The notes below the pieces were generated by a model that was given only the letters and a program-made list of their open reading frames with translations, made no database searches and had not been told where the DNA came from. A program made the translations under genes and the position numbers. Below are positions 1 to 64,000 of a DNA stretch of 64,000 bases, piece by piece; the stretch's first letter is position 1, and every line of letters begins with the position of its first letter. The DNA comes from Pontibacter litorisediminis. Its GTDB lineage: Bacteria > Bacteroidota > Bacteroidia > Cytophagales > Hymenobacteraceae. The DNA is taken from positions 62,001-126,000 of the forward strand of contig NZ_JARDUA010000001.1 of NCBI RefSeq assembly GCF_029360645.1, read 5' to 3'.

Positions 1-2
1 AC

Positions 3-650
3 TGGCACCGCAAGGATGAGGGTATTTGGGAGGTAAGAGGCGGCAAAAAGCATTTCCTGTACTCCAGGATGATGTGCTGGGTGGCCATAGACAGGGCCAT
101 GAGGATCGCCAACCATCATTCGTACCCGCTTCCGGCCAGGTGGCGGGAGGAGCGTGATAAGATATTTTTCTCTATACATGAGGAGTTCTGGGACGAGAAG
201 CTGCAGTGCTTTGTGCAGTACAAAGGGGCGGAGACCGTGGATGCAGCCACCTTGCTGATGCCGCTGATACGCTTCATCAGCCCCAAAGACCCCCGCTGGA
301 TCTCGACCATGCAGCGCCTGGAGGAGCGGCTGGTGTCTGATGCGCTCGTTTTCCGCTACCGCACCATAGAGTCCTTCGACGGGCTTGCGGGTGGGGAAGG
401 CACTTTCTCGATGTGCACGTTCTGGTACGTGGAGTGCCTGGCAAAATCAGGGCAGGTGGACAAAGCTAGGCTATACTTCGAGAAGATGCTGGGCTATGCC
501 AACCACCTGGGCCTGTATGCTGAAATGCTGGGGCTGAAGGGAGACCACCTGGGCAACTTTCCGCAGGCGTTTACCCACCTGGGGCTTATTAGTGCAGCGC
601 TTAGTATAAACGATGTGCTGGAAGGGCAGGAGAACAAGCGTAAGCTGTAG
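3..650 (+). CDS. Glycoside hydrolase family 15 (glucoamylase-like), C-terminal part
   Basis: The reading frame is open from the window edge and has no start inside it, so this is the last 215 residues of a longer gene. GH15 enzymes release glucose from the non-reducing ends of alpha-glucans or cleave trehalose by an inverting mechanism. Both expected catalytic glutamates are visible: one in DEGIWEVRG near the left edge (general acid region) and one in the GGEGTF motif further on (general base region). Alpha-helical repeats fitting an (alpha/alpha)6 barrel lie between and after them. With treZ, the GH13 glucosidase and the exported GH13 enzyme it suggests active alpha-glucan turnover. Whether it prefers starch oligomers or trehalose cannot be read from the fragment. 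Confidence 0.88.
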   Translation, partial: WHRKDEGIWEVRGGKKHFLYSRMMCWVAIDRAMRIANHHSYPLPARWREERDKIFFSIHEEFWDEKLQCFVQYKGAETVDAATLLMPLIRFISPKDPRWISTMQRLEERLVSDALVFRYRTIESFDGLAGGEGTFSMCTFWYVECLAKSGQVDKARLYFEKMLGYANHLGLYAEMLGLKGDHLGNFPQAFTHLGLISAALSINDVLEGQENKRKL

Positions 651-864
651 GTGGTTGTTAGTTGACCGTAATTTGTTGTTCCATGTGCTTTTTTAGATGA
701 TCGTGAGGTGTATTTATAGTTTTATACTTCTGAAGTCGTAATCCGCACGCGCTATACTTTCAGATCGCTGTTCACCAAGAGCAAGGCGTCTATCCTTCAA
801 CATTGATTTCCCTATACCTCTCTACCTCTTTCTTCCTACCGGCCAATCTGGCACAGTTTGCCCT
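651..864. other. Non-coding gap before the hslV promoter
   Basis: No convincing gene or terminator hairpin is seen between the GH15 stop and the hslV promoter candidate. The stretch contains one copy of the over-represented heptamer TATACTT at 723-729. An open frame that enters hslV from 858 is not used as the start because homology begins at 963. Confidence 0.5.
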
Positions 865-897
865 TTTGGCTTTTTGTTTGCTTTTGCCGTAGCTTTA
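865..897 (+). promoter_or_regulatory. Putative hslV promoter
   Basis: TTTG at 865-868 is followed after 21 nt by TAGCTTTA at 890-897, close to the Bacteroidota pattern TTTG / TAnnTTTG. Transcription would begin near 904, about 60 nt before the hslV start. Confidence 0.4.
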
Positions 898-962
898 CCA
901 AGGTTGGCAGGCTGCGAAAAGCGGCCGCTGCCCATGTATCACAACATACAAGTATAAATCTG

Positions 963-1505
963 ATGACGAAGATAAGATCAACCACCGTGTGCGGTATTTA
1001 CCATAACGGCGAGGTGGCGCTGGGAGCCGACGGACAGGCCACCATGGACAAGCACATCGCCAAAAGCAACGTGAAGAAGATCCGCAAGTTGCTGGACGGC
1101 AAGATCGTAACCGGTTTTGCGGGCTCTACGGCCGATGCCTTCACGCTACTGGAGCGCTTTGAGGAGAAGCTGAACGCTTACCAGCACAACATGAAGCGTG
1201 CCGCCATAGAACTGGCCAAGGATTGGCGCAAAGACCAGTACCTGCGGAAGCTGGAGGCCATGATGGTGGTGGCTAACAAAGATGAGCTGCTGATTATTTC
1301 GGGCACCGGCGATGTGCTGGAGCCGGACAACCAGATTGCTGCCATTGGTTCCGGTAGCATGTATGCGCATGCTGCCGCTTTGGCACTTAAGAAGCACGCC
1401 CCACAGCTGTCGGCAGAGGAAATGGTGCGTGAGGCCCTGAATATCGCGGCCGATATCTGCATCTACACCAACCACAACATCATCATCGAGAAGCCAGCGC
1501 AGTAA
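963..1505 (+). CDS. hslV: ATP-dependent protease subunit HslV (ClpQ)
   Basis: Peptidase subunit of the HslUV (ClpYQ) proteasome-like complex, a cytoplasmic N-terminal nucleophile threonine protease that degrades substrates unfolded by the HslU ATPase. At 180 aa it has the normal family length. The STTV sequence at residues 6-9 supplies the catalytic threonine after removal of a short propeptide, and ALGADGQATM is the conserved strand that follows. The frame is open further upstream, but homology starts at the ATG at 963 (MTKIRSTTV), which is therefore preferred. HslU is not adjacent here, so the two subunits would be encoded apart or hslU lies outside the window. Identification is secure. Confidence 0.95.
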   Translation: MTKIRSTTVCGIYHNGEVALGADGQATMDKHIAKSNVKKIRKLLDGKIVTGFAGSTADAFTLLERFEEKLNAYQHNMKRAAIELAKDWRKDQYLRKLEAMMVVANKDELLIISGTGDVLEPDNQIAAIGSGSMYAHAAALALKKHAPQLSAEEMVREALNIAADICIYTNHNIIIEKPAQ

Positions 1506-1526
1506 CGTACTGGCTCATTCGGAAGC

Positions 1527-2093
1527 GTGCACACCGTTCTAACATCCATAAGGCAGCTGTACCCGCTCTCGGAGGGGACCTTTGGGCAGCTCACATCGCT
1601 CATGCAGCGGCTGGAGCTGCCCAAAGGCCATATCCTTTTCCGGGAGGGAGAGGTTAGCCACAAGGTGTTCTTTATCGATCAGGGCATTGCCCGCGCCTTT
1701 TGCTACCGCAACGACCAGGAAGTAACCTTCTGGTTTGGGGCAGAGGGCGATCTGATTTTCTCCTACTACAGTTATGTGGCGAACCTGCCCGGCTACGAAA
1801 CCGTGGAGCTGCTGGAGCGCTCGGTGGTGTATGCCGTGGACCTGAACCGCCTGCAGGAACTGTACCTATCCAACATAGAGCTGGCCAACTGGGGCCGCAA
1901 GCTGGCCGAGTATGAGTTGATAAAAACAGAGGAACGCTTCATGGCTTTCCAGTTCCAGTCTGCCACGGAGCGGTACAAGGCGCTTCTGAAGCAGAACCCC
2001 GAGTTGGTGCAGCGGGTGCAGCTGAACCAGATCGCCTCTTACCTGGGCGTGACGCAGGTTACGCTGAGCCGCATCCGGGCTGAGGTGCGGTGA
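1527..2093 (+). CDS. Crp/Fnr-family transcriptional regulator
   Basis: A 188-aa cytoplasmic regulator with an N-terminal cyclic-nucleotide-binding beta-roll (about residues 25-115, including FREGEVSHKVFFIDQG) and a C-terminal winged helix-turn-helix whose recognition region LGVTQVTLSRIR lies at about 172-183. This is the short Bacteroidota type of Crp/Fnr protein. No cysteine cluster for an FeS centre is visible, so FNR-like oxygen sensing is unlikely. The likely start is GTG at 1527, 21 nt after hslV, suggesting read-through from hslV. An internal ATG at 1602 would cut into the sensor domain. Ligand and targets are unknown; the adjacent small exporter is a possible target by position only. 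Confidence 0.85.
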   Translation: MHTVLTSIRQLYPLSEGTFGQLTSLMQRLELPKGHILFREGEVSHKVFFIDQGIARAFCYRNDQEVTFWFGAEGDLIFSYYSYVANLPGYETVELLERSVVYAVDLNRLQELYLSNIELANWGRKLAEYELIKTEERFMAFQFQSATERYKALLKQNPELVQRVQLNQIASYLGVTQVTLSRIRAEVR

Positions 2094-2157
2094 TTTTTTA
2101 TCATTTGTTAAATTTCTTCCGGCCCATACTTCGGACCTTTGCAAAAGAGATAAAGAA

Positions 2158-2475
2158 ATGGGCTGGATCTACCTTATCATTGCGGGGCTTTTTGAGATCG
2201 GGTTTACCACCTGCCTCAAGCTCTCCGACAACTTCACGAACCTGAAGTGGTCGGTGGGGTTCTTCGTTTGCATCTCGGCCAGTTTCTTTCTTCTCAACAA
2301 GGCCATACACTCCATCCCGCTGGGCACCGCCTATGCCGTTTGGACAGGAATAGGCGCGGTGGGCACTGTGCTGATGGGCATCCTGCTGTACCGCGAGCCT
2401 GCCGATGCCTGGAGGCTGTTTTTCATCTGCCTGCTCATTGGGTCCATCATTGGCCTGAAGCTGGTGTCGCGGTAG
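2158..2475 (+). CDS. Small multidrug resistance (SMR) family exporter, SugE/Gdx-like
   Basis: A 105-aa inner-membrane protein with four transmembrane helices, the standard SMR length. The membrane-embedded glutamate needed for proton-coupled transport is Glu13 in AGLFEIGFTTCLK, and the GTAYAVWTGIGAVG loop is typical of the family. SMR proteins work as antiparallel dimers. The SugE/Gdx branch exports guanidinium, the EmrE/Qac branch lipophilic cations; the sequence looks closer to SugE/Gdx, but I cannot settle this without alignment. It follows the Crp/Fnr gene by about 65 nt. Its stop codon lies within the first copy of a 17-bp tandem duplication. Confidence 0.88.
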   Translation: MGWIYLIIAGLFEIGFTTCLKLSDNFTNLKWSVGFFVCISASFFLLNKAIHSIPLGTAYAVWTGIGAVGTVLMGILLYREPADAWRLFFICLLIGSIIGLKLVSR

Positions 2476-2503
2476 GGGCAGGGATGCGGTAGGGGCAGGG
2501 ATG
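2470..2503 (+). repeat. Perfect 17-bp tandem duplication over the SMR stop codon
   Basis: The unit CGGTAGGGGCAGGGATG occurs at 2470-2486 and again at 2487-2503 without mismatch. The first copy contains the stop codon of the SMR gene. The second lies just upstream of the promoter-like box of the next gene. It looks like a recent slippage duplication. Confidence 0.95.
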
Positions 2504-2516
2504 TTGATTTTAAGCT

Positions 2517-2524
2517 TATCTTTG
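2517..2524 (+). promoter_or_regulatory. Putative -7 box of the DHS-like gene
   Basis: TATCTTTG matches TAnnTTTG exactly and is followed by GC, as in other boxes of this window. No clear TTG lies at the usual upstream distance. The start codon is about 80 nt downstream. Confidence 0.4.
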
Positions 2525-2604
2525 CTGCTATGCAGCTTTTTTTAACTTGCCGCGCCTTGTAGGAGTATAAACACGAATCAGTAGATAGTATAAAACAGAG
2601 TAAC

Positions 2605-3576
2605 ATGAACGTATCAGAATTCTTAAAGAAACACTACAAACACTTTAACGCAGCCTCTCTGATTGATGCCGCCGAAGGATACAAAACACACCTGAACAAT
2701 GGTGGCAAAATGCTGGTGACGTTGGCTGGTGCCATGTCTACGGCAGAGTTGGGTATTATTTTGGCCGAAATGATTCGTCAGGACAAGGTGCACGCCATCT
2801 CCTGTACCGGCGCCAACCTGGAAGAGGACATCTTTAACCTGGTAGCGCATGACTTTTATGAGCGCGTGCCGCATTACCGCGAGCTTTCTGCCGCCGATGA
2901 GGAAGAGCTGCTGAGCCGCCACCTGAACCGCGTGACCGATACCTGTATTCCGGAAGAGGAGGCGATGCGCCGCCTGGAGCACACGGTGCTTAAATATTGG
3001 GTGAAGGCTGACCAGGAAGGCAAATCCTACTTCCCGCACGAGTTTTTCTACCAGATCCTGCTGAGCGGAGACCTGGAGCAGTATTACCAGATAGACCCGA
3101 AGAACAGCTGGATGCTGGAGGCTGCCAAGAAGAACCTGCCGATCATTTGCCCGGGCTGGGAAGACTCAACTTTGGGTAATATCTACGCCGGCCACGTGAT
3201 CAGCGGCGACATTAAGAATGTGCACACGGTGAAAACCGGTATCCAGTACATGATGGAGCTGGCCGAATGGTATACCCAGACCGCCAAAGAAGAATCCACC
3301 ATCGGCTTCTTCCAAGTTGGTGGTGGTATTGCCGGCGATTTCCCGATCTGCGTGGTGCCGATGCTGCACCAGGACCTGCAGCGCGATGGGGTTCCGCTTT
3401 GGGGATACTTTGCCCAAATATCGGACTCTACCACGAGCTATGGCTCCTACTCGGGGGCGGTGCCGAACGAGAAGATTACCTGGGGCAAGCTGGGTAAGGA
3501 CACACCAAAGTACATGATCGAGTCGGATGCCACCATCGTGGCGCCGCTGATTTTTGCACTGGTGCTGGATATGTAA
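2605..3576 (+). CDS. Deoxyhypusine synthase-like protein
   Basis: A 323-aa cytoplasmic enzyme of the deoxyhypusine synthase family, which moves the aminobutyl group of spermidine by NAD-dependent chemistry through a lysine imine. The NAD-binding loop (GAMSTAELG, residues 42-50, and SCTGANLEED, 67-76) and the active-site segment ITWGKLGKDT are present. Lys295 in WGK corresponds to the catalytic lysine of the family. Bacteria lack the eukaryotic/archaeal substrate eIF5A, so bacterial members are thought to make other polyamines such as homospermidine or to modify an unknown target. The neighbours do not reveal the substrate. Family membership is secure; the reaction is not. Confidence 0.88.
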   Translation: MNVSEFLKKHYKHFNAASLIDAAEGYKTHLNNGGKMLVTLAGAMSTAELGIILAEMIRQDKVHAISCTGANLEEDIFNLVAHDFYERVPHYRELSAADEEELLSRHLNRVTDTCIPEEEAMRRLEHTVLKYWVKADQEGKSYFPHEFFYQILLSGDLEQYYQIDPKNSWMLEAAKKNLPIICPGWEDSTLGNIYAGHVISGDIKNVHTVKTGIQYMMELAEWYTQTAKEESTIGFFQVGGGIAGDFPICVVPMLHQDLQRDGVPLWGYFAQISDSTTSYGSYSGAVPNEKITWGKLGKDTPKYMIESDATIVAPLIFALVLDM

Positions 3577-3596
3577 TCCCTGAAAAAGGAAATATG

Positions 3597-3630
3597 AAAA
3601 TGGCTGCAGGAGTAAACCTGCAGCCATTTT
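3597..3630. terminator. Bidirectional terminator between the DHS-like gene and katE
   Basis: A perfect 14-bp stem (3597-3610 with 3617-3630) with a 6-nt loop sits between convergent genes. The arms themselves carry the T-run on either strand. Confidence 0.85.
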
Positions 3631-3655
3631 TACTTACTGGCCTATGCCTAAGGCC

Positions 3656-5872
3656 CTAAGCTGGCACCATGTCTTTTTCTTCGCGGTCCCAGTGGCGGTG
3701 CTTTTTGATGGCTTCAATAAATCTCTCGGCAAACTCATCGGCGTCTGCGTCGTTGCCGGCTGTTACAACGCCTTTGTCGCTCACCACCTTGCCAGAACTC
3801 TCTCCGGCAAAGTCTACCCCCATCACAAACGCTTTCTCCAGCAGCTTCAGGCCATGGCCTGAGGTGGCGATAGACTTGCAGTGCTTAAAGGCTTCGCTGA
3901 TAAAGTGGAGGGCATCGCCTTCCTGCAGGAGGGCTGCTATACTTTTTTCTCCGTCCGGGATGTAGATCGCGTCAAACATGATGGAGCCGGTGGTCACGTG
4001 GTTCTTATCCACCTCCACCTCCTCACCGTTGCTTGCCTTGCGTTTGCCCAGCAGCTTGGAAACGATTTTTACGTGTGCCCCGGCCTCCTGGAGCGCCTGC
4101 CTCACCTGCACCAATTCGTTGCAGTCAAAGCCGTCTTCCACTAGTATGGCTACTTTCCTGGACTTGGCGGTCTCAACCTTATCCCTGCGCTCCATACTTA
4201 CAAAAACAGTATCTTTTACCGATTTGCCTTTCTTCATCTTCTCGCTGGCTTCATTATCCTCATACCGGCCAGTGGACTCCTGATCGAAATTCTGGGGAAC
4301 CTCCACACCAATGCCTGCGGCCACGCGCTGTGCAAGCTCCATGGACACTTTAGAGAAGTGGCCCACCATACGCTCCCGGATCTCCTTAGACTCCACTTTG
4401 CCTAGCTCGAAATGCGCTGCATTCACAATGTGCTGCTTCTCTGGAGCCGTCATGGAATTCCAGAACAAAGTGGCCTGGCTGTAGTGGTCGCCGAAGCTGG
4501 CGCTGCGGGCACGTATCTTGTGCCCTTCTACCTTCTCGGTGTAGTGCACGAAGGCGCCTTCGCTTTCAGGGGCCATTTTGGGAGAGCCGCCGCCCAGCGA
4601 GTTTGGCCAGTAATTCGCCTTGCCTTTGTCTATGGTGTAGCGCATGAACCCGGCTCCCTGGTTGTTGTTTACCGGAACCACCGGCCGGTTGATCGGCAGC
4701 TCGGTGAAGTTGGCGCTGTTAAAGCGGTTCAGCTGGGTGTCCACGTAAGAAAAGAGGCGGCCCTGCAGCAGCGGGTCGTTGGTAACGTCTATGCCCGGCA
4801 CCAGGTTGCCCGGGTGGAAAGCCACCTGCTCGGTTTCGGCGAAGAAATTGTCCGGGTTGCGGTTCAGGGTCATCAGTCCCACGGGCCTTAGTGGCACGAG
4901 CTCCTCCGGTATAAGCTTGGTCGCGTCCAGCAGGTCGAAATCATACTTAAACTCATCCTCTTCCGGCACCAGCTGCACGTTCAGCTCAAACTCAGGGTAG
5001 TCACCCATTTCAATGGCCTCCCAAAGGTCGCGGCGAAGCCAATCGGGGTCTTTACCGGCCAGCTTCTGCGCCTCGTCCCAAAGCAGGGAGTGTACTCCCA
5101 GCTTCGGCTTCCAGTGGAATTTCACAAAAGTGCCTTTTCCGGCTTCGTTCACAAAGCGGAAGGTATGCACCCCAAAGCCGTCCATCATCCGGAAGCTGCG
5201 GGGGATGGCCCTGTCGGAGAGTACCCACATGATCATGTGGTTTAACTCGGGCATAAGCGAGGCAAAATCCCAGAATGTGTCGTGCGCGGCAGAAGCCTGC
5301 GGCATCTCGTTGTCGGGCATCGGCTTGATGGCGTGCACCAGGTCCGGGAACTTGTTGGCATCCTGAATGAAGAAAACAGGCATATTATTGCCAACCAGGT
5401 CATAGTTCCCTTCTTCTGTAAAGAACTTAGTGGCAAACCCCCGCACGTCGCGTACGGTGTCGGCAGAGCCTCTGGAGCCTACTACGGTGGAGAAGCGGAC
5501 GAACACCGGCGTCTTTGTGGCGGGGTTGGTTAAGAATTTTGCCTTTGTGAATTCCTTGAGCGAATCATCGTATGGCTGAAAGAAGCCATAAGCGCCCGAG
5601 CCTCTGGCATGCACCACACGCTCTGGCATCGACTCGTGGTCGAAGTGGGTCATTCGCTCCCGGAAATGAAAATCCTCCAGCAGTGTGGGGCCTCTGGAGC
5701 CGGCTTTAAGGGAGTCCTCGGAGTGGCCAATCCGCACACCTTGCTCTGTGGTGAGATACTGCTCTGAGTTGTCTCTCCTGAAATCATCCAGCTGCCTGTT
5801 CTTGCTGTCTTCATCCACCATTCTATTGTGCGTGCGCTCATGATGCTCGCCTGTGTTCTTGTTGCCTTTCAT
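3656..5872 (-). CDS. katE: Large-subunit catalase with C-terminal DJ-1/PfpI-like domain (HPII/KatE type)
   Basis: Monofunctional haem catalase that converts hydrogen peroxide to water and oxygen in the cytoplasm. The 738-aa length fits the large-subunit clade. Catalytic His88 lies in [15 protein letters not shown], the distal Asn near 162 in [12 protein letters not shown], and the proximal haem-ligand Tyr376 in [10 protein letters not shown] linker rich in charged residues (about 530-570) leads to a flavodoxin-like class I glutamine amidotransferase fold domain (about 572-725, starting [11 protein letters not shown]), which is typical of this clade and thought to be structural. The gene stands alone, convergent with the DHS-like gene and with a long upstream gap that probably holds its promoter. 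Confidence 0.96.
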
Positions 5873-6275
5873 AGTTGTTTTTATACTTCGTTAAAACTTA
5901 GAATTGTTGTGGGTGCTACCAGAGGTGGCGAGAGCATGTTTGGCCTCGTGTACGGCGCCATGCGTGCCGCATGCCCGCTAGAAATTACGGAGACAAATAG
6001 GAGTGTGTTGGATTTTTTAAACCCAAAACGATATTAAAATAAGATTAAAATTAGCTTATTCCGGGATAATGAAAGGCGAAGCTCGGAGGCAGCACCCGCA
6101 CCTGGAGCGGAGAAATCAGACAGATAGGGTTCAGGCGTAAACTTAGAAGATGGGGTATTGAAAAGTTACTGCTGGGGAGCCTCTAGAACAGGTGACGGCG
6201 TGCGTTGCACTTTAAAAAGGGAGTGGGGGCAAAGGCGGCTGCCCGATCAGGGGAAAATATTCGAGGGGCCTCGCC
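5873..6275. other. Non-coding region upstream of katE
   Basis: About 400 bp between katE and the next minus-strand gene. It should hold the katE promoter, reading leftward. I see a TATACTT copy at 5882-5888 immediately before katE, but no box I would defend. A short GC-rich palindrome (CGAGGGGCCTCG, near 6259-6270) just beyond the 2H phosphoesterase stop could be a weak terminator. No gene is supported. Confidence 0.5.
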
Positions 6276-6827
6276 CTAAAAGATAAGCTCCGGCCTGCCG
6301 AAACGGAATTCCTCGTCTTTCAGGTAATACTCACCGCATTTCTGCAGGATCGTGAGGTTGTCTAGCGTTATCTCCCAGTTAAAGTTAAACTGGCACAGGT
6401 AGGAGAGTACCGGGCCAAGCAACTCAGGCGTGGTGTCGCCAAGGGCGAGGGTAATGTGGGGCAGCCAGAGGTTCGTGTTATAGTACACTCCCATCTCAGT
6501 GCTCATCTCGGAGATGTCGCGGTGCAGGCGGCTGTGCAACTGGTTTAGCGGGGGGGTGCGCAGCACCGGGATGTAGATGACGGGGTTCTCGCCGGGGAAA
6601 ATACCCAGGCCCGTGGTGCGTATAGAGAAATCCTGTACTTCCAGGCAGGTTTGCTCCAGGTACTGCTTTAGCTCCTCCATATCCGGAACCTCAGCCGTTA
6701 GCAGCGTCAGGTGCGGGTAAGGCGTGATTTTAACACCATTAAGGCCGAATTTTCTTTCAAGTTTTTCGGTTAGCTCCGTAACGCGCTCCGAGGTTTGCTT
6801 GTCCAAAAGCGAGGCAATCGCGATCAT
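6276..6827 (-). CDS. 2H phosphoesterase (2'-5' RNA ligase / LigT-like)
   Basis: A 183-aa cytoplasmic protein of the 2H phosphoesterase superfamily. The two catalytic HxT/S signatures are clear: His39-Leu-Thr41 in PYPHLTLLT and His124-Ile-Thr126 in WLPHITLAL, spaced as expected for the two-lobed fold. Family members act on 2'-5' or cyclic phosphodiester bonds in RNA or nucleotides; the physiological substrate here is unknown. It is a single gene with no obvious partner, and its start ATG at 6827 gives a complete N-terminal strand. Confidence 0.85.
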   Translation of the reverse strand: MIAIASLLDKQTSERVTELTEKLERKFGLNGVKITPYPHLTLLTAEVPDMEELKQYLEQTCLEVQDFSIRTTGLGIFPGENPVIYIPVLRTPPLNQLHSRLHRDISEMSTEMGVYYNTNLWLPHITLALGDTTPELLGPVLSYLCQFNFNWEITLDNLTILQKCGEYYLKDEEFRFGRPELIF

Positions 6828-7102
6828 ATAGTAAAGCTTTCAGTACATCAATCAGCCATACCTGTCCAGGCGGCAATGTGCATAAATTATCTAAACGGCA
6901 CCCCTTCGTAATGGTTTACCTGCCGCGCAGTAATGTTCTCGTGTGCGGCCTGGCGGCAAGGCCAGGGCAGCAGTTCGGGATTCATGCACAACACAAGCAG
7001 CAAAAGTACAGGATGTTCCATTCATAAACAATTGCTGCTATGCATGCAGAATGCGCACTATTTCTGCCTTCCGGATGTTTTCATCTCACCCGTAAAATTA
7101 AG
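6828..7102. other. Divergent intergenic region
   Basis: The gap separates the minus-strand 2H phosphoesterase from the plus-strand ABC-F gene and should carry promoters for both. Only the ABC-F box at 7103-7110 is convincing. An open frame of about 60 codons at 6933-7118 has no recognisable features and is not called. Confidence 0.4.
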
Positions 7103-7110
7103 TACCTTTG
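7103..7110 (+). promoter_or_regulatory. Putative -7 box of the ABC-F gene
   Basis: TACCTTTG matches TAnnTTTG exactly and is followed by C. The start codon at 7134 would lie about 17 nt after the transcription start. No strict TTG is seen at the usual upstream position. Confidence 0.45.
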
Positions 7111-7133
7111 CTTCTTAAAGTAAACCGGATCGC

Positions 7134-9062
7134 ATGATTTCCATCAATAACCTGAACTTCCACTTCGGCAGCCGCATCATGTATGAGGATGCCAGCCTGC
7201 ATATCAAACCAAAAGATAAGATTGGCCTGATCGGCCTGAACGGCACAGGCAAGTCTACTTTGCTGCGCCTGATCGTGGGCGAGTACACCCCCGACAGCGG
7301 CAGCATCCAGATGAGCAAAGACACCACCCTGGGGTTCCTGAACCAGGACTTACTGAGCTATGAGACCCATGAAAGTATACTTGCCGTGGCTATGCAGGCG
7401 TTTGGCGAGGCGTTGAGCCTGCAGGCCGAGATCGACAAGGTGCTGGTGGAGTTTGAGAATAACTTTCATGATGATCTGGTAGACAGGCTCGCGACCCTCC
7501 AGGAGCGCTTTGAGGCGCTGGGCGGCTATACCATGCAGGCTGAGGCCGAAGCCATACTGGAAGGACTCGGTTTTACCACCGAGGAGCTGCAGCAACCCCT
7601 GAAATCCTTCTCCGGAGGTTGGCGCATGCGCGTGATGCTGGCCAAGATACTGTTGCAGAAGCCGTCGCTGCTCCTGCTCGACGAGCCTACCAACCACCTG
7701 GACTTACCTTCCATCAAGTGGCTGGAGTCTTACCTGGAGCGCTATGAGGGGGCCGTGGTGATTGTCTCACACGACCGCGAGTTCCTGGACCGCACCACCA
7801 ACATGACCGTGGAGGTATCGGGCGGAAAGCTGAACGCTTACGCCGGTAACTACAGCTTCTACGTGGAGGAGAAGGAGCTGCGCAACGAGATACAGAAAGG
7901 GGCTTTTGAAAACCAGCAGGCGCAGATCAGGCAGGCAGAGCGTTTTATCGAGCGCTTTAAGGCCAAGGCCACCAAAGCCAAGCAGGCGCAGAGCCGCCAG
8001 AAAATGCTGGACCGCATGGAACGCATTGATGACGTGGCTCCTGATGCGGCCAAAGTGAACTTCAGCTTTAAGTTTAATACCCAGCCGGGCCGCCACATCC
8101 TGCGCCTTGAGCACATGAGCAAGGCCTATGGTGAGAAGGTGATTTTCCGGGACACTAACGTGCATATTGAGCGCGGCGATAAAATAGCCCTGGTTGGCGC
8201 CAACGGTAAAGGTAAATCTACGCTTCTGCGCATTATAGCCGGCACCGAGCCGATAAAAGGCAAGCGGGAGCTGGGGCATAACGTGATCCTGTCCTTTTAC
8301 GCACAGCACCAGCTGGAGTCGTTGAACGTGGAGAACGACATGCTGACGGAGCTGCAGCAGGCTGGTTCCGGCAAAACAGAGGTAGAGCTGCGTACACTGC
8401 TGGGCTCTTTCCTCTTTACCGGGGATGAGGTCTTTAAAAAGATCAAGGTGCTGTCGGGGGGCGAGAAGAGCCGGGTGGCCTTGGCCAAAACGCTTATTTC
8501 GGAGGCCAATTTCCTGATGCTCGACGAACCTACCAACCACCTCGACATGCAGTCGGTTAACATCCTGATTCAGGCGTTGGAGCAGTATGAGGGCACGTTT
8601 GTGGTGATCTCCCACGACCGCTACTTTGTAGAGAACGTGGCTACCAAGATCTGGTATATTGAGGACTATCAGCTGAAGGAGTATCCAGGCACCTACCATG
8701 AGTATGAGGCGTTTCAGGAAAAACGTGAGCGCGAGGCAAAGAGAGATGCGGCCGCCGCACCGACACCTGCCAAGGCCGAGAAACAGCCACGGGAGAAAAG
8801 CGAGTTTTCACAGCTCTCTAACCAACTGAAGCAGGTGAACAGGCAGGTGAACGAAGTGGAAAAGGAGGTAGGGGAGCTGGAGCAAAAGCTGGCAGCACAG
8901 GAAAAGCATTTGGCAGACCCACAGGTATTTGGCGATGTGGAGAAGTTGCAAAAAGCGACAAAGGACTTCGAAAATTTAAAGTATAAGTTGGATAAAAAAC
9001 AGGAAGAGTGGGAGCGCCTAATGCTGGAGGCTGAGGAAATTGAGACAAAACTTGCTGACTAA
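7134..9062 (+). CDS. ABC-F family ATPase (Uup-like)
   Basis: A soluble 642-aa protein with two ATP-binding cassettes and no membrane segments. Walker A motifs lie at about residues 34-42 (GLNGTGKST) and 355-362 (GANGKGKST), signature motifs at about 160 (SGGWRMR) and 441 (SGGEKSR), and Walker B motifs LLDEPTNHLD and MLDEPTNHLD follow each. The inter-domain P-site tRNA interaction region is at about 240-310, and a C-terminal coiled coil at about 560-640 resembles the Uup CTD. ABC-F proteins bind the ribosomal E site and help stalled ribosomes or, in some branches, protect against antibiotics. The coiled coil favours a housekeeping Uup-like role. Confidence 0.92.
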   Translation: MISINNLNFHFGSRIMYEDASLHIKPKDKIGLIGLNGTGKSTLLRLIVGEYTPDSGSIQMSKDTTLGFLNQDLLSYETHESILAVAMQAFGEALSLQAEIDKVLVEFENNFHDDLVDRLATLQERFEALGGYTMQAEAEAILEGLGFTTEELQQPLKSFSGGWRMRVMLAKILLQKPSLLLLDEPTNHLDLPSIKWLESYLERYEGAVVIVSHDREFLDRTTNMTVEVSGGKLNAYAGNYSFYVEEKELRNEIQKGAFENQQAQIRQAERFIERFKAKATKAKQAQSRQKMLDRMERIDDVAPDAAKVNFSFKFNTQPGRHILRLEHMSKAYGEKVIFRDTNVHIERGDKIALVGANGKGKSTLLRIIAGTEPIKGKRELGHNVILSFYAQHQLESLNVENDMLTELQQAGSGKTEVELRTLLGSFLFTGDEVFKKIKVLSGGEKSRVALAKTLISEANFLMLDEPTNHLDMQSVNILIQALEQYEGTFVVISHDRYFVENVATKIWYIEDYQLKEYPGTYHEYEAFQEKREREAKRDAAAAPTPAKAEKQPREKSEFSQLSNQLKQVNRQVNEVEKEVGELEQKLAAQEKHLADPQVFGDVEKLQKATKDFENLKYKLDKKQEEWERLMLEAEEIETKLAD

Positions 9063-9087
9063 TCCCTCTTTAAATACTCGCTACAAT

Positions 9088-9124
9088 AGCCCCTGAAGGT
9101 ATTAGGCCTCAGGGGCTTTTTTAT
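9088..9124 (+). terminator. Terminator of the ABC-F gene
   Basis: AGCCCCTGA at 9088-9096 pairs with TCAGGGGCT at 9109-9117, with extra GG/CC pairing inside, followed by a T-run. Confidence 0.85.
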
Positions 9125-9224
9125 TCGTTTAAATTCAGTGCAATTATGTTGTTACTATAGTGTTAATTTTTTGTAACCTTTTGGTTAAGTATTAATATAA
9201 CACTATTATATATTGATTATAACC

Positions 9225-10067
9225 ATGGCTATGAAAGAAACTATACCAACTATTGACGTTAATACCACGGATATACCCAGATTTGATGAAACAGAAGGCT
9301 TAAGCTTTAAATTTAAGGGAAGGAAGTACCTGAGCTGGCTCTACAGGGCTGCTTTTGTGCTGGTTGTGCTCAACCTTATCGCCATAGCCTCTAAGTTTTA
9401 TACTGATCACCCAAACGCCTGGGGCATTATCCCGCAGTTCGAGCTCGATAACGAACGAAATATCCCAACCTATTTCTCCTCATTTATCCTTTTACTCTCG
9501 TCTGCCTTGCTCTTTGTCGTGTCGGTACTGAAGCAAAGGCAGTTCAGCAGGTATACTTGGCACTGGCGGCTACTTGCCATCGTCTTTTTATACATGAGCG
9601 TGGATGAGTCGGCCGGGGTGCACGAGATGCTGATCTACCCGCTCCGCGATAACTTTCAGTTTGGAGGCATCTTTTACTTTTCCTGGGTGATAGTGGGAGC
9701 GGTGCTGGTGCTGGGGCTTGGTTTATACTACCTGCGCTTTCTCCTTGCCCTGGAGCCGCCACTCAAAATGGGGTTATTGTTAGCAGGCGCCTTGTATGTA
9801 GGCGGAGCTTTAGGTGTGGAGCTACTTGGGGGCTATTATGCAGATACTTATGGGCTGGATAACTTTACCTATGGCCTCATTACCACGGCAGAGGAGACGC
9901 TTGAAATTTTAGGTGTTCTAACCCTGCTGAACGTGCTTTACAATTACCTGGAGCGGCAGCTTTCTTCCGTGCGTCTCAACCTGCGACCTACCGCCGCCGC
10001 GGCCGACTTTTCTAGGGAGCCGACGCCCAAACTGCATGTTTCGCGGCAGCTAGAGAAACTTAATTGA
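9225..10067 (+). CDS. Six-TM membrane protein of unknown function
   Basis: About 280 residues with six hydrophobic segments after a short polar N-terminus. Acidic and histidine residues sit in or next to the membrane: SVDESAGVHE at the end of the third segment, GVELLGGYYAD in the fifth and TTAEETLEILG leading into the sixth. Such buried Asp/Glu/His patterns occur in intramembrane metal hydrolases, but I cannot assign this protein to one. The frame is open from a TTG at 9213; the ATG at 9225 is preferred. The region upstream is very AT-rich. It stands alone and is followed by an 11-bp inverted repeat. Confidence 0.75.
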   Translation: MAMKETIPTIDVNTTDIPRFDETEGLSFKFKGRKYLSWLYRAAFVLVVLNLIAIASKFYTDHPNAWGIIPQFELDNERNIPTYFSSFILLLSSALLFVVSVLKQRQFSRYTWHWRLLAIVFLYMSVDESAGVHEMLIYPLRDNFQFGGIFYFSWVIVGAVLVLGLGLYYLRFLLALEPPLKMGLLLAGALYVGGALGVELLGGYYADTYGLDNFTYGLITTAEETLEILGVLTLLNVLYNYLERQLSSVRLNLRPTAAAADFSREPTPKLHVSRQLEKLN

Positions 10068-10112
10068 GCTTTTACCTGAAGAATTCTGGTAAAGCAATTT
10101 TTACTAGATAAT

Positions 10113-10157
10113 TGTAGTCTCTCTATGTGCTTAAGTATAGCGCGTGGAGAGACTACA
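10113..10157. repeat. 11-bp inverted repeat after the six-TM gene
   Basis: TGTAGTCTCTC at 10113-10123 is the exact reverse complement of 10147-10157, with a 23-nt spacer that contains an AAGTATA copy. No T-run follows on either strand, so it may be a weak terminator, an mRNA 3' end hairpin or a protein site. Confidence 0.7.
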
Positions 10158-10295
10158 GTTATAGACGCTGTTTGTTTTGCTTTTAGTTTAGAGGTAAAAA
10201 ATTTTTGCTAGCGGGCAGATTTTCAGGATATTGCCTTAGCTCATGTAGTGCCATCAAAAGCATTGCTGGTGTTTTAAAGGAGGTTAGTCGCTGGC

Positions 10296-12143
10296 TTAAT
10301 TTACAAGTATAAGCACACATAGCGGCGGTAAAACTATGGTTTGGCTTGACGCGAAGGAGGCGGGAAGGGGGATTGACTCGCTTGCATGCTGCATCCAATG
10401 CGCGTCTTTAGAATATAGCACCGGTTCATACTTCTCCTTGGCCTCAGGCAGTATATACTCCAGCTCCATCTCAGAAAGGTTAAAGAGGCAGAGCAGTTGT
10501 TGCTGCCCCCCTTCGCTTTTCCGGCCGAGCACAAACCCCTGCTGGCCCAGCGCCTGAGCCCACACACTGTCTTTATTGAAACACTGCAGAGCTGGCATCC
10601 GTTGGCGTAGCCTGATCAGGGCCTGGTGCCATTGGAGTAACTGCAGGTGCTTTCCAGTTCCCCGCTTTTCCCACTTGAGTTTAGAGTCCTCGTAGGTTTG
10701 TTCAGCCTGAGGGTTTGGTGGCTCGCCTTCCCATTTGTAACTGGAAAATTCTTCTTTTCGCCCTTCCTGCACCGCCTTGATCAACTGCGCATCGGAGTGG
10801 CTCACAAAGTATAGGAACGGCGCCTCCTCGCCATACTCTTCTCCCATAAACAGCATCGGGATGTACGGGGAGAGCAGGAGGGCAGCGGCCGACAGCTTAA
10901 GGCGCTCGAAATCCACCAGCTTGCTCATGCGTTCACCCAGCACGCGGTTCCCGACCTGGTCATGGTTTTGAGTGAAAACGATGAACCTGTCTCCTAGCAG
11001 GGATGCCGAAGAGGCGCCGAATCTTTTCTTGCGGAACTTGACGTACTCGCCGCTGTGCACAAAGCCATCGGTATAGGCTTTAACCAACTGCTGCATCTGG
11101 CCAAAGTCCTCATAGAATTTAAGTCCTTCCTTATCCAGCAGCACATACAAAGCATGATGAAAATCATCGAGCCATTGGGCCCTGAATCCAAAGCCTCCTG
11201 TCTCCGGAGGCTGTACCACGCGCGGGTCGTTCAGGTCGCTTTCGGCTATCAGGTAAAAAGGGCGGCCAAGCTCGTCCGATGCCTGCCTTGTTTTTTGCGC
11301 GAGCAGTTCCCAGATGGAGGTGGCGCTTTGGTCGAAAATCGTGTGGATGGCATCGAGCCGGAGCCCGTCAATGTGGAAGTGTCGGAGCCAGTACAGGGGA
11401 TTGTCTGAGATATAGGAGCGCACCCCATCCGAGTAGGCCCCATCGTAGTTAATGGCTTTGCCCCAGGGTGTTTTATACTTATCCGTAAAGTATGGCCCAT
11501 ACTTCTCCAGGTAGTTGCCCTCCGGGCCCAGGTGGTTGTACACCACATCCAGCAGCACGGCCATCCCTTTGCTGTGGCAGACATCCACCAGCCGCTTCAG
11601 TCCATTGGGGCCACCGTAGGAGTGCTGCACGGCGTACGGAAAAACACCGTCGTAGCCCCAGTTGCGGCTGCCGGGGAACTGGGCCACCGGCATAATCTCA
11701 AGCGTATTGATGCCCGTTTCTTTCAGCGCATCCAGCCGCGGAATAATTGCCTCGAAGGTGCCTTCCGGTGTGAAGGTGCCCACATGAAGCTCATAGATCA
11801 CCATCTCCTGGAGCGGCAGGTTTTTCCAGTCTTTGTCTGTCCACGTAAAGGAGGTGTGGTCTACTACCTCAGAGGGGCCATGTACCCCTTCGGGCTGGTA
11901 AAAGGAGGCTGGATCCGGAAAGTCGCCTGCTCCGTCCGGGTTAAAATAATAGCGGGTGCCGGGCTCCACATCGTTCACCTCTGCGCTGAAGTAGCCCCAC
12001 GCATCTTGCTCCAGCCGTACTTCGCGCTCGCGTGGGTGCACCAGGTGCAGCGCTATGCTCTTTTTTTCCGGTGCCCACACGGTAAAGCGGCAGCGGCCCT
12101 TGCCTTGCGGTACGGCGCCAACGGGTGTCATCCACTCCTGCAT
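10296..12143 (-). CDS. treZ: Malto-oligosyltrehalose trehalohydrolase (TreZ)
   Basis: GH13 enzyme that releases trehalose from maltooligosyl-trehalose made by TreY. The 615-aa protein has the family order: N-terminal CBM48-like domain (about 10-95), TIM barrel, and C-terminal beta domain. The catalytic triad is visible: nucleophile Asp264 in GLRLDAIHT, acid/base Glu301 in LIAESDLNDPRV, and Asp395 in TQNHDQVGNR. The motif EIMPVAQFPGSRNWGYDGV is characteristic of TreZ and glycogen-branching relatives, and ESDLNDPR favours TreZ. It is the second gene of an operon with the GH13 glucosidase (25-nt gap). TreY is not in the window. Confidence 0.93.
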   Translation of the reverse strand: MQEWMTPVGAVPQGKGRCRFTVWAPEKKSIALHLVHPREREVRLEQDAWGYFSAEVNDVEPGTRYYFNPDGAGDFPDPASFYQPEGVHGPSEVVDHTSFTWTDKDWKNLPLQEMVIYELHVGTFTPEGTFEAIIPRLDALKETGINTLEIMPVAQFPGSRNWGYDGVFPYAVQHSYGGPNGLKRLVDVCHSKGMAVLLDVVYNHLGPEGNYLEKYGPYFTDKYKTPWGKAINYDGAYSDGVRSYISDNPLYWLRHFHIDGLRLDAIHTIFDQSATSIWELLAQKTRQASDELGRPFYLIAESDLNDPRVVQPPETGGFGFRAQWLDDFHHALYVLLDKEGLKFYEDFGQMQQLVKAYTDGFVHSGEYVKFRKKRFGASSASLLGDRFIVFTQNHDQVGNRVLGERMSKLVDFERLKLSAAALLLSPYIPMLFMGEEYGEEAPFLYFVSHSDAQLIKAVQEGRKEEFSSYKWEGEPPNPQAEQTYEDSKLKWEKRGTGKHLQLLQWHQALIRLRQRMPALQCFNKDSVWAQALGQQGFVLGRKSEGGQQQLLCLFNLSEMELEYILPEAKEKYEPVLYSKDAHWMQHASESIPLPASFASSQTIVLPPLCVLILVN

Positions 12144-12168
12144 AAAAGTAAAAACAATTAGGAAGCCC

Positions 12169-13770
12169 TTATTTTAACTCTATCAGCAGACCCTCGTCGC
12201 CGTACAGGCTGATGCTTCCCCCCACCTGCTGCCCCTCGCGCTCCGGAACGGTAGCCAGCACCACGCTGCCTTTGTAGTTTTGGTGCTCCTGCCGGAATAT
12301 GCAAGGTTTATGGCTTAGGTTTAGCACCACCAGGTACCGCTTGCTGTCGCTCTTCCTTATAAAAGCTACCAAGGGGCCGCTGGTGATGACCGGTACATAG
12401 TCGCCGACATGCAGTGCCGGCTCCTGCTGCCGCATCCGTAGCAGGCGGCGGTAGAACGAGAGCATGGAGAACTCATTCTCCTTTTGGGCAGCCACGTTCA
12501 GGCGCTTGTAGTTCTCTGCTAGGGGCAACCACGGCTCACCGTCCGTAAAGCCGGCGTTTTCACTGCTGTCCCACTGCATCGGGGTACGGGCGGGGTCGCG
12601 GCTCAGGTCCTTGTCGGGCATGTTGAGCCCCTGTGGGTCCTTTATCTTATCCGGCGGAATGGGCACGTCGCGCATACCCAACTCATCGCCATAGTATAAG
12701 GTTGGCGTACCGCGCAGCGTGAGCAACAGCATGGCAGCTATTCTTGCCTGTGCCTGGCCGATACGGCTGGTAATGCGTGGCTGGTCGTGGTTTCCTATCA
12801 CCCAGTTTGGCCAGCCATCCTCGGGCAGGGCGCCCTCATACTCATCTATGTGCGAGCTGATGCTGCGGGCATCCCAATCCATGGTGATGAGTGTGAAATT
12901 GAAAGGCAGATGAGTGCCACTGTTCTCGTGCCCGTAGTAGGTGACGAGGCGGTGCACAGGCAGGTAAATCTCCCCAATAAGCACACGCTCCTCGTACTCA
13001 TCGGTAACCTGGCGCATTTTGGCCACAATGTCGTGCACCTCCGGCTGATCGGTGGAGTAGGCGGGGATCAACTGCTCATAGGTAGCCTGGTGCGTTTTAT
13101 AGTCGGGGTTGGTGGGATTGTCGCGCAGGTGCTTGTCTTTGATCATGTGCCACATCACATCCACCCTGAAGCCGTCCACGCCTTTGTCCAGCCAAAAGCG
13201 CATAGCATTAAACATGGCTTCCTGCACCTCCGGGTTGCGCCAATTCAGGTCAGGCTGCTCCTTCAGGAAAGCGTGGTAATAGTACTGCTCTGTTTTCTCA
13301 TCCCACTCCCAGCCACTGCCGCCGAACACGCTTAGCCAGTTGTTTGGCTCAGATCCGTCTTCCTTCGCGTCTTGCCAAATGTACCAGTCCCGTTTCGGGT
13401 TATCGCGGGAGGAGCGGGACTCCAGGAACCAAGGGTGCTCGCTGGAAGTATGGTTGGGCACCAAGTCGAGGATTAGCTTCATGTCACGGTTGTGCACCTC
13501 CTCCAGCAGTTGTTCAAAATCCTGCATGGTACCGAATAGCGGGTGGATGCCACAGTAGTCAGAAATGTCGTAGCCGAAGTCAGCCATAGGAGAAGGGAAG
13601 ATAGGGGACACCCAGACAGCTTTGACTCCCAGCCACTTCAGATAATCCAGCCTGCTGATGATGCCCTGCAGGTCTCCAACGCCATCGCCGTTAGAGTCTT
13701 GAAAGGACCGAGGGTATATTTGATAAACCACCCCTGACTGCCACCAGAGGTACTTTTGCTCTTGCTTCAT
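12169..13770 (-). CDS. GH13 alpha-glucosidase (oligo-1,6-glucosidase type)
   Basis: A 533-aa cytoplasmic retaining glucosidase. Regions: VVYQIYPRSFQDSNGDGVGDL at the N-terminus, which carries the calcium-binding DxNxDG loop; nucleophile Asp204 in GFRVDVMWH; acid/base Glu267 in VLIGEIYLP; and transition-state Asp329 in GNHDQPRI. There is no signal peptide. Relatives cleave alpha-1,4 or alpha-1,6 glucosidic bonds of maltose, isomaltose, trehalose or sucrose-type substrates; the exact substrate is open. It is the first gene of the pair with treZ, so the two enzymes probably process the same alpha-glucan or trehalose pool. Confidence 0.9.
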   Translation of the reverse strand: MKQEQKYLWWQSGVVYQIYPRSFQDSNGDGVGDLQGIISRLDYLKWLGVKAVWVSPIFPSPMADFGYDISDYCGIHPLFGTMQDFEQLLEEVHNRDMKLILDLVPNHTSSEHPWFLESRSSRDNPKRDWYIWQDAKEDGSEPNNWLSVFGGSGWEWDEKTEQYYYHAFLKEQPDLNWRNPEVQEAMFNAMRFWLDKGVDGFRVDVMWHMIKDKHLRDNPTNPDYKTHQATYEQLIPAYSTDQPEVHDIVAKMRQVTDEYEERVLIGEIYLPVHRLVTYYGHENSGTHLPFNFTLITMDWDARSISSHIDEYEGALPEDGWPNWVIGNHDQPRITSRIGQAQARIAAMLLLTLRGTPTLYYGDELGMRDVPIPPDKIKDPQGLNMPDKDLSRDPARTPMQWDSSENAGFTDGEPWLPLAENYKRLNVAAQKENEFSMLSFYRRLLRMRQQEPALHVGDYVPVITSGPLVAFIRKSDSKRYLVVLNLSHKPCIFRQEHQNYKGSVVLATVPEREGQQVGGSISLYGDEGLLIELK

Positions 13771-14056
13771 AGTTGCGTGTTTATGTGCGGGCTTCTGTTT
13801 CAGTTAGGTTTCTACGCAACACAGCTTCTCGGGATGTGTAATTGGCCGGGATAGCGCTTAAGCAAAGGAAGCGAACGGCCCGACGCCGCTGGAAGGACCA
13901 GAGGAATTACGTAGCATGGTACAAGAACTACAGGAATAGGAGTGTGATTTTAAAAATTTTTTATTGAAAAAAGGGGAGGTGGTTTAGTGCTGCTTCAGGA
14001 AAGGTGCTCTTAAATTGTACTTTGAACTATGAGGCGCAATAATTTAATATAACCTA
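13771..14056. other. Non-coding region upstream of the glucosidase-treZ operon
   Basis: About 290 bp up to the promoter of the small lipoprotein gene. It should hold the operon promoter on the minus strand. I see no clear box, hairpin or open frame. Confidence 0.4.
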
Positions 14057-14086
14057 TTTGTGTTGATTTAAAACTCTATATATTTG
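14057..14086 (+). promoter_or_regulatory. Promoter of the 49-aa lipoprotein gene
   Basis: TTTG at 14057-14060 and TATATTTG at 14079-14086 are separated by 18 nt, nearly the Bacteroidota consensus. The transcript would start near 14093, giving an 85-nt leader. Confidence 0.55.
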
Positions 14087-14177
14087 TATTCTAATTTACC
14101 GCTTTACTAAAATATAAAGCATCGGTTCAAATCTAAGCTAACAACAAACACACATAAACCAGTAAAACCGCCTTTTT

Positions 14178-14327
14178 ATGAAAACACTTTTACCAAAGCT
14201 TCTCCTGTTCATTTTTGCAGTTGCTTTCTTCTCCTCTTGCCAGAAGACGTACTGCCCGGCTTATGCCAGCCACAGAGACACGCCCCTCCACAAGCCGACT
14301 TTCCTGAAGGATCAGGCCCGTAGATAG
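14178..14327 (+). CDS. Small lipoprotein, 49 aa
   Basis: A short frame starting MKTLLPKLLLFIF, with a hydrophobic core and a lipobox-like end FFSSC, so Cys21 would be lipidated after signal peptidase II cleavage. The mature peptide is only 29 residues, contains TYCPAYASH and ends in basic residues. Support for a real gene comes from the promoter at 14057-14086, the signal peptide and the very strong terminator at 14378-14417. Tiny CPAY-type lipoproteins resembling this seem familiar from Cytophagales genomes, but I know no function. It is too short for usual gene-length cutoffs and could be missed. Confidence 0.75.
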   Translation: MKTLLPKLLLFIFAVAFFSSCQKTYCPAYASHRDTPLHKPTFLKDQARR

Positions 14328-14377
14328 AGGGTTTAACTTATGCGGTGTCGCTAGAGGGCACCAGGGGAACAACACAC

Positions 14378-14417
14378 AACAACGCCATACCTTAAGAAGG
14401 TATGGCGTTGTTGTTTT
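14378..14417 (+). terminator. Terminator after the small lipoprotein gene
   Basis: A perfect 16-bp stem (14378-14393 with 14397-14412), 3-nt loop, then GTTTT. Confidence 0.85.
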
Positions 14418-14645
14418 CTGCAGTGGGTGCGATAAACTTGCTCCGTGGCAGGCAGGTTTGGCTGAGGCTTCGGTTGCCTTCTCCTATGCGGTCTGGTTCC
14501 AAGATTGTCTAACTATGCGGCTCGCGCAGCTCCTGGCAACGCAGTTGCAGCTCAGAGCACCCTGCCTTATACGAACCACCTGTAGGTTGTGGCAATGAGG
14601 TAATGGGGATCTTGGTTGCAGAGGCCGGAAGAGGGGGAAAAGAAA

Positions 14646-14675
14646 AAGGCTTGCGAGTATAAACTCGCAAGCCTT
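14646..14675 (-). terminator. Terminator of the tRNA-Met gene
   Basis: A 13-bp perfect stem (14646-14658 with 14663-14675) lies 10 nt past the tRNA 3' end in its direction of transcription and is followed on the minus strand by TTTTTC. Between this and the previous terminator (14418-14645) nothing else was recognised. Confidence 0.8.
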
Positions 14676-14684
14676 ATCTGGTAG

Positions 14685-14758
14685 TAGCGGGGAGCAGAAT
14701 CGAACTGCCGACCTCAGGGTTATGAATCCTGCGCTCTAACCATCTGAGCTACCCCGCC
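14685..14758 (-). tRNA. tRNA-Met (anticodon CAT)
   Basis: Read on the minus strand the 74-nt sequence begins GGCGGGGTAGCTCAG and folds as a cloverleaf. The acceptor has a terminal G-U pair, the D-loop contains GGTTAGAGC, the anticodon loop is TTCATAA, and the T-arm carries GTTCGATTC. The 3' CCA is not encoded (CTA follows). It looks like elongator rather than initiator tRNA, because the first acceptor pair is formed. Confidence 0.95.
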
Positions 14759-14892
14759 GAATTGTGGTGCAAATATAAGGGGTTCAATTTTAAATAAACA
14801 AGCATCTGTTCAGAAAAAAAATATTTTGTTTTGCAGATATATATAATTTGAAGAATTAATGCTATACTTACTCAGACACTTACAATACCCCT

Positions 14893-15297
14893 ATGACGAG
14901 AGACACGAAGCTGAAATTTGTGCGCGAGTACCCTATCAACGCGTCTGCTAAACTGCTTTACCCTTACCTGAGCACGCCCGGCGGCCTTTCGCAGTGGTTT
15001 TGCGACGATGCAAGGGTGGATGAGGACAACGTGTTCAACTTCATTTGGGACGGGCGCAACCACTATGCCGAGATGACCGGCCATCGCACGAACAAATCGG
15101 TGCGCTTCCTGTTCCTGACTGACGAGAAGCGGCACACATCTGATGCCCCTTACATCGATTTTCACATCGAATCGAGTGAGCTGACGCAGGAGCAGTTCCT
15201 GAAAGTGGTGGACTACTCGAACGAAGACAGCGAAGAGGAACTGGAGGAGTTGTGGGACAATCTGCTGCAAAATCTGCGGGAAATAGTAGGAGGGTAG
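14893..15297 (+). CDS. START-like domain protein
   Basis: A 134-aa cytoplasmic protein of a Bacteroidota START-like (SRPBCC fold) family. The pattern begins with FVREYPINAS, then YPYLSTPGGLSQWFCDDA, a beta-rich middle, and a long C-terminal amphipathic helix (about 100-132) rich in Glu and Leu. This fold forms a hydrophobic cavity that binds lipids or other small ligands; the ligand is unknown. It precedes the LptF/G permease gene by about 100 nt on the same strand, an arrangement that may reflect a role in envelope lipid handling, but that is inference from position only. Confidence 0.8.
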   Translation: MTRDTKLKFVREYPINASAKLLYPYLSTPGGLSQWFCDDARVDEDNVFNFIWDGRNHYAEMTGHRTNKSVRFLFLTDEKRHTSDAPYIDFHIESSELTQEQFLKVVDYSNEDSEEELEELWDNLLQNLREIVGG

Positions 15298-15318
15298 CGC
15301 GTTTGCTGGAGTAAAGCG

Positions 15319-15326
15319 TATCTTTG
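15319..15326 (+). promoter_or_regulatory. Putative -7 box of the LptF/G gene
   Basis: TATCTTTG matches TAnnTTTG exactly and is followed by C, 69 nt before the chosen start. The nearest TTTG upstream is only 13 nt away, shorter than the usual spacing. Confidence 0.4.
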
Positions 15327-15394
15327 CACGGTAATTGCTAGCTAAGCATAGTTCTAAATGGCTGTGCATGGTTGCTGCCGCCCATTATTTGCGC

Positions 15395-16807
15395 ATGAAG
15401 AAACTTGATAAGCTAATACTCCGGGAGTTTTTCGGCCCGTTTTTGTTAACCTTTGCTGTGGTGGAGTTTATCCTCCTGACCCAGTACATGCTAAAGTACC
15501 TCGATGAGCTGGTGGGGAAGGACCTGGGCGCAGAAGTGTTTGGCGAGCTTCTTTTTTACTTTAGTATCAACATGGCGCCGGTGGCCCTGCCGCTGGCTGT
15601 ACTGCTGTCCTCGCTCATGACCTTTGGCTCGCTGGGCGAGCACCACGAGCTTACCGCCATTAAAACCTCCGGTATTGCCCTTACCCGCATCCTGCGGCCG
15701 GTGCTGCTTGTAGTAGGCCTTATAACAGTTGGCGCTTTTTTCTTCAATAACTACGTTGTGCCTAAGGCTAACCTGAAAGCTTATAGCCTGCTTTGGGATA
15801 TCCGCCAGAAGAAGCCTGCCATGAACTTTAAGGAGGGGGCTTTCTACAACGGTATCCCGGGTTACAGCATAAAGGTGAACCAGAAGATGAACGACGGGCA
15901 GACCCTGCGCGACGTGATGATCTACGACCACACCAAAGGCGGCAACAACACCACGGTGATACTGGCCGACTCTGGAGAGATGTACCTGGACTACAACGAT
16001 ACCTACCTGGTGCTGGAGCTGTTCCGTGGCAACACCTACGTGGACCAGAATTCCTCCTCCTTCCGGAATTCCAACGAGCAGTTCGTGCGGCAGGAGTTCG
16101 ACAAAAGCAAGCTCATGCTGAGCATGGCCTCCTTCAACTTCGACCGCACGCGGGAGGAGCTGTTCTCCGACAACAAAATGATGAAGAACATACAGGAGCT
16201 AAGCGTGGTGACGGACTCGTTGCGGCGCCACAGCCAGCGGGAGAAGCAGCTGTATGCACCCAACGTGGATCCTTTCTACATGTACTTCAAGGCCGATACC
16301 GGAGAGGTGAAGAATGGCTTGCGCCTGCAGGGGAAGAAGATTGAGAAGAAGCTGCCGGAGCCAACAGCCGAAGTGCTGGTGCTGGCTACCAATAAGGCCC
16401 GCAATATTAAGAGCTTTACCAGCAGCTATGTAGAGCGCGTGCGCAACACGGTGCGGGAGTCTAACAACTATGAAGTGGAGATATGGCGCAAGTACACGCA
16501 GTCGGCCTCTATCATCATCATGTTCCTGATCGGTGCGCCACTGGGTGCTATCATTAAAAAAGGAGGCTTGGGCGTGCCGGTGGTTATCTCCATTATCTTC
16601 TTTATCACCATGTATGTCATGTCTATACTTGGGGAGAAGTGGGCGCGGGAGGGTATGGTGTCTGTCGGAGCCGGCATGTGGGCGGCCAACCTGATCCTTT
16701 TGCCGATAGGGCTCTTCTTCTTATACCAGGCCCGCAACGACTCCAGCCTGCTGGAGATGGACTTCTGGCGCAAGCTCATGGCGCGCCTCCGCCGGAATAA
16801 ACTGTAA
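15395..16807 (+). CDS. LptF/LptG-family permease (YjgP/YjgQ)
   Basis: Inner-membrane component of the lipopolysaccharide transport bridge that, with LptB and LptC, moves LPS to the outer membrane. The protein has three N-terminal transmembrane segments (starting LILREFFGPFLLTFAVVEF), a large periplasmic beta domain (about residues 120-360) and three C-terminal segments (about 365-465). The frame is open from 15335, but family homology begins at the ATG at 15395 (MKKLDKLILREF), giving 470 aa. Bacteroidota members are often longer than the proteobacterial ones. Which of LptF or LptG it replaces is not clear, and no second copy is in the window. Confidence 0.9.
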   Translation: MKKLDKLILREFFGPFLLTFAVVEFILLTQYMLKYLDELVGKDLGAEVFGELLFYFSINMAPVALPLAVLLSSLMTFGSLGEHHELTAIKTSGIALTRILRPVLLVVGLITVGAFFFNNYVVPKANLKAYSLLWDIRQKKPAMNFKEGAFYNGIPGYSIKVNQKMNDGQTLRDVMIYDHTKGGNNTTVILADSGEMYLDYNDTYLVLELFRGNTYVDQNSSSFRNSNEQFVRQEFDKSKLMLSMASFNFDRTREELFSDNKMMKNIQELSVVTDSLRRHSQREKQLYAPNVDPFYMYFKADTGEVKNGLRLQGKKIEKKLPEPTAEVLVLATNKARNIKSFTSSYVERVRNTVRESNNYEVEIWRKYTQSASIIIMFLIGAPLGAIIKKGGLGVPVVISIIFFITMYVMSILGEKWAREGMVSVGAGMWAANLILLPIGLFFLYQARNDSSLLEMDFWRKLMARLRRNKL

Positions 16808-16858
16808 AACCACTATATAAAGATTCGGCAAAAGTTTTTTTTGTAAAAGTAAATTATA

Positions 16859-16866
16859 TACCTTTG
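16859..16866 (+). promoter_or_regulatory. Putative -7 box of rpsO
   Basis: TACCTTTG is an exact TAnnTTTG. A TTTG lies 15 nt upstream inside a T-run (16840-16843), a rather short spacing. The leader before rpsO would be about 45 nt. Confidence 0.45.
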
Positions 16867-16916
16867 TGGCTTGTATAGCAAGCTTTGCAAGATAAAAACA
16901 GATTGATATTTTTACG

Positions 16917-17192
16917 ATGAGATTAACCACTGAAGCGAAACAAGAGATTTTCGAAAAGCACGGTTTCAACAAGTCAAAATCTGATACAGGTTCTCCTGAG
17001 GCTCAGATAGCGCTGTTCACGACACGTATCGCGGACCTGACCGAGCACCTGAAAACCCACAAGAAAGACTTTAGCACACGCCTGGGTCTTCTGAAACTGG
17101 TAGGTAAAAGAAGAAGGCTTCTGAACTACCTCCAGAAGAATGACATTGAAAGATACAGAGCTATCATTAGCGAGCTGGGTATCCGTAAATAA
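16917..17192 (+). CDS. rpsO: 30S ribosomal protein S15
   Basis: Ribosomal protein bS15/uS15, which binds the central domain of 16S rRNA early in small-subunit assembly. The 91-aa length is normal. The conserved signature is complete: [16 protein letters not shown] (residues 21-36), [12 protein letters not shown] and [13 protein letters not shown]. It lies directly upstream of pnp, the classic rpsO-pnp order, although here a terminator hairpin separates the two. Confidence 0.98.
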
Positions 17193-17202
17193 GCTTATTG
17201 TG

Positions 17203-17238
17203 TTAGGGAATTCATCAAGGGATTCCCTAATCTTTTTT
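17203..17238 (+). terminator. Terminator between rpsO and pnp
   Basis: TTAGGGAAT at 17203-17211 pairs with ATTCCCTAA at 17222-17230 and is followed by TCTTTTTTTAA. Confidence 0.8.
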
Positions 17239-17271
17239 TAAGCTATCCCCTTCCTGAGAATTGCCAGTACC

Positions 17272-17303
17272 GACAGTGTCGCAAAGGGTGGCGCTGTCTT
17301 TTT
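17272..17303 (+). promoter_or_regulatory. Second terminator-like hairpin in the pnp leader
   Basis: GACAGTG (17272-17278) pairs with CGCTGTC (17292-17298), one G-U pair, 13-nt loop, then TTTTTG. It ends 17 nt before the pnp start. It could be an attenuator or a processing site for PNPase autoregulation; that role is inferred. Confidence 0.4.
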
Positions 17304-17320
17304 GATGATAAAGATAATTG

Positions 17321-19462
17321 ATGATGTCCTACAACGCGATTAGTAAAACCATTTTTCTTCCGGATGGCCGGGAGATAACAATTGAAACTGGTAAGTTAGC
17401 CAAGCAGGCCGATGGGTCTGTGGTAGTAAAGATGGGTAACACCATGCTGTTGGCTGCCGTTGTTTCAAACAAAGAAGCCCGCGAAGGGGTTGACTTCCTT
17501 CCGCTCTCTGTTGACTATCAGGAGAAATTTGCCTCCTCAGGTAAGATACCTGGAGGCTTCCTGAGAAGAGAAGCGAGACTTTCTGACTATGAAGTATTGG
17601 TTTCTCGCCTGGTAGACCGTGTGCTGCGCCCGCTGTTCCCCGGTGATTATCATGCCGAGACCCAAATGACAATACACCTGATCTCTGCTGACACCGAGAT
17701 CATGCCGGATGCCCTGGCCGCCCTGGCTGCCTCTGCTGCCCTGGCCGTATCCGATATTCCTTTCAACGGCCCAATCTCTGAGGTGCGCGTAGCTCGCATC
17801 GATGGCCAGTTGGTGATCAACCCAAGCGTTTCTGACCTGCAGCGTGCTGACATCGACCTGATGGTGGGTGCCTCAATCGACAGCGTGGTGATGGTGGAAG
17901 GTGAAATGAACGAGGTTTCCGAGGCAGAGATGCTGGAGGCTATTCAGTTCGCCCACGAAGCGATCAAGTCGCATTGCCAGGCCCAGTTGGAGCTGGCCGA
18001 GATGGTTGGCAAGACCGTGAAGCGTGAGTACGTGCACGAAACGCACGACGAGGACCTGCGCAAGAAAGTGTGGGACGCAACCTACGAGAAAGCGTATGCT
18101 GTTGCCAAGCGCGGTAGCGCCAACAAGCAGGAGCGTTCCGAAGGCTTCAAGGCTGTGCGTGATGAGTTCATCGCGTCGCTGGGTGAGGAGCACGGCTATG
18201 ACGAGAACCTGATCAAAGTATATTACCACGATGTGGAGAAAGAGGCCGTGCGCAACATGATCCTGGATGAGCGTGTGCGCCTGGACAGCCGCAAGCTGGA
18301 TGAGATTCGCCCGATCTGGTCGGAGGTGAACTACCTGCCGGCTACACATGGTTCAGCTATCTTCACCCGTGGTGAAACTCAATCGTTAACTACTGTAACC
18401 TTGGGTACCAAGCTGGACGAACAGATGATCGACAGCGCTATGGTATCAGGTACAAACAAATTCCTGCTGCACTACAACTTCCCGGCATTCTCTACCGGTG
18501 AGGTAAGACCAAACAGAGGTCCGGGCCGCCGCGAGATCGGGCATGGTAACCTGGCCCTTCGTGCTCTGAAAAAAGTGCTTCCGCCAGAGTCTGAGAACCC
18601 ATACACGATCCGTATCGTTTCGGACATCCTGGAGTCTAACGGATCTTCTTCTATGGCGACGGTTTGTGCCGGCAGCTTGGCCCTGATGGATGCCGGTGTG
18701 CCTGTAAAGGCCGCAGTTTCCGGTATCGCGATGGGCCTGATCACAGACACCAAGACAGGCAAGTTCGCTGTGCTCTCTGATATTTTGGGTGATGAAGACC
18801 ACTTAGGTGACATGGACTTTAAAGTGGCCGGAACCAAAGACGGTATCACAGCCTGCCAAATGGACATCAAAATCCAGGGACTTTCTTATGAGGTGATGAG
18901 CCAGGCGCTAGAGCAGGCGCAAGCCGGCCGTCTGCACATCCTGAACGAGATGTCTAAGACCCTCTCTGTGGCCAACCCTGATTACAAACCGCACACTCCG
19001 CGTTCATTCAACATGGTGATCGATAAGGAGTTCATCGGTGCCGTGATCGGACCAGGTGGTAAGGTTATCCAGCAGATCCAGAAAGACACGGGTGCAACCA
19101 TCATCATCGAGGAGAAGAACGAGAAAGGCCACGTGAACATCTTCGCTACAGACCAGGATTCCATGAATTCGGCTATCGGCAAGATCCGTGCTATTACGGC
19201 TCAGCCAGAGATTGGCGAAGTTTACATCGGCAAAGTGAAGTCTATCCAGCCTTACGGTGCTTTTGTGGAGTTCATGGCCGGCAAAGACGGCCTGCTGCAT
19301 ATCTCCGAGATCAAGCACGAGCGCCTGGAAAACATGGAAGGTGTGCTGGAGATCGGTGAAGAAGTGAAAGTGAAGCTGATTGACGTAGACAAGAAAACAG
19401 GTAAGTTCAAGCTGTCGCGCAAAGCCATCCTGCCTAAGCCGGGAGCAGACGACAACAAATAA
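17321..19462 (+). CDS. pnp: Polyribonucleotide nucleotidyltransferase (PNPase)
   Basis: Phosphorolytic 3'-5' exoribonuclease and RNA-tailing enzyme, a homotrimer and central part of RNA turnover. The 713-aa protein contains two RNase PH domains (about 10-215 and 315-540), the all-alpha linker, a KH domain ([19 protein letters not shown]) and a C-terminal S1 domain ([19 protein letters not shown]). Catalytic-core elements such as [10 protein letters not shown] and [14 protein letters not shown] are present. The frame is open from a TTG at 17318; adjacent ATGs at 17321 and 17324 are both plausible starts. Downstream of rpsO as in many bacteria. Confidence 0.97.
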
Positions 19463-19479
19463 CACCTGCCATAGTATTA

Positions 19480-19528
19480 ACTCTTGGTGCCTGGCTGCTT
19501 TGGCTCACAGGGCACCAAGAGTTTTTAT
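19480..19528 (+). terminator. Terminator of pnp
   Basis: A perfect 12-bp stem (19480-19491 with 19511-19522) followed by TTTTATT. Confidence 0.85.
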
Positions 19529-19551
19529 TCTCTATCGCCAAAGACTGCATC

Positions 19552-19582
19552 TTGATTTTATTCTGAAGATGTCAGAACTTTG
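19552..19582 (+). promoter_or_regulatory. Putative rpoD promoter
   Basis: TTG at 19552-19554 and GAACTTTG at 19575-19582 (one mismatch to TAnnTTTG) are separated by 20 nt. The leader to rpoD would be about 65 nt. Confidence 0.4.
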
Positions 19583-19653
19583 CGCGATTTTCTGATGTTA
19601 AGTCACCGAGCCAAAACCATAGTTTTCACAATTTTTGAATAACACATACCCTG

Positions 19654-20517
19654 ATGAGACAACTCAAGATAAGCAAACAGATAACGAACCGCGAGAGCCA
19701 GTCACTGGACAAATACCTTCAGGAGATTGGTAAAGTTGATTTGCTTACTCCGGACGAAGAGGTGTCGCTGGCACAGAGAATTAAAGAGGGAGATCAGTTT
19801 GCGCTTGAGAAGTTAACAAAAGCTAACCTGCGATTTGTGGTATCGGTGGCCAAGCAGTATCAAAACCAGGGCCTTTCTTTGGGCGACCTGATTAACGAGG
19901 GCAACCTTGGTTTGATCAAAGCGGCTAAGCGATTCGACGAGACGAGGGGGTTCAAATTTATCTCCTATGCCGTATGGTGGATCCGCCAGTCTATTTTGCA
20001 GGCGTTGGCAGAGCAGTCTCGTATCGTGCGTCTGCCGCTGAACCGAGTTGGGTCCCTGAATAAAATCTCTAAGTCCTTCTCAGAGCTTGAGCAGAAATTC
20101 GAGCGTGAGCCATCCCCTGAAGAAATTGCCGAAGTGTTGGAATTAACCACTGCCGAGGTGGTGGATACCCTGAAGATATCAGGCAGGCACGTGTCTGTGG
20201 ATGCTCCGTTCGTACAAGGCGAGGAAAACCGTTTACTTGACGTGCTGGAGAACGAAGACGAGGAGTCTCCGGACATGGGCCTGATGAATGACTCGCTTCG
20301 TAAGGAGGTGCAGCGCGCCCTTTCCACGCTTACCAAGCGTGAGGCGGACGTGATCACGTTATACTTTGGACTGAACGGAGAGCACTCGCTGACGCTGGAG
20401 GAGATCGGTGAGAAGTTTAACCTGACCCGTGAGCGCGTGCGCCAGATCAAAGAGAAAGCCATTCGCAGGCTTCGCCATACGTCCAGAAGCAAAGCACTGA
20501 AGCCATACCTAGGCTAA
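19654..20517 (+). CDS. rpoD: Primary RNA polymerase sigma factor (sigma-70 / RpoD)
   Basis: Housekeeping sigma factor directing RNA polymerase to TAnnTTTG-type promoters. At 287 aa it is the compact Bacteroidota form without region 1.1 or the non-conserved insert. Region 1.2 starts at [15 protein letters not shown], region 2 includes [27 protein letters not shown] and the -10 recognition stretch [10 protein letters not shown], region 3 follows, and region 4 ends with the [22 protein letters not shown]. It is a single gene between its own promoter candidate and terminator. The short form explains the unusual promoter consensus seen throughout this window. Confidence 0.96.
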
Positions 20518-20536
20518 GTACCAAGAAAATGAACAT

Positions 20537-20564
20537 AACCCTGGCCGAAAGCCAGGGTTTTTTG
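20537..20564 (+). terminator. Terminator of rpoD
   Basis: AACCCTGGC (20537-20545) pairs with GCCAGGGTT (20551-20559), 5-nt loop CGAAA, followed by TTTTTG. Confidence 0.9.
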
Positions 20565-20658
20565 TTTGGCATAACCGCCCATTTACCCATCCAAATACAG
20601 GCAAAGGCACAGAAATTTTGTATACTTGCAACCAAATTTAGAAAGACGTATTACAGTA

Positions 20659-21597
20659 ATGGAAATAGAGAAAGTAAAGGTTCTGATCATCGGCTCGGGA
20701 CCTGCGGGCTACACGGCGGCGATCTACGCCTCGCGGGCGGGGCTCTCGCCGGTGCTCTACCAGGGGCTGCAGCCGGGGGGCCAGCTGACAATTACCAACG
20801 ACGTGGAGAACTATCCAGGTTATCCAGAGGGAATTAATGGGCCGCAGATGATGGAGGACTTTCGGAAGCAGGCCGAGCGCTTCGGCACCGATGTGCGCTA
20901 CGGCATTGCAACTGCTGTCGATTTCTCCTCGCAGCCCCACAAGGTGGTTATCGACGATGAGAAGACGATCGAGGCCGAGGCGGTGATCATCTCGACCGGG
21001 GCCTCGGCCAAGTGGCTAGGCCTGGAGTCGGAGGCAAGGCTTAATGGCAGCGGTGTTTCTGCCTGCGCCGTGTGCGACGGCTTCTTCTACCGGGGCCAGG
21101 AGGTGGCCATCGTGGGGGCCGGCGACACGGCCGCCGAGGAGGCCACCTACCTCTCTAACCTGTGCAGCAAGGTCTACATGATCGTGCGGCGCGAGGAGAT
21201 GCGGGCCTCCCAGATCATGCAGGAGCGGGTGAAGAACACAAAGAATATTCACATCCTCTGGAATACCGTTACGGACGAGATTCTGGGTGATGATACGGTT
21301 GAGGGCGTACGCGTTAAAAACACTATAACAGGTGAGCTGCAAGAGATCCCGGTAAAGGGCTTCTTTGTGGCCATCGGCCACCAGCCCAACTCGGGCATCT
21401 TCGGCGAGTACCTGAACCTGGACGAGAACGGCTACATCCGCACCATCCCGGGCACGAGCAAGACCAACGTGGACGGGGTGTTCGCCTGCGGCGACGTGCA
21501 GGACTTCACCTACCGCCAGGCCGTCACCGCCGCCGGCTCCGGCTGCATGGCCGCCCTCGACGCCGAACGATACCTGGCCGCAAAGGGTTTGCACTAA
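20659..21597 (+). CDS. trxB: Thioredoxin reductase (mosaic base composition)
   Basis: FAD-dependent enzyme that transfers electrons from NADPH to thioredoxin. The 312-aa protein shows the FAD-binding GSGPAGYTAAIYAS, the redox-active CAVC in SACAVCDGFFYRG, the NADPH-binding GAGDTAAEEA and the C-terminal GVFACGDV. The frame is open from 20626, but homology starts at ATG 20659 (MEIEKVKVLIIGSG). TATACTTG at 20621-20628 is a possible -7 box. Base composition is uneven: hand counts give 73 percent GC for 21481-21540 and 65 percent for 21421-21480, against 43 percent for 21241-21300. This suggests part of the gene was exchanged with a GC-richer relative. Confidence 0.95.
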   Translation: MEIEKVKVLIIGSGPAGYTAAIYASRAGLSPVLYQGLQPGGQLTITNDVENYPGYPEGINGPQMMEDFRKQAERFGTDVRYGIATAVDFSSQPHKVVIDDEKTIEAEAVIISTGASAKWLGLESEARLNGSGVSACAVCDGFFYRGQEVAIVGAGDTAAEEATYLSNLCSKVYMIVRREEMRASQIMQERVKNTKNIHILWNTVTDEILGDDTVEGVRVKNTITGELQEIPVKGFFVAIGHQPNSGIFGEYLNLDENGYIRTIPGTSKTNVDGVFACGDVQDFTYRQAVTAAGSGCMAALDAERYLAAKGLH

Positions 21598-21668
21598 TCC
21601 TTAATGCATTGACGCAATACAGGCTGGTTTAAAAATATAAAACAGGCTATGTTGCCTTACAATAAAAT

Positions 21669-21723
21669 GGCTGTGCTGCAGTTTAATTTAGCGAATGACG
21701 TGCTGCGGGAAGGCAGCACAGCC
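21669..21723. repeat. 11-bp inverted repeat between trxB and the peptidase gene
   Basis: GGCTGTGCTGC at 21669-21679 is exactly complementary to 21713-21723. No T-run follows on the plus strand, so its action as a trxB terminator is uncertain. Confidence 0.6.
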
Positions 21724-21731
21724 AACTCCTG

Positions 21732-22787
21732 ATGCAAATGTCGAAGAACAAAGCACCCCTACTTTTTGCACTGTTTGTACTTTTACTGTGCTGCAGCACT
21801 GGCAGCGCCCTAGCCCAGGGCAAGGTAAAAGACCTCTTTAAGGTGAAGACACCTAAGATACAGTATGTGCGTCCGGATACTACCATTTTAATCAAGTATG
21901 AGGATTTCCCGGATGAAGACTCTGATGCGGATCAGTCCATTTACTTCAATCCTAAAAAAGAGCTCTCCATTGTAAGCGAGGATACCTCTGAGCTTGACCT
22001 GGGCGAACAGCACATTGTGGAGATGTCGGAGGAGGTGTTGGTAGACTCTACCTGGATTCGGATTGCCGGTTACTATGCGATTTGGGACACCCGTAACATT
22101 AACCCATACCGCATGGACAGCCGCCAACTTAAGGATACGGTAGACATCAAGCTTTACGACCCGTCCAACAACCGCGACTACAAAATGCCCTTGGAAAAAA
22201 CGCCGATTACCAGCAGGTTCGGCCCACGCAGCGGGCGCTGGCACTATGGCACTGACATAGACTTGGACACCGGAGACTCTATTTACGCTGCCTTTGATGG
22301 CGTGGTGCGCATTAACAAGTGGGATGGCGGAGGCTATGGCAACTACATTGTTGTGCGCCACTACAATGGCTTGGAAACGCTCTATGGGCACATGAGCAGA
22401 ACTATTTCTAAAACAGGCGATTTTGTAAAGGCAGGTGAAGTGATAGGTTTAGGCGGAAGCACGGGCCGAAGCTCAGGGCCGCACCTGCATTACGAGGTGC
22501 GCTACCAGGGCAACCCAATGGACCCGGAGAATATCTATGATTTCCCTGATTACCTCCTGAAGGGGGATAGCTACCAGATCACATCGGCGGTGTTTAACTA
22601 CGCCAACCGCGCCAAGAGCGGCAGTAGCAGCAGTGGCAGGCGCGCCGCCTACCATAAAGTTCGCAGTGGCGACACGCTCTCTGGCATTGCCAAGCGCTAT
22701 GGTGTATCGGTTAGCCAGCTTACGCGCCTAAATGGCATTAGTACACGTACAACCTTACGCGTAGGAAGATCCTTGCGCATAAGATAA
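21732..22787 (+). CDS. M23 metallopeptidase with C-terminal LysM domain
   Basis: Exported murein hydrolase or hydrolase activator, 351 aa. A signal peptide occupies about residues 1-29 (hydrophobic core then SALAQ). The M23 (LytM) domain at about 155-270 keeps the zinc and catalytic residues: His171 and Asp175 in HYGTD, His220 in YGHMS, and His251/His253 in GPHLHYE. These suggest it is catalytically active. A LysM peptidoglycan-binding repeat fills the C-terminus (about 306-351, HKVRSGDTLSGIAKRYGVS). It lies 11 nt upstream of bshB1, so the two may be cotranscribed, though no functional link is known. Confidence 0.92.
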   Translation: MQMSKNKAPLLFALFVLLLCCSTGSALAQGKVKDLFKVKTPKIQYVRPDTTILIKYEDFPDEDSDADQSIYFNPKKELSIVSEDTSELDLGEQHIVEMSEEVLVDSTWIRIAGYYAIWDTRNINPYRMDSRQLKDTVDIKLYDPSNNRDYKMPLEKTPITSRFGPRSGRWHYGTDIDLDTGDSIYAAFDGVVRINKWDGGGYGNYIVVRHYNGLETLYGHMSRTISKTGDFVKAGEVIGLGGSTGRSSGPHLHYEVRYQGNPMDPENIYDFPDYLLKGDSYQITSAVFNYANRAKSGSSSSGRRAAYHKVRSGDTLSGIAKRYGVSVSQLTRLNGISTRTTLRVGRSLRIR

Positions 22788-22798
22788 AATCAAACAGC

Positions 22799-23518
22799 AT
22801 GAAAGTTGACATACTCGCCTTTGCCTCACACCCAGATGACATTGAACTCGGCTGCGCCGGTACGCTTATTGCCCATGTGGAGGCTGGACGGAAGGTAGGT
22901 ATAGTAGATCTGACACAGGGGGAGCTCGGCACCAGGGGCACCCCCGAAATGCGCCTGCAGGAAGGCCGTGACGCAGCAAAGGTAATGGGGGTTGCAGTAC
23001 GGGAAAACCTTGGCTTTGCCGATGGGTTCTTCCAGAATGACCGGGAACACCAGTTGAAGATAGTGGAGATGCTGCGAAAGTATAAACCGGATGTGGTGAT
23101 CGCCAATGCCATACATGACCGTCACCCGGATCATGGCAGAGGATCTGCCGTTGTGTCGGAGGCTTGCTTTAAAGCCGGTCTGAAGATGATCAAGACGCAG
23201 GACAGTGAAGGGAGGGAGCAGGAAGCCTGGCGCCCGAAGGCCGTTTACCACTATATACAGGATCGGCTGATCACCCCGGATTTTGTCGTAGACGTGACCC
23301 CTGTCTGGGAAAAGAAAATGGAAGCTATCCGGGCGTTCAAGTCCCAGTTCTACAACCCGGATGACAGCTCCCCGAACACCTACATCTCCTCACCGGAGTT
23401 CCTGGACTTTGTAGAAGCCAGGGCAAAGGAACTGGGCCACGCCATAGGGGTAACCTATGGAGAAGGCTTCACGAAAGAGCGGCAGATAGGTGTGAGGAAT
23501 TTGTTTGACCTGATTTAG
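22799..23518 (+). CDS. bshB1: Bacillithiol biosynthesis deacetylase BshB1
   Basis: PIG-L/LmbE-family zinc deacetylase that removes the acetyl group from GlcNAc-malate in bacillithiol synthesis, the low-molecular-weight thiol of Firmicutes and many Bacteroidota. The 239-aa length matches. The metal site is HPDD (residues 11-14 of AFASHPDDIELGCAGT) with a downstream histidine in RHPDHGRG. TQGELGTRGTPEMRLQEG is a stretch diagnostic of BshB1. Other bsh genes are not in the window. It follows the LysM peptidase closely and is closed by a strong terminator. Confidence 0.93.
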   Translation: MKVDILAFASHPDDIELGCAGTLIAHVEAGRKVGIVDLTQGELGTRGTPEMRLQEGRDAAKVMGVAVRENLGFADGFFQNDREHQLKIVEMLRKYKPDVVIANAIHDRHPDHGRGSAVVSEACFKAGLKMIKTQDSEGREQEAWRPKAVYHYIQDRLITPDFVVDVTPVWEKKMEAIRAFKSQFYNPDDSSPNTYISSPEFLDFVEARAKELGHAIGVTYGEGFTKERQIGVRNLFDLI

Positions 23519-23535
23519 AACTCTGAGCACTATAT

Positions 23536-23576
23536 AAAAAGGAGAGCCGCTGCACTGTGCAGCGGCTCTCCTTTTT
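23536..23576 (+). terminator. Terminator of bshB1
   Basis: A perfect 19-bp stem (23536-23554 with 23558-23576) with a 3-nt loop. The right arm ends in five T. Confidence 0.9.
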
Positions 23577-23649
23577 ATGTAATGTCTCAAACAATAAACC
23601 TGTTTCCCGGTTTGGCTGTAATTAAACAAAACTATAGCCAAACCAAGAC

Positions 23650-24663
23650 ATGAAGAATAAAATCATACTTTTGGCAAGCCGCCCAAAAGGTACGCCTGCC
23701 ATGGATAATTTTAAATTTGAGGAACAGGAGCTGCCGGAGCTTATGGACGGACAGGTGCTGCTGAAGTCACTGTATGTATCGGTGGACCCTTACATGCGCG
23801 GCCGCATGAGCGATGCGGAGTCCTATGTGGCGCCCTATACCGTTGGGGAGCCGATAACGGGTGGTGTTGTGGCTGAGGTGGTGGACAGCCGAAACAACCA
23901 GCTCCCCAAAGGGGCAGTCGTGATAGGCAACCTGCCGTGGCAACAGTATATAGTGCACGATGGCAGAGGCCTCGGGCAGATCGACCCAGACATTGCTCCC
24001 CTTAGCTATCACTTAGGCATTTTAGGCATGCCGGGGCTTACGGCATACTTTGGCCTCCTGCACATCGGCGATCCGAAGCCAGGCGAGACCGTGGTGGTGT
24101 CGGGTGCAGCAGGAGCTGTGGGCACCGTGGTCGGGCAAATTGCCAAGCTGAAAGGCTGCCGGGTGGTGGGCATCGCCGGTTCGGACGACAAAGTGGCTTA
24201 CCTGAAGAACGAGCTTGGATTCGATGAGGCGATCAACTATAAAACCACGGCAAACATAAAAGAAGCGATAGCAAGCGCTTGCCCCGATGGGGTGGATGTA
24301 TACTTCGACAACGTGGGCGGTGAGATTTCAGATGCGGTATACCTGAGGCTGAATAGTTTTTCACGAATTGCCATCTGCGGTCAGATAGCTTATTACAACA
24401 GCTCCACTGTACCGACCGGTATGCGTGTGGAACCTATTCTGCTGAAGAAAAAAGCCTTGATGAAAGGCTTTATCGTTGGGGACTATGCCAAAGAGTTCCC
24501 GGAAGCCGCCAAGGCCCTGGCTGCCTGGGTGCAGGAGGGCAAGCTGCAGTACCAAGAAACCATCACAGAGGGATTCGAAAACATCCCGCAGGCCTTTCTG
24601 GGGCTATTCACTGGCCAGAACACAGGTAAACAATTGGTTAAGGTAGCCGACCGTGAAGTATAA
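23650..24663 (+). CDS. NADP-dependent oxidoreductase, zinc-independent MDR family
   Basis: A 337-aa cytoplasmic medium-chain reductase of the leukotriene-B4 12-hydroxydehydrogenase/CurA type. These enzymes reduce the double bond of alpha,beta-unsaturated ketones and aldehydes using NADPH. The motif YVSVDPYMRGRM near the N-terminus and the nucleotide-binding GAAGAVGTVVGQIAK at about 150-165 are typical. Catalytic zinc ligands are absent, as expected. It is followed by an iron-containing alcohol dehydrogenase (about 100-nt gap), which fits joint detoxification of reactive carbonyls; that pairing is inference. The TetR gene beyond may regulate one or both. Confidence 0.9.
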   Translation: MKNKIILLASRPKGTPAMDNFKFEEQELPELMDGQVLLKSLYVSVDPYMRGRMSDAESYVAPYTVGEPITGGVVAEVVDSRNNQLPKGAVVIGNLPWQQYIVHDGRGLGQIDPDIAPLSYHLGILGMPGLTAYFGLLHIGDPKPGETVVVSGAAGAVGTVVGQIAKLKGCRVVGIAGSDDKVAYLKNELGFDEAINYKTTANIKEAIASACPDGVDVYFDNVGGEISDAVYLRLNSFSRIAICGQIAYYNSSTVPTGMRVEPILLKKKALMKGFIVGDYAKEFPEAAKALAAWVQEGKLQYQETITEGFENIPQAFLGLFTGQNTGKQLVKVADREV

Positions 24664-24760
24664 GCCGTAGTTATGTTTGCGAAAGGACAGTGGCTGCTGC
24701 CTTTCCGCAAAGTATAGGTTACAATTATCGAACAGCTAAAAAAGCTACTTAATAAACATT

Positions 24761-25918
24761 ATGAATAATTTCACTTTTTATAACCCAGTAAAAATATTGT
24801 TCGGCAAAGGGCAGATCAGCTCTATTGCCAAAGAAATACCTGCCGGCGCCCATGTGATGATGACCTATGGCGGTGGCAGCATCAAGAAGAACGGCGTGTA
24901 TGACCAGGTGATGGAGGCGCTAGACGGCTTTGAGGTAACGGAGTTCGGCGGCATCGAGCCAAACCCGCACTACGAGACCCTGATGGAGGCCGTTGCGCTT
25001 GCCAAGGAGAAGAAAATAGATTTCTTTCTGGCTGTGGGCGGCGGCTCGGTGGTAGACGGCACGAAGTTTATTGTGGCTGCTGTAGAGTACGAAGGCGAAG
25101 ACCCTTGGGATATTATGGCGAAGCGCGAGCCGGTTAAAAAGGCAGCCCCCTTCGGCGCAGTGCTTACCTTGCCGGCCACAGGCTCAGAAATGAACTCAGG
25201 CGCGGTGATCAACCGGGTATCCACAAAAGAGAAGCTCTCGTTTGGCAGCCCTTACACATTTCCTAAGTTCTCAGTGCTGGACCCGGAGACAACTTACACG
25301 CTGCCGGTGCGCCAGATCAGCAATGGGGTGGTGGATGCTTTCTCGCATGTGCTGGAGCAGTACCTTACTTACCCGGTAAACGCGCCGCTCCAGGACCGCA
25401 TGGCGGAGGCCATCCTCTTAACCTTAAAAGAGGAGGGACCAAAGGCGGTGCAGAACCCGAAAGACTATGATACCATGGCCAACTTTATGTGGGCGGCCAC
25501 CATGGCTCTGAATGGGGTGATACGCGTGGGCGTCCCGACAGACTGGGCTACACACTACATTGCCCACGAGCTCACGGCACTTCATGGCATTGACCATGCC
25601 CGTACCCTGGCCATTGTGTTCCCGGCCCTGCTGCGTTACAAGAGCGAGAGCAAGAAAGAGAAACTGCTACAGTATGGGGAGCGTGTGTGGGGGGTAGGCA
25701 GCGGCACCGAAGACGAACGTCTGGAGGCTACCTTGCAGGCAACCATTGCTTTCTTCGAGTCGCTAGGTATCAAGACGCGACTGTCTGACTATGAGGTTGG
25801 GGAGGACACGATCCGGACGATCATCCGCAGGTTTGAAGAGCGGGGGGTAAAGGATCTAGGCGAGCGCGCTGATATTCAGATACAGGACGTGAAGGAGATC
25901 CTTAGTTTGAGCCTGTAA
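24761..25918 (+). CDS. Iron-containing alcohol dehydrogenase (YqhD/BdhA-like)
   Basis: A 385-aa group III metal-dependent alcohol dehydrogenase, probably an NADPH-dependent aldehyde reductase. The nucleotide-binding GGGSVVDGTK and the metal-binding histidines and aspartate in VVDAFSHVLEQY and in HELTALHGIDHARTLAI are present. YqhD-type enzymes scavenge short-chain aldehydes from lipid peroxidation, consistent with the neighbouring enone reductase. The gene ends at a long bidirectional terminator shared with the TetR gene. Confidence 0.92.
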   Translation: MNNFTFYNPVKILFGKGQISSIAKEIPAGAHVMMTYGGGSIKKNGVYDQVMEALDGFEVTEFGGIEPNPHYETLMEAVALAKEKKIDFFLAVGGGSVVDGTKFIVAAVEYEGEDPWDIMAKREPVKKAAPFGAVLTLPATGSEMNSGAVINRVSTKEKLSFGSPYTFPKFSVLDPETTYTLPVRQISNGVVDAFSHVLEQYLTYPVNAPLQDRMAEAILLTLKEEGPKAVQNPKDYDTMANFMWAATMALNGVIRVGVPTDWATHYIAHELTALHGIDHARTLAIVFPALLRYKSESKKEKLLQYGERVWGVGSGTEDERLEATLQATIAFFESLGIKTRLSDYEVGEDTIRTIIRRFEERGVKDLGERADIQIQDVKEILSLSL

Positions 25919-25933
25919 TAAACCAATTTCTTC

Positions 25934-25988
25934 TTTTAGACGGGAAAAGCCGCTGCATGTGAATTGCAGCGGCTTTTCCCGTCTAAAA
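25934..25988. terminator. Bidirectional terminator, 24-bp perfect stem
   Basis: 25934-25957 pairs without mismatch with 25965-25988 around a 7-nt loop, between convergent genes. The arms end in TTTT or AAAA so that either strand gives a T-run. Confidence 0.92.
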
Positions 25989-26008
25989 CAGAGGCCGCCA
26001 ATGGGTTG

Positions 26009-26626
26009 TTATACTTGTTCTTCATCCAGCAGAATCCCCTTGAAGATAATCTCTACCAGTCCCTTAAAAACTTCTCCTGGTGTTTGCGGCAGCTCCAGCA
26101 TCAGTTCCTTAGGCACCTGTTCCGTAAAGTCAGGGTTCAGGATTGTTTCCAAGGCGCTGGCATACAAGAGCACGGCCATGGTCCGGTTTACGTTCCTGCG
26201 CACATAGCCTTTATGAAAACCCTCATCCAGCAGCGTGCTGAAACGCAGGAAGGCGGCGTCGGCCTTATGCCTTTGCAGTTGTTGCCAAGCCGAAGGGGCG
26301 TTTTTCTTGATATCCAGAACGAAATCCGGGTTGATGTCGTGCAGTTTGGTGCCAACGTAACTAAAGATGCGGCTAGTTTTCTCCGGGAAAGGCAGGTCGG
26401 GGTTTGCCAGCGTCATCTCCACCTCCTGCTGTATATCCTGTGCATGCTGCCGGATAATGACATTGAGTAACTCTTCTTTACCCGAGAAATACTGGTACAG
26501 CGTTTTTTTGCTCATGCCCAGGCGCTTAGCCAGGTCAGACATCAGCACCCTGCTGTAGCCGCAGGTAAAGAACATCGTTTTTGCCTCTGCCACGATCCTG
26601 TCGCGTGGATTATCAGGAGTACCCAT
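26009..26626 (-). CDS. TetR/AcrR-family transcriptional regulator
   Basis: A 205-aa repressor-type regulator. The N-terminal DNA-binding domain is typical: RDRIVAEAKTMFFTCGYSRVLMSDLAKRLGMSKKTLYQYFSGKEELL, of which the helix-turn-helix is about residues 30-50. The C-terminal ligand domain is helical and not recognised. The frame is open from a TTG at 26644, but the ATG at 26626 (MGTPDNPRDRI) fits better. It is convergent with the oxidoreductase pair and could control it, but the ligand is unknown. Confidence 0.9.
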   Translation of the reverse strand: MGTPDNPRDRIVAEAKTMFFTCGYSRVLMSDLAKRLGMSKKTLYQYFSGKEELLNVIIRQHAQDIQQEVEMTLANPDLPFPEKTSRIFSYVGTKLHDINPDFVLDIKKNAPSAWQQLQRHKADAAFLRFSTLLDEGFHKGYVRRNVNRTMAVLLYASALETILNPDFTEQVPKELMLELPQTPGEVFKGLVEIIFKGILLDEEQV

Positions 26627-27109
26627 AGTTAAGAGATTGATCAATTAATTTGCCTTTTACAGAAAGGCAGCCCTACAAATATATGGATTAACTTAGAACC
26701 TGCAGGAGGATGTGGAGCTATACCTCCGTCTCTGCTAGAAATTAAATTACGCAGCTTGCCAGCCCCTATGACTAAGAGGAGGAAAAATTTGAGCCAGCCA
26801 ATTGCATTAAAGGGGCTATAGCCATGGGCCGTGGCAGTAGTACAGAAGAAAAAACACAGCAATTAACTCCCTGATATATAGTGTTTCCTATATTTAAGAG
26901 AATGTTACGATTTTGTAAATTTTATTTCTGCCATACTTGTATTTTAAATAGCAGTCTTCTATCTTGCAGCAAGCAGTTCCGGTATAGGCAAGCCGGTAAG
27001 TACAATACTAAAGACGACAGTTAGTAAAAGAATTAAAAACAGTGCTGAAATAATACACTAACTATTCAGGTGTATAAGGCGGCATCAAACAAAATCTAAC
27101 TTTTAGCCA
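26627..27109. other. Divergent non-coding region, about 480 bp
   Basis: AT-rich gap between the TetR gene and a small membrane protein gene. It should hold the promoter of each. CATACTTG near 26932-26939 with a TTTTG about 20 nt upstream is a weak box for the rightward gene. A 73-codon minus-strand frame inside shows no protein-like features and is not called. Confidence 0.4.
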
Positions 27110-27355
27110 ATGCTAGACATCATCAACCTAATTGCATTCTCCGGTATCTTCAACGTTTTGTTCTTTTGGTATGCGTCTACCAAAATGAGGTCTAAACCGG
27201 ATCCTGTTAAAACCCTGATCGTGTCTTTTGTTTTCTCCATTCCTCTGAGCTTTCTGCTGATTGGTGTGTACACCACCATGCTGATTTATGCTGCTAAAAG
27301 CGGCGCCAGCGAGGATGCCATGTGGGAATACATGGAGCAGGAGGAACTGCAGTAG
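27110..27355 (+). CDS. Small membrane protein with two TM segments
   Basis: An 81-aa protein with hydrophobic segments at about residues 3-22 and 35-61, joined by a short basic loop (STKMRSKPDPVK), and an acidic C-terminal tail ending WEYMEQEELQ. The basic loop would lie in the cytoplasm, putting both ends outside. I do not recognise the family. It is followed by a strong hairpin terminator shared with the convergent gene, which supports a real transcription unit. Confidence 0.7.
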   Translation: MLDIINLIAFSGIFNVLFFWYASTKMRSKPDPVKTLIVSFVFSIPLSFLLIGVYTTMLIYAAKSGASEDAMWEYMEQEELQ

Positions 27356-27386
27356 CCCTGTACTTATATTACTAGTATACTTCTGA

Positions 27387-27424
27387 AACAGCGAAAGCCA
27401 CTCCTTGGAGTGGCTTTCGCTGTT
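27387..27424. terminator. Bidirectional terminator flanked by TATACTT copies
   Basis: An 18-bp perfect stem (27387-27404 with 27407-27424). Copies of TATACTT lie directly outside on each side, at about 27376-27382 and 27428-27434. Confidence 0.85.
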
Positions 27425-27444
27425 ATTATACTTTTATAAACAGG

Positions 27445-27681
27445 TTAGTGACTTCCGGCACTGCTGCCTACATCATTTCCCCCATCCTGCACATCGGCGC
27501 TGCCGCGGCTGCCGCTCTTCTGCGAAGGCGCCCCGCCTACTTTGCCTTTCATGGCCTCCTCGTTATCTATTGTTTTGGCTTGCCCGGTAGGGTTGATGTT
27601 TGGCACTTTATTACCCTTGTTAAGGGTCTTGTTTACGTCTTCGTTTTTTAGCTTGTCTTTGCTCTTATCGTTCTTGTTCAT
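27445..27681 (-). CDS. Lys/Asn/Gly-rich predicted disordered protein
   Basis: A 78-aa hydrophilic protein without hydrophobic core or signal peptide. The N-terminal half is rich in Lys, Asn and Asp (MNKNDKSKDKLKNEDVNK); the C-terminal half in Gly, Ser and Asp. It resembles small bacterial hydrophilins in composition only. It sits beside three other disordered proteins, on the same strand as the first of them. Transcription ends at the hairpin at 27387-27424. Function unknown. Confidence 0.6.
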   Translation of the reverse strand: MNKNDKSKDKLKNEDVNKTLNKGNKVPNINPTGQAKTIDNEEAMKGKVGGAPSQKSGSRGSADVQDGGNDVGSSAGSH

Positions 27682-27751
27682 CTTTTACGTTCTTTTAAAT
27701 CTTAAACAGATGCTGTAATTACCTCTATGGCATGTCACAGCTTTTATAGTA

Positions 27752-28474
27752 TTAATAGTTGTCGTACCCGAAACGCGATCTGTTTCTACTGGCATTTTCC
27801 TGGTACTGGTCCTGATCCGGATGCCGGCTGGTGTAAAAACCATGGTAGCTGCGGCGCTTACCGCTTACCGGATCATAGCGGCTGTTCCAGTCCGGATCGT
27901 AGTTGCTGCTGCCATCATAGCCATAGCTAAGCGAGCCTGCCTTGTTGCCGTAGTTTTCCCCGCCTCCCTGGCCATAGTGGTCTGGGCGGTAGTCGCCGTT
28001 AAAGTTTCCCGCACCGTACGGGTCATGATCCTCTATGCGGGCATGCACACTGCGGTGCTTCCGGTTTCCGTTGTCATAGCCGGAACTGTTGTGGCCGTAG
28101 CGGCTTTGGTCATTCCAATCGGCATTGTTGCTGCTGCGGTAGTTCTTGTTGCCTTGGTCGCGGTAGCGGCTGTCCATGTTGTAATTGTCGTGGTCATAGC
28201 CGCGGTTGCGGCTTGGGCCATTGTAGTTGCGGTTGTAGTCGCTGTTATAGTTTCTGTTGTAGTCCCGGTTGTAGTCCTGGTTATAGTCGTTAGAGCGGCG
28301 GTTGCGCTGCGTGCTGCCGAAGCCATCCCAGGTGGTTTCGTTGCGGTGGTCGCTGGTCGTGTCTAAACGGTAGGCGCCACGGTAGCTGTCCTCATCTACG
28401 CGGCGGCGGTCACCATCGTGCCGTCTGTTATGCTCTTCTCTATCTCTATTCCGGTTCCAATAGTTTCCTTCCAT
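27752..28474 (-). CDS. Arg/Asn/Tyr/Asp-rich low-complexity protein
   Basis: A 240-aa protein made almost wholly of Arg, Asn, Asp, Tyr, Gly and Ser. By hand count Asn is about 35, Arg 34 and Tyr 28 residues. Residues 61-86 form a near-tandem array of DYNR/NYNS units. No cysteine, no signal peptide, no hydrophobic stretch. Such alternation of Tyr and Arg is the sticker pattern of prion-like, condensate-forming proteins in eukaryotes; whether this one behaves so is untested. It is divergent from the next two similar genes, which share a 134-bp promoter region with it. The long plus-strand frame over it is a shadow. Confidence 0.65.
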   Translation of the reverse strand: MEGNYWNRNRDREEHNRRHDGDRRRVDEDSYRGAYRLDTTSDHRNETTWDGFGSTQRNRRSNDYNQDYNRDYNRNYNSDYNRNYNGPSRNRGYDHDNYNMDSRYRDQGNKNYRSSNNADWNDQSRYGHNSSGYDNGNRKHRSVHARIEDHDPYGAGNFNGDYRPDHYGQGGGENYGNKAGSLSYGYDGSSNYDPDWNSRYDPVSGKRRSYHGFYTSRHPDQDQYQENASRNRSRFGYDNY

Positions 28475-28608
28475 AGTTTTTAGGTTTGTTTGTTGTATGC
28501 TTTTTAACGGATGCCGCGCCCGGAGGTTTAGGGCCTCCTTAACCTTTGGGCCGTGCTGTCCCGTACTAACAGGTAGAATAAATCAATCCATATTTAAAAG
28601 CACAAGCT

Positions 28609-29304
28609 ATGAGAGACAACAGAAATGAGAATTATAGAAGACGCGAAGATTACCAGGAGGACCGGGATGCACGCTGGTTGCATGACCACCATCAGGGGCA
28701 GAACTCAGACAGAGGAAACTATACGGTAGACACGCATTTTAACCGGGGCTATGGAACTAACCGAGCCAGCCAGTACGGCGACAACACTAGCTTTAACAGC
28801 AATGCCGACCAGTGGCAGATGTACCCGGAAGGCCGTTTCCAGGCCGGCGGTGCCCAGTACAGCGGGGAGGACTATACCCGCGGGAGCCGTGGCAGCGACA
28901 ACCCGTATGGCATGACCTATGTGCCGAACGATGACCATAACTCCGGCCGCCACTACGAGCCGCAGGCCGATTACTCAGACAGAGACTACGAGAGTTTGCG
29001 CCGGCAGGGCCGCTCAGACTACCGTTACGGCATGGCCGACGAACGCTTCGGGCACGATGTGCGCCAGGGCAACCATGACGGAAACTGGGCTAGGGGCCAG
29101 CGTGGCGACTATGAGTCGTACCGCCGCTACGAGCAAGGTAACCGCAACTATGATAACGACTACAGGGGAGGCTTCAGTGGCCGTAACTACGCCCAAGGGG
29201 AGCGGCATTACGGGGAAGGCAGTCGCTACAGCGACCTGGATAACCGGCAGGGAGAGCGAGACCAGGATTACGGCCGTTACATGCAAGACCGCGACCGTCG
29301 CTAA
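28609..29304 (+). CDS. Arg/Tyr/Gly/Asp-rich low-complexity protein
   Basis: A 231-aa predicted disordered protein starting MRDNRNENYRRREDYQEDRD. It contains many RY, GRxY, YGxG and RNY pairs, few aliphatic residues and no cysteine or signal sequence. Overall composition resembles the divergent neighbour at 27752-28474 and the following gene, though I see no simple alignment beyond composition. The start at ATG 28609 lies about 135 nt from the divergent start. Function unknown; a stress or nucleic-acid-associated role is a guess from composition. Confidence 0.65.
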   Translation: MRDNRNENYRRREDYQEDRDARWLHDHHQGQNSDRGNYTVDTHFNRGYGTNRASQYGDNTSFNSNADQWQMYPEGRFQAGGAQYSGEDYTRGSRGSDNPYGMTYVPNDDHNSGRHYEPQADYSDRDYESLRRQGRSDYRYGMADERFGHDVRQGNHDGNWARGQRGDYESYRRYEQGNRNYDNDYRGGFSGRNYAQGERHYGEGSRYSDLDNRQGERDQDYGRYMQDRDRR

Positions 29305-29385
29305 AACCTCACTTAAAATGTAACTATGTATAACCAAAGCGGCGCCGGGTACTACGAACCGGTGCCGCTCATACTATAAAAGAAC

Positions 29386-29949
29386 ATGAGAGACGAAAGA
29401 GATATGCATTACGGTGATTTTAGCCGCCGCTACCGACAGGAAGGGCATGATAACCATGGCCACTGGCGCTTCCATGGCCGGGAACACGCGTATTTGGGAG
29501 ATACCCGCAATGAACCCAACGAGCACTACCGCATCCAGCATAGCCAGGAATATGGACGTAGGGGCGGGGAGGCCGGAAACCGTGAGGACTATTATAATGA
29601 GATGTACGACATCTCCAATTACACCGACCAGCCCCGTTCTGCGGACTATGGGCTGCCACGAGGCGCCGAAAACGACCTGGACAGTGTAGAGCGTTTCCCA
29701 TATGCGGAAGGGCCCTACAGCAGGCAGCCACGCCACTACCGGTACAACAGCGGCTATAACCCGAACTACGACAACCCGGAGGAAGGCGACCGCTACCGCG
29801 ACTTCGACAGCCGTGGCAACTTCGGTTACAGGCACGATGCTTCCTATGGCAACGCCGACGAGTTCCGGGATTTCGGGGATGACCACTATGGCCGGCACGA
29901 CCGCACTAACAGCGGGTACTATGGATATTTTGGGGGCTATAACATGTAA
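29386..29949 (+). CDS. Tyr/Arg/Gly/Asp-rich low-complexity protein, His-containing
   Basis: A 187-aa predicted disordered protein, 81 nt downstream of the previous one and probably cotranscribed. It begins MRDERDMHYGDFSRRYRQEG, much like the start of its neighbour (MRDNRNENYRRRED), and ends in an aromatic cluster SGYYGYFGGYNM. It has more histidine than its neighbours. No known domain is recognised. A hairpin with a T7 run follows at about 30012-30047, marking the end of the unit. Confidence 0.65.
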   Translation: MRDERDMHYGDFSRRYRQEGHDNHGHWRFHGREHAYLGDTRNEPNEHYRIQHSQEYGRRGGEAGNREDYYNEMYDISNYTDQPRSADYGLPRGAENDLDSVERFPYAEGPYSRQPRHYRYNSGYNPNYDNPEEGDRYRDFDSRGNFGYRHDASYGNADEFRDFGDDHYGRHDRTNSGYYGYFGGYNM

Positions 29950-30011
29950 GTGCCTTTTTTTGTAACCATTCCGCAGGAGATACTGTAAATTGTATTAAAT
30001 TTCCATCTGAG

Positions 30012-30047
30012 AAAAGGCCGCGGCAGGAGCTGCGGCTTTTTTTATGC
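30012..30047 (+). terminator. Terminator of the disordered-protein pair
   Basis: AAAAGGCCG ... CGGCTTTTTTT with an inner CAG/CTG stem and a small bulge, followed by seven T. Confidence 0.7.
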
Positions 30048-30162
30048 CCCTGCAACTTCTCACCTATACTTAAGCTATAAAGCTGTGCTTTGGTTGTTGC
30101 ACCTTTTTGCAACGGTGCTGCATCTTTCGAAACTAAGTTTTATGAGGCATTAAATTTATTTC

Positions 30163-30193
30163 TTGCCATTGCTTATACAATGTCGTATGTTTA
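30163..30193 (+). promoter_or_regulatory. Promoter of the ars operon
   Basis: TTG at 30163-30165 and TATGTTTA at 30186-30193 (one mismatch to TAnnTTTG), spaced by 20 nt. It lies just upstream of arsR. Confidence 0.5.
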
Positions 30194-30201
30194 CGTCATA
30201 C
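30185..30201. promoter_or_regulatory. Candidate ArsR operator
   Basis: The inverted repeat GTATG-N7-CATAC (30185-30189 and 30197-30201) overlaps the -7 box and ends 12 nt before arsR. An ArsR dimer bound here would block the promoter. The assignment is inferred from position and symmetry. Confidence 0.45.
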
Positions 30202-30213
30202 TTCATTTAAAGC

Positions 30214-30555
30214 ATGACCTATACCAAAGCCACACAGTTTAGCCCGGAGCAGCAGGAGGTAGCCCGCTTGGCCAAGGTGTTGTCGCACCCGGCGCGCATC
30301 GCAATCCTGCAGCACCTAGCCGAAGCAAAGACCTGCATCTCCGGCGATATCTCTAACGCCTTGCCGCTGAGCCGCACCACTGTATCGCAGCACCTGCAGG
30401 AGCTCAAGAACGTCGGCCTGATAAAGGGGGTGATCGATGGGCTCACCGTCTGCTACTGCATCGACCAGGAGCAGTTCGATAGGGCAAGGCAGCTGCTGGA
30501 TAGTATGCTGACCTCTATTAAAAGTACCTGCTGCAACGACAGCTGCAGCTGTTAA
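30214..30555 (+). CDS. arsR: ArsR-family metalloregulator
   Basis: A 113-aa winged-helix repressor of the SmtB/ArsR family, with LAKVLSHPARIAILQHLAE and recognition helix SRTTVSQHLQELKNVGLI. Cys80 and Cys82 lie in the strand after the recognition helix, and the C-terminus carries a cluster Cys106, 107, 111 and 113. Either set could bind As(III); the exact site differs among ArsR types and cannot be decided here. It is the first gene of a four-gene operon and presumably represses it until arsenite binds. Confidence 0.92.
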   Translation: MTYTKATQFSPEQQEVARLAKVLSHPARIAILQHLAEAKTCISGDISNALPLSRTTVSQHLQELKNVGLIKGVIDGLTVCYCIDQEQFDRARQLLDSMLTSIKSTCCNDSCSC

Positions 30556-30588
30556 ACATAAGAATTCAACCGAGTAAAGTATACAGCT

Positions 30589-31122
30589 ATGAGCCATTCC
30601 CTTTTTCCCCGCATGCACGTGAGCCTGTACGTGAGTGATATCCGCAGGACCACCGACTTTTATACTTCCTTCTTCGGCCAGGAACCGACCAAAGTAAAGC
30701 CAAACTACGCCAAGTATGTGCTGGACAATCCCTCGCTGATCATCTCTTTTGTTGAGAACCCGCAGCGGGTGCAGCAAAACTTCGGCCACCTGGGCTTTCA
30801 GGTGGAGACGCAGCAGGAGTTGGAGCAGCGCCTGGAGGTTGCCAAAGCACAAGGCCTCGTGCTGAAGGAGGAGATTGGTACCGCCTGCTGCTATGCCGTG
30901 CAGGATAAGTTCTGGGTACAGGACCCGGATGGGGTGCAGTGGGAGGTGTATTACTTCCACGAGGATGCCGAATTCAACGACCCGCACTACGAAAACGCCG
31001 AAGCCAGCGCCTGCTGCATGCCGCCTGCCAAAGACGAGAAGCCTCTGGTACAGCTAACCGATATCAGCTTTACGACAGGCTTGGAAGGCGAGGTTTGCAC
31101 CCCCGGCAGCGGCTGTTGCTAA
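30589..31122 (+). CDS. arsI: ArsI/CadI-family vicinal-oxygen-chelate protein
   Basis: A 177-aa glyoxalase-fold protein. ArsI enzymes are Fe(II) dioxygenases that break the C-As bond of trivalent methylarsenicals and aromatic arsenicals. The expected metal ligands are His10, His67 and Glu119, and the substrate-binding vicinal pair is Cys100-Cys101 in GTACCYAVQDKFWV. Extra cysteines lie at 142-143, 170 and 176-177, a tail that may carry arsenic. Its place behind arsR and before acr3 supports organoarsenical detoxification, although CadI-like cadmium-induced relatives share this sequence pattern. Confidence 0.88.
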   Translation: MSHSLFPRMHVSLYVSDIRRTTDFYTSFFGQEPTKVKPNYAKYVLDNPSLIISFVENPQRVQQNFGHLGFQVETQQELEQRLEVAKAQGLVLKEEIGTACCYAVQDKFWVQDPDGVQWEVYYFHEDAEFNDPHYENAEASACCMPPAKDEKPLVQLTDISFTTGLEGEVCTPGSGCC

Positions 31123-31140
31123 AGTATAAAAATTAACATT

Positions 31141-31176
31141 GCAGGAAGTATAACATCTATACTTGCTGTGTTTTTT
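31141..31176 (+). promoter_or_regulatory. Attenuator-like hairpin inside the ars operon
   Basis: CAGGAAGTATA (31142-31152) pairs with TATACTTGCTG (31158-31168) with one G-G mismatch. After TG a T6 run follows at 31171-31176. The stem is formed by one AAGTATA and one TATACTT heptamer. It may reduce transcription into the two distal genes. Confidence 0.5.
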
Positions 31177-31204
31177 GCCTGTTTGGTTAAATCATTTCTG
31201 AAAC

Positions 31205-31975
31205 ATGAGAATAGCTTTCTTTAGCGACATCCACGCTAACCTGCCGGCCCTGGATGCGGTGCTGCAGGACCTGCAGCAGAAGCAGCCCGACATGGTGTAC
31301 TGCCTCGGCGACCTTGTGGGCTACAACGTGTGGGCCAATGAGGTGGTGCAGTTGATACGCCAGAACCGCATCCCCACCATTGCCGGCAACTATGACGAGG
31401 GTGTGGGGCTGAACAGCGGTGACTGCGGCTGCGCCTATAAGTCTGAGGAGGACAAAGCCCGCGGCAACCAGTCCATCAGTTTCACCAACCAGATCCTCAG
31501 CCCTGCTAACCGGAAGTACCTGCGGGAGTTGCCGCGCCACCTGGCATTGGAGTTTCAGCCAGAGAAGGGGGAGAAGCTCCACCTCCTGATGGTGCACGGC
31601 AGCCCGCGGAAGATAAACGAGTACCTGTTCGAGGACCGGCCGGAGAGCAGCATGGTCAGGATAATGGAGGAGGCCCGGGCCGACATCATGCTTTTTGGCC
31701 ATACGCATAAGCCCTATCATCGGAAACTGCTGTCGGAGCAGGGGCAAACCTACAGGCACGCCATTAACCTGGGCTCTGTAGGCAAGCCGAAAGACGGCGA
31801 CCCGCGCGCCTGCTACGTGCTGCTGGAGTTGGATGAGCATAGCACGGCCGCCGTGGCGGAAAGTATCAAAGTGGAGTTTGTGCGCGTGCCGTACGACGTG
31901 GAGCAGGCCGCCCAGGCCGTAGAGGAAAGCCCGCTGCCAAACGAGTTTGCCGACATGCTGCGCAAGGCTTATTAA
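31205..31975 (+). CDS. Metallophosphoesterase in the ars operon
   Basis: A 256-aa calcineurin-like phosphoesterase (YfcE/MJ0936 type). Motifs in order: FFSDIHANLPAL (DxH), CLGDLVGY (GDxxGY), AGNYDE (GNxD), VHGSPR and FGHTHKP (GHTH), so both metal sites look complete. A cysteine pair lies in the loop SGDCGCAYKS (Cys74, Cys76). Family members hydrolyse phosphodiesters or phosphoproteins. Phosphoesterases like this are seen near arsenic genes in other bacteria, but I know no proven role; arsenylated sugar phosphates or regulatory nucleotides are possible substrates. Confidence 0.85.
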   Translation: MRIAFFSDIHANLPALDAVLQDLQQKQPDMVYCLGDLVGYNVWANEVVQLIRQNRIPTIAGNYDEGVGLNSGDCGCAYKSEEDKARGNQSISFTNQILSPANRKYLRELPRHLALEFQPEKGEKLHLLMVHGSPRKINEYLFEDRPESSMVRIMEEARADIMLFGHTHKPYHRKLLSEQGQTYRHAINLGSVGKPKDGDPRACYVLLELDEHSTAAVAESIKVEFVRVPYDVEQAAQAVEESPLPNEFADMLRKAY

Positions 31976-32029
31976 AAATTTGTCATACAGCGATTTATGC
32001 TATAGTCTTAAAGTATAGGTATAATTAAC

Positions 32030-33115
32030 ATGACAACCTGTAACCCCACTTATAAACGTAAGCGCCTTTCCTTCCTAGACCGTTACCTCACGCTTTGGAT
32101 CTTCCTGGCGATGGGGCTTGGCGTGGCTTTGGGATACCTGCTGCCAGGCACCGAAAGCTTCATCAACTCCTTCCAGAGCGGTACCACGAACGTGCCTATT
32201 GCGCTTGGCCTCATCCTGATGATGTACCCGCCCTTGGCGAAGGTGCGCTACGAGCAGCTGGGCAAGGTGTTCCGTAACATTAAGGTACTCTCGGTGTCGC
32301 TGGTGCTCAACTGGCTGGTGGGGCCGCTGCTCATGTTCCTGCTGGCTATACTTTTTCTCCGCGATTACCCCGAGTACATGGTGGGCCTGATCATGATCGG
32401 CCTGGCCCGCTGCATTGCCATGGTCATCGTCTGGAACGAGTTGGCCGAAGGCGACCGGGAGTATGCCGCGGGGCTGGTGGCCTTTAACAGCATTTTCCAG
32501 GTGCTCTTCTACAGTCTGTTTGCTTACCTGTTCATCACGGTGCTGCCGCCCTATTTTGGCATAAAAGGCGAGGTGGTGAGTATAAGCATGGGCGAGGTGG
32601 CCAAGAGCGTAGCCGTTTACCTGGGCATACCGTTTGCCGCTGGCTTGCTGTCAAGGGTGGTGCTGAAACGTATAAAAGGAGAGGAGTGGTACCAGCAGAA
32701 GTTCATCCCCTTCATCAGTCCCATTACCCTTATCGCCTTGCTTTTTACCATTGTGGTGATGTTCAGCCTGAAAGGCAACACTATTGTGAGCATTCCTTTC
32801 GATGTGCTGCTGCTGGCCGTGCCGCTCATGATATACTTTGCGGTGATGTTTTTGGTGAGCTTTTTCGCGGGTAAGGCCGTGGGGGCAGACTACGCACAGA
32901 ACGCGGCCATTTCATTCACGGCGGCGGGAAATAACTTTGAGCTGGCCATCGCCGTGGCCATCGGGGTATTCGGCATCAACTCCGGCCAGGCCTTTGCCGG
33001 GGTAGTGGGGCCGCTGGTGGAGGTGCCGGCACTGATCCTGCTGGTGAACGTGGCGCAGTGGCTGCGGAACAGGTTTTATACTTCCCACAAGCACGAGGCG
33101 AAAGTGACAAATTGA
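32030..33115 (+). CDS. acr3: Arsenite efflux permease, ACR3 family
   Basis: A 361-aa inner-membrane As(III) efflux protein with ten predicted transmembrane helices. The conserved cysteine of the family is Cys128 in [16 protein letters not shown], a stretch diagnostic of Acr3, and the conserved glutamate lies in [12 protein letters not shown] near the C-terminus. Two cysteines or other ligands near the N-terminus are reduced to Cys4. It is the last gene of the ars operon. No arsenate reductase (ArsC) gene is in this operon, so As(V) reduction must be encoded elsewhere. Confidence 0.95.
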
Positions 33116-33137
33116 TCCATCCTAAAAAGGAGCGGTC

Positions 33138-33167
33138 GCCTGCCATTTGCGTGGCAGGCTTTTTTTA
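33138..33167 (+). terminator. Terminator of the ars operon
   Basis: GCCTGCCA (33138-33145) pairs with TGGCAGGC (33152-33159) and is followed by TTTTTTTATACTT, so the T-run ends in the heptamer TATACTT. Confidence 0.85.
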
Positions 33168-33227
33168 TACTTATTGCTCAGAATTCCTTCAGACTTCTTC
33201 TGTAATTTCCCGTTTCTGAAAGATCCT

Positions 33228-33905
33228 ATGAAAGTACTTGTTATAGAAGACGAAGAGGCGCTGAAAGAGTCTATCGTGGCTTACCTGAAGCAGGAGGGCT
33301 ATACCTGCGACGCCGCCACCGATTACCACAGCGCCCTGCTCAAGACAGCCTCCCACACCTACGCCTGCCTGGTGGTAGACCTTACCTTGCCCGGCGGAAA
33401 CGGGCTCAACATTGTGCGCTCGGTAAAGGAGAACCACCCGGACACCGGCATCATCATCATATCCGCTAAGAACGCCCTCGATGATAAAATTACCGGTCTG
33501 GAAGTGGGGGCCGACGATTACCTGACCAAGCCGTTTCACCTGTCGGAGCTGAATGCGCGCTTGAAATCGGTGCTGCGGCGGCGCAATTTCAACGGGCAGA
33601 AGGTGCTGCGCGTGGGCGAGGTGGAGGTGCAGCCCGAGGCGGCAGAGGCCTCGGTGGCTGGCAAGCCGCTCACGCTTACCCGCAAAGAGTATGAGTTGCT
33701 GCTATACTTTGTCTCCAACCGCAACCGTGTCCTCACCAAAGAATCCATTGCCGAGTACCTGTGGGGCGATCACATCGAGATGCTGGACTCCCTGGACTTT
33801 GTGTACACGCACATCAAGAACCTGCGCCGCAAGATCGTGGATGCCGGCGGCCAGGATTACATCCAGACGGTATACGGCCTGGGCTACAAGTTCACGAGCC
33901 CATGA
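33228..33905 (+). CDS. OmpR/PhoB-family response regulator
   Basis: A 225-aa regulator with a receiver domain (residues 1-115) and a winged-helix DNA-binding domain (about 130-225). Phosphoacceptor Asp51 lies in LVVDLTLPG, with acidic residues Glu7-Asp8 and Lys101 in YLTKPF completing the active site. The frame is open from 33147, but the ATG at 33228 (MKVLVIEDEE) is the family start. It overlaps the histidine kinase gene by 4 nt (ATGA), so the two are translationally coupled. The signal is unknown. Confidence 0.93.
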   Translation: MKVLVIEDEEALKESIVAYLKQEGYTCDAATDYHSALLKTASHTYACLVVDLTLPGGNGLNIVRSVKENHPDTGIIIISAKNALDDKITGLEVGADDYLTKPFHLSELNARLKSVLRRRNFNGQKVLRVGEVEVQPEAAEASVAGKPLTLTRKEYELLLYFVSNRNRVLTKESIAEYLWGDHIEMLDSLDFVYTHIKNLRRKIVDAGGQDYIQTVYGLGYKFTSP

Positions 33906-35167
33906 GAATCCTGACCAAGACCAGCTTATACTACCTGCTGGTGTCGCTGGTGGTGTTCGCGGTGGGCGGTACGGTGTTTTACCTGTCGCTGCGCGAGGAG
34001 ATCTACGATGAGGTGGACGACCAGCTCTTTACGGACAAGGAAAACATCATCGCCTACATACAGAAGTACGATCGGCTGCCGAACGTTACCTCCGGCATTT
34101 CGGAGGCCATATTGGTGAAAGAGGGCAACGCCGACAACCTGGTGATGGAGCACCTGCGGGACACGCTCATCTATAGCACCTACGACGAGGAGTACATCCC
34201 TTTCCGGCAGCTCACCTTCACGGCCTACCGCCAGGGCAAACCCTACGAGTATACTATCCTGAAGTCCCTGATGGATTTCGACGACCTGACCGAAAGCACG
34301 GTTTTGGCCATGATCTGGATCTTTATACTGCTGTTGGTAGGCCTGGCTTTTGTGAACTACTACACCAACAAGTATACCTGGCGGCACTTCTACGATACCC
34401 TTGCCCGGATAAAGGGGTACTCCTTGAGCCAGCAGCAGCCGCTGACCCTTAAGAAAAGCACCACGAAAGAGTTTGAGGAGCTGAACCAGGTGCTGCACAG
34501 CATGACGCATAAGATCCACAGCGATTTCCTGAACCTGAAGGAGTTCACCGAGAACGTCTCGCACGAGATACAGACGCCGCTGGCGATTGTGAGCAGCAAG
34601 GTAGAGCTGTTTATGCAGTCCGAGCACCTGGACGAGGAGCAGGCCCGTCTGCTCTCGGACATGTACGGCGCCCTGAACCGGCTGGCCCGCCTGAACAAGT
34701 CCCTCATCCTGCTAACCCGCATCGAGAACCGCGAGTTTACCGCTGAGGAGCAGGTGCCGCTGCACAAGCTGCTGCAGGAGCAGCTGGCTCACTTGCAGGA
34801 GGTGATCAGCATGCGGGAACTGGATGTGCAGGTGGAGGAGCTGGAGGAGGTGCACCTGCATATGAACAGCGGCCTGACCGACGTGCTGCTGCAGAACCTA
34901 CTCAACAACGCCATCAAGCACAACTACCCGGGGGGAAGTATAAAGGTGCTGCTCAACCGCCAGAAGCTCTGCATCCGCAACACCGGCGATGCGCCGCAGG
35001 ACCAGCCTGAGCAGCTCTTCAGCCGCTTCCGCACAGGCCACGACGCCGTAGGCTCGCTGGGCATTGGGCTGGCGCTGGTCAAAAAAATCTGCGACCTCTA
35101 CGGCCTTATCCCCAAGTATAACTACAGCAACGGCGAGCACAGCCTCTGCATTTATTTTACAAAATAA
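33902..35167 (+). CDS. Sensor histidine kinase
   Basis: A 421-aa membrane kinase. TM1 is at about 10-30, a periplasmic sensor domain at about 31-133, and TM2 at about 134-153. A linker leads to the HisKA dimerisation helix with His221 in ENVSHEIQTPLAIV and the ATPase domain with N-box LLNNAIKHN (about 333-341) and a G-box GSLGIGLAL (384-392). The frame is open from 33761; the ATG at 33902 overlapping the regulator stop is the correct start because it begins directly with TM1. The sensor domain is not recognised. The downstream PepSY-like lipoprotein is a possible output or accessory sensor. Confidence 0.93.
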   Translation: MRILTKTSLYYLLVSLVVFAVGGTVFYLSLREEIYDEVDDQLFTDKENIIAYIQKYDRLPNVTSGISEAILVKEGNADNLVMEHLRDTLIYSTYDEEYIPFRQLTFTAYRQGKPYEYTILKSLMDFDDLTESTVLAMIWIFILLLVGLAFVNYYTNKYTWRHFYDTLARIKGYSLSQQQPLTLKKSTTKEFEELNQVLHSMTHKIHSDFLNLKEFTENVSHEIQTPLAIVSSKVELFMQSEHLDEEQARLLSDMYGALNRLARLNKSLILLTRIENREFTAEEQVPLHKLLQEQLAHLQEVISMRELDVQVEELEEVHLHMNSGLTDVLLQNLLNNAIKHNYPGGSIKVLLNRQKLCIRNTGDAPQDQPEQLFSRFRTGHDAVGSLGIGLALVKKICDLYGLIPKYNYSNGEHSLCIYFTK

Positions 35168-35251
35168 TGTCGCAGCGGCCCTTTCTTCAGATTCTCTTCA
35201 AATTCAGCCAGTATACTTGTCTATAGGCTTTAATTTGAAATTTTGAATCAT

Positions 35252-36565
35252 ATGAATACGAACAAGTTGACTAGTGCCGTGCTGGGAGGAGTGCTGCTGT
35301 TTGGAGCTACAGCGTGTGGCGAGATGAGCAGTGAGATAAGCGAGCTATGGAACAGGGTGGAGGTGCCGGAAGGCGTAAAGACGCAGTTTGCATCCCTTTA
35401 CCCTGACGTGAAGAATCCGGATTGGGATGAGGAGGATGCAGGCTTTGAGGCTGAGTTTGAGCTGGGAGGCCGTGAGCGCTCCGTGCTGTTCAGCCCGTCG
35501 GGGCAGCTGCTGCAGGTAGAGGAGGAGATTGCCGCCAACAGCCTGCCTCCGCAGGTGCTGGCGTACATGCAGCAGTATTTCGACAAGTATACCGTGGACG
35601 AGTCGAGCCTGGTAAAAGAAGGCGGAACAACACGCTATGTGGTGGAGCTGGAGCACCGAAACCAGGAGGTGGAGCTGACCTTTGACCAAAGCGGCAACCT
35701 AATAGAGCAAACAGGTGGTGGCACAGCTCCTGCCGCCGCTGCAGACGTGCAGGAGGCTTCGCTTATACATGCCATAGGGGGTTCTGACGCCAACGCCAAC
35801 GCTTTTGCAAAACCAGAGGCCTCTTGGGAGCTGCCGGCTGAGTTACGGGAGGTTTCCGGCATAGCACTGCTGCCAGGTGAGCGTATGGCTTGCGTGCAGG
35901 ATGAGAAAGGCATTATCTTCATCTACAACCTGGAGTCGCAGAAACTGGAGGAGCAGTACCCATTTGGTGGCCCAGGCGATTATGAGGGCCTGGCTGTTGA
36001 CGGCAGCACGGCCTACGTGTTGCGCAGCGACGGCACCGTGTTTGAAGTACGTGACTTTATGAGCCAGAAGCCGCAGGTAAGGCAATTTAAATCGGTGCTT
36101 GCCGGCAGCCAAAACACCGAAGGGTTGGCGCTGGACAAGGCCAATAACCGCCTGCTGCTCGCCTGCAAAGGCCACGACAAGGCACTGGGCCAGAACAAGG
36201 GCATCTACGAGATCAGCCTGGAGAACGGTAAAATGAACCCTGATCCCGTCATAACTATCCCATTGGCGCAGGAACCTTTGCAGGCCTCATCCGGCAAAAG
36301 CAAAAAGGACGGGTACGACGTGCTTCAACCTTCCTCGCTAGAGATACACCCACAGACAGGGGTGTATTACATGCTCGATGCCGTGAACAACCGTATCATG
36401 GTCTTAAAGGAAAACGGCTCGATCAGCAGTGTGGTACCGCTTGATAAGAAGGCGTTGCGACAGGCAGAGGGCCTTGCCTTCGCTGATAACGGGGATGCAT
36501 ACATCGCCAGCGAAGGAAGCAAGAAAGGCAAAGCTGTCATCCTGAAGTATAAGACTGCGCTATAA
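35252..36565 (+). CDS. Lipoprotein with PepSY-like and SdiA-regulated (beta-propeller) domains
   Basis: A 437-aa exported protein. Residues 1-22 are a lipoprotein signal peptide ending FGATAC, so Cys would be lipidated. Residues about 30-150 resemble two Bacteroidota PepSY-like (DUF2874) repeats (FASLYPDVKNPDWDEEDAGFEAEF). After a Pro/Ala-rich linker, residues about 190-437 resemble the SdiA-regulated/phytase-like beta-propeller (SGIALLPGERMACVQDEKGIIFIYN, NTEGLALDKANNRLLLACKG). The gene follows the two-component system by 84 nt. Regulator-kinase-PepSY units are common in the phylum, and the kinase may control it. ATG 35252 is preferred over the TTG at 35243. Confidence 0.8.
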   Translation: MNTNKLTSAVLGGVLLFGATACGEMSSEISELWNRVEVPEGVKTQFASLYPDVKNPDWDEEDAGFEAEFELGGRERSVLFSPSGQLLQVEEEIAANSLPPQVLAYMQQYFDKYTVDESSLVKEGGTTRYVVELEHRNQEVELTFDQSGNLIEQTGGGTAPAAAADVQEASLIHAIGGSDANANAFAKPEASWELPAELREVSGIALLPGERMACVQDEKGIIFIYNLESQKLEEQYPFGGPGDYEGLAVDGSTAYVLRSDGTVFEVRDFMSQKPQVRQFKSVLAGSQNTEGLALDKANNRLLLACKGHDKALGQNKGIYEISLENGKMNPDPVITIPLAQEPLQASSGKSKKDGYDVLQPSSLEIHPQTGVYYMLDAVNNRIMVLKENGSISSVVPLDKKALRQAEGLAFADNGDAYIASEGSKKGKAVILKYKTAL

Positions 36566-36587
36566 GTATAAATTTCCCTTCTAAAGC

Positions 36588-36626
36588 AAACGGGCAGCGG
36601 CCATCAAGGCGCTGCCCGTTTTTATT
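36588..36626. terminator. Bidirectional terminator
   Basis: AAACGGGCAGCG (36588-36599) pairs with CGCTGCCCGTTT (36610-36621) between convergent genes; TTATT follows on the plus strand. Confidence 0.88.
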
Positions 36627-36643
36627 GAGTTGCATGGAGGCCA

Positions 36644-37720
36644 CTAGACGGCCTGTTCTTCTTTCTCTTGTTGCTCGTGCACCACAAACATCGTGCGGGT
36701 CGGGTAAGCGAACTCAATCCCACGCTTCTGGAACTCCCTGAAGATGCCCAGGTTGATGCGTTGGTGAATGTCCATGTAGTCGTTGTAGTTAGAGGACAGC
36801 ACGTAGTATACCGTCTCAAAGTCGAGGCTGGAGTCGCCGTAAGACACAAAGTGGGCACGGTCGAAGCGAACCATGTCCTGTGCCTCCACAATCTGGCGCA
36901 GTAACTCCGGGATGCTCTCCAGGTGCTCGTAGCTTGTCTGGTAAATAACACCAAGCTTAAACACCACGCGGCGCTGCTGCATCTGCTTGTAGTTGTGGAT
37001 GCGGGAGTTGGTCAGGTCGGAGTTGGCGAATACCAGCTGCTCGCCTGAGAGGCTCTTGATACGCGTTGTCTTCACACCCACCTTATCCACCACACCGGAC
37101 TTATCATCGATCACTATAAAGTCTCCTACCTCAAAGGGGCGGTCGAAGAAAATAACGAAGTAGTTGAAAAGGTCACCGAGTATGTTTTGGGCTGCCAGCG
37201 CCACGGCAATACCTCCAATACCCAGGCCGGCAACCACCGTGGTGACGTCATAGCCCAGGTTATCCAAAAGGGTAAGCAGTCCCAGGCCCCAGATAATGAT
37301 GTTTACGACCAGGATCACGCCGCCTAACTGCTTCACTTTCTCTTCACCGTTATCCTGCCGGCCAATGTAGGAGCGCAGCAGCAACAGGATGGTGGAGGCG
37401 ATGATGCGGATAGCCAGAAACGTGATGGCCACGGTAACGGCCACCTGAATGATTTTGTTGAACCGCACCGGGAGCGCCAGGTAGTCCAGGCCAGCGTAGA
37501 ACAAGGCAATGTAGAGGGCCGGCACTCCAAAGCGGTCTATGCTCTCTATCAGGTGGTTGTCAAAGTTGGACTTTGTCTTCTGTGTGAGCTTGGCAATACG
37601 GGTAAGGACACGTTTTTTAAAGATACCGATCAGCAGGATACCAAGCAGCACAAAGCCTAGCGCGATAAGGTACGTTTGGATGGAGTTGTGGAAGTATACT
37701 CTCTCAAGAAAGTCAGTCAT
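36644..37720 (-). CDS. MscS-family mechanosensitive channel
   Basis: A 358-aa inner-membrane channel that opens under membrane tension to release solutes during osmotic downshock. Four hydrophobic segments are followed by the pore-lining TM3 motif VVAGLGIGGIAVALAAQNILGDL, where Gly/Ala packing is characteristic, then the beta domain FFDRPFEVGDFIVID and an alpha/beta cytoplasmic cage domain. The C-terminus is acidic and polar. It is a single gene with an AAGTATA copy just inside its start. Gating properties cannot be predicted. Confidence 0.92.
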   Translation of the reverse strand: MTDFLERVYFHNSIQTYLIALGFVLLGILLIGIFKKRVLTRIAKLTQKTKSNFDNHLIESIDRFGVPALYIALFYAGLDYLALPVRFNKIIQVAVTVAITFLAIRIIASTILLLLRSYIGRQDNGEEKVKQLGGVILVVNIIIWGLGLLTLLDNLGYDVTTVVAGLGIGGIAVALAAQNILGDLFNYFVIFFDRPFEVGDFIVIDDKSGVVDKVGVKTTRIKSLSGEQLVFANSDLTNSRIHNYKQMQQRRVVFKLGVIYQTSYEHLESIPELLRQIVEAQDMVRFDRAHFVSYGDSSLDFETVYYVLSSNYNDYMDIHQRINLGIFREFQKRGIEFAYPTRTMFVVHEQQEKEEQAV

Positions 37721-37842
37721 GTGGTAGTAATTGTGGTTCTGGCCAAGATTTATACTTTAGCCGATGTTGCTTAAAAAGCAAGTATAAAAAAACAGCACCC
37801 GGGATGCAAACCGGATGCCGTTCAGAAATGTTTCAGCCAGTG

Positions 37843-39696
37843 TCACTGCAGCTCCAGCACTAACGGGGCCTTGCTAGGCAGCGCGACCTTTGGCTGGCTC
37901 AGAATATAAGTTTTCCCTGATAGCACGTCAACCCCTGTTGCTACTCCTTTTAACTGCGGCGCAAACTTCTCCAGCTCCAGCTCATACGGCTCTTCGTTCT
38001 TATTCAGGATCACCATGACTTTTTTGCCGGGCACTTCACGGAAGTACACGTACACGCCTTTATAGGGAGCGTAGTGTATTAATTTCCCTTTGTGCACCAC
38101 CTCGGCACCTTGGCGCCAGCGCAGCAGCTTTTTCATGAACTGCTGCATCTGCACCTGTTGCTCTGTGAGGCCCTCGCCGGTAAAGGCATTCGTTTTGTCA
38201 GCGGGCCACCCTCCCGGAAAGTCAGTGCGGATAATGCCATGGTCGCCTTTTGCCTCGTTGTGCATCAGGATCTCCGTGCCATAGTAAAGTTGTGGGATGC
38301 CTCGCGTGGTCAGGAGGAAGGTCAGGGCTAGTTTTGTCAGATCCGCGTCCTGGTTCATTTGGGTGTAGATGCGGTCCATGTCATGGTTGTCCGGGAACAC
38401 CACCAGGTTTTGCGGGTCGGCGTAGAGGAAATCTGTGGCCAGCACCTGGTATAGGTGCAGCCAGCCGGTGTCCCAGCCACGCTCCTCGTCGCGCAGGGCA
38501 GTGGCCAGGGCGGCCTGCACCGGGAAGTCCATAAGGCTGGGCAGGTAAGATACATAGCCATTGGGATTGTGCTTGCCGCGTTGCCAGTACGCTACAATAG
38601 CCGGGTTGAGAGACCACTCTTCGCCCACGATGTTAAAGTTCGGGTACTCTTCCATTACGCGGCGGGTCCAATTACTCATAAAGCCTGGGTCAGGATAGGA
38701 GTAGGTATCCATGCGGATGCCGCCTAGGTCAGCATACTCAATCCACCAGAGCGAGTTTTGGATCAGATAGGTAGCCAGTAACTTGTTTTTCTGGTTCAGG
38801 TCTGGCATCGACTCCACAAACCAGCCGTCGGTGTGCAGGTTGCGATCATAAGCCGAGGCGTAGGGGTCCTGTAAGGCTTCGCGGCGGTGGTTAGTGGTTT
38901 TATGGTTTGCCTGCTGGTTCAGCCAATCTTCCGTCGGCAGGTCGTTCATCCACCAATGCTCCGAGCCGATGTGGTTCAGGACCATGTCCATCACCAGCTT
39001 TATACCACGCTGCCTGGCCTCCTTTGAGAGCTGCAGGTAGGTCGCGTTGGAGCCGAAGCGAGGGTCCACTTTATAGTAGTCGGTGGTGGAGTAGCCGTGG
39101 TAGGAGGTTCTTTTTTGGTTGTTCTCCAGTACCGGGTTTACCCACAGGGCTGTAAAACCCATGTCTTTGATGTAGTCTAGGTTCTGAATAATGCCCGCGA
39201 TATCGCCTCCGTGGCGGCCGCTCTTGTCAGACCGGTTCAGCCCTTCGGTCATGCCTTTTACCTCATCGTTTTTAGGGTCACCGTTGGCAAAGCGGTCGGG
39301 CGTAATCAGGTAAAGCACATCGGCCGTTGTAAAGCTTTGCCGCTGGGCCGCGTTTGCCTCCCGCTGCTTCAGCTCGTAGGTGTAGCGATGCACGGTTTTG
39401 TTGCCCTGCTTCAGCTGCAGCGTAAACTGGCCGGGCTTTGCATTGGTAAGGTCGAGGTTGATGAAAAGGTAGTTAGGGCTCTTTACCTTGATGACATCTT
39501 TAAGCGCTACCCCGTCGTGCTTTACTACAGGGGTGAGGGTGCTGATGTTATCCCCATGCAGCATCAGCTGCAGGCCAGGGTCTTTCATGGCTGCCCACCA
39601 GAAGGCCGGCTCCACCCGCAGCTTTTGCTGGGCAAAGGTTGGAAGCTGCCAGATGATGAGGAGCAGCGTAAGGATAGATAATTTCTTTTGGAGCAT
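37843..39696 (-). CDS. Exported GH13 alpha-amylase-family enzyme (neopullulanase/cyclomaltodextrinase type, SusA-like)
   Basis: A 617-aa secreted or periplasmic glycosidase with a signal peptide (about 1-22, ending TFAQ), an N-terminal beta domain of the cyclomaltodextrinase type (about 25-112), a TIM barrel and a C-terminal beta domain. The catalytic residues are Asp330 in GIRMDTYS, Glu359 in NIVGEEWSL and Asp439 in PDNHDMDR. It likely breaks down malto-oligosaccharides or cyclodextrins in the periplasm, delivering substrates for the cytoplasmic GH13 and GH15 enzymes in this window. No SusC/SusD pair is adjacent. Confidence 0.92.
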   Translation of the reverse strand: MLQKKLSILTLLLIIWQLPTFAQQKLRVEPAFWWAAMKDPGLQLMLHGDNISTLTPVVKHDGVALKDVIKVKSPNYLFINLDLTNAKPGQFTLQLKQGNKTVHRYTYELKQREANAAQRQSFTTADVLYLITPDRFANGDPKNDEVKGMTEGLNRSDKSGRHGGDIAGIIQNLDYIKDMGFTALWVNPVLENNQKRTSYHGYSTTDYYKVDPRFGSNATYLQLSKEARQRGIKLVMDMVLNHIGSEHWWMNDLPTEDWLNQQANHKTTNHRREALQDPYASAYDRNLHTDGWFVESMPDLNQKNKLLATYLIQNSLWWIEYADLGGIRMDTYSYPDPGFMSNWTRRVMEEYPNFNIVGEEWSLNPAIVAYWQRGKHNPNGYVSYLPSLMDFPVQAALATALRDEERGWDTGWLHLYQVLATDFLYADPQNLVVFPDNHDMDRIYTQMNQDADLTKLALTFLLTTRGIPQLYYGTEILMHNEAKGDHGIIRTDFPGGWPADKTNAFTGEGLTEQQVQMQQFMKKLLRWRQGAEVVHKGKLIHYAPYKGVYVYFREVPGKKVMVILNKNEEPYELELEKFAPQLKGVATGVDVLSGKTYILSQPKVALPSKAPLVLELQ

Positions 39697-39805
39697 AAAA
39701 TAGTGTTTGAGGCCAGCGAATGGATGAGGAGCGAGGTCCCCATTTATTTAAAATAGCCGTGTTCGCTGCAGACTATCCCTCCTGCGCTCCTTATTTTGAA
39801 TCAAA

Positions 39806-39855
39806 GGCACTAAAGAAACGGGCCGCCGCATACGACAGCCCGTTTCTTTAGTGCC
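39806..39855 (-). terminator. Terminator of the DUF4920 gene
   Basis: A perfect 18-bp stem (39806-39823 with 39838-39855) with a 14-nt loop; the minus strand then reads TTTGATTC. Confidence 0.75.
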
Positions 39856-39871
39856 AACGGGCTTGGCGTCT

Positions 39872-40372
39872 TTACTTTAGAAGAACACCGTCCGCTACGA
39901 ACCTCAGTTCTTCGCGGGGTGTCGTGATAGCTGCAACCTCTTCTGCGGACTTTCCTGCATCCTCTGCAAAGTGGCGGAGGTCTTCTACAGAGACAACTTC
40001 ACGCTTGGCGGTGCCGGTGAACACTACCTGGCGGCCCTCCAGGTTCTCCGTCGGCACGAAAAAGCCGTAGTCGCGAAAGGTTACTTTCATGTGTGTGTCG
40101 TCATCCAGCTTCACATCCATCCAACAACCTTTCTTCTGGCAGCTCTCCTTTATCTCCGCCGCCACAGTTGCCTGAAGAGAATCTTTTCCGGCTATGGCTG
40201 TGGTTAGCTCAGAGGCCGGAATCACATGTTCTTCGGTAAAGGCAGCTCCGTAGGCAGAACCTGCGCCCGGTGCGGTAGTTTCGGTGCCAGTCCCGTTTGT
40301 GGCAGAAGACTTGGTTTGGTCACAGCCGAAGGCGGCAACAGCCAGCAATAGCAGGATAGAGGCATTTTTCAT
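39872..40372 (-). CDS. DUF4920-type lipoprotein
   Basis: A 166-aa exported lipoprotein. The signal peptide ends AFGC (Cys17 in my count), followed by a Thr/Ser/Gly linker and a beta-rich domain. The motif ESCQKKGCWMDV holds a CxxxxxC pair typical of the DUF4920 family and may bind a metal or form a disulfide. GFFVPTENLEGRQVVFTGTAK fits an OB-like fold. The frame is open from 40441, but the ATG at 40372 (MKNASILLLL) starts the signal peptide. Function is unknown. Confidence 0.82.
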   Translation of the reverse strand: MKNASILLLLAVAAFGCDQTKSSATNGTGTETTAPGAGSAYGAAFTEEHVIPASELTTAIAGKDSLQATVAAEIKESCQKKGCWMDVKLDDDTHMKVTFRDYGFFVPTENLEGRQVVFTGTAKREVVSVEDLRHFAEDAGKSAEEVAAITTPREELRFVADGVLLK

Positions 40373-40553
40373 TGAATTGCATTTAGGTGATGGATACACA
40401 AAAATAACGTTTCCACCCATACGCGCAAGACTTATGAGCACGTATCAGCTGCAAAAAGCGGCCTGACCGCCGCATGTTGATGCAAGAGGTAGCTACTACA
40501 CCTGATAGTTTATAGTATACTACATAAGTGGCATTAAGATAGAGGCATATGGA

Positions 40554-41132
40554 TTACCTGCTGGTTAGGTTTATCCATCGGGCACGATCGATCGTAATGA
40601 TTAGCCGGCCCGTAAGCAGGGGGAGGTATGCTACCGGCAGCGATGCCTGAAAGTCTTCCAGTCGCAGGTCGAGGGTAGTGGAAAAGTAGAGCGAGCTGCT
40701 CTCCGGCGCAAAGCTAACAGGCGCCTCCAGATCCCTGGTCACATTTTGTAGCCGGACGCTCGTACGGCGCTCCAGCGTTTCCGGGCTAAGGTTACCCGCG
40801 TTAATCTGCTGAACTGGGGCTGCCATGGTAATGAGCAGCTGCGGGTACTTGGCCCCAAAGAGCACCTCATAGGCCATGTTCTGTGGCACCGAGTCCTGGA
40901 CCGGCAGAAGGGTTTCTACAGGCAGAATACATTCAAGTTGCTGTGTTTCCTTGTTGTAGCGCACCAGCATCTGGTCCGACACGAACTCATAGCGGCCGGC
41001 GGGCCCATCCAGCGCGAGCAGTACACGGTTGCTGCCGGTGTAGGGCGCGCGGTTACGTTGGGCTAGAGTGCCTGTAGCTGACAGCAGCGTGAGCAGTAAC
41101 AAAAGGTATAGCAGGTGTAGTTTTTTCTTCAT
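40554..41132 (-). CDS. Secreted YceI-like protein
   Basis: A 192-aa protein with a clear signal peptide (about 1-24, ending GTLAQ). The remainder is beta-rich, with features that recall the YceI lipocalin-like fold: an early hydrophobic strand, FVSDQMLVRYNKETQQLECILP and a late segment LEDFQASLPV. YceI proteins bind polyisoprenoids or other lipids in the periplasm; the resemblance here is weak and I could be wrong. No neighbour on the same strand suggests a role. Confidence 0.65.
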   Translation of the reverse strand: MKKKLHLLYLLLLLTLLSATGTLAQRNRAPYTGSNRVLLALDGPAGRYEFVSDQMLVRYNKETQQLECILPVETLLPVQDSVPQNMAYEVLFGAKYPQLLITMAAPVQQINAGNLSPETLERRTSVRLQNVTRDLEAPVSFAPESSSLYFSTTLDLRLEDFQASLPVAYLPLLTGRLIITIDRARWINLTSR

Positions 41133-41397
41133 AACAGTGGTATGCAGGCATGAGACACCTCTTCTAACGCAAACGACCGGGCAATGGTGATGGCTTCCTG
41201 CTATACTTTTCTGGTAGAAAGCAGCACAACAAAAAGAAAGTGTGGTGGTTAATCTCTTATAGGGCTGTCCAGCATAAATTAAAGGGGCGTTTATAAAACT
41301 ATAAACAGGCTGTAAAAGTATAAAATACTACACGTATAGGGTGCAGCAGGTATTGAAGCAATGCCCGCTTTTAGGGCCCAGGATAACGGAGCAGAGG

Positions 41398-42024
41398 ATG
41401 AATCAAGATAAGAAGAACCAAGTAAACGCAAGGCAGCGGTCAGGCTTCAAGAGGATCGAGCGCATGCACCCAATACGGATGCTGCTGTACCTGAGTATGG
41501 TGGGCATCGGGGTGCTGTTCTTTGTGTTGGTGGTGGCGTTTGTCCGCACCGGCGGCTTCCCGGAGGGGCAGTTTGAGCTGCCCAGGTTCTTCAGCATCAG
41601 CACCATAATTCTTCTTTTCAGCAGCTACACTATCTCTAAGGTGCCACGCCTTTACAAGCACGAGAAGCTAAAGAAGATGGCGCGCTACCTGGCCGCTACT
41701 CTGGGTCTGGGCTTGTTGTTTATTGGTGCGCAGCTTATCGGCTGGAACGAAATGACGAAATCGGGAGTGCATTTTACCGGCAAATCCTCCGGCACTTATC
41801 TATACCTGATCTCTGCACTGCATATCCTACACCTGCTGGGCGGCATTATTTTCCTCTCGTTCATGGTGTTTAAAACGATTTATGTTAACAGCGACGCTGT
41901 GCGCAGCCTTGTCTTTATCCGGGACCCATTCCGGCGCCTGCAGCTCTCTATGCTTAACAGCTACTGGCATTTTCTGGATTTCCTGTGGCTTGGCTTATAC
42001 CTGGTGTTGCTGTTTATGGCTTAA
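41398..42024 (+). CDS. Haem-copper oxidase subunit III-like membrane protein
   Basis: A 208-aa membrane protein with five predicted helices after a basic N-terminus. LYLISALHILHLLGGIIFLSF and the C-terminal SYWHFLDFLWLGLYLVLLFM are close to conserved helices of cytochrome c oxidase subunit III. The earlier HPIRMLLYLSMVGIGVLF fits the start of the short bacterial form. The frame is open from a GTG at 41341, with ATG 41398 preferred. No other oxidase subunit gene is adjacent, so it is a stand-alone copy that may serve an oxidase encoded elsewhere or have another role. Confidence 0.8.
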   Translation: MNQDKKNQVNARQRSGFKRIERMHPIRMLLYLSMVGIGVLFFVLVVAFVRTGGFPEGQFELPRFFSISTIILLFSSYTISKVPRLYKHEKLKKMARYLAATLGLGLLFIGAQLIGWNEMTKSGVHFTGKSSGTYLYLISALHILHLLGGIIFLSFMVFKTIYVNSDAVRSLVFIRDPFRRLQLSMLNSYWHFLDFLWLGLYLVLLFMA

Positions 42025-42091
42025 TGCATTTGCTGTAAGCAGCTTATAGGATACAGTTATAAGTGATTGTTACACTTCGACCTTAAACAAA

Positions 42092-42136
42092 GCATGCCCC
42101 CACCAAAGTTTTCTTTATGGTGGGGGCATGCTTTTT
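42092..42136. terminator. Bidirectional terminator
   Basis: GCATGCCCCCACCA (42092-42105) pairs with TGGTGGGGGCATGC (42118-42131), followed by TTTTTC on the plus strand. It separates convergent genes. Confidence 0.88.
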
Positions 42137-42142
42137 CATTAG

Positions 42143-44698
42143 CTACCTTACTATCGTCACGCTTCCTTTGTAGGTGGTGGTGCCGTAGTCAATCACGTAG
42201 AAGTACACGCCGTCGTTTACCCCGTAGCCGTCCCACTTAAAAGCGCTATCGGTGCTGCGGAACACTTCACGGCCCCAGCGGTTGTACACCTTGATGCTGG
42301 TGAAGGTGGCGGTGCAGAACTCCGGTGGAAGGCCGGGTATGTGGAAGAAATCGTTCTTGCCGTCTCCGTTAGGGGTAAATATGTTTGCCGGCACGTAGTC
42401 CGCCACCTTGGGCGCCTCTACCCGAAACTCCATCGTCAGGCGCTGCGGCTTCGGGTCGCATGCATCCTCCTGCAGAACAAAGTTTACCCGGAGTACTTCC
42501 TGCTGTGCGGCCGGGCAGTTGGCCAACCAGGTGAACTTGCCTTTGGCCTCCCCAGGCCCGCCTGTGGCAGAGAACACCATGCCGTAATCGGCCAGGGCAA
42601 AGCCGTCTCCCTCCGCGGTAATGATCAGGTTGTCCCTGTCCAAGTCTAAGCCATCAAAGTTGGCCTCAAAGGCCTCGTTTAATTGCATGGCGAAGGCATA
42701 GGCGTTTTGGTCGGAGGTGAGGGTGGGGGCGTTGTTTGGTGCCCTGACGATAAACTCCAGCGTCAGCTCCTTGTCGGGAGAGGGGGCGCAGGCCTCCTCT
42801 GCCAAGTTAAATTTGACGCGAATGCTGTTCTCCTGGAAAGCCGTGCAGGTCGGGGTCCACGTGAACACGCCGTCGGCGGCCCCCGCACTGTTGGTGCTGC
42901 TGAACTGCATGCCAAGCTCTTCCAGCGTGTACCCTGCCGCACTTGCCGATAGCGAGAGCATGTCCAGGTCCACATCGCGCCCAAGCACATTGGCCGTAAA
43001 AGGTTGCCCTACCTCCAGCTCTATGGTGGTGGCGTTTTGGTCGGAGGCGATGGTCGGCTCATGGTTGTTGGAGACAGGGCGCACCTCGATCGTTTCTGTA
43101 CGGGTAACTTCCTTCTCGCAAACGATGCTTTTCACTATAAAGTCCAGCGTATAACTTTCCTGCTTCATGGTCTCGCAGTTGATGTCCCAGGTGAAGGGTG
43201 AGGTGACGCGGCCTGTGCCGTTCTTGTTCTCAAAGTTGATCTGTTGTGTGCCAATGTCGAAATTCTTCCCGACGGCAGATAAATACACCTCATCTTCGTC
43301 AGGGTCCAGGCCTATCACATCGAAGTTGAGTTGGTCGCCCTCACGCACCTCAAACACGCGCCTGTTCGTTGTGAGCGATACGGAAGGGGGAGCATCGGGC
43401 AGCGGATCGATCACGAAACTTACCCGCACGGTATCCTGCCGGGGCAGGCTGCAGCCGTCGTCCTTCACAATGAGGTCCAGTTGGTATACTTTTCCCTGTG
43501 TGTCGAAGCAGTCGTTAAAACACACAGTGGCGCTAAGGGTATCTTGCTTGCCGCTTTGGTTGATCATGCCGCGGGTGGAGCCGCTAAAGGTAAAGCTCGA
43601 GGCGGGGAAGTTCACTGGCCTGGCCCGTAGCTCCACGAACTCGCGCATGTCCGGGTCTGTAAAGTAGATGTTCAGGCAGCGCTCGGTGTCGGTGGGGCTG
43701 ATACGCAGCACCTGACCTTCTTCGTAGCGGCTTTTCTGCCCTTTTTTCTGCGCCAACACCTTTGGTGACTGGTTTCTGGGGCACTCCAGGACCAGCACCT
43801 GAAAGTCGCGGCGCACTTCGCCTATCTTCACTCCATCCCTGAACTCCTGCACCCGTATCCCAAAAACAAAAAGCCCTTTCTGCGACGGCTGCATGGTAAG
43901 CAGGCCTGTTTCCGCATCTATGTTAATAGGAGGGGAGCCCTGAATTTGGGTGTTGGTGCTGTAGCCCGCCTGCCATCGGATTGGCGGGTATGGGCCAGCG
44001 CTAGGATTGGTGATGTAGAACGGCGGGTAAGAGTTGATGTTATAGTATGCCGGCATGTTTGCTGAGGTATAGCCGTTAAGAGGCGTTACCATGTCATATA
44101 CCAGCGAGTCTCCGTCGGGGTCGGTGCCATTGAACTCAAAGTAGAAGAGCTCGTTTACGCAGGCGTAGTCGCTGAGGGGCGGGAACAGGATGGGAGACGA
44201 GTTCTCAAAAAGCTGCCCGCTCTTCACCACCGGTGGAAATTCCATGTAAAATACCTGCGCGGCATCTTCTGGACGGATAATGTTGTTGATGGTGCGGTTC
44301 CGGCAGCAGCGCTCCCAGGTGATATAGTATCCCGCTGGCTCAAAGTAAGTGGTAGGGTTCAGGTAGATGTTCGAGGAGTAGATGATCTTGTCCGTCACCA
44401 ACTCGCCCACCGTGCAGTCAATATTGGTATAGGGTACCCGTGTGGAGTTGCTCAGGTCCAGTGTGACACGGCCAATGTTCCTGTTGGTGGCCTTGCTGAA
44501 GATGTTTACCGAAATATATGGATCCCGCGCCCCAATGCTGCCATTGACCACGTCGAAGTACAGGTTCAGGGATAGTTTATAGTTATACCCGCTGATGTGC
44601 TGCATTTCAAACTCACCGCCTACGATATGGGTGGCGCGGGCGGGGTAAAGCGCGGTACACAACAAGAAGACTAAGAGGAGGAGTAGACGTTGCTGCAT
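42143..44698 (-). CDS. Large secreted protein with Ig/cadherin-like repeats and a T9SS type-B sorting domain
   Basis: An 851-aa cell-surface or secreted protein. A signal peptide (about 1-22) precedes THIVGGEFEMQHISGYNYKLSLNLYF, a domain typical of Bacteroidota gliding-associated proteins. The middle holds at least three similar modules, beginning near SVSLTTNRRVFEVREGDQL, TIASDQNATTIELEVGQPF and TLTSDQNAYAFAMQLNEAF. The C-terminal about 90 residues, NIFTPNGDGKNDFF through VYNRWGREVFRS to KGSVTIVR, form the CHU_C/type-B domain that directs export by the type IX system. Its ligand is unknown; adhesion or gliding is likely from family behaviour. Confidence 0.9.
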   Translation of the reverse strand: MQQRLLLLLVFLLCTALYPARATHIVGGEFEMQHISGYNYKLSLNLYFDVVNGSIGARDPYISVNIFSKATNRNIGRVTLDLSNSTRVPYTNIDCTVGELVTDKIIYSSNIYLNPTTYFEPAGYYITWERCCRNRTINNIIRPEDAAQVFYMEFPPVVKSGQLFENSSPILFPPLSDYACVNELFYFEFNGTDPDGDSLVYDMVTPLNGYTSANMPAYYNINSYPPFYITNPSAGPYPPIRWQAGYSTNTQIQGSPPINIDAETGLLTMQPSQKGLFVFGIRVQEFRDGVKIGEVRRDFQVLVLECPRNQSPKVLAQKKGQKSRYEEGQVLRISPTDTERCLNIYFTDPDMREFVELRARPVNFPASSFTFSGSTRGMINQSGKQDTLSATVCFNDCFDTQGKVYQLDLIVKDDGCSLPRQDTVRVSFVIDPLPDAPPSVSLTTNRRVFEVREGDQLNFDVIGLDPDEDEVYLSAVGKNFDIGTQQINFENKNGTGRVTSPFTWDINCETMKQESYTLDFIVKSIVCEKEVTRTETIEVRPVSNNHEPTIASDQNATTIELEVGQPFTANVLGRDVDLDMLSLSASAAGYTLEELGMQFSSTNSAGAADGVFTWTPTCTAFQENSIRVKFNLAEEACAPSPDKELTLEFIVRAPNNAPTLTSDQNAYAFAMQLNEAFEANFDGLDLDRDNLIITAEGDGFALADYGMVFSATGGPGEAKGKFTWLANCPAAQQEVLRVNFVLQEDACDPKPQRLTMEFRVEAPKVADYVPANIFTPNGDGKNDFFHIPGLPPEFCTATFTSIKVYNRWGREVFRSTDSAFKWDGYGVNDGVYFYVIDYGTTTYKGSVTIVR

Positions 44699-44825
44699 AG
44701 GCTTAGACAGAGCAGGTATGTGGAATGGTTACGAATTAAATATAACATTTAATATCGAAAGTTTATACCCTATCTAAGAAGATTATACTTGGCGGAACTG
44801 GCTGCTGTTGCCATGCCGGGCAGAT

Positions 44826-45422
44826 TTATTTTCGCGCCTCCTCATCCGGCTCAAGCGTTTTTTCCAACAGCTCCTCAAAGGGGAGTGGCTTTGAGAAAAT
44901 AGGGTCCTGGTAGCGGTTCGCGGCAAAGCGGATGTAGCCAGGTTTCTTGTTTATCCGGATGTAGTCGAGCAACACGTTTCCGTACAGCTGGTTGCAAAGG
45001 CTTGTGCCGGGAAGGTCAGAGGCGGGAGGGGTCAGCACCAGCTTTTCCACCTGCTCCGTGTAGCGCTCGTGCCTTACCTGAAGCGTGTTCCTGCTGTGCA
45101 AGCTATATCCCTGCTGTTGCACGCGGTCTTTCACAAGTTCAAAAAAGAAGCTGAAGTTATCGGGCCCTATACTGGGGTCATAGAAAAAGATTACCCCTTT
45201 TAGGTGTTCCTCACAAAGCAGCTGTACTCTGTATTGGGCTGGTAAATCTGCATTTTTATAGTGGTAGGCCATAAAGAAGGGAGCTGTCCAGTGCAGGTAT
45301 ACCTGGCTGTCAAGCCATTTCTGGTAGGCTTCCATAAACTTCACCGAGCGCTTTGTCTCGCTACAGGTGGGCAAATTATTTCTAAAGCCCAACAATCGCT
45401 TGAAAAAATCGTTAAATGGCAT
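44826..45422 (-). CDS. Hypothetical protein, 198 aa
   Basis: A predicted cytoplasmic protein with no signal peptide and no motif I recognise. It begins MPFNDFFKRLLGFRNNLP and contains several aromatic strands (GVIFFYDPSIGPDNFSFFFELVKDR) and a C-terminal acidic tail ending KTLEPDEEARK. The frame is open from 45506, but the ATG at 45422 begins the more regular protein. It may be a distant member of the STAS-like group further right, but I see no shared signature. Function unknown. Confidence 0.65.
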   Translation of the reverse strand: MPFNDFFKRLLGFRNNLPTCSETKRSVKFMEAYQKWLDSQVYLHWTAPFFMAYHYKNADLPAQYRVQLLCEEHLKGVIFFYDPSIGPDNFSFFFELVKDRVQQQGYSLHSRNTLQVRHERYTEQVEKLVLTPPASDLPGTSLCNQLYGNVLLDYIRINKKPGYIRFAANRYQDPIFSKPLPFEELLEKTLEPDEEARK

Positions 45423-45616
45423 CTGATTATTTACCTGATAACACGATTTGCCTGAAATAGTTTTAGCACAAACCCCAAAGCTTTCTGGCGGGTGCTTTAG
45501 TAACAACCATTAGCTATTACCGATTATAGATATAACTTAACGTCAAATCTGCAGCTGCCTGTTTGGGCCTCAGGGGCTTCCTGTATGGTCATCGTTGCTG
45601 CTAACCCTGTAACTCA

Positions 45617-46084
45617 ATGGAAATACTAACACAAGAACTCGAAACAAAAAAGCGGCTGCTACAGGAAAGTAACAAGCTGCTAAACGCGCAGATAAAGGCG
45701 GCTAAAGACGCTATGGATGAGGCTCAGGAAAGCGCGAACGATCATCAGGGGGCAATGGAGGACAAGTTCGAGTCTTTCCGGGAGAATTGCCAGATACAGC
45801 GAGATATGTATGCGCGCCAGCTGGATGAGCTTATAACCACGCAAAGCGTGCTGCGGCGTATTAACGCCACCAAAATGAACCAGGACGTTTCGCTAGGTGC
45901 CGTGGTGCACACGGAGTTGCAGAATTACTTTATTGGCGTGAGTCTTGGGGAGATAAAGCTGGATGGGGAGTCTTACTATGCCATTTCAGGTCTGTCGCCG
46001 CTTTGTAAGGCAATGATGGGTAAAACAGCAGGAGAAACATTTGTTTTTAGAGATAAAACCTATAAGATATTGCAAGTATTTTAG
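45617..46084 (+). CDS. GreA/GreB-family protein with N-terminal coiled coil
   Basis: A 155-aa protein whose N-terminal half (about 1-85) is a heptad-like coiled coil and whose C-terminal half (about 92-155) matches the GreA/GreB FKBP-like domain: GAVVHTELQNYFIGVSLG, ISGLSPLCKAMMGKTAGETF. Gre factors enter the RNA polymerase secondary channel and stimulate cleavage of backtracked RNA through acidic residues at the coiled-coil tip. Here the tip area reads SANDHQGAMEDKFESFRE, so acidic residues exist, but the arrangement differs from canonical GreA. It could be a cleavage factor or a competing secondary-channel regulator. Confidence 0.75.
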   Translation: MEILTQELETKKRLLQESNKLLNAQIKAAKDAMDEAQESANDHQGAMEDKFESFRENCQIQRDMYARQLDELITTQSVLRRINATKMNQDVSLGAVVHTELQNYFIGVSLGEIKLDGESYYAISGLSPLCKAMMGKTAGETFVFRDKTYKILQVF

Positions 46085-46160
46085 AGTCAGCAGCTTTTTG
46101 TTGAAATATTCAAAACCTACAACGCCAATTCACAGTTAATAGGCTGGTAAAGGGTTAATA

Positions 46161-46195
46161 AAAAGGGTTAGCTTTCGTGGCTAACCCTTTTGCTT
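46161..46195 (+). terminator. Terminator of the GreA-like gene
   Basis: AAAAGGGTTAGC (46161-46172) pairs with GCTAACCCTTTT (46180-46191), with T-rich sequence on both outer sides. Confidence 0.82.
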
Positions 46196-46211
46196 TTCTT
46201 CCTTTTTCGGT

Positions 46212-46643
46212 CTATTGAACCCGGGTCCAGTTCTGCGATCTGCCAATCAGCGAGATGCCGATGTACCCTTTCACCTCCATTTTGTCCTTGCCGGTCATTT
46301 TCATGTAGCAGCTATAGGTCTTGCCGCTCTCCGGGTCGTAAATCGTGCCGTCGTCCCATTTGTTTCCTCCCTCGTGTTCAAAGCCCTCCATAAATCGCAT
46401 GCCTACAAGCGGCCTGTTGCGGAGCTTCTTATCAGGGTTGTTATCGTCCAGCTTTGGTTTACCATTGCGCAGAGGCTCCTTAAGGGATACAATCTTGCCA
46501 CAGAGTTTGTCACCGCACTTGTAGATCTCAAACTTCGCCTTGCCATCTTCGTTCGTCCATACCCCGATAGGGGAAAGGCTCTGGGCCCAGGCGACAGTGG
46601 AGAACATCATGAGCAGAACCAGGGTGATGAGGTGCTTTTTCAT
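46212..46643 (-). CDS. DUF2147 secreted protein
   Basis: A 143-aa exported protein with a signal peptide (about 1-20, ending VAWAQ) followed by the DUF2147 pattern: SPIGVWTNEDGKAKFEIYKCGDKLCGKIV, LVGMRFMEGFEHEGGNKWDDGTIYDPESGKTY and a final MEVKGYIGISLIGRSQNWTRV. Family members are small periplasmic beta-barrel-like proteins of unknown function, common in Bacteroidota and Proteobacteria. Two cysteines in CGDKLC could form a disulfide. It is convergent with the GreA-like gene. Confidence 0.9.
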   Translation of the reverse strand: MKKHLITLVLLMMFSTVAWAQSLSPIGVWTNEDGKAKFEIYKCGDKLCGKIVSLKEPLRNGKPKLDDNNPDKKLRNRPLVGMRFMEGFEHEGGNKWDDGTIYDPESGKTYSCYMKMTGKDKMEVKGYIGISLIGRSQNWTRVQ

Positions 46644-46896
46644 CTGAATTTTACGATTAGTTGTTTGTTTGCAAGGTAATATATGAAAAAAAGTTAGGTT
46701 TTGACTTCAGCCCCGCACAAAAATGGCCGATTTTTTTAATACTTTTTTAGAAGGTTAAAGCGCTAACTGCGCAGCAAGGTAAGCGGTAGTTTTAGTGGAC
46801 TGTATTGTTCCTCAGTAGGTTGTGGAGGAGGCGGGCTTTAGAGTAGCAATGAAGGGTAAGGGAACGTGAAAAAGGGGACTTATAAAGAAGGAAACA
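46644..46896. other. Intergenic region before the candidate RNA gene
   Basis: About 250 bp upstream of the ncRNA promoter and of the divergent DUF2147 gene. No gene or hairpin is evident. The DUF2147 promoter should be here on the minus strand. Confidence 0.4.
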
Positions 46897-46927
46897 TTGT
46901 GAACTTTTAACCGTTTTTTTATCTTTA
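46897..46927 (+). promoter_or_regulatory. Promoter of the candidate ncRNA
   Basis: TTG at 46897-46899 and TATCTTTA at 46920-46927 are separated by 20 nt. The expected start of transcription, near 46934, is where the closing helix of the RNA begins. Confidence 0.6.
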
Positions 46928-47031
46928 TAAACAAGTGAGTGGCGGGTGCCACGGCCTTTAAGCCAAAAGTTCGTTATAATAACGCAGCGGCGGCTTAAGG
47001 TTTATGTCGGACTAAAGAGAAAGGAGGTGCT

Positions 47032-47100
47032 ATGTCTAATCCATCGGTCGTCTTAGTAAGCCAAGGTAATAATGCTCACGTAAAAGGTGAGCTGGCTTAG
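47032..47100 (+). other. Possible 22-codon peptide frame inside the candidate RNA
   Basis: ATG at 47032 follows an unusually strong Shine-Dalgarno-like AAAGGAGGTG by two nucleotides after the motif (four after the GGAGG core). The frame encodes MSNPSVVLVSQGNNAHVKGE and two more residues. In this phylum such sites are not generally used, and the frame overlaps helix 3, so translation is doubtful. Confidence 0.25.
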
Positions 47101-47208
47101 TAAGCAGTACGAGCTACTGCTTGCGCAGATAGCAAATTACCTTTGGTCTTCTTAAGAGATGGTAAACTGAAAAACAGGGCGCCGCTTACTGAGAAATTGA
47201 AGGATTCT

Positions 47209-47258
47209 GAAACACCTGGTGTGTCTTGACGGGCCACATCAGGTGTTTCTTTTTTTTC
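47209..47258 (+). terminator. Terminator of the candidate ncRNA
   Basis: GAAACACCTG (47209-47218) pairs with CAGGTGTTTC (47240-47249) and the stem extends inward by five more pairs. Nine T-rich bases follow. Confidence 0.9.
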
Positions 47259-47384
47259 AGCAGTTCGGCTGGGGCGGCAGTCCTGTTACCCCACGCATGC
47301 GCTCTGCTCGCCTGCGCCGATTAGGGGCACCCCTGTCACTTTTGGAATTTCTTTCTTCTCTGCCCTCTTTCCCAACTTGCCTGT

Positions 47385-47759
47385 TTACAAGTCATCCTTA
47401 TAGATGCTGTTGTTGCTCTTGCGTCGCTCCTGCACGAAGGTGCCGACATAAAAAGCAACAGCTACAAAACAGCTAAAGGCCATCAGGAGCAGTAGGATAT
47501 AGTGCAGGTTCCAGGTAAACGTCTCCGGGTCAAGCTGCCAGATCAGAAGCAGGCCCGTTAGCAGCGTAAGCGCAGACACAGTATGGAATACAAACCGGTT
47601 ATGCTTGCGCAGATGGTAGGTGCAGGCCAGGAATAGTATACCAAAGAATGGCGCAGCCAGCATCACCGGCGGCCTGGCGGGGTTGCTGAAGTATAGGATG
47701 AGGCCTGCTGTGATAAGCAGCAGTGCGTTAAGGGTATTAACGATGTAGGGGTGTACCAT
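47385..47759 (-). CDS. Small four-TM membrane protein
   Basis: A 124-aa protein with four hydrophobic segments (about 8-25, 31-48, 56-76 and 84-107), short loops, and a basic C-terminus QERRKSNNSIYKDDL. It resembles small multi-pass proteins of unknown function; I do not recognise a family. It is on the same strand as the NlpC/P60 gene upstream with an 83-nt gap, so the two could share a transcript. It ends about 125 nt beyond the terminator of the candidate RNA, convergent to it. Confidence 0.7.
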   Translation of the reverse strand: MVHPYIVNTLNALLLITAGLILYFSNPARPPVMLAAPFFGILFLACTYHLRKHNRFVFHTVSALTLLTGLLLIWQLDPETFTWNLHYILLLLMAFSCFVAVAFYVGTFVQERRKSNNSIYKDDL

Positions 47760-47842
47760 AGCTTATGTTGTTCGCATTGTAAGGCCCTAAGGGCCAGCCA
47801 TGGTCCGTTGTACGTGAAAACGCAAAAGAGTTATAGGTAAGC

Positions 47843-48436
47843 CTACAGCACGCGCCGCACCTGCAGAAAACGCCCTTCGTACCCGCTGCCCTCCACTTGG
47901 CTGATCTTAACACCGCCGTTTGAGGAGGAATGCACGAACTCAATCGTGTCGCCGGGCTGGGAGATAACAATTCCTACATGGCCTGGCTCTCGCACCTGGG
48001 GATTGGTGCCGGTAAAGATAACCAGGTCACCGGGCTGGGCCTCCTGTCGTGTCACCTGCTCGCCTTCATCGGCCTGCATGCGGGAAGAGTGGGGCAACTG
48101 AACGCCATACTCCTCATACACGTGGGTTATGAAGCCAGAGCAGTCGAAGCCTTCCGGGGTTTCGCCGGCCCAAACATAGGGTGTGCCGATGAGGGTGAGG
48201 GCATAGGAAATCATGTCCTGGCTTTCAGTTGCACCAGCGGCACGAACAGCTGACAACCCAGTATGGGTTTGTTCCGGAGCAGAAGTACGATCCTGCTGTT
48301 GCGGTGCAGAGGTAGCCAAGGCAGGGGGAAACTCTGACTTGTTTTCTCTGGAACGGGCGAAGTGCTGTGGCATGAACACCAGTAAAAGCACTAACAGCAA
48401 GACTGGGGAAAGTATAAGCAGCAAGTTTTTTTTCAT
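47843..48436 (-). CDS. NlpC/P60-family peptidoglycan peptidase
   Basis: A 197-aa exported cysteine peptidase that cleaves peptide crosslinks of the cell wall. An N-terminal signal or membrane anchor (about 4-22) leads to a low-complexity linker (about 30-70) and the NlpC/P60 domain (about 75-197). The catalytic Cys99 is in GFDCSGFITHVY, and His153 in EPGHVGIVI; IGTPYVWAG is typical of the fold. The downstream membrane protein may be cotranscribed. Substrate specificity cannot be read from the sequence. Confidence 0.92.
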   Translation of the reverse strand: MKKNLLLILSPVLLLVLLLVFMPQHFARSRENKSEFPPALATSAPQQQDRTSAPEQTHTGLSAVRAAGATESQDMISYALTLIGTPYVWAGETPEGFDCSGFITHVYEEYGVQLPHSSRMQADEGEQVTRQEAQPGDLVIFTGTNPQVREPGHVGIVISQPGDTIEFVHSSSNGGVKISQVEGSGYEGRFLQVRRVL

Positions 48437-48661
48437 AGCGTTGGTTTATGGGTTGCAGCCTAGTAAAAGAAAAATTCATGCCACTCTTGTTAAAAGTGGG
48501 CACCTTTGATAGGCTCAGTTACAGAAACATATCCAGTAATGCTAAAAGTTCTACTTGCTGCCTATTCGCTTTGATAGGTAAAAACCGTGCCTTTACAAAA
48601 TTTAGTGTCTGGAGAAGGCAAAGAAAAGGTATGGCTATAGTGATATTTAATATTAAATACA

Positions 48662-48669
48662 TACCTTTG
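48662..48669 (+). promoter_or_regulatory. Putative -7 box of the STAS-like gene
   Basis: TACCTTTG is an exact TAnnTTTG; the expected start near 48676 lies 18 nt before ATG 48694. This supports the short start of that gene. Confidence 0.45.
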
Positions 48670-48693
48670 TCGCTGTTGCTTACCTTTTCTACA

Positions 48694-49113
48694 ATGATAC
48701 TTTATAAAGCTAGTTCCTTGGAGATAGACTGCGAGCAGGTGCAGAAACGACTTTACCTTAGGTGTCATAAACAGTTAAGTTCTAAAGAGTTTAAGGAAGG
48801 ATTGCTCGAGGCTTTGTGCTGCGCCGAGAAGAGCGGCATAAAGCACTGGCTGCTGGACCTGCGCGAGATTGGCGAACTGGATGAGGAGGAGGAAATGTGG
48901 CTGCAGCGCTACTTCTTCCCCAGCATAATGTCCCGGCTTGGTACAGGCAATTACGTGGCGATCGTGCTCTCGGAGAGGTGCTACAAAACTCTGCTGCACG
49001 AGGCGGGGAGGTATGGCCTGCGCAGCTATAACGAGGTGATCATCATGAAGAACTTTTATGAGGTGCCGGAAGCGGTAAGCTGGCTCGACTCCAAGTCCAC
49101 ACACGCCGCCTAG
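48694..49113 (+). CDS. STAS-like protein of unknown function, paralogue 1
   Basis: A 139-aa cytoplasmic protein. A frame of 221 codons is open from 48448, but the promoter box at 48662 and the comparison with two paralogues place the start at ATG 48694 (MILYKASSLEIDCEQ). The core WLLDLREIGELDEEEEMWLQRYFFPSIM followed by YVAIVLSERCYKTLLHEA matches the pattern of the proteins at 52023 and 54239: hydrophobic strand ending in Asp, 12-15 residues, aromatic helix, then a VAxVLxxx strand. The alternation resembles SpoIIAA/STAS-type folds, but no phosphorylated serine site is evident. Confidence 0.7.
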   Translation: MILYKASSLEIDCEQVQKRLYLRCHKQLSSKEFKEGLLEALCCAEKSGIKHWLLDLREIGELDEEEEMWLQRYFFPSIMSRLGTGNYVAIVLSERCYKTLLHEAGRYGLRSYNEVIIMKNFYEVPEAVSWLDSKSTHAA

Positions 49114-49210
49114 CGGGCCTTGCTACCTTTAGTTGTTTGTACAGGGATTTTGAAAAACTGGCTAATTGTTGTAAAATGCCTGTTGAATCTAAATCATCCC
49201 TTACACAAAC

Positions 49211-51019
49211 ATGCTCAAACACAAACGATTTAAACTGTCACTCTTAATTGTTCTATTCCTTTGCCTGGGTAACGCGGCAGCGGCACTGGCGGCAGAGTTG
49301 CGCTACACCCTCTCCATGCCGGAGCCGCACACACACTACTTCGAGGTAGAGGCCGAGCTGAGCGGTGCCCGCAAAAAGTACATCGACTTTACCATGCCTG
49401 TTTGGGCGCCAGGCTCTTACCTGGTGCGCGAGTTCGCCAAGAACGTGGAAGGCTTTGAAGCTACTGATGGCTCAGGAAAGCCGTTACGCAGCGAGAAGAT
49501 CGATAAAAACACCTGGCGCGTGTACAGCAACAAAGCCAGCGTGGTGCGGGCCACCTATGATGTGTATGCCTATGAGTTGAGCGTGCGCACGAGCTACCTC
49601 GACGCCAGCCACGGTTATGTGAACGGTACCAGCATTTTTATGTACCCGGAGGGCTATGAGCAGCAGCAGGGTACCCTGGTGGTGAAGCCGTTCAATGGGT
49701 GGAACCAGGTTTCAACAGGCCTGAAAAGCACCGGTAAGTTTACGTACACCTTCCCGAATTACGACATTTTAGCAGACTCCCCGCTGGAGATCGGCACGCA
49801 CGAAGTATACGAGTTCACGGCTGCCGGCGTGCCGCACGAACTGGCCATGTATGGCGGCGGCAACTACGAGCCTAAAAAGCTAATGGCTGACATGACCAAA
49901 GTGATCGAGGAGGCGGTGCTCCTGATGGGCGAGCTGCCTGTGGACCGCTACGTGTTCATCGTGCACAACCTGGAGCGCGGCGGCGGCGGGCTGGAGCACT
50001 TAAACTCCACCACCTTGCAGACCTCGCGCTGGAACTATGGCACCGAGAGCAGCTACCACGGTTTTCTGGCGCTGGTGGCCCACGAGTACTTCCACCTCTG
50101 GAACGTGAAGCGCCTACGCCCGGAGCCGCTCGGCCCCTTTGACTATAACAACGAAAATTACACGCGCCTGCTGTGGGTGTCTGAGGGCATCACGAGCTAT
50201 TATGACGACCTGTTGGTGCGCCGCGCCGGGTTCTACTCACCAGACCGCTACCTGGGCATTGTGGCCGGAAGTATAAATTCTGTGGAGAACACTCCAGGCA
50301 ACAAGATACAGCCGGTGGCGGAATCCAGCTTTGATGCCTGGATAAAGTATTACCGCCGTAACGAAAACTCGAATAATGCAGAGGTATCCTACTACACCAA
50401 AGGAGGCGTGCTGGGCCACTTGCTGAACATGGAGATCATGGAAGCCACAAAAGGAGAGAAGAGCCTGGACGACGTAATGCGCTACATGTACGAGCGCTAC
50501 TACAAAAAGCTGAACCGTGGTTTCAAGGAGGCCGAGTTCAAAGAGGCGGTGGAGCGGATTTCCGGACGTAACATGGACACATTCTTCCGCAATTACGTTA
50601 ACGGCACGGAATCCCCGGATTACAACAAGTACTTTGATGCAGCCGGCCTGCAGCTGGTGAACACAAACGAGGGAAGTCAGGCCATCAACTGGGGCGCTTC
50701 TGCCGCTATGTCGGGTGGCAAGCTGATGGTGCGCGGCGTGAGCAGGGGCAGCAGTGCCTGGGAAGGCGGCCTAAACGTGAACGACGAGATCATTGCCGTT
50801 AACGGTTACCGCGCTGGCGACGACCTCGAGCGCCTAATCAGCAGCATGGGCATAGGCGAAACGGCCGAGGTGCTTATCTCGCGCGACGGCAAACTGCAGA
50901 CGCTGGAGGTGAAGATGCTGCAGGATAACAGCGTGCGTTACCAGTTTATCCGCGTAGACAATCCTACCCCAACACAGGAGAAGATCTTTAACACCTGGCT
51001 CAACATCAGCAATAGCTAA
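49211..51019 (+). CDS. M61-family aminopeptidase with PDZ domain
   Basis: A 602-aa exported metallopeptidase of the glycyl-aminopeptidase family. A signal peptide ends at AAALAAE (about 28). The catalytic zinc motif is HEYFH (residues 291-295) in LVAHEYFHLWNVKRLRP, with the third ligand glutamate in LLWVSEGITSYYDD. A PDZ domain at about 490-580 (VSRGSSAWEGGLNVNDEIIAVNG) ends the protein. M61 proteins release N-terminal Gly or Ala residues; Bacteroidota often have several. It is convergent with the SIMPL gene across a very long hairpin. Confidence 0.93.
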   Translation: MLKHKRFKLSLLIVLFLCLGNAAAALAAELRYTLSMPEPHTHYFEVEAELSGARKKYIDFTMPVWAPGSYLVREFAKNVEGFEATDGSGKPLRSEKIDKNTWRVYSNKASVVRATYDVYAYELSVRTSYLDASHGYVNGTSIFMYPEGYEQQQGTLVVKPFNGWNQVSTGLKSTGKFTYTFPNYDILADSPLEIGTHEVYEFTAAGVPHELAMYGGGNYEPKKLMADMTKVIEEAVLLMGELPVDRYVFIVHNLERGGGGLEHLNSTTLQTSRWNYGTESSYHGFLALVAHEYFHLWNVKRLRPEPLGPFDYNNENYTRLLWVSEGITSYYDDLLVRRAGFYSPDRYLGIVAGSINSVENTPGNKIQPVAESSFDAWIKYYRRNENSNNAEVSYYTKGGVLGHLLNMEIMEATKGEKSLDDVMRYMYERYYKKLNRGFKEAEFKEAVERISGRNMDTFFRNYVNGTESPDYNKYFDAAGLQLVNTNEGSQAINWGASAAMSGGKLMVRGVSRGSSAWEGGLNVNDEIIAVNGYRAGDDLERLISSMGIGETAEVLISRDGKLQTLEVKMLQDNSVRYQFIRVDNPTPTQEKIFNTWLNISNS

Positions 51020-51030
51020 GGATGTGGCAA

Positions 51031-51084
51031 GTATAAAAGCAGCAAAGGCCGGAGCATATGTTCCGGCCTTTGCTGCTTTTATAC
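51031..51084. terminator. Bidirectional terminator with 26-bp arms that include AAGTATA/TATACTT
   Basis: The arms run without mismatch from CAAGTATAAAAGCAG inward to CCGGA and back to TCCGGCC...TTTTATACTTG. The outermost parts are the over-represented heptamer and its complement. It separates convergent genes. Confidence 0.92.
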
Positions 51085-51095
51085 TTGCGGTGTGC

Positions 51096-51824
51096 CTAAT
51101 CCAGCCTGAACGAGGCGCTTACCACCGCCGTGATTTCCTTGTCAATGGAGGTGGCGTCGTTGATGCCATAGTCGGAGATCATGTTAGAGTTGACCGGCGT
51201 GATTTGGATGACACCCATACGGGCATTGGTGATGGCGCCCAGGTCGCTTCCGGTCGCCTCAGCAATCTTTTGTGCCCGGTGCAGGGCATCCTTGGCGGCA
51301 TCAGCCTGTATCTCAATCTTCAGGTCGGCCAGTTGGGTGTAGTAGTACTCCGGCGGCATCACCATAATGTTGATGCCTTGGCGCACAAGCGAGGTCATGT
51401 CCAGCGACACCTCCTTTATCTTCTGCACATCCTTCGAGGTTACCTGTACCTGCTGATTAGCGTTATACTGTATGATCCGGTTGGTGCTGTAGCCCTGGCT
51501 GGTCACCTCATACATTGGGTTCAGGTTGATGGTATTGAGCTCCACTTCGGCATCGGCAAAACCCTGCTTCTTTAAATACGCCAATACCGTTGGGCGCTGT
51601 TCCAGCAGGCGCTGGTAAGCGGCTTCGGCAGTGGGGGCATCAGCCTGGATGTTGCTGCGGAGTATGCCAAGGTCGGACGTAATCTCGCGCTTGGCAGAAC
51701 CGGTCACATTGATCGTCTGGTTCGCCTGATCGCGGAAGCGGAAGATCTGCGAGAGCAGCACAGCACAGATAATCAGGCTCACGCCAAGCACTAGGAAGGG
51801 GAGCAGCAGGTTGTTTCGTGTCAT
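51096..51824 (-). CDS. SIMPL-domain (DUF541) protein
   Basis: A 242-aa protein with one N-terminal transmembrane anchor (about 7-27) and a SIMPL domain in the periplasm: INVTGSAKREITSDLGILRSNIQA at the start, then QVTSKDVQKIKEVSLDM and a late AKIAEATGSDLGAI-like segment. Members form large ring-shaped or stacked oligomers and are linked with envelope stress and oxidative stress resistance in E. coli YggE, but the mechanism is unclear. No operon partner. Confidence 0.9.
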   Translation of the reverse strand: MTRNNLLLPFLVLGVSLIICAVLLSQIFRFRDQANQTINVTGSAKREITSDLGILRSNIQADAPTAEAAYQRLLEQRPTVLAYLKKQGFADAEVELNTINLNPMYEVTSQGYSTNRIIQYNANQQVQVTSKDVQKIKEVSLDMTSLVRQGINIMVMPPEYYYTQLADLKIEIQADAAKDALHRAQKIAEATGSDLGAITNARMGVIQITPVNSNMISDYGINDATSIDKEITAVVSASFRLD

Positions 51825-52022
51825 GGTAGAGGTATGGCTAAAATAATGTTATGTTGATGCACAAACCATAAATTGTACTATTAATCCTGCCTTGGATTCT
51901 CAAGTCGACAGGCTATCAATACCAAGAGCCAAAAAGGGGTGAATTAGTTGCACGATAAGTGCTTGTTTATGAATTTATAAGTATGTATATTTCGATAAAC
52001 TATATGTTAAGTTCCTTCACTT

Positions 52023-52466
52023 ATGGTGATATACGAAACCCCGGGTGTAAATATTACTTTTCAGGAACAGGAAAGGCTGTTGCTTATTAAGTGGCTGCAA
52101 AAGCCGAACATGGATGCGCTGATGGATGCTTACCTGCACGCGCTTCAGTTTGTTTGCGAACATAGGCAGATCTATTTCTTCTGCACCGATCAATCGAAGA
52201 TCGGGCCACTAGACCGCGACCAGGAGGTATGGCTGAGCCAGGAGTATTACCATAAGGTGCACGATTGCATTCAAGAAGAGATTTACGCGGCTGTTGTCTT
52301 CTCTAATGCCCATTTCAAGGCAATCGTGACTAACTACCAGGTGCCGGCAACGCTCCCCCAGCAACATTTTATCCAGTTTAACTACTTTACCCAGATGCAG
52401 GAAGCACTGCAGTGGCTCGCGGACGTAAAAAAAGGCCAGGATGTGGTGATCACACACACAACCTGA
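52023..52466 (+). CDS. STAS-like protein of unknown function, paralogue 2
   Basis: A 147-aa cytoplasmic protein starting MVIYETPGVNITFQEQERLLLIKW. The shared pattern is IYFFCTDQSKIGPLDRDQEVWLSQEYYHKV, then IYAAVVFSNAHFKAIV. A C-terminal helix FTQMQEALQWL matches the NFYEVPEAVSWL of paralogue 1. Fold inference: alternating strands and helices as in STAS. It lies between a gap of about 200 bp and the convergent glutamate dehydrogenase gene. Function unknown. Confidence 0.7.
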   Translation: MVIYETPGVNITFQEQERLLLIKWLQKPNMDALMDAYLHALQFVCEHRQIYFFCTDQSKIGPLDRDQEVWLSQEYYHKVHDCIQEEIYAAVVFSNAHFKAIVTNYQVPATLPQQHFIQFNYFTQMQEALQWLADVKKGQDVVITHTT

Positions 52467-52495
52467 CCTTCTGTTCTCTTCCATAAGGCGAAGTA

Positions 52496-53920
52496 TCAAG
52501 GGAAGATACCCAGCAACTCATAGCTGACACCGATCTTCTCTATCGCCGTCAAAAACGCGGCCGAGCGTAAACCGGGTGTTCTTTTCTGCACCATCACATC
52601 CCTTATTTCATGGTATGCGTTGATCATGGTATCCTCCAGGCCGGAGCGCACCAAGCTGATCTCATCGGCTCCCTGCGTCAGGAAGGCGCGCTCAGTGGAT
52701 GTCATGCTTTTGCCAGAGCTCGTTTCGATGGCGTTTACCAGGCGGCGGTAGCTGGCTTCTTCTGCCCGCTTCCCCATCCGGCCAAAGCGCACGTTTGATA
52801 GGTTCTTCAGCCACTCAAAGTACGACACAGTTACACCGCCGGCATTTAGGTATAGGTCTGGCAAAATAACGATGTTGTTTTTCAGCATGATGTCCTCCGC
52901 TTCGCGTGTCACAGGCCCGTTGGCGCCCTCTGCAACAATCTTTGCTTTGATTCGACCCGCATTGCCGCTGTGAATGACGTTCTCCAGTGCCGCCGGCAGC
53001 AGGATGTCGCACTCCAGCTCCAGCATTTCCTCTGAATTATCATAGTTCTTACAGTCCTTGAAATTAAGAATGGAGCCGTTTTCGCTGCGGTGCTTGAAGG
53101 CCTCCTGCACGTCTATGCCATTCTCGTTGTAAATGCCGCCTTCCCGCTCTGCGATGCCTGTGATGATGGCGCCGTCTTGTTGGCAGAAGTAGGCCGCATG
53201 GTAACCCACATTACCCAGCCCCTGCACAATAATGCGTTTACCCTCCATGGTATTTCCGGTCAGGCCTTTGCCTTTCAGCATGTCTGCGTCCGAAAGCAGT
53301 TCGCGTAGGCCGTAGTAGATGCCTAAGCCCGTCGCCTCGGCACGGCCTCTGATACCGCCCTGGCCTACCGGCTTGCCCGTTACACAACCCAGCGCATTGG
53401 TCTCGCCATACTTCAGCGCCTGGTAGGTGTCCGCGATCCAAGCCATTTCGCGGCTGCCGGTACCGTAGTCTGGGGCTGGCACATCCATACCCGGGCCAAT
53501 AAGGTTCTTCTTGATCAGCTCTGCCGCGTAGCGGCGCGTGACGCGCTCCAGTGTTTTTACGGAGCTGGTTCTGGGATTGATCTTTACACCTCCTTTGGCA
53601 CCGCCAAACGGCACGTCCACCACAGCGCATTTAAAAGTCATCAGGGTGGCCAACGCCTTTACCTCGTCCTCATCAACCTGCATACTGAAGCGAATGCCGC
53701 CCTTGGATGGGAGCTTGTGGTGGCTGTGCTGCACGCGTATTCCCTCTATTACCTCAATTTTCCCGTCAATCTCAACCGGGAAAGATACTTTGTACACGCT
53801 GTTGGTAGCCTTGATCTGCGCCAGAATGCCTGGGCTGAGCTTGGAGAAGCTGGCAGCGTGGTCGAAATACTGATGGACACTGTCTAAGAATTTTTTGCCT
53901 TCGTTAGGTGTATTAGCCAT
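52496..53920 (-). CDS. Glu/Leu/Phe/Val dehydrogenase (glutamate dehydrogenase)
   Basis: A 474-aa hexameric cytoplasmic enzyme that interconverts glutamate and 2-oxoglutarate plus ammonia. The substrate region KGGIRFSMQVDEDEVKALATLMTFKCAVVDVPFGGAKGG includes the catalytic Lys in FKCAVV, and the PAPDYGTGSREMAWIAD loop follows. The nucleotide-binding motif GLGNVGYHAA lies near residue 235. Several Bacteroidota carry this type with unclear cofactor preference. It meets the paralogue 2 gene tail to tail with a gap of 29 nt and no clear hairpin. With the FMN-dependent glutamate-synthase-like gene at 56.3 kb it links the region to nitrogen assimilation. Confidence 0.95.
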   Translation of the reverse strand: MANTPNEGKKFLDSVHQYFDHAASFSKLSPGILAQIKATNSVYKVSFPVEIDGKIEVIEGIRVQHSHHKLPSKGGIRFSMQVDEDEVKALATLMTFKCAVVDVPFGGAKGGVKINPRTSSVKTLERVTRRYAAELIKKNLIGPGMDVPAPDYGTGSREMAWIADTYQALKYGETNALGCVTGKPVGQGGIRGRAEATGLGIYYGLRELLSDADMLKGKGLTGNTMEGKRIIVQGLGNVGYHAAYFCQQDGAIITGIAEREGGIYNENGIDVQEAFKHRSENGSILNFKDCKNYDNSEEMLELECDILLPAALENVIHSGNAGRIKAKIVAEGANGPVTREAEDIMLKNNIVILPDLYLNAGGVTVSYFEWLKNLSNVRFGRMGKRAEEASYRRLVNAIETSSGKSMTSTERAFLTQGADEISLVRSGLEDTMINAYHEIRDVMVQKRTPGLRSAAFLTAIEKIGVSYELLGIFP

Positions 53921-54238
53921 ACAACTGTTGTTTTTAAGGGATGATGGTTTGCTGGTTTATGAACGTCTTTCACAAGTATTTGTTCGCTTTAGGCTATTTT
54001 ATGCCCTAACCACACTGTTCTTCTTGCTGGTACTGAAGTGCTTGAGGAGCTACTCGCTTAATAAAATATCATATATAATATAAATTAAGTGTTATATAGT
54101 TGCTTTTTAACTTTATAACGGACAAATTTACCTCTCTAAAGTTTTAGAAAGGTGTTGCAAGAAGGCGTTGGGAACAGGCTCGTCGGAAGTTGCTGCCGCA
54201 CCTCCTGAAGTGCCTTATCCCAAATACGAACTACTCCA
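53921..54238. other. Divergent non-coding region, about 320 bp
   Basis: Between the glutamate dehydrogenase gene and STAS-like paralogue 3. A very AT-rich stretch around 54060-54120 is a likely promoter area. A 62-codon plus-strand frame (53895-54083) starts inside the dehydrogenase gene and looks random, so it is not called. Confidence 0.4.
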
Positions 54239-54718
54239 ATGGAAAGAATGGTTGATTTAAATATACTGGCCGCAAGGCCAACGGGTGCAGAGGTGCTGCT
54301 GAAGACGGAGAAGCTAAGCGTTTGCTATGAGGAAGGGGAGCAGACACTGGTGGTGCGTTGGGAGGGAGCGGTAAGCTCAGACGAATTGAGAAGTGGCTAT
54401 AAAGAGATCTTAGAGCAAGTACGCAGGCTGAAACCGGTCAAATGGCAGCTAGACCTGCAAAAGCGTGGCACCATTTGCCGCCAGGATCAGCGCTGGATCT
54501 TTGAGTATGTTTTTCCCGAGGTGCTCTCTATCGTGAACGATGACGTTTTTGTGGCGGTGGTACTGCCTGTGTTCCTGATGCATGACCTGGTGAGTGAGCT
54601 GACTGGCGACGAGCTGATGCAGGATGGCCGGTTTCTGATCATGCAGCACTTTATGTACCCGGAGGAGGGACAGCGCTGGCTAAATGAAATGCAGCTGATT
54701 AAGATGGGGACCAGGTAA
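54239..54718 (+). CDS. STAS-like protein of unknown function, paralogue 3
   Basis: A 159-aa cytoplasmic protein beginning MERMVDLNILAARPTGAEVL. After a short extension it follows the paralogue pattern: LSVCYEEGEQTLVVRWEG, WQLDLQKRGTICRQDQRWIFEYVFPEV, VFVAVVLPVFLMHDLV and a final helix EEGQRWLNEM. Three such genes within about 6 kb suggest local duplication followed by divergence. The strand-ending Asp in LDL is shared with paralogue 1, while paralogue 2 has CTD. Function unknown. Confidence 0.7.
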   Translation: MERMVDLNILAARPTGAEVLLKTEKLSVCYEEGEQTLVVRWEGAVSSDELRSGYKEILEQVRRLKPVKWQLDLQKRGTICRQDQRWIFEYVFPEVLSIVNDDVFVAVVLPVFLMHDLVSELTGDELMQDGRFLIMQHFMYPEEGQRWLNEMQLIKMGTR

Positions 54719-54743
54719 GGAAAGCAGGGGAGCCCGCAAGTAT

Positions 54744-54780
54744 AAAAGCCCGGACTGTTGCTACAGCCCGGGCTTTTGTG
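54744..54780. terminator. Bidirectional terminator
   Basis: AAAAGCCCGG (54744-54753) pairs with CCGGGCTTTT (54768-54777), immediately preceded by an AAGTATA copy. It lies between convergent genes. Confidence 0.85.
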
Positions 54781-54799
54781 TGTCTGGAGTGCAGTGCTG

Positions 54800-55399
54800 T
54801 TATTTTACCTGCAGTAGCTCCACATCGAAGATAAGGGTGGAGTTTGGCCCGATCACATCGCCAGCGCCCTGTGCTCCGTAAGCAAGCTCCGCCGGAATGA
54901 AAAGTCTCCACTTGGCGCCTTCCTTCATTTTCTGCAGCGCCTCGGTCCAGCCGGCAATCACGCCGTTCACCGGGAAAGTGGCCGGTTGGCCACGCTCATA
55001 AGAGGAGTCGAACGTGGTACCGTTGATGAGGGTGCCGTGGTAATGCGTAGTTACGGTATCAGAAGCAGAAGGCGACTTGCCGGTGCCCTCTTTCAGCACC
55101 ATGTACTGCAGTCCGCTTGGCAGTGTCTGCACACCTTCCTTGTTCTTGTTCTCAGCCAGGAAAGCCTCGCCAGCCTGCTTGTTGGAGGAGCCGGCCGCGT
55201 TTTGCTTCTGCGCCATCTCCTGCTGCAGCGCCATCATGGCCTCCTGCACCTCCTGCTGCGACAGTGACGAAGGAGTGCCCGCCTGCACATCCTTCAGGCC
55301 TTGCATAAACGACTCGGCTTCCACCTCTATCCCTTGCTTTTTGAGGTTGGTGGCCATGTCGCGGCCAATGATGTAGCTGATTTTCTCTTTTAAATCCAT
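54800..55399 (-). CDS. FKBP-type peptidyl-prolyl isomerase (FklB-like)
   Basis: A 199-aa protein with an N-terminal dimerisation helical domain (about 1-85, starting MDLKEKISYIIGRDMATNLK) and a C-terminal FKBP domain (about 95-199). Conserved features are VTTHYHGTLINGTTFDSSYERG, FPVNGVIAGWTEALQKMKEG and IPAELAYG, which form the active-site pocket. No signal peptide is seen, so it acts in the cytoplasm, unlike FkpA or Mip. The frame extends to 55420; ATG 55399 is preferred because it starts the conserved helix. Confidence 0.93.
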   Translation of the reverse strand: MDLKEKISYIIGRDMATNLKKQGIEVEAESFMQGLKDVQAGTPSSLSQQEVQEAMMALQQEMAQKQNAAGSSNKQAGEAFLAENKNKEGVQTLPSGLQYMVLKEGTGKSPSASDTVTTHYHGTLINGTTFDSSYERGQPATFPVNGVIAGWTEALQKMKEGAKWRLFIPAELAYGAQGAGDVIGPNSTLIFDVELLQVK

Positions 55400-55559
55400 A
55401 GTATACGGTTGTGCACCCACAGGTGCGGTTTAGTATGAAAGTTTATCATCTCTTACGAGAGATCTACACAAAGCTACCATTTTTTAGTCCTATGCCAAAG
55501 CAGGAGCGGTTAACCTTGCCGTTGCAACCTTAAGTGCGGTAACAACACTTTAAAACAAA

Positions 55560-55590
55560 AAAGGCTACTTCTTGATGGGAAGTAGCCTTT
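55560..55590 (-). terminator. Terminator of the 43-aa gene
   Basis: AAAGGCTACTTC (55560-55571) pairs with GAAGTAGCCTTT (55579-55590). On the minus strand it is followed by a T-rich run, 20 nt beyond the stop of the small gene. Confidence 0.75.
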
Positions 55591-55610
55591 CGTGAAGCGC
55601 TGCCTCTATA

Positions 55611-55742
55611 CTATAGGTACAGATGATAATCTTCGTCTTCAAGGTCTATGTTGATGTCTGCCGGGGCTAGCCAGTTTTTCAGAACTAGCGCCACCGACGT
55701 GCTCAGCAGAAGCACGGACGAAATGGATGCGAACTGTCTCAT
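55611..55742 (-). CDS. Small single-TM protein with acidic tail, 43 aa
   Basis: A short frame starting MRQFASISSVLLLSTSVALV: one hydrophobic segment (about 6-25), then KNWLAPADIN and an acidic, aromatic tail ending DLEDEDYHLYL. A terminator lies 20 nt past the stop, which supports a real gene. The gene at 58344-58493 has the same design, one helix followed by a short Asp/Glu/Tyr-rich end. The first hydrophobic segment may be a membrane anchor or signal peptide. No known family. Confidence 0.6.
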   Translation of the reverse strand: MRQFASISSVLLLSTSVALVLKNWLAPADINIDLEDEDYHLYL

Positions 55743-56011
55743 ACGTGGTAGGGGTAAAGGGTTGAACTTGGTTTTTAGAACGCGTTTCGGGCTGTAAGGT
55801 TGCCCAACTTTAAAACTTGTACGTTAGCTTTTTGTTACCTAAGTATAAAGCAGTTAGAAAAGCGCATAATCAGCAGAAAATGCCCAGGTTTGCCCTTGAA
55901 CGCCATGTAAGGCAGATGCGAGAATTATAACATTTCCGACGTAGCATCAGTACTCCTGGGTAGGTTAAATATCTCTGCAGGTTTAGCTGGCTTTTATCAA
56001 AAAGAATCGCA

Positions 56012-56019
56012 TAACTTTG
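56012..56019 (+). promoter_or_regulatory. Putative -7 box before the 48-aa frame
   Basis: TAACTTTG is an exact TAnnTTTG followed by C. Transcription would start about 10 nt before ATG 56036. Confidence 0.45.
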
Positions 56020-56035
56020 CACCCATAAACTAACC

Positions 56036-56182
56036 ATGCATCCACAGCAGCTACATATCGCTCCTTGCTACACCCCGGCCCGGCGTTCCGGCCTGGTGTC
56101 TGCATCGCACCATGTAACGCTGTGTGACAAGCTGAACGGTTACTGCCTGCACTTTTACACGACCCCGAAAGACTTTAGCTAA
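56036..56182 (+). CDS. Possible 48-aa peptide upstream of the glutamate-synthase-like gene
   Basis: A short frame beginning MHPQQLHIAPCYTPARRSGL and ending KDFS. It is polar, rich in His, Tyr and Thr, with three cysteines, and has no membrane segment. Its start is 10 nt from the predicted transcript start. An 11-bp hairpin (56188-56198 with 56214-56224) follows the stop by 5 nt, and the enzyme gene begins 102 nt downstream of the stop. It may be an independent small protein or a leader peptide. The 12-bp string CTACACCCCGGC occurs inside it (56068-56079) and again at 56228-56239. Confidence 0.4.
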   Translation: MHPQQLHIAPCYTPARRSGLVSASHHVTLCDKLNGYCLHFYTTPKDFS

Positions 56183-56187
56183 CGTGC

Positions 56188-56224
56188 CCAGAATTGCCGG
56201 TTGCTTCTTACCTGGTAATTCTGG
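56188..56224 (+). repeat. 11-bp hairpin between the short frame and the glutamate-synthase-like gene
   Basis: CCAGAATTGCC pairs with GGTAATTCTGG with one G-U pair. There is no T-run, so it is not a simple terminator. Confidence 0.6.
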
Positions 56225-56284
56225 AACCTACACCCCGGCGAACCCAAAAGTATAAACGTCAGAACTACATCCTTTTTAATTTTT

Positions 56285-57841
56285 ATGGCTACAACTATTA
56301 GCGTCAGGCGCACGTTCTCGTACGCCTTCTCCAGTGCTTACTTAGTTACGCTTTTTTTATCTATTTTCGACCGGCAGATGCTCTGGCTCTTGCTGTTGCT
56401 CGTGCCGCTGCACCTGGTGTACCTGCACAACATCCGGCAGGCCAGGCACTCGCTTTTGCGCAACTACCCGCTGGTGGGTTACCTGCGCTATTTCTTTGAG
56501 AGTATTCGCCCCGAGTTCCGCCAGTATTTCTTCGAGTCGGATACAGACGGCAAGCCCTTTAGCCGCCGCCAACGCTCTATTGTGTACCAGCGCGCCAAAA
56601 ATGTGCGTCAGACGGTGCCCTTCGGCATGCACAGCAACAGCCTGGAGGTAGGGTATGAGTGGATTGCCCACACCATGTTCCCGGTGCACGTAAAAGAGGA
56701 CAGCCTGCGCGTGACAATGGGCAGCAGCCGCTGCAAGCAGCCTTACAGCGCCAGCATTTACAATATTTCGGCCATGAGCTACGGCTCGTTGAGCAAAACG
56801 GCCGTAACGGCCCTGAGCGCGGGCGCGAAACTGGGTGGTTTTGCCCACAATACCGGTGAAGGGGGCGTGAGCCCATTCCATATAGAAGGGGGCGGCGACC
56901 TGATCTGGCAGATCGGCACGGGTTATTTCGGATGCCGTGACAAGAACGGCAACTTCTCGGAGGAGCTGTTCCGCGAGCAGGTGGCGCACCCGAACATCAA
57001 AATGGTGGAGATCAAGCTGTCTCAGGGCGCTAAGCCTGGGCATGGTGGAATACTGCCGGCCGCCAAAAACACCCCGGAGATTGCTGCTATCCGTAAGGTG
57101 GAGCCGTATACTACAGTGGCTTCGCCTCCTGCGCACTCTGCCTTCAGCGACCAGTTTACCATGCTGCTCTTCATTGAGAAGCTACGGGTGCTGTCAGACG
57201 GGAAACCTATCGGCATCAAGCTGTGTATCGGCAACAAACAGGAGTTTGAGCGCCTGTGCCAGGAGATGATGCACAACCGCCTATTCCCGGACTTCATCAC
57301 CATTGATGGGGCAGAGGGAGGCACAGGGGCGGCGCCGCTGGAGTTTACCGACAGCCTAGGCATGCCGCTGTACGATGCCCTGGCTTTTGCCCAGAGCACG
57401 CTGCGCAAGTATGGCTTGCGCGACGAGATTAAAATTATCGCCGCCGGCAAGATCATCACAGGCGTGGACATCATCAAGGCGATCGCACTGGGAGCTGATA
57501 GCTGCTACAGTGCCCGCGGCATGATGTTCGCCCTTGGTTGCATACAGGCGCTGCAGTGCGATTCGGGGCGTTGCCCGGTAGGCATTGCCACACAAGATAA
57601 GAACCTGTATAAGGGGCTAGACGTGGCAGACAAGCGCGTGCGGGTGGCCAATTTCCATGGCAACACGTTAAAATCTACGGTAGAGGTCATGGAGGCGTGC
57701 GGCTTTGATAGTATAAGCAGCATTACGCCCGATAAGATTTTCAGGCGTGTGGAGCAGGGCCGAAACATGAGCTTCAAAGAGCTCTACTTTCCCAAAAGCC
57801 AAGCACCCAGCAGCATCAGCAGAAACTATGTACTTAACTGA
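56285..57841 (+). CDS. FMN-binding glutamate synthase-family protein
   Basis: A 518-aa protein with one or two N-terminal hydrophobic segments (about 15-50), then the FMN-binding TIM barrel of glutamate synthase large subunits: YNISAMSYGSLSKTAVTALSAGA, PGHGGILPAAKN, DGAEGGTGAAPLEF and the FeS-linked stretch CDSGRCPVGIATQ. It has no glutaminase domain and no adjacent small subunit, so it is the stand-alone, archaeal-like type whose real reaction is uncertain. The membrane segment is a common addition in Bacteroidota. Rnk follows 5 nt later. Confidence 0.88.
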   Translation: MATTISVRRTFSYAFSSAYLVTLFLSIFDRQMLWLLLLLVPLHLVYLHNIRQARHSLLRNYPLVGYLRYFFESIRPEFRQYFFESDTDGKPFSRRQRSIVYQRAKNVRQTVPFGMHSNSLEVGYEWIAHTMFPVHVKEDSLRVTMGSSRCKQPYSASIYNISAMSYGSLSKTAVTALSAGAKLGGFAHNTGEGGVSPFHIEGGGDLIWQIGTGYFGCRDKNGNFSEELFREQVAHPNIKMVEIKLSQGAKPGHGGILPAAKNTPEIAAIRKVEPYTTVASPPAHSAFSDQFTMLLFIEKLRVLSDGKPIGIKLCIGNKQEFERLCQEMMHNRLFPDFITIDGAEGGTGAAPLEFTDSLGMPLYDALAFAQSTLRKYGLRDEIKIIAAGKIITGVDIIKAIALGADSCYSARGMMFALGCIQALQCDSGRCPVGIATQDKNLYKGLDVADKRVRVANFHGNTLKSTVEVMEACGFDSISSITPDKIFRRVEQGRNMSFKELYFPKSQAPSSISRNYVLN

Positions 57842-57845
57842 TCAT

Positions 57846-58262
57846 ATGGACAACAACCTTATTTACCTGACCGAACAAGACTATAAGCGTCTTATAGACC
57901 TGATTCAGGTGCAGCGGCAAAGCAGCAATGGTGCCGCCGCAAACATCGGCAAACTAGGCGAGGAGCTGAAGCGTGCCAAACTGGTGCCTTCGGAGGAAAT
58001 TCCGGCTAACGTAGTGACCATGAACTCCAAGGTGCTGCTGAAAGACATGCAGAAAGGAACCGAGTTGGAAATAACACTCGTGTACCCAAAGGATGCTGAC
58101 ATTAACACCCGCAGGATCTCTATCTTTGCGCCGGTTGGCACCGCCATTATCGGGTGTAAAGAAGGCGACATCGTGGAGTGGCCGGTACCATCGGGCACGA
58201 TCAACTATAAAATTGAGAAGATACTCTTCCAGCCGGAGGCAACCGGCAACTTTTCCCTGTAA
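57846..58262 (+). CDS. rnk: Rnk-like (GreA/GreB C-terminal domain) protein
   Basis: A 138-aa protein with a short N-terminal helical arm and a GreA/GreB-type FKBP-like domain: VVTMNSKVLLKDMQKGTELEITLVYPKDADINTRRISIFAPVGTAIIGCKEGDIVEWPVPSG in consecutive parts. This is the regulator of nucleoside diphosphate kinase (Rnk) pattern. Rnk binds RNA polymerase near the secondary channel but lacks the long coiled coil needed for transcript cleavage. The frame is open from 57828 and overlaps the upstream gene; ATG 57846 is preferred. It is cotranscribed with the glutamate-synthase-like gene. Confidence 0.82.
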   Translation: MDNNLIYLTEQDYKRLIDLIQVQRQSSNGAAANIGKLGEELKRAKLVPSEEIPANVVTMNSKVLLKDMQKGTELEITLVYPKDADINTRRISIFAPVGTAIIGCKEGDIVEWPVPSGTINYKIEKILFQPEATGNFSL

Positions 58263-58283
58263 ACCCCCAAGACCCTATTACGA

Positions 58284-58324
58284 AAAGAGCCTGCTGTGCC
58301 TGGAGTGCAGCGGGCTCTTTAATT
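58284..58324. terminator. Bidirectional terminator
   Basis: AAAGAGCCTGCTG (58284-58296) pairs with CAGCGGGCTCTTT (58308-58320), one G-U pair, between convergent genes. Confidence 0.82.
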
Positions 58325-58343
58325 TTACGTATGGCTGTAACTG

Positions 58344-58493
58344 CTAGAGATAATCCTCGCTATGCTCATCATAGGTATCAAACTCAAAATCCTCCTCGTC
58401 GAACTGGCTGTTGACAAAGATATAGGCGGCAGCCCCAATTAAAACCACCGTGCCGAGTAAAAGCATGAGCGGAGCTTTATCTGGTGTGTTCAT
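58344..58493 (-). CDS. Small single-TM protein with acidic tail, 49 aa
   Basis: A short frame starting MNTPDKAPLMLLLGTVVLIG with one membrane helix (about 8-27), followed by a strongly acidic and aromatic tail DEEDFEFDTYDEHSEDYL. The terminator at 58284-58320 closes it. Its design matches the 43-aa gene at 55611-55742, although the residues themselves are little alike. The tail would carry about ten negative charges. It may interact with a larger membrane or DNA-binding partner. No known family. Confidence 0.65.
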   Translation of the reverse strand: MNTPDKAPLMLLLGTVVLIGAAAYIFVNSQFDEEDFEFDTYDEHSEDYL

Positions 58494-58586
58494 CCTTCAA
58501 TTGTTTTAACTTGAGCTTATACTTACGAGACACACCTGATGCAGGTATAAGTGCGCCCTAAAATTATCAGGGGGCACACGTAAAAG

Positions 58587-58614
58587 AAAAGCCGGACCAC
58601 AGGGCCCGGCTTTT
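58587..58614 (-). terminator. Terminator of icmF
   Basis: AAAAGCCGG pairs with CCGGCTTTT; on the minus strand the right end reads into TTTCTTTTAC. Two TATACTT copies lie in the immediate vicinity (58613-58627). Confidence 0.8.
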
Positions 58615-58637
58615 ATACTTTATACTTTTAGGATGAC

Positions 58638-61600
58638 CTACATGTTTCTGCGGTACTGTCCGCCCACCTCAAACAGAGCGTTGGTGATCTGGCCCAGGGA
58701 GCAGTATTTCACTGTCTCCATCATCTCCTCGAAGATGTTACCGTTGTTAATGGCCACCTGCTGGATACGCTTTAGCATCTCCTCTGATTTATCGGCATTG
58801 CGCTCCTGCAGGGCGCGCACCATCGTAATCTGGTACTGCTTCTCGTCTTCCGTGGCCCGGATAACCTCTGTCGGGATCACGGTAGGAGAGCCTTTGGAAG
58901 AGAGGAAGGTATTCACCCCGATGATCGGGTACTCGCCGGTGTGCTTCAGCGTCTCATAGTATAAGCTTTCCTCCTGGATCTTGCCGCGCTGGTACATGGT
59001 TTCCATAGCACCCAGCACACCGCCACGCTCTGTGATACGGTCGAACTCGGTCAGTACAGCCTCTTCCACCAGGTCCGTCAGCTCTTCGATGATAAACGAG
59101 CCTTGCAGCGGGTTCTCGTTCTTCGCCAGCCCTAATTCGCGGTTAATGATCAACTGAATCGCCATCGCACGACGAACAGACGCCTCTGTAGGCGTGGTGA
59201 TGGCCTCGTCGTAGGCGTTGGTGTGTAGGGAATTACAGTTGTCGTAGATCGCATACAGCGCCTGCAGTGTGGTGCGGATATCGTTAAAGTCGATCTCCTG
59301 GGCATGCAGCGAACGGCCGGATGTCTGGATGTGGTATTTGAGCATCTGCGAGCGGGCATCGGCGTTATACTTGTGCTTCATCGCCTTCGCCCAGATCCTA
59401 CGGGCAACACGGCCAATTACCGCATACTCCGGATCGATGCCGTTGGAGAAAAAGAAGCTCAGGTTCGGCGCAAACTTGTTGATGTCCATGCCGCGGCTCA
59501 CGTAGTACTCCACAAACGTAAAGCCGTTAGCCAGCGTAAAGGCCAGCTGGGTAATCGGGTTAGCACCAGCCTCAGCAATGTGGTAGCCGGAAATGGACAC
59601 CGAATAGAAATTACGTACGTTCTTGTCGATGAAGTAAGCCTGCACGTCGCCCATCAGGCGCAGCGAGAACTCCGTGGAGAAGATACAGGTATTCTGTGCC
59701 TGGTCCTCTTTCAGGATATCGGCTTGCACGGTACCTCTAACGGCTGCCAGTGTGCGGGTCTTTATCGGTTCGTATACTTCCGCCGGCAGTACCTGGTCGC
59801 CGGTAACGCCCAGCAGCATCAGACCCAGGCCATCATTGCCTTCCGGCAGGCTGCCCTGGTAGCGCGGACGCTCAGCGCCTTTGTCTTTATAGATGGCTTC
59901 GATCTTAGCATTTACCTCATCCTCCAGGCCGTTTTCTTTAATATAAAGCTCGCACTGCTGGTCAATGGCGGCATTCATGAAGAAGCCGGTGAGTATGGCA
60001 GCCGGACCATTGATGGTCATGGATACCGAAGTCTTTGGGTCGGCCAGGTTAAAGCCAGAGTATAGTTTCTTGGCATCATCCAGGCAGCAAATGCTTACGC
60101 CAGAGTTACCAATTTTACCGTAGATGTCGGGTCTGTAATCCGGATCTTCGCCGTATAGTGTAACGGAATCGAAGGCTGTAGACAGACGCTTCGCTGGCAT
60201 GCCTAAGCTTACGTAGTGGAAGCGGCGATTCGTACGCTCCGGGCCACCTTCGCCGGCAAACATGCGGGTAGGGTCTTCGCCTTCGCGCTTGAACGGGAAC
60301 ACACCCGCTGTGTATGGAAATTCACCCGGCACGTTCTCCTGCAGGTTCCACTTCAGCAAATCGCCCCAGGCCTCGTAGCGAGGTGTGGCAACTTTCGGTA
60401 TCTGCAGGTGCGAGAGCGATTCGGTGTGCGTTTTTATCTTGAGCTCCTTGTCGCGCACTTTAAACACGTAGAACTCGTTCTTATAGGCCTGCACTTTCTC
60501 CTGCCAGTTCTCCAGGATCTTCTTGTTCTGCCCGTCCAAGTTCAGCTCCACTTCGGCATAAGCCTGCTCCAGTTGCTTGATCAAACGGTCTTTATCCTCC
60601 ACCTCAATGCTTTGCACGGCCTCAATGGACTTTTTGATACCGTACAGTCGCTGGGCCACTTCCGCCTGGTCTTTCGTCCACTTGTCGTAGTTGCGGATGG
60701 TTTCGGAAATTTCAGAAAGGTAACGCGTGCGGCTTGGAGGGATGATGAACACCTTCTCCGACATCTCTTTTGATGTCTGCAGGTTGGAGTTGAACGCCAC
60801 GCCCGTTTTCTCAGAGATTTTGGCCATGATAGCGCGGTACAGCTGGTTCATGCCCGGGTCGTTGAACTGCGAGGCAATGGTTCCGAACACCGGAATTTCC
60901 TCGTCATTCACGTCCCACAGCTGGTGGTTGCGCTTGTACTGCTTTTTCACGTCGCGCAGGGCGTCCAGGGCGCCGCGCTTGTCAAACTTGTTTAGGGCAA
61001 TCACATCAGCAAAGTCCAGCATGTCGATCTTCTCAAGCTGCGTGGCGGCACCGTACTCCGGCGTCATCACATACAGGCTCATGTCCGAGTGCTCAATGAT
61101 TTCCGTGTCCGACTGGCCGATACCCGATGTCTCCAGTATGATCAGATCGAAATCAGCTGCTTTGACGATGTCCACGGCATCCTGCACATACTTGCTCAGG
61201 GCCAGGTTGCTTTGGCGTGTGGCCAGGGAGCGCATGTATACCCGCTCGTTAGAGATCGAGTTCATGCGGATACGGTCGCCCAGCAGGGCTCCGCCTGTCT
61301 TACGCTTCGAAGGATCTACGGAGATGATGGCGATCTTCTTGTCTGGGAAGTCCAGCAGGAAGCGGCGCACCAGTTCATCTACCAGAGAGGACTTTCCGGC
61401 TCCGCCTGTGCCCGTAATGCCCAATACGGGTGTCTTTACATCTTTCGCCTGCTCTTTTACTTCGTCGAGTATACCGCGGGCCTCCTCCGGGAAGTTTTCA
61501 GCGGCTGAGATAAGCTTGGCAATGGCTTTCGGGTCTTTATCTTTCAGGTGCTTGGCTTCTCCATTCAGGTCCTTGCCTGTCGGGAAGTCGCACTTCTCCA

Positions 61601-62024
61601 GCATATCGTTGATCATGCCCTGCAGGCCCATGGCGCGTCCGTCGTCCGGGGAGTAGATGCGGGCGATGCCATACTGGTGCAGCTCCTCGATCTCGGTAGG
61701 CAGGATTACGCCGCCGCCGCCGCCAAAGATGCGGATGTGTCCGCAGCCACGCTCGCTGAGTAGGTCGTACATATACTTGAAGTACTCCAGGTGGCCGCCC
61801 TGGTATGAGGTGATGGCGATGGCCTGTGCGTCTTCCTGAATAGCGCAGTCCACGATCTCCTGCACCGAGCGGTTGTGGCCCAGGTGAATTACCTCTGCCC
61901 CGGAGGCCTGAATAATGCGGCGCATGATATTGATCGAGGCATCGTGGCCATCGAACAGAGAGGCAGCCGTAACGATACGGATATGGTTAACAGGCTTATA
62001 ATGCTCTACTTTTGTAAGTTGCAT
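58638..62024 (-). CDS. icmF: Fused isobutyryl-CoA mutase (IcmF)
   Basis: A 1128-aa coenzyme-B12-dependent mutase that interconverts isobutyryl-CoA and n-butyryl-CoA, carrying its own G-protein chaperone. Order: B12-binding domain (about 15-145) with the cobalt-binding DGHDASI (His27); MeaB-like GTPase with Walker [10 protein letters not shown] (about 205-213) and [16 protein letters not shown]; linker; and the mutase barrel from about 560 on. Specificity positions fit IcmF: Phe576 in GVFPFKRE, where methylmalonyl-CoA mutase has Tyr, and Gln777 in [11 protein letters not shown], where that enzyme has Arg. Role: valine and branched-chain carbon metabolism. Single gene. Confidence 0.93.
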
Positions 62025-62208
62025 ACTTATATGAACTAGTTTTTTCCAGATTTGATGCGAATATAGTCATTTTTGGGCTAAGATTTTAAGGATTTGGAGA
62101 CAGGGCGGCTAAGGGAGCGGCCCTGCCAGGCAAGCGACTATTACCATGCCCAAGTATGGCTTTTATAATTCTTAAGGCCTGATAGCAGCAACAAATGCAC
62201 ATTCTTCT

Positions 62209-62216
62209 TAACTTTG
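62209..62216 (+). promoter_or_regulatory. Putative -7 box of lepA
   Basis: TAACTTTG, an exact TAnnTTTG followed by C. The start codon at 62235 would lie about 12 nt after the transcript start. Confidence 0.45.
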
Positions 62217-62234
62217 CTTTTCGTATAGACATTT

Positions 62235-64000
62235 ATGAAGAACATTCGCAATTTCTGCATCATCGCCCACATCGACCATGGTAAGAGTACCCTGGCCGAC
62301 CGCCTGCTGGAGTTTACCTCTACGGTGGCAGAGCGTGAAATGCAAAACCAGCTGCTCGATAACATGGACCTGGAGCGTGAGCGCGGCATTACGATTAAGA
62401 GCCACGCCATCCAGATGAACTACCACTACAAGGGAGAGGATTACGTGCTCAACCTGATCGACACACCTGGCCACGTTGACTTTTCCTATGAGGTTTCCCG
62501 CTCCATCGCTGCCTGCGAGGGGGCACTGCTTATTGTGGACTCCTCCCAGGGGATTGAGGCGCAGACGATCTCTAACCTGTACCTGGCCATCGGCAACGAC
62601 CTGGAGATCATTCCGGTACTGAACAAGATCGACCTGCCGCACTCCATGCCGGAAGAGGTGTCTGACCAGATCATCGACCTGATAGGCTGCGACAAAGAAG
62701 ACATCATCCATGCCTCCGGTAAGGCTGGTATTGGTATCGAGGATATCCTGAACGCCATATGCGACCGAATCCCGGCCCCGAAGGGTGATCCGGCTGCCCC
62801 GCTGCAGGCGCTGATCTTTGACTCCGTTTTTAACTCCTACAGAGGCATTGAGGTATACTTCCGCATCTTTAACGGCACGCTGAAGAAAGGGGAGAAGGTG
62901 AAGTTCATCAACACCGGCAAAACCTATGAGGCTGATGAGATTGGGGTGCTGAAGCTGAACCAGGAGTCTCGCCAGGAAATGGCTGCCGGTAACGTGGGCT
63001 ACCTGATCTCCGGTATCAAGAACGCCAAAGAGGTTAAAGTAGGTGATACCATCACGCACGTAGATCGTCCGGCCCAGGGTATTCAGGGCTTTGAGGACGT
63101 GAAGCCTATGGTATTCGCCGGTATCTACCCGGTAGAGACGAGCGAGTATGAGGAACTGCGCGCTTCCATGGAGAAGCTGCAGCTGAACGATGCCTCGCTG
63201 GTGTGGGAGCCGGAGACATCCGCCGCCCTCGGTTTCGGTTTCCGTTGCGGGTTCCTGGGAATGCTGCACATGGAAATTGTGCAGGAGCGTTTGGAGCGCG
63301 AGTTCGACATGACGGTGATCACGACCGTGCCGTCGGTGCAGTTCCACGCCTATACTACAAAAGAGCAAATGGTGAAGGTGAATGCTCCTTCGGAGATGCC
63401 GGATCCAAACTATATCGACCACATCGAGGAGCCTTTCATCAAAGCGCAAATCATTTCTAAGTCTGATTACGTGGGGCCGATCATCACGCTGTGTATGGAC
63501 AAGCGCGGTATCCTGAAGAACCAGACTTACCTTACCAGCGATCGTGTGGAGATGACCTTTGAGATGCCGCTGGCCGAGATCGTGTTCGACTTCTTCGATA
63601 AGCTGAAGACCATTTCCCGTGGCTACGCCTCCCTCGACTATGAGTTGATTGGCTTCCGCCCATCCAACATGGTAAAGCTGGACATCATGCTGAACGGTGA
63701 GAAAGTGGACGCCCTGAGCGCCATTGTACACCGCGACAAGGCCTATGATTGGGGCAAGCGCCTCTGCGAAAAGCTGCGTGAGCTGCTGCCGCGCCAGATG
63801 TTCGAGATTGCCATTCAGGCGGCCATTGGCCAGAAGATCATCGCCCGCGAAACGGTGAAGGCCATGCGCAAGAACGTACTGGCCAAGTGCTACGGCGGTG
63901 ATATTTCGCGTAAACGCAAGCTCCTCGAAAAGCAGAAGAAGGGTAAGAAACGCATGCGCCAGGTAGGCAACGTGGAGATCCCACAAGAAGCCTTCTTAGC
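62235..64000 (+). CDS. lepA: Elongation factor 4 (LepA), 3' end beyond the window
   Basis: Ribosome-associated GTPase thought to help back-translocation or initiation-complex maturation. The frame from ATG 62235 is open to the window end; about 588 residues are seen and only a few are missing. The G1 motif [19 protein letters not shown]3 [16 protein letters not shown]4 NKIDLP and the LepA-specific C-terminal region [24 protein letters not shown] are all present. A minus-strand frame of 592 codons covers the same stretch and is an artefact of the GC-rich third positions. The gene is divergent from icmF. Confidence 0.97.

Follow-up and report, generated by a model that had tools for sequence, protein, structure and literature searches.

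Do positions 46934-47258 of the window, the whole analysed stretch of 64,000 nucleotides of Pontibacter litorisediminis DNA, encode an RNA of their own and, if so, of which kind? The original prediction had proposed a stand-alone structured, non-coding RNA with its own promoter and terminator. Comparison with related sequences supports the stand-alone structured RNA, and a conserved RNA gene at this position is almost certainly real.

Locus, distribution and known RNA classes

Upstream of the RNA the window contains a divergent DUF2147 gene. Downstream, on the opposite strand, a 124-aa gene without Pfam match is followed by an NlpC/P60 gene. The predicted transcription unit consists of the following elements.

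46897..46927, + strand: promoter-like elements TTG(TGAAC)-N-TATCTTTA, from the sequence and matching motifs in related loci
46934..47257, + strand: predicted transcript of about 320 nt, from the conserved block and the positions of the predicted promoter and terminator
47210..47257, + strand: intrinsic terminator, from the sequence and a downstream T-run, present at 109 of 115 loci

Both proposed signals were present in the sequence, TTG-N20-TATCTTTA ending at 46927 and a hairpin with T-run at 47210-47257. The promoter-like motifs are kept in 59 of the 62 Pontibacter-type and Rufibacter-type loci and in 75 of all 115 loci. A sigma-70 scan of the locus found no site, which is expected because the organism belongs to the Bacteroidota. 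The 325-nt strand folds with -117 kcal/mol compared to a shuffle mean of -90.2 (z -5.0; better than 100 of 100 shuffles).

BLASTN with 46900-47260 against 200 genomes of the family gave 62 matches, 50 in the genus of the window (window included) and 12 in a second genus, the latter mainly across a 44-nt core. A covariance model of the core (R1) detected the RNA in 88 of 390 genomes of the order and a broader profile (R2) in 91, three of which were judged chance on reading (borderline matches rejected in this way: G406, G462 and G231). Comparison with related Hymenobacteraceae, suggested with the prediction, revealed the RNA in all 79 family genomes of this sample, accompanied by 9 genomes from three other families. 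Every family member sampled carries one strong copy. Clear matches in a phylum-wide sample of 395 genomes were confined to four genomes of the window's family; of the weak matches outside the family, four were read individually, among them G599, the next-best match (E 1.5e-4), which was left as probable chance.

A scan of named genomes with one exact pattern found 53 stretches. Within the family they belong to Pontibacter, Rufibacter, Adhaeribacter, Botryobacter and Sabulibacter, and in other families to Chryseolinea, Chryseosolibacter, Ohtaekwangia, Dawidia, Parachryseolinea, Pseudochryseolinea, Nafulsella, Rhodocytophaga and Xanthocytophaga. Metagenome-assembled genomes were labelled Cyclobacteriaceae, Flammeovirgaceae, Fulvivirgaceae, Marivirga and Cytophagales, and two were labelled Bacteroides and Chitinophaga.

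The RNA is accompanied by relatives of the DUF2147 gene in all 50 Pontibacter-type and all 12 Rufibacter-type loci, and by relatives of the NlpC/P60 gene in 49 and 12 of them, respectively. Relatives of the 124-aa gene occur in all 50 Pontibacter-type loci and in none of the 12 Rufibacter-type ones. At loci outside the family none of the three neighbours was found within the flanking DNA examined. A cis-acting leader or attenuator of a neighbouring gene, to which a short open reading frame (ORF) with alternative helices would fit, is extremely improbable and was rejected: a terminator follows the RNA, the downstream gene lies on the opposite strand in the window, and the orientation of the next downstream long ORF is mixed in 53 other loci (same strand 18, opposite 26, not found 9).

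An Rfam search of 45500-48500 yielded no match overlapping 46934-47258, neither at the gathering score nor up to E 5. As anticipated, RNase P, tmRNA, SRP and 6S RNA gave no covariance-model match above threshold at this locus. For tmRNA (RF00023) no match was obtained in 45500-48500 up to E 5, and the genome's own tmRNA is located on another contig (G000:C6:151745-152114, 118 bits). Nine homologous loci searched up to E 0.5 gave sub-threshold matches only, of which, judged by coordinates, mir-3937 in L115 (E 0.15) falls on the 3' terminator of the RNA and the remaining ones outside the RNA. Sub-threshold Rfam matches were also drawn by a convergent AT-rich inverted repeat at 46164-46196 (AAAAAGGGTTAGC...GCTAACCCTTTT) between a GreA/GreB-like ORF and the DUF2147 gene, which looks like a bidirectional terminator. 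A description of the RNA was not found in the literature at title or abstract level among the matches listed. The suggestion that the RNA might be undescribed agrees with the lack of an Rfam family above threshold, and the RNA is apparently undescribed.

The extended Shine-Dalgarno sequence and the short ORF

The most conserved part of the RNA is an extended Shine-Dalgarno (SD) sequence, GAGAAAGGAGGTG, together with a 22-codon ORF.

47019..47028, + strand: extended SD core AAAGGAGGTG, complementary, together with the GAG in front of it, to the 16S tail; GGAGG without variation among the 37 aligned sequences
47032..47100, + strand: 22-codon ORF MSNPSVVLVSQGNNAHVKGELA, then a second in-frame stop; frame kept across loci

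Pairing of the extended SD with the 16S tail was calculated as -20.1 kcal/mol in the window and -17.7 kcal/mol in two other types, using a generic Bacteroidia 16S tail in place of the host's own. A 16S search of the own assembly found nothing. In the window the ATG follows 4 nt after GGAGG. Among the 115 loci, which were chosen by a core pattern that partly builds in SD, start codon and spacing and leaves open frame and stop free, all 107 distinct ones keep the same frame open for 18-23 codons, starting with ATG in 91 and GTG in 16 cases, 4-6 nt after GGAGG. In frame +2 a stop is reached after one codon at every locus, in frame +1 after 8 codons (median). Five extra loci off the pattern were read separately; four possess the SD and the same frame at the start, and the fifth, L107, has a shortened SD. 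In L107 (about 1001-1104; genome 75% complete) the SD lacks three bases (AAAGAAAGGTGCTATG) and the start of the ORF is kept.

These observations contradict the designation as non-coding, and the ORF, which the original prediction had missed together with the real closing helix, is very probably translated. A non-coding structural RNA, in which the ORF would arise incidentally from conserved nucleotides and the SD-like stretch would bind something else, is highly unlikely. Conservation of the ORF start letter for letter, silent positions included, is consistent with such an RNA; however, frame and stop distance persist throughout the distinct loci despite divergence of the letters, the early closure of frame +1 is not matched in the ORF frame, and the length differences comprise an insertion of 3 nt in L034 and an additional codon in the Hymenobacter-type sequences.

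Alternatively, the locus may be a small-protein gene whose peptide is the product and whose RNA structure only controls synthesis. Frame, start and length are kept as expected for such a gene. In the Hymenobacter-type sequences, a label based on an inferred genus assignment, the third codon position is most variable (entropies 0.08, 0.10 and 0.29), and close pairs differ by 36 synonymous versus 33 other changes. In contrast, the codon positions are about equally variable in the Pontibacter-type set (0.30, 0.34, 0.38) and in other genera (0.87, 0.97, 0.89), and beyond MS[SN]P the peptides differ widely, e.g. in Nafulsella. Selection on the amino acids of the ORF thus looks weak in these comparisons, and we regard this explanation as distinctly unlikely.

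The perfect AAAGGAGGT with a start codon was counted at 11 genomic sites versus 6 in a reversed control. Several of these sites precede long ORFs (L209, L211, L212, L213 and L215 with 314, 143, 393, 167 and 144 aa, respectively), and the SD by itself does not distinguish the RNA. A few other genes of the genome may use SDs, judging from these sites.

Conserved fold of the RNA

Alignment of 37 Pontibacter-type sequences suggested the following structural elements.

46939..46952, + strand: P1, 5' hairpin GTGGC-GGGT-GCCAC; 100% paired in 37 sequences, 2 doubly changed (compensatory) pairs
46955..47000, + strand: P2, variable hairpin; 75.1% paired in an imperfect alignment, 7 of 9 pairs doubly changed
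47038..47042, + strand: P3a 5' strand, codons 3-4, partner 47202-47206; 96.8% paired, no double changes
47051..47061, + strand: P3b 5' strand, codons 7-10, partner 47184-47194; 96.8% paired, 3 doubly changed pairs
47065..47141, + strand: P4 (47065-47070/47136-47141); 80.0% paired, 2 doubly changed pairs
47074..47092, + strand: P5, hairpin within the ORF (47074-47079/47087-47092); 97.3% paired, 1 doubly changed pair
47102..47122, + strand: P6 (47102-47109/47115-47122), directly 3' of the stop codon; 97.0% paired, 2 doubly changed pairs
47146..47160, + strand: P7 (47146-47150/47156-47160); 92.4% paired, 1 doubly changed pair
47161..47183, + strand: P8 (47161-47163/47181-47183 and 47167-47169/47175-47177); 100% and 95.5% paired, 3 doubly changed pairs in total
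47184..47206, + strand: conserved 3' segment, the 3' strands of P3b (47184-47194) and P3a (47202-47206)

The nested structure scored, P1 and P3-P8 with 52 pairs on the 37 sequences, had 95.0% of cells paired compared to 92.6% in shuffles. It displayed 14 doubly changed pairs (6.7 +/- 1.3 in shuffles) and 59 doubly changed cells (14.1 in shuffles). The covariation score was 0.182 versus 0.137 in shuffles, which ignore relatedness, and at most 0.077 in slid versions, which respect it. Further pair types were not above shuffles (42 versus 40.4; reached by 128 of 500). The last pair of P4 fails in 33 of 35 sequences. By this comparison the fold is, like the ORF, well supported.

The helix between the ORF and the 3' end was recovered unprompted by RNAalifold. 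In an exchange test with 54 loci, some of them from the same genomes, native duplexes averaged -20.35 kcal/mol compared to -14.10 kcal/mol for exchanged ones, and shuffled 3' strands were weaker (mean z 3.9). P3a is present in most of these duplexes. The native 3' partner ranked among the top four for 24 of the 54 loci; elsewhere several foreign 3' strands fit better. Judged from these duplexes, the ORF/3' helix is kept far beyond Pontibacter. Predicted folds of 53 loci, calculated from stretches with some promoter DNA in them, contained the ORF/3' helix with at least 8 expected pairs in 37 loci and left the SD partly free (mean 0.37 unpaired). Hairpins resembling P1 with a similar loop were seen by eye in about 20 of the 53 loci outside the main alignment, the automated pick having taken another hairpin as longest in the others. 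The smallest version of the RNA, in Nafulsella, consists of SD, 18-codon ORF, ORF/3' helix and terminator.

The original prediction had closed the fold at the transcript start by pairing 46934-46944 with 47180-47190. The complementarity itself exists (11 bp, two G-U), yet a conserved closing helix was not found there: 73.0% of cells are paired versus 71.7% in shuffles of the 37 sequences, and 2 pairs are doubly changed versus 2.3. Doubly changed cells (13 versus 6.6; reached by 10 of 500 shuffles) and the covariation score (0.157 versus 0.135; reached by 6 of 500) lie slightly above shuffles. This helix was rejected, as its 5' strand sits in the 100%-paired hairpin 46939-46943/46948-46952 and its 3' strand overlaps the hairpin 47161-47183; instead, the ORF and the 3' end form the conserved closing helix. 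The other four proposed stems fared differently. Helix 47074-47079/47087-47092 is identical to P5, helix 47105-47109/47115-47119 is part of the longer P6, and 46955-46964/46992-47000 was roughly right, corresponding to P2. Helix 47052-47063/47093-47104 is 84.2% paired and above shuffles, but represents a weaker alternative that crosses the better ORF/3' helix, and 47137-47141/47161-47165 (83.2% paired) is not favoured.

A general internal anti-SD was discarded as predicted SD partners differ among lineages, in folds of stretches that start 130 nt 5' of the ORF and contain some promoter DNA. RNAs of the Chryseolinea group (L151, L158, L172, L195, L198 and relatives) contain a recurring ACCTC or GCCTC, often ACCTCGTG, at about +80 from the start codon and 3' of the stop codon, a possible pairing partner of the SD. 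In many genera (L158, L156, L185, L098, L099) the P2 region carries a CATAAGGTATTTG- or CCTAAGGTATTGGG-like motif about 50-100 nt 5' of the ORF, which is not evident in the sequence of the window.

Like tmRNA, the RNA has a short internal ORF enclosed by long-range pairing, and the two are similar in length. Unlike tmRNA, it has its own SD and start codon, and no tRNA-like domain was seen. Type I toxin mRNAs kept inactive by their own folding are another class to be considered; in hok-like mRNAs a short ORF is sequestered through base pairing with the 3' end. The pairing of the present ORF with the 3' end would be analogous, but the peptide looks, by eye, neither hydrophobic nor constant, each family genome sampled has one strong copy, and the neighbours are conserved within the family. 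A toxin mRNA is therefore very improbable.

Dual-function small RNAs, e.g. RNAIII, SgrS and Spot 42, share with the RNA a short SD-led ORF inside a structured stand-alone RNA, and the conserved short ORF found here lies in such an RNA. In contrast to these examples, the ORF itself forms the closing helix, and no Rfam match was obtained. As a dual-function regulator, the RNA would have its ORF translated and a freed segment (e.g. 47184-47206) would pair with target mRNAs, the SD only ensuring translation. Conserved segments on both sides of the ORF and the expected release of the 3' segment by translation argue for it. Against it, the 3' segment changes together with the ORF, and the one target tried, the rpsU mRNA, gave no pairing signal in 43 genomes (native -24.57 versus exchanged -24.06 kcal/mol). 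We consider such a function unlikely.

The hidden anti-SD and rpsU

According to PMC9976891, the 16S tail of Bacteroidia is sequestered by bS21, bS18 and bS6, and ribosomes without bS21 prefer mRNAs with extended SDs; in Flavobacterium johnsoniae, the rpsU mRNA with its extended SD is autoregulated by such ribosomes. As described there, rpsU stands out among extended-SD genes in about 80% of Flavobacteriales and almost all Sphingobacteriales, compared to only about 20% of Cytophagales, chiefly Cyclobacteriaceae (PMC9976891). Otherwise, low structure in the vicinity of the start tunes initiation in F. johnsoniae (PMC6847099). As the RNA combines an extended SD with a helix right after the start codon, rpsU upstream regions were compared.

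With a threshold of <= -13 kcal/mol against the generic 16S tail, which the SD of the RNA itself passes, an extended-SD rpsU was present in 0 of 26 and 1 of 27 RNA-bearing genomes (1 of 51 after removal of two double-counted ones), compared to 18 of 43 RNA-lacking genomes (f19 16 of 21, f11 2 of 9, elsewhere 0 of 13). The difference corresponds to a Fisher p of 8.8e-7 without correction for relatedness; the comparison covers rpsU, and the exclusion follows related lineages. The sole exception is the second rpsU copy of Nafulsella. Of the 43 RNA-lacking genomes, 25 have no extended-SD rpsU either. Run with permissive filters, a third profile (R3) detected both positive controls and, in 38 of the 43 RNA-lacking genomes, nothing beyond noise (best E 1.3e-3). 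This near-exclusion of the RNA and extended-SD rpsU in the genomes tested is suggestive. Nafulsella turpanensis (genome of L155) has two bS21 genes (L295 and L316), of which one has an extended SD (-21.9 kcal/mol) and the other does not (-4.2 kcal/mol), in addition to the smallest version of the RNA.

In common with the F. johnsoniae rpsU mRNA (PMC9976891), the RNA has an extended SD that is the complement of most of the 16S 3' tail; SDs are otherwise little used in this phylum. Unlike the rpsU mRNA, the RNA encodes no ribosomal protein, its 18-23-codon ORF is folded onto its own 3' end, and the SD is nearer to the start codon (4-6 nt after GGAGG). Its 22-codon ORF does not encode bS21, the gene for which lies elsewhere in the genome.

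The reading we favour, as a tentative one, is that of a small structured mRNA of part of the Cytophagales gated to ribosomes with an exposed anti-SD. A role of the RNA linked to bS21 and the anti-SD is possible, if on balance doubtful. In it, 5' hairpins are followed by the extended SD and the 18-23-codon ORF, of which codons 3-4 and about 7-10 pair with the 3' end just before the terminator. Ordinary ribosomes, with the anti-SD hidden by bS21, bS18 and bS6, would start poorly on an AUG with a stable helix directly after it. Ribosomes whose anti-SD is exposed, either without bS21 or before it has joined, might use the long SD as an anchor; by translating the short ORF they would then open the ORF/3' helix. 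The RNA could thereby act as a sensor of, or sink for, anti-SD-exposed 30S subunits and would perform in these lineages the role that the rpsU extended SD has elsewhere in the phylum. We infer transcription and translation of the RNA, selectivity for bS21-lacking ribosomes, unfolding, and an effect of the opened 3' end or the peptide. That a Cytophagales branch moved the gauge of bS21-lacking ribosomes from the rpsU mRNA to a dedicated RNA, and that travel along the ORF rather than the peptide flips this RNA by stripping the ORF off the 3' end, is conceivable but somewhat unlikely.

The RNA represents an additional family absent from Rfam 15. Bacteroidia ribosomes keep a conserved anti-SD that is hardly used, and autoregulation of rpsU is the worked-out use described in PMC9976891. 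If the favoured reading is true, the RNA would join the rpsU mRNA as a second RNA, itself widespread, with an SD just as long, in lineages whose rpsU is mostly without one, and the purpose of the kept anti-SD would become a testable question in cultivable bacteria.
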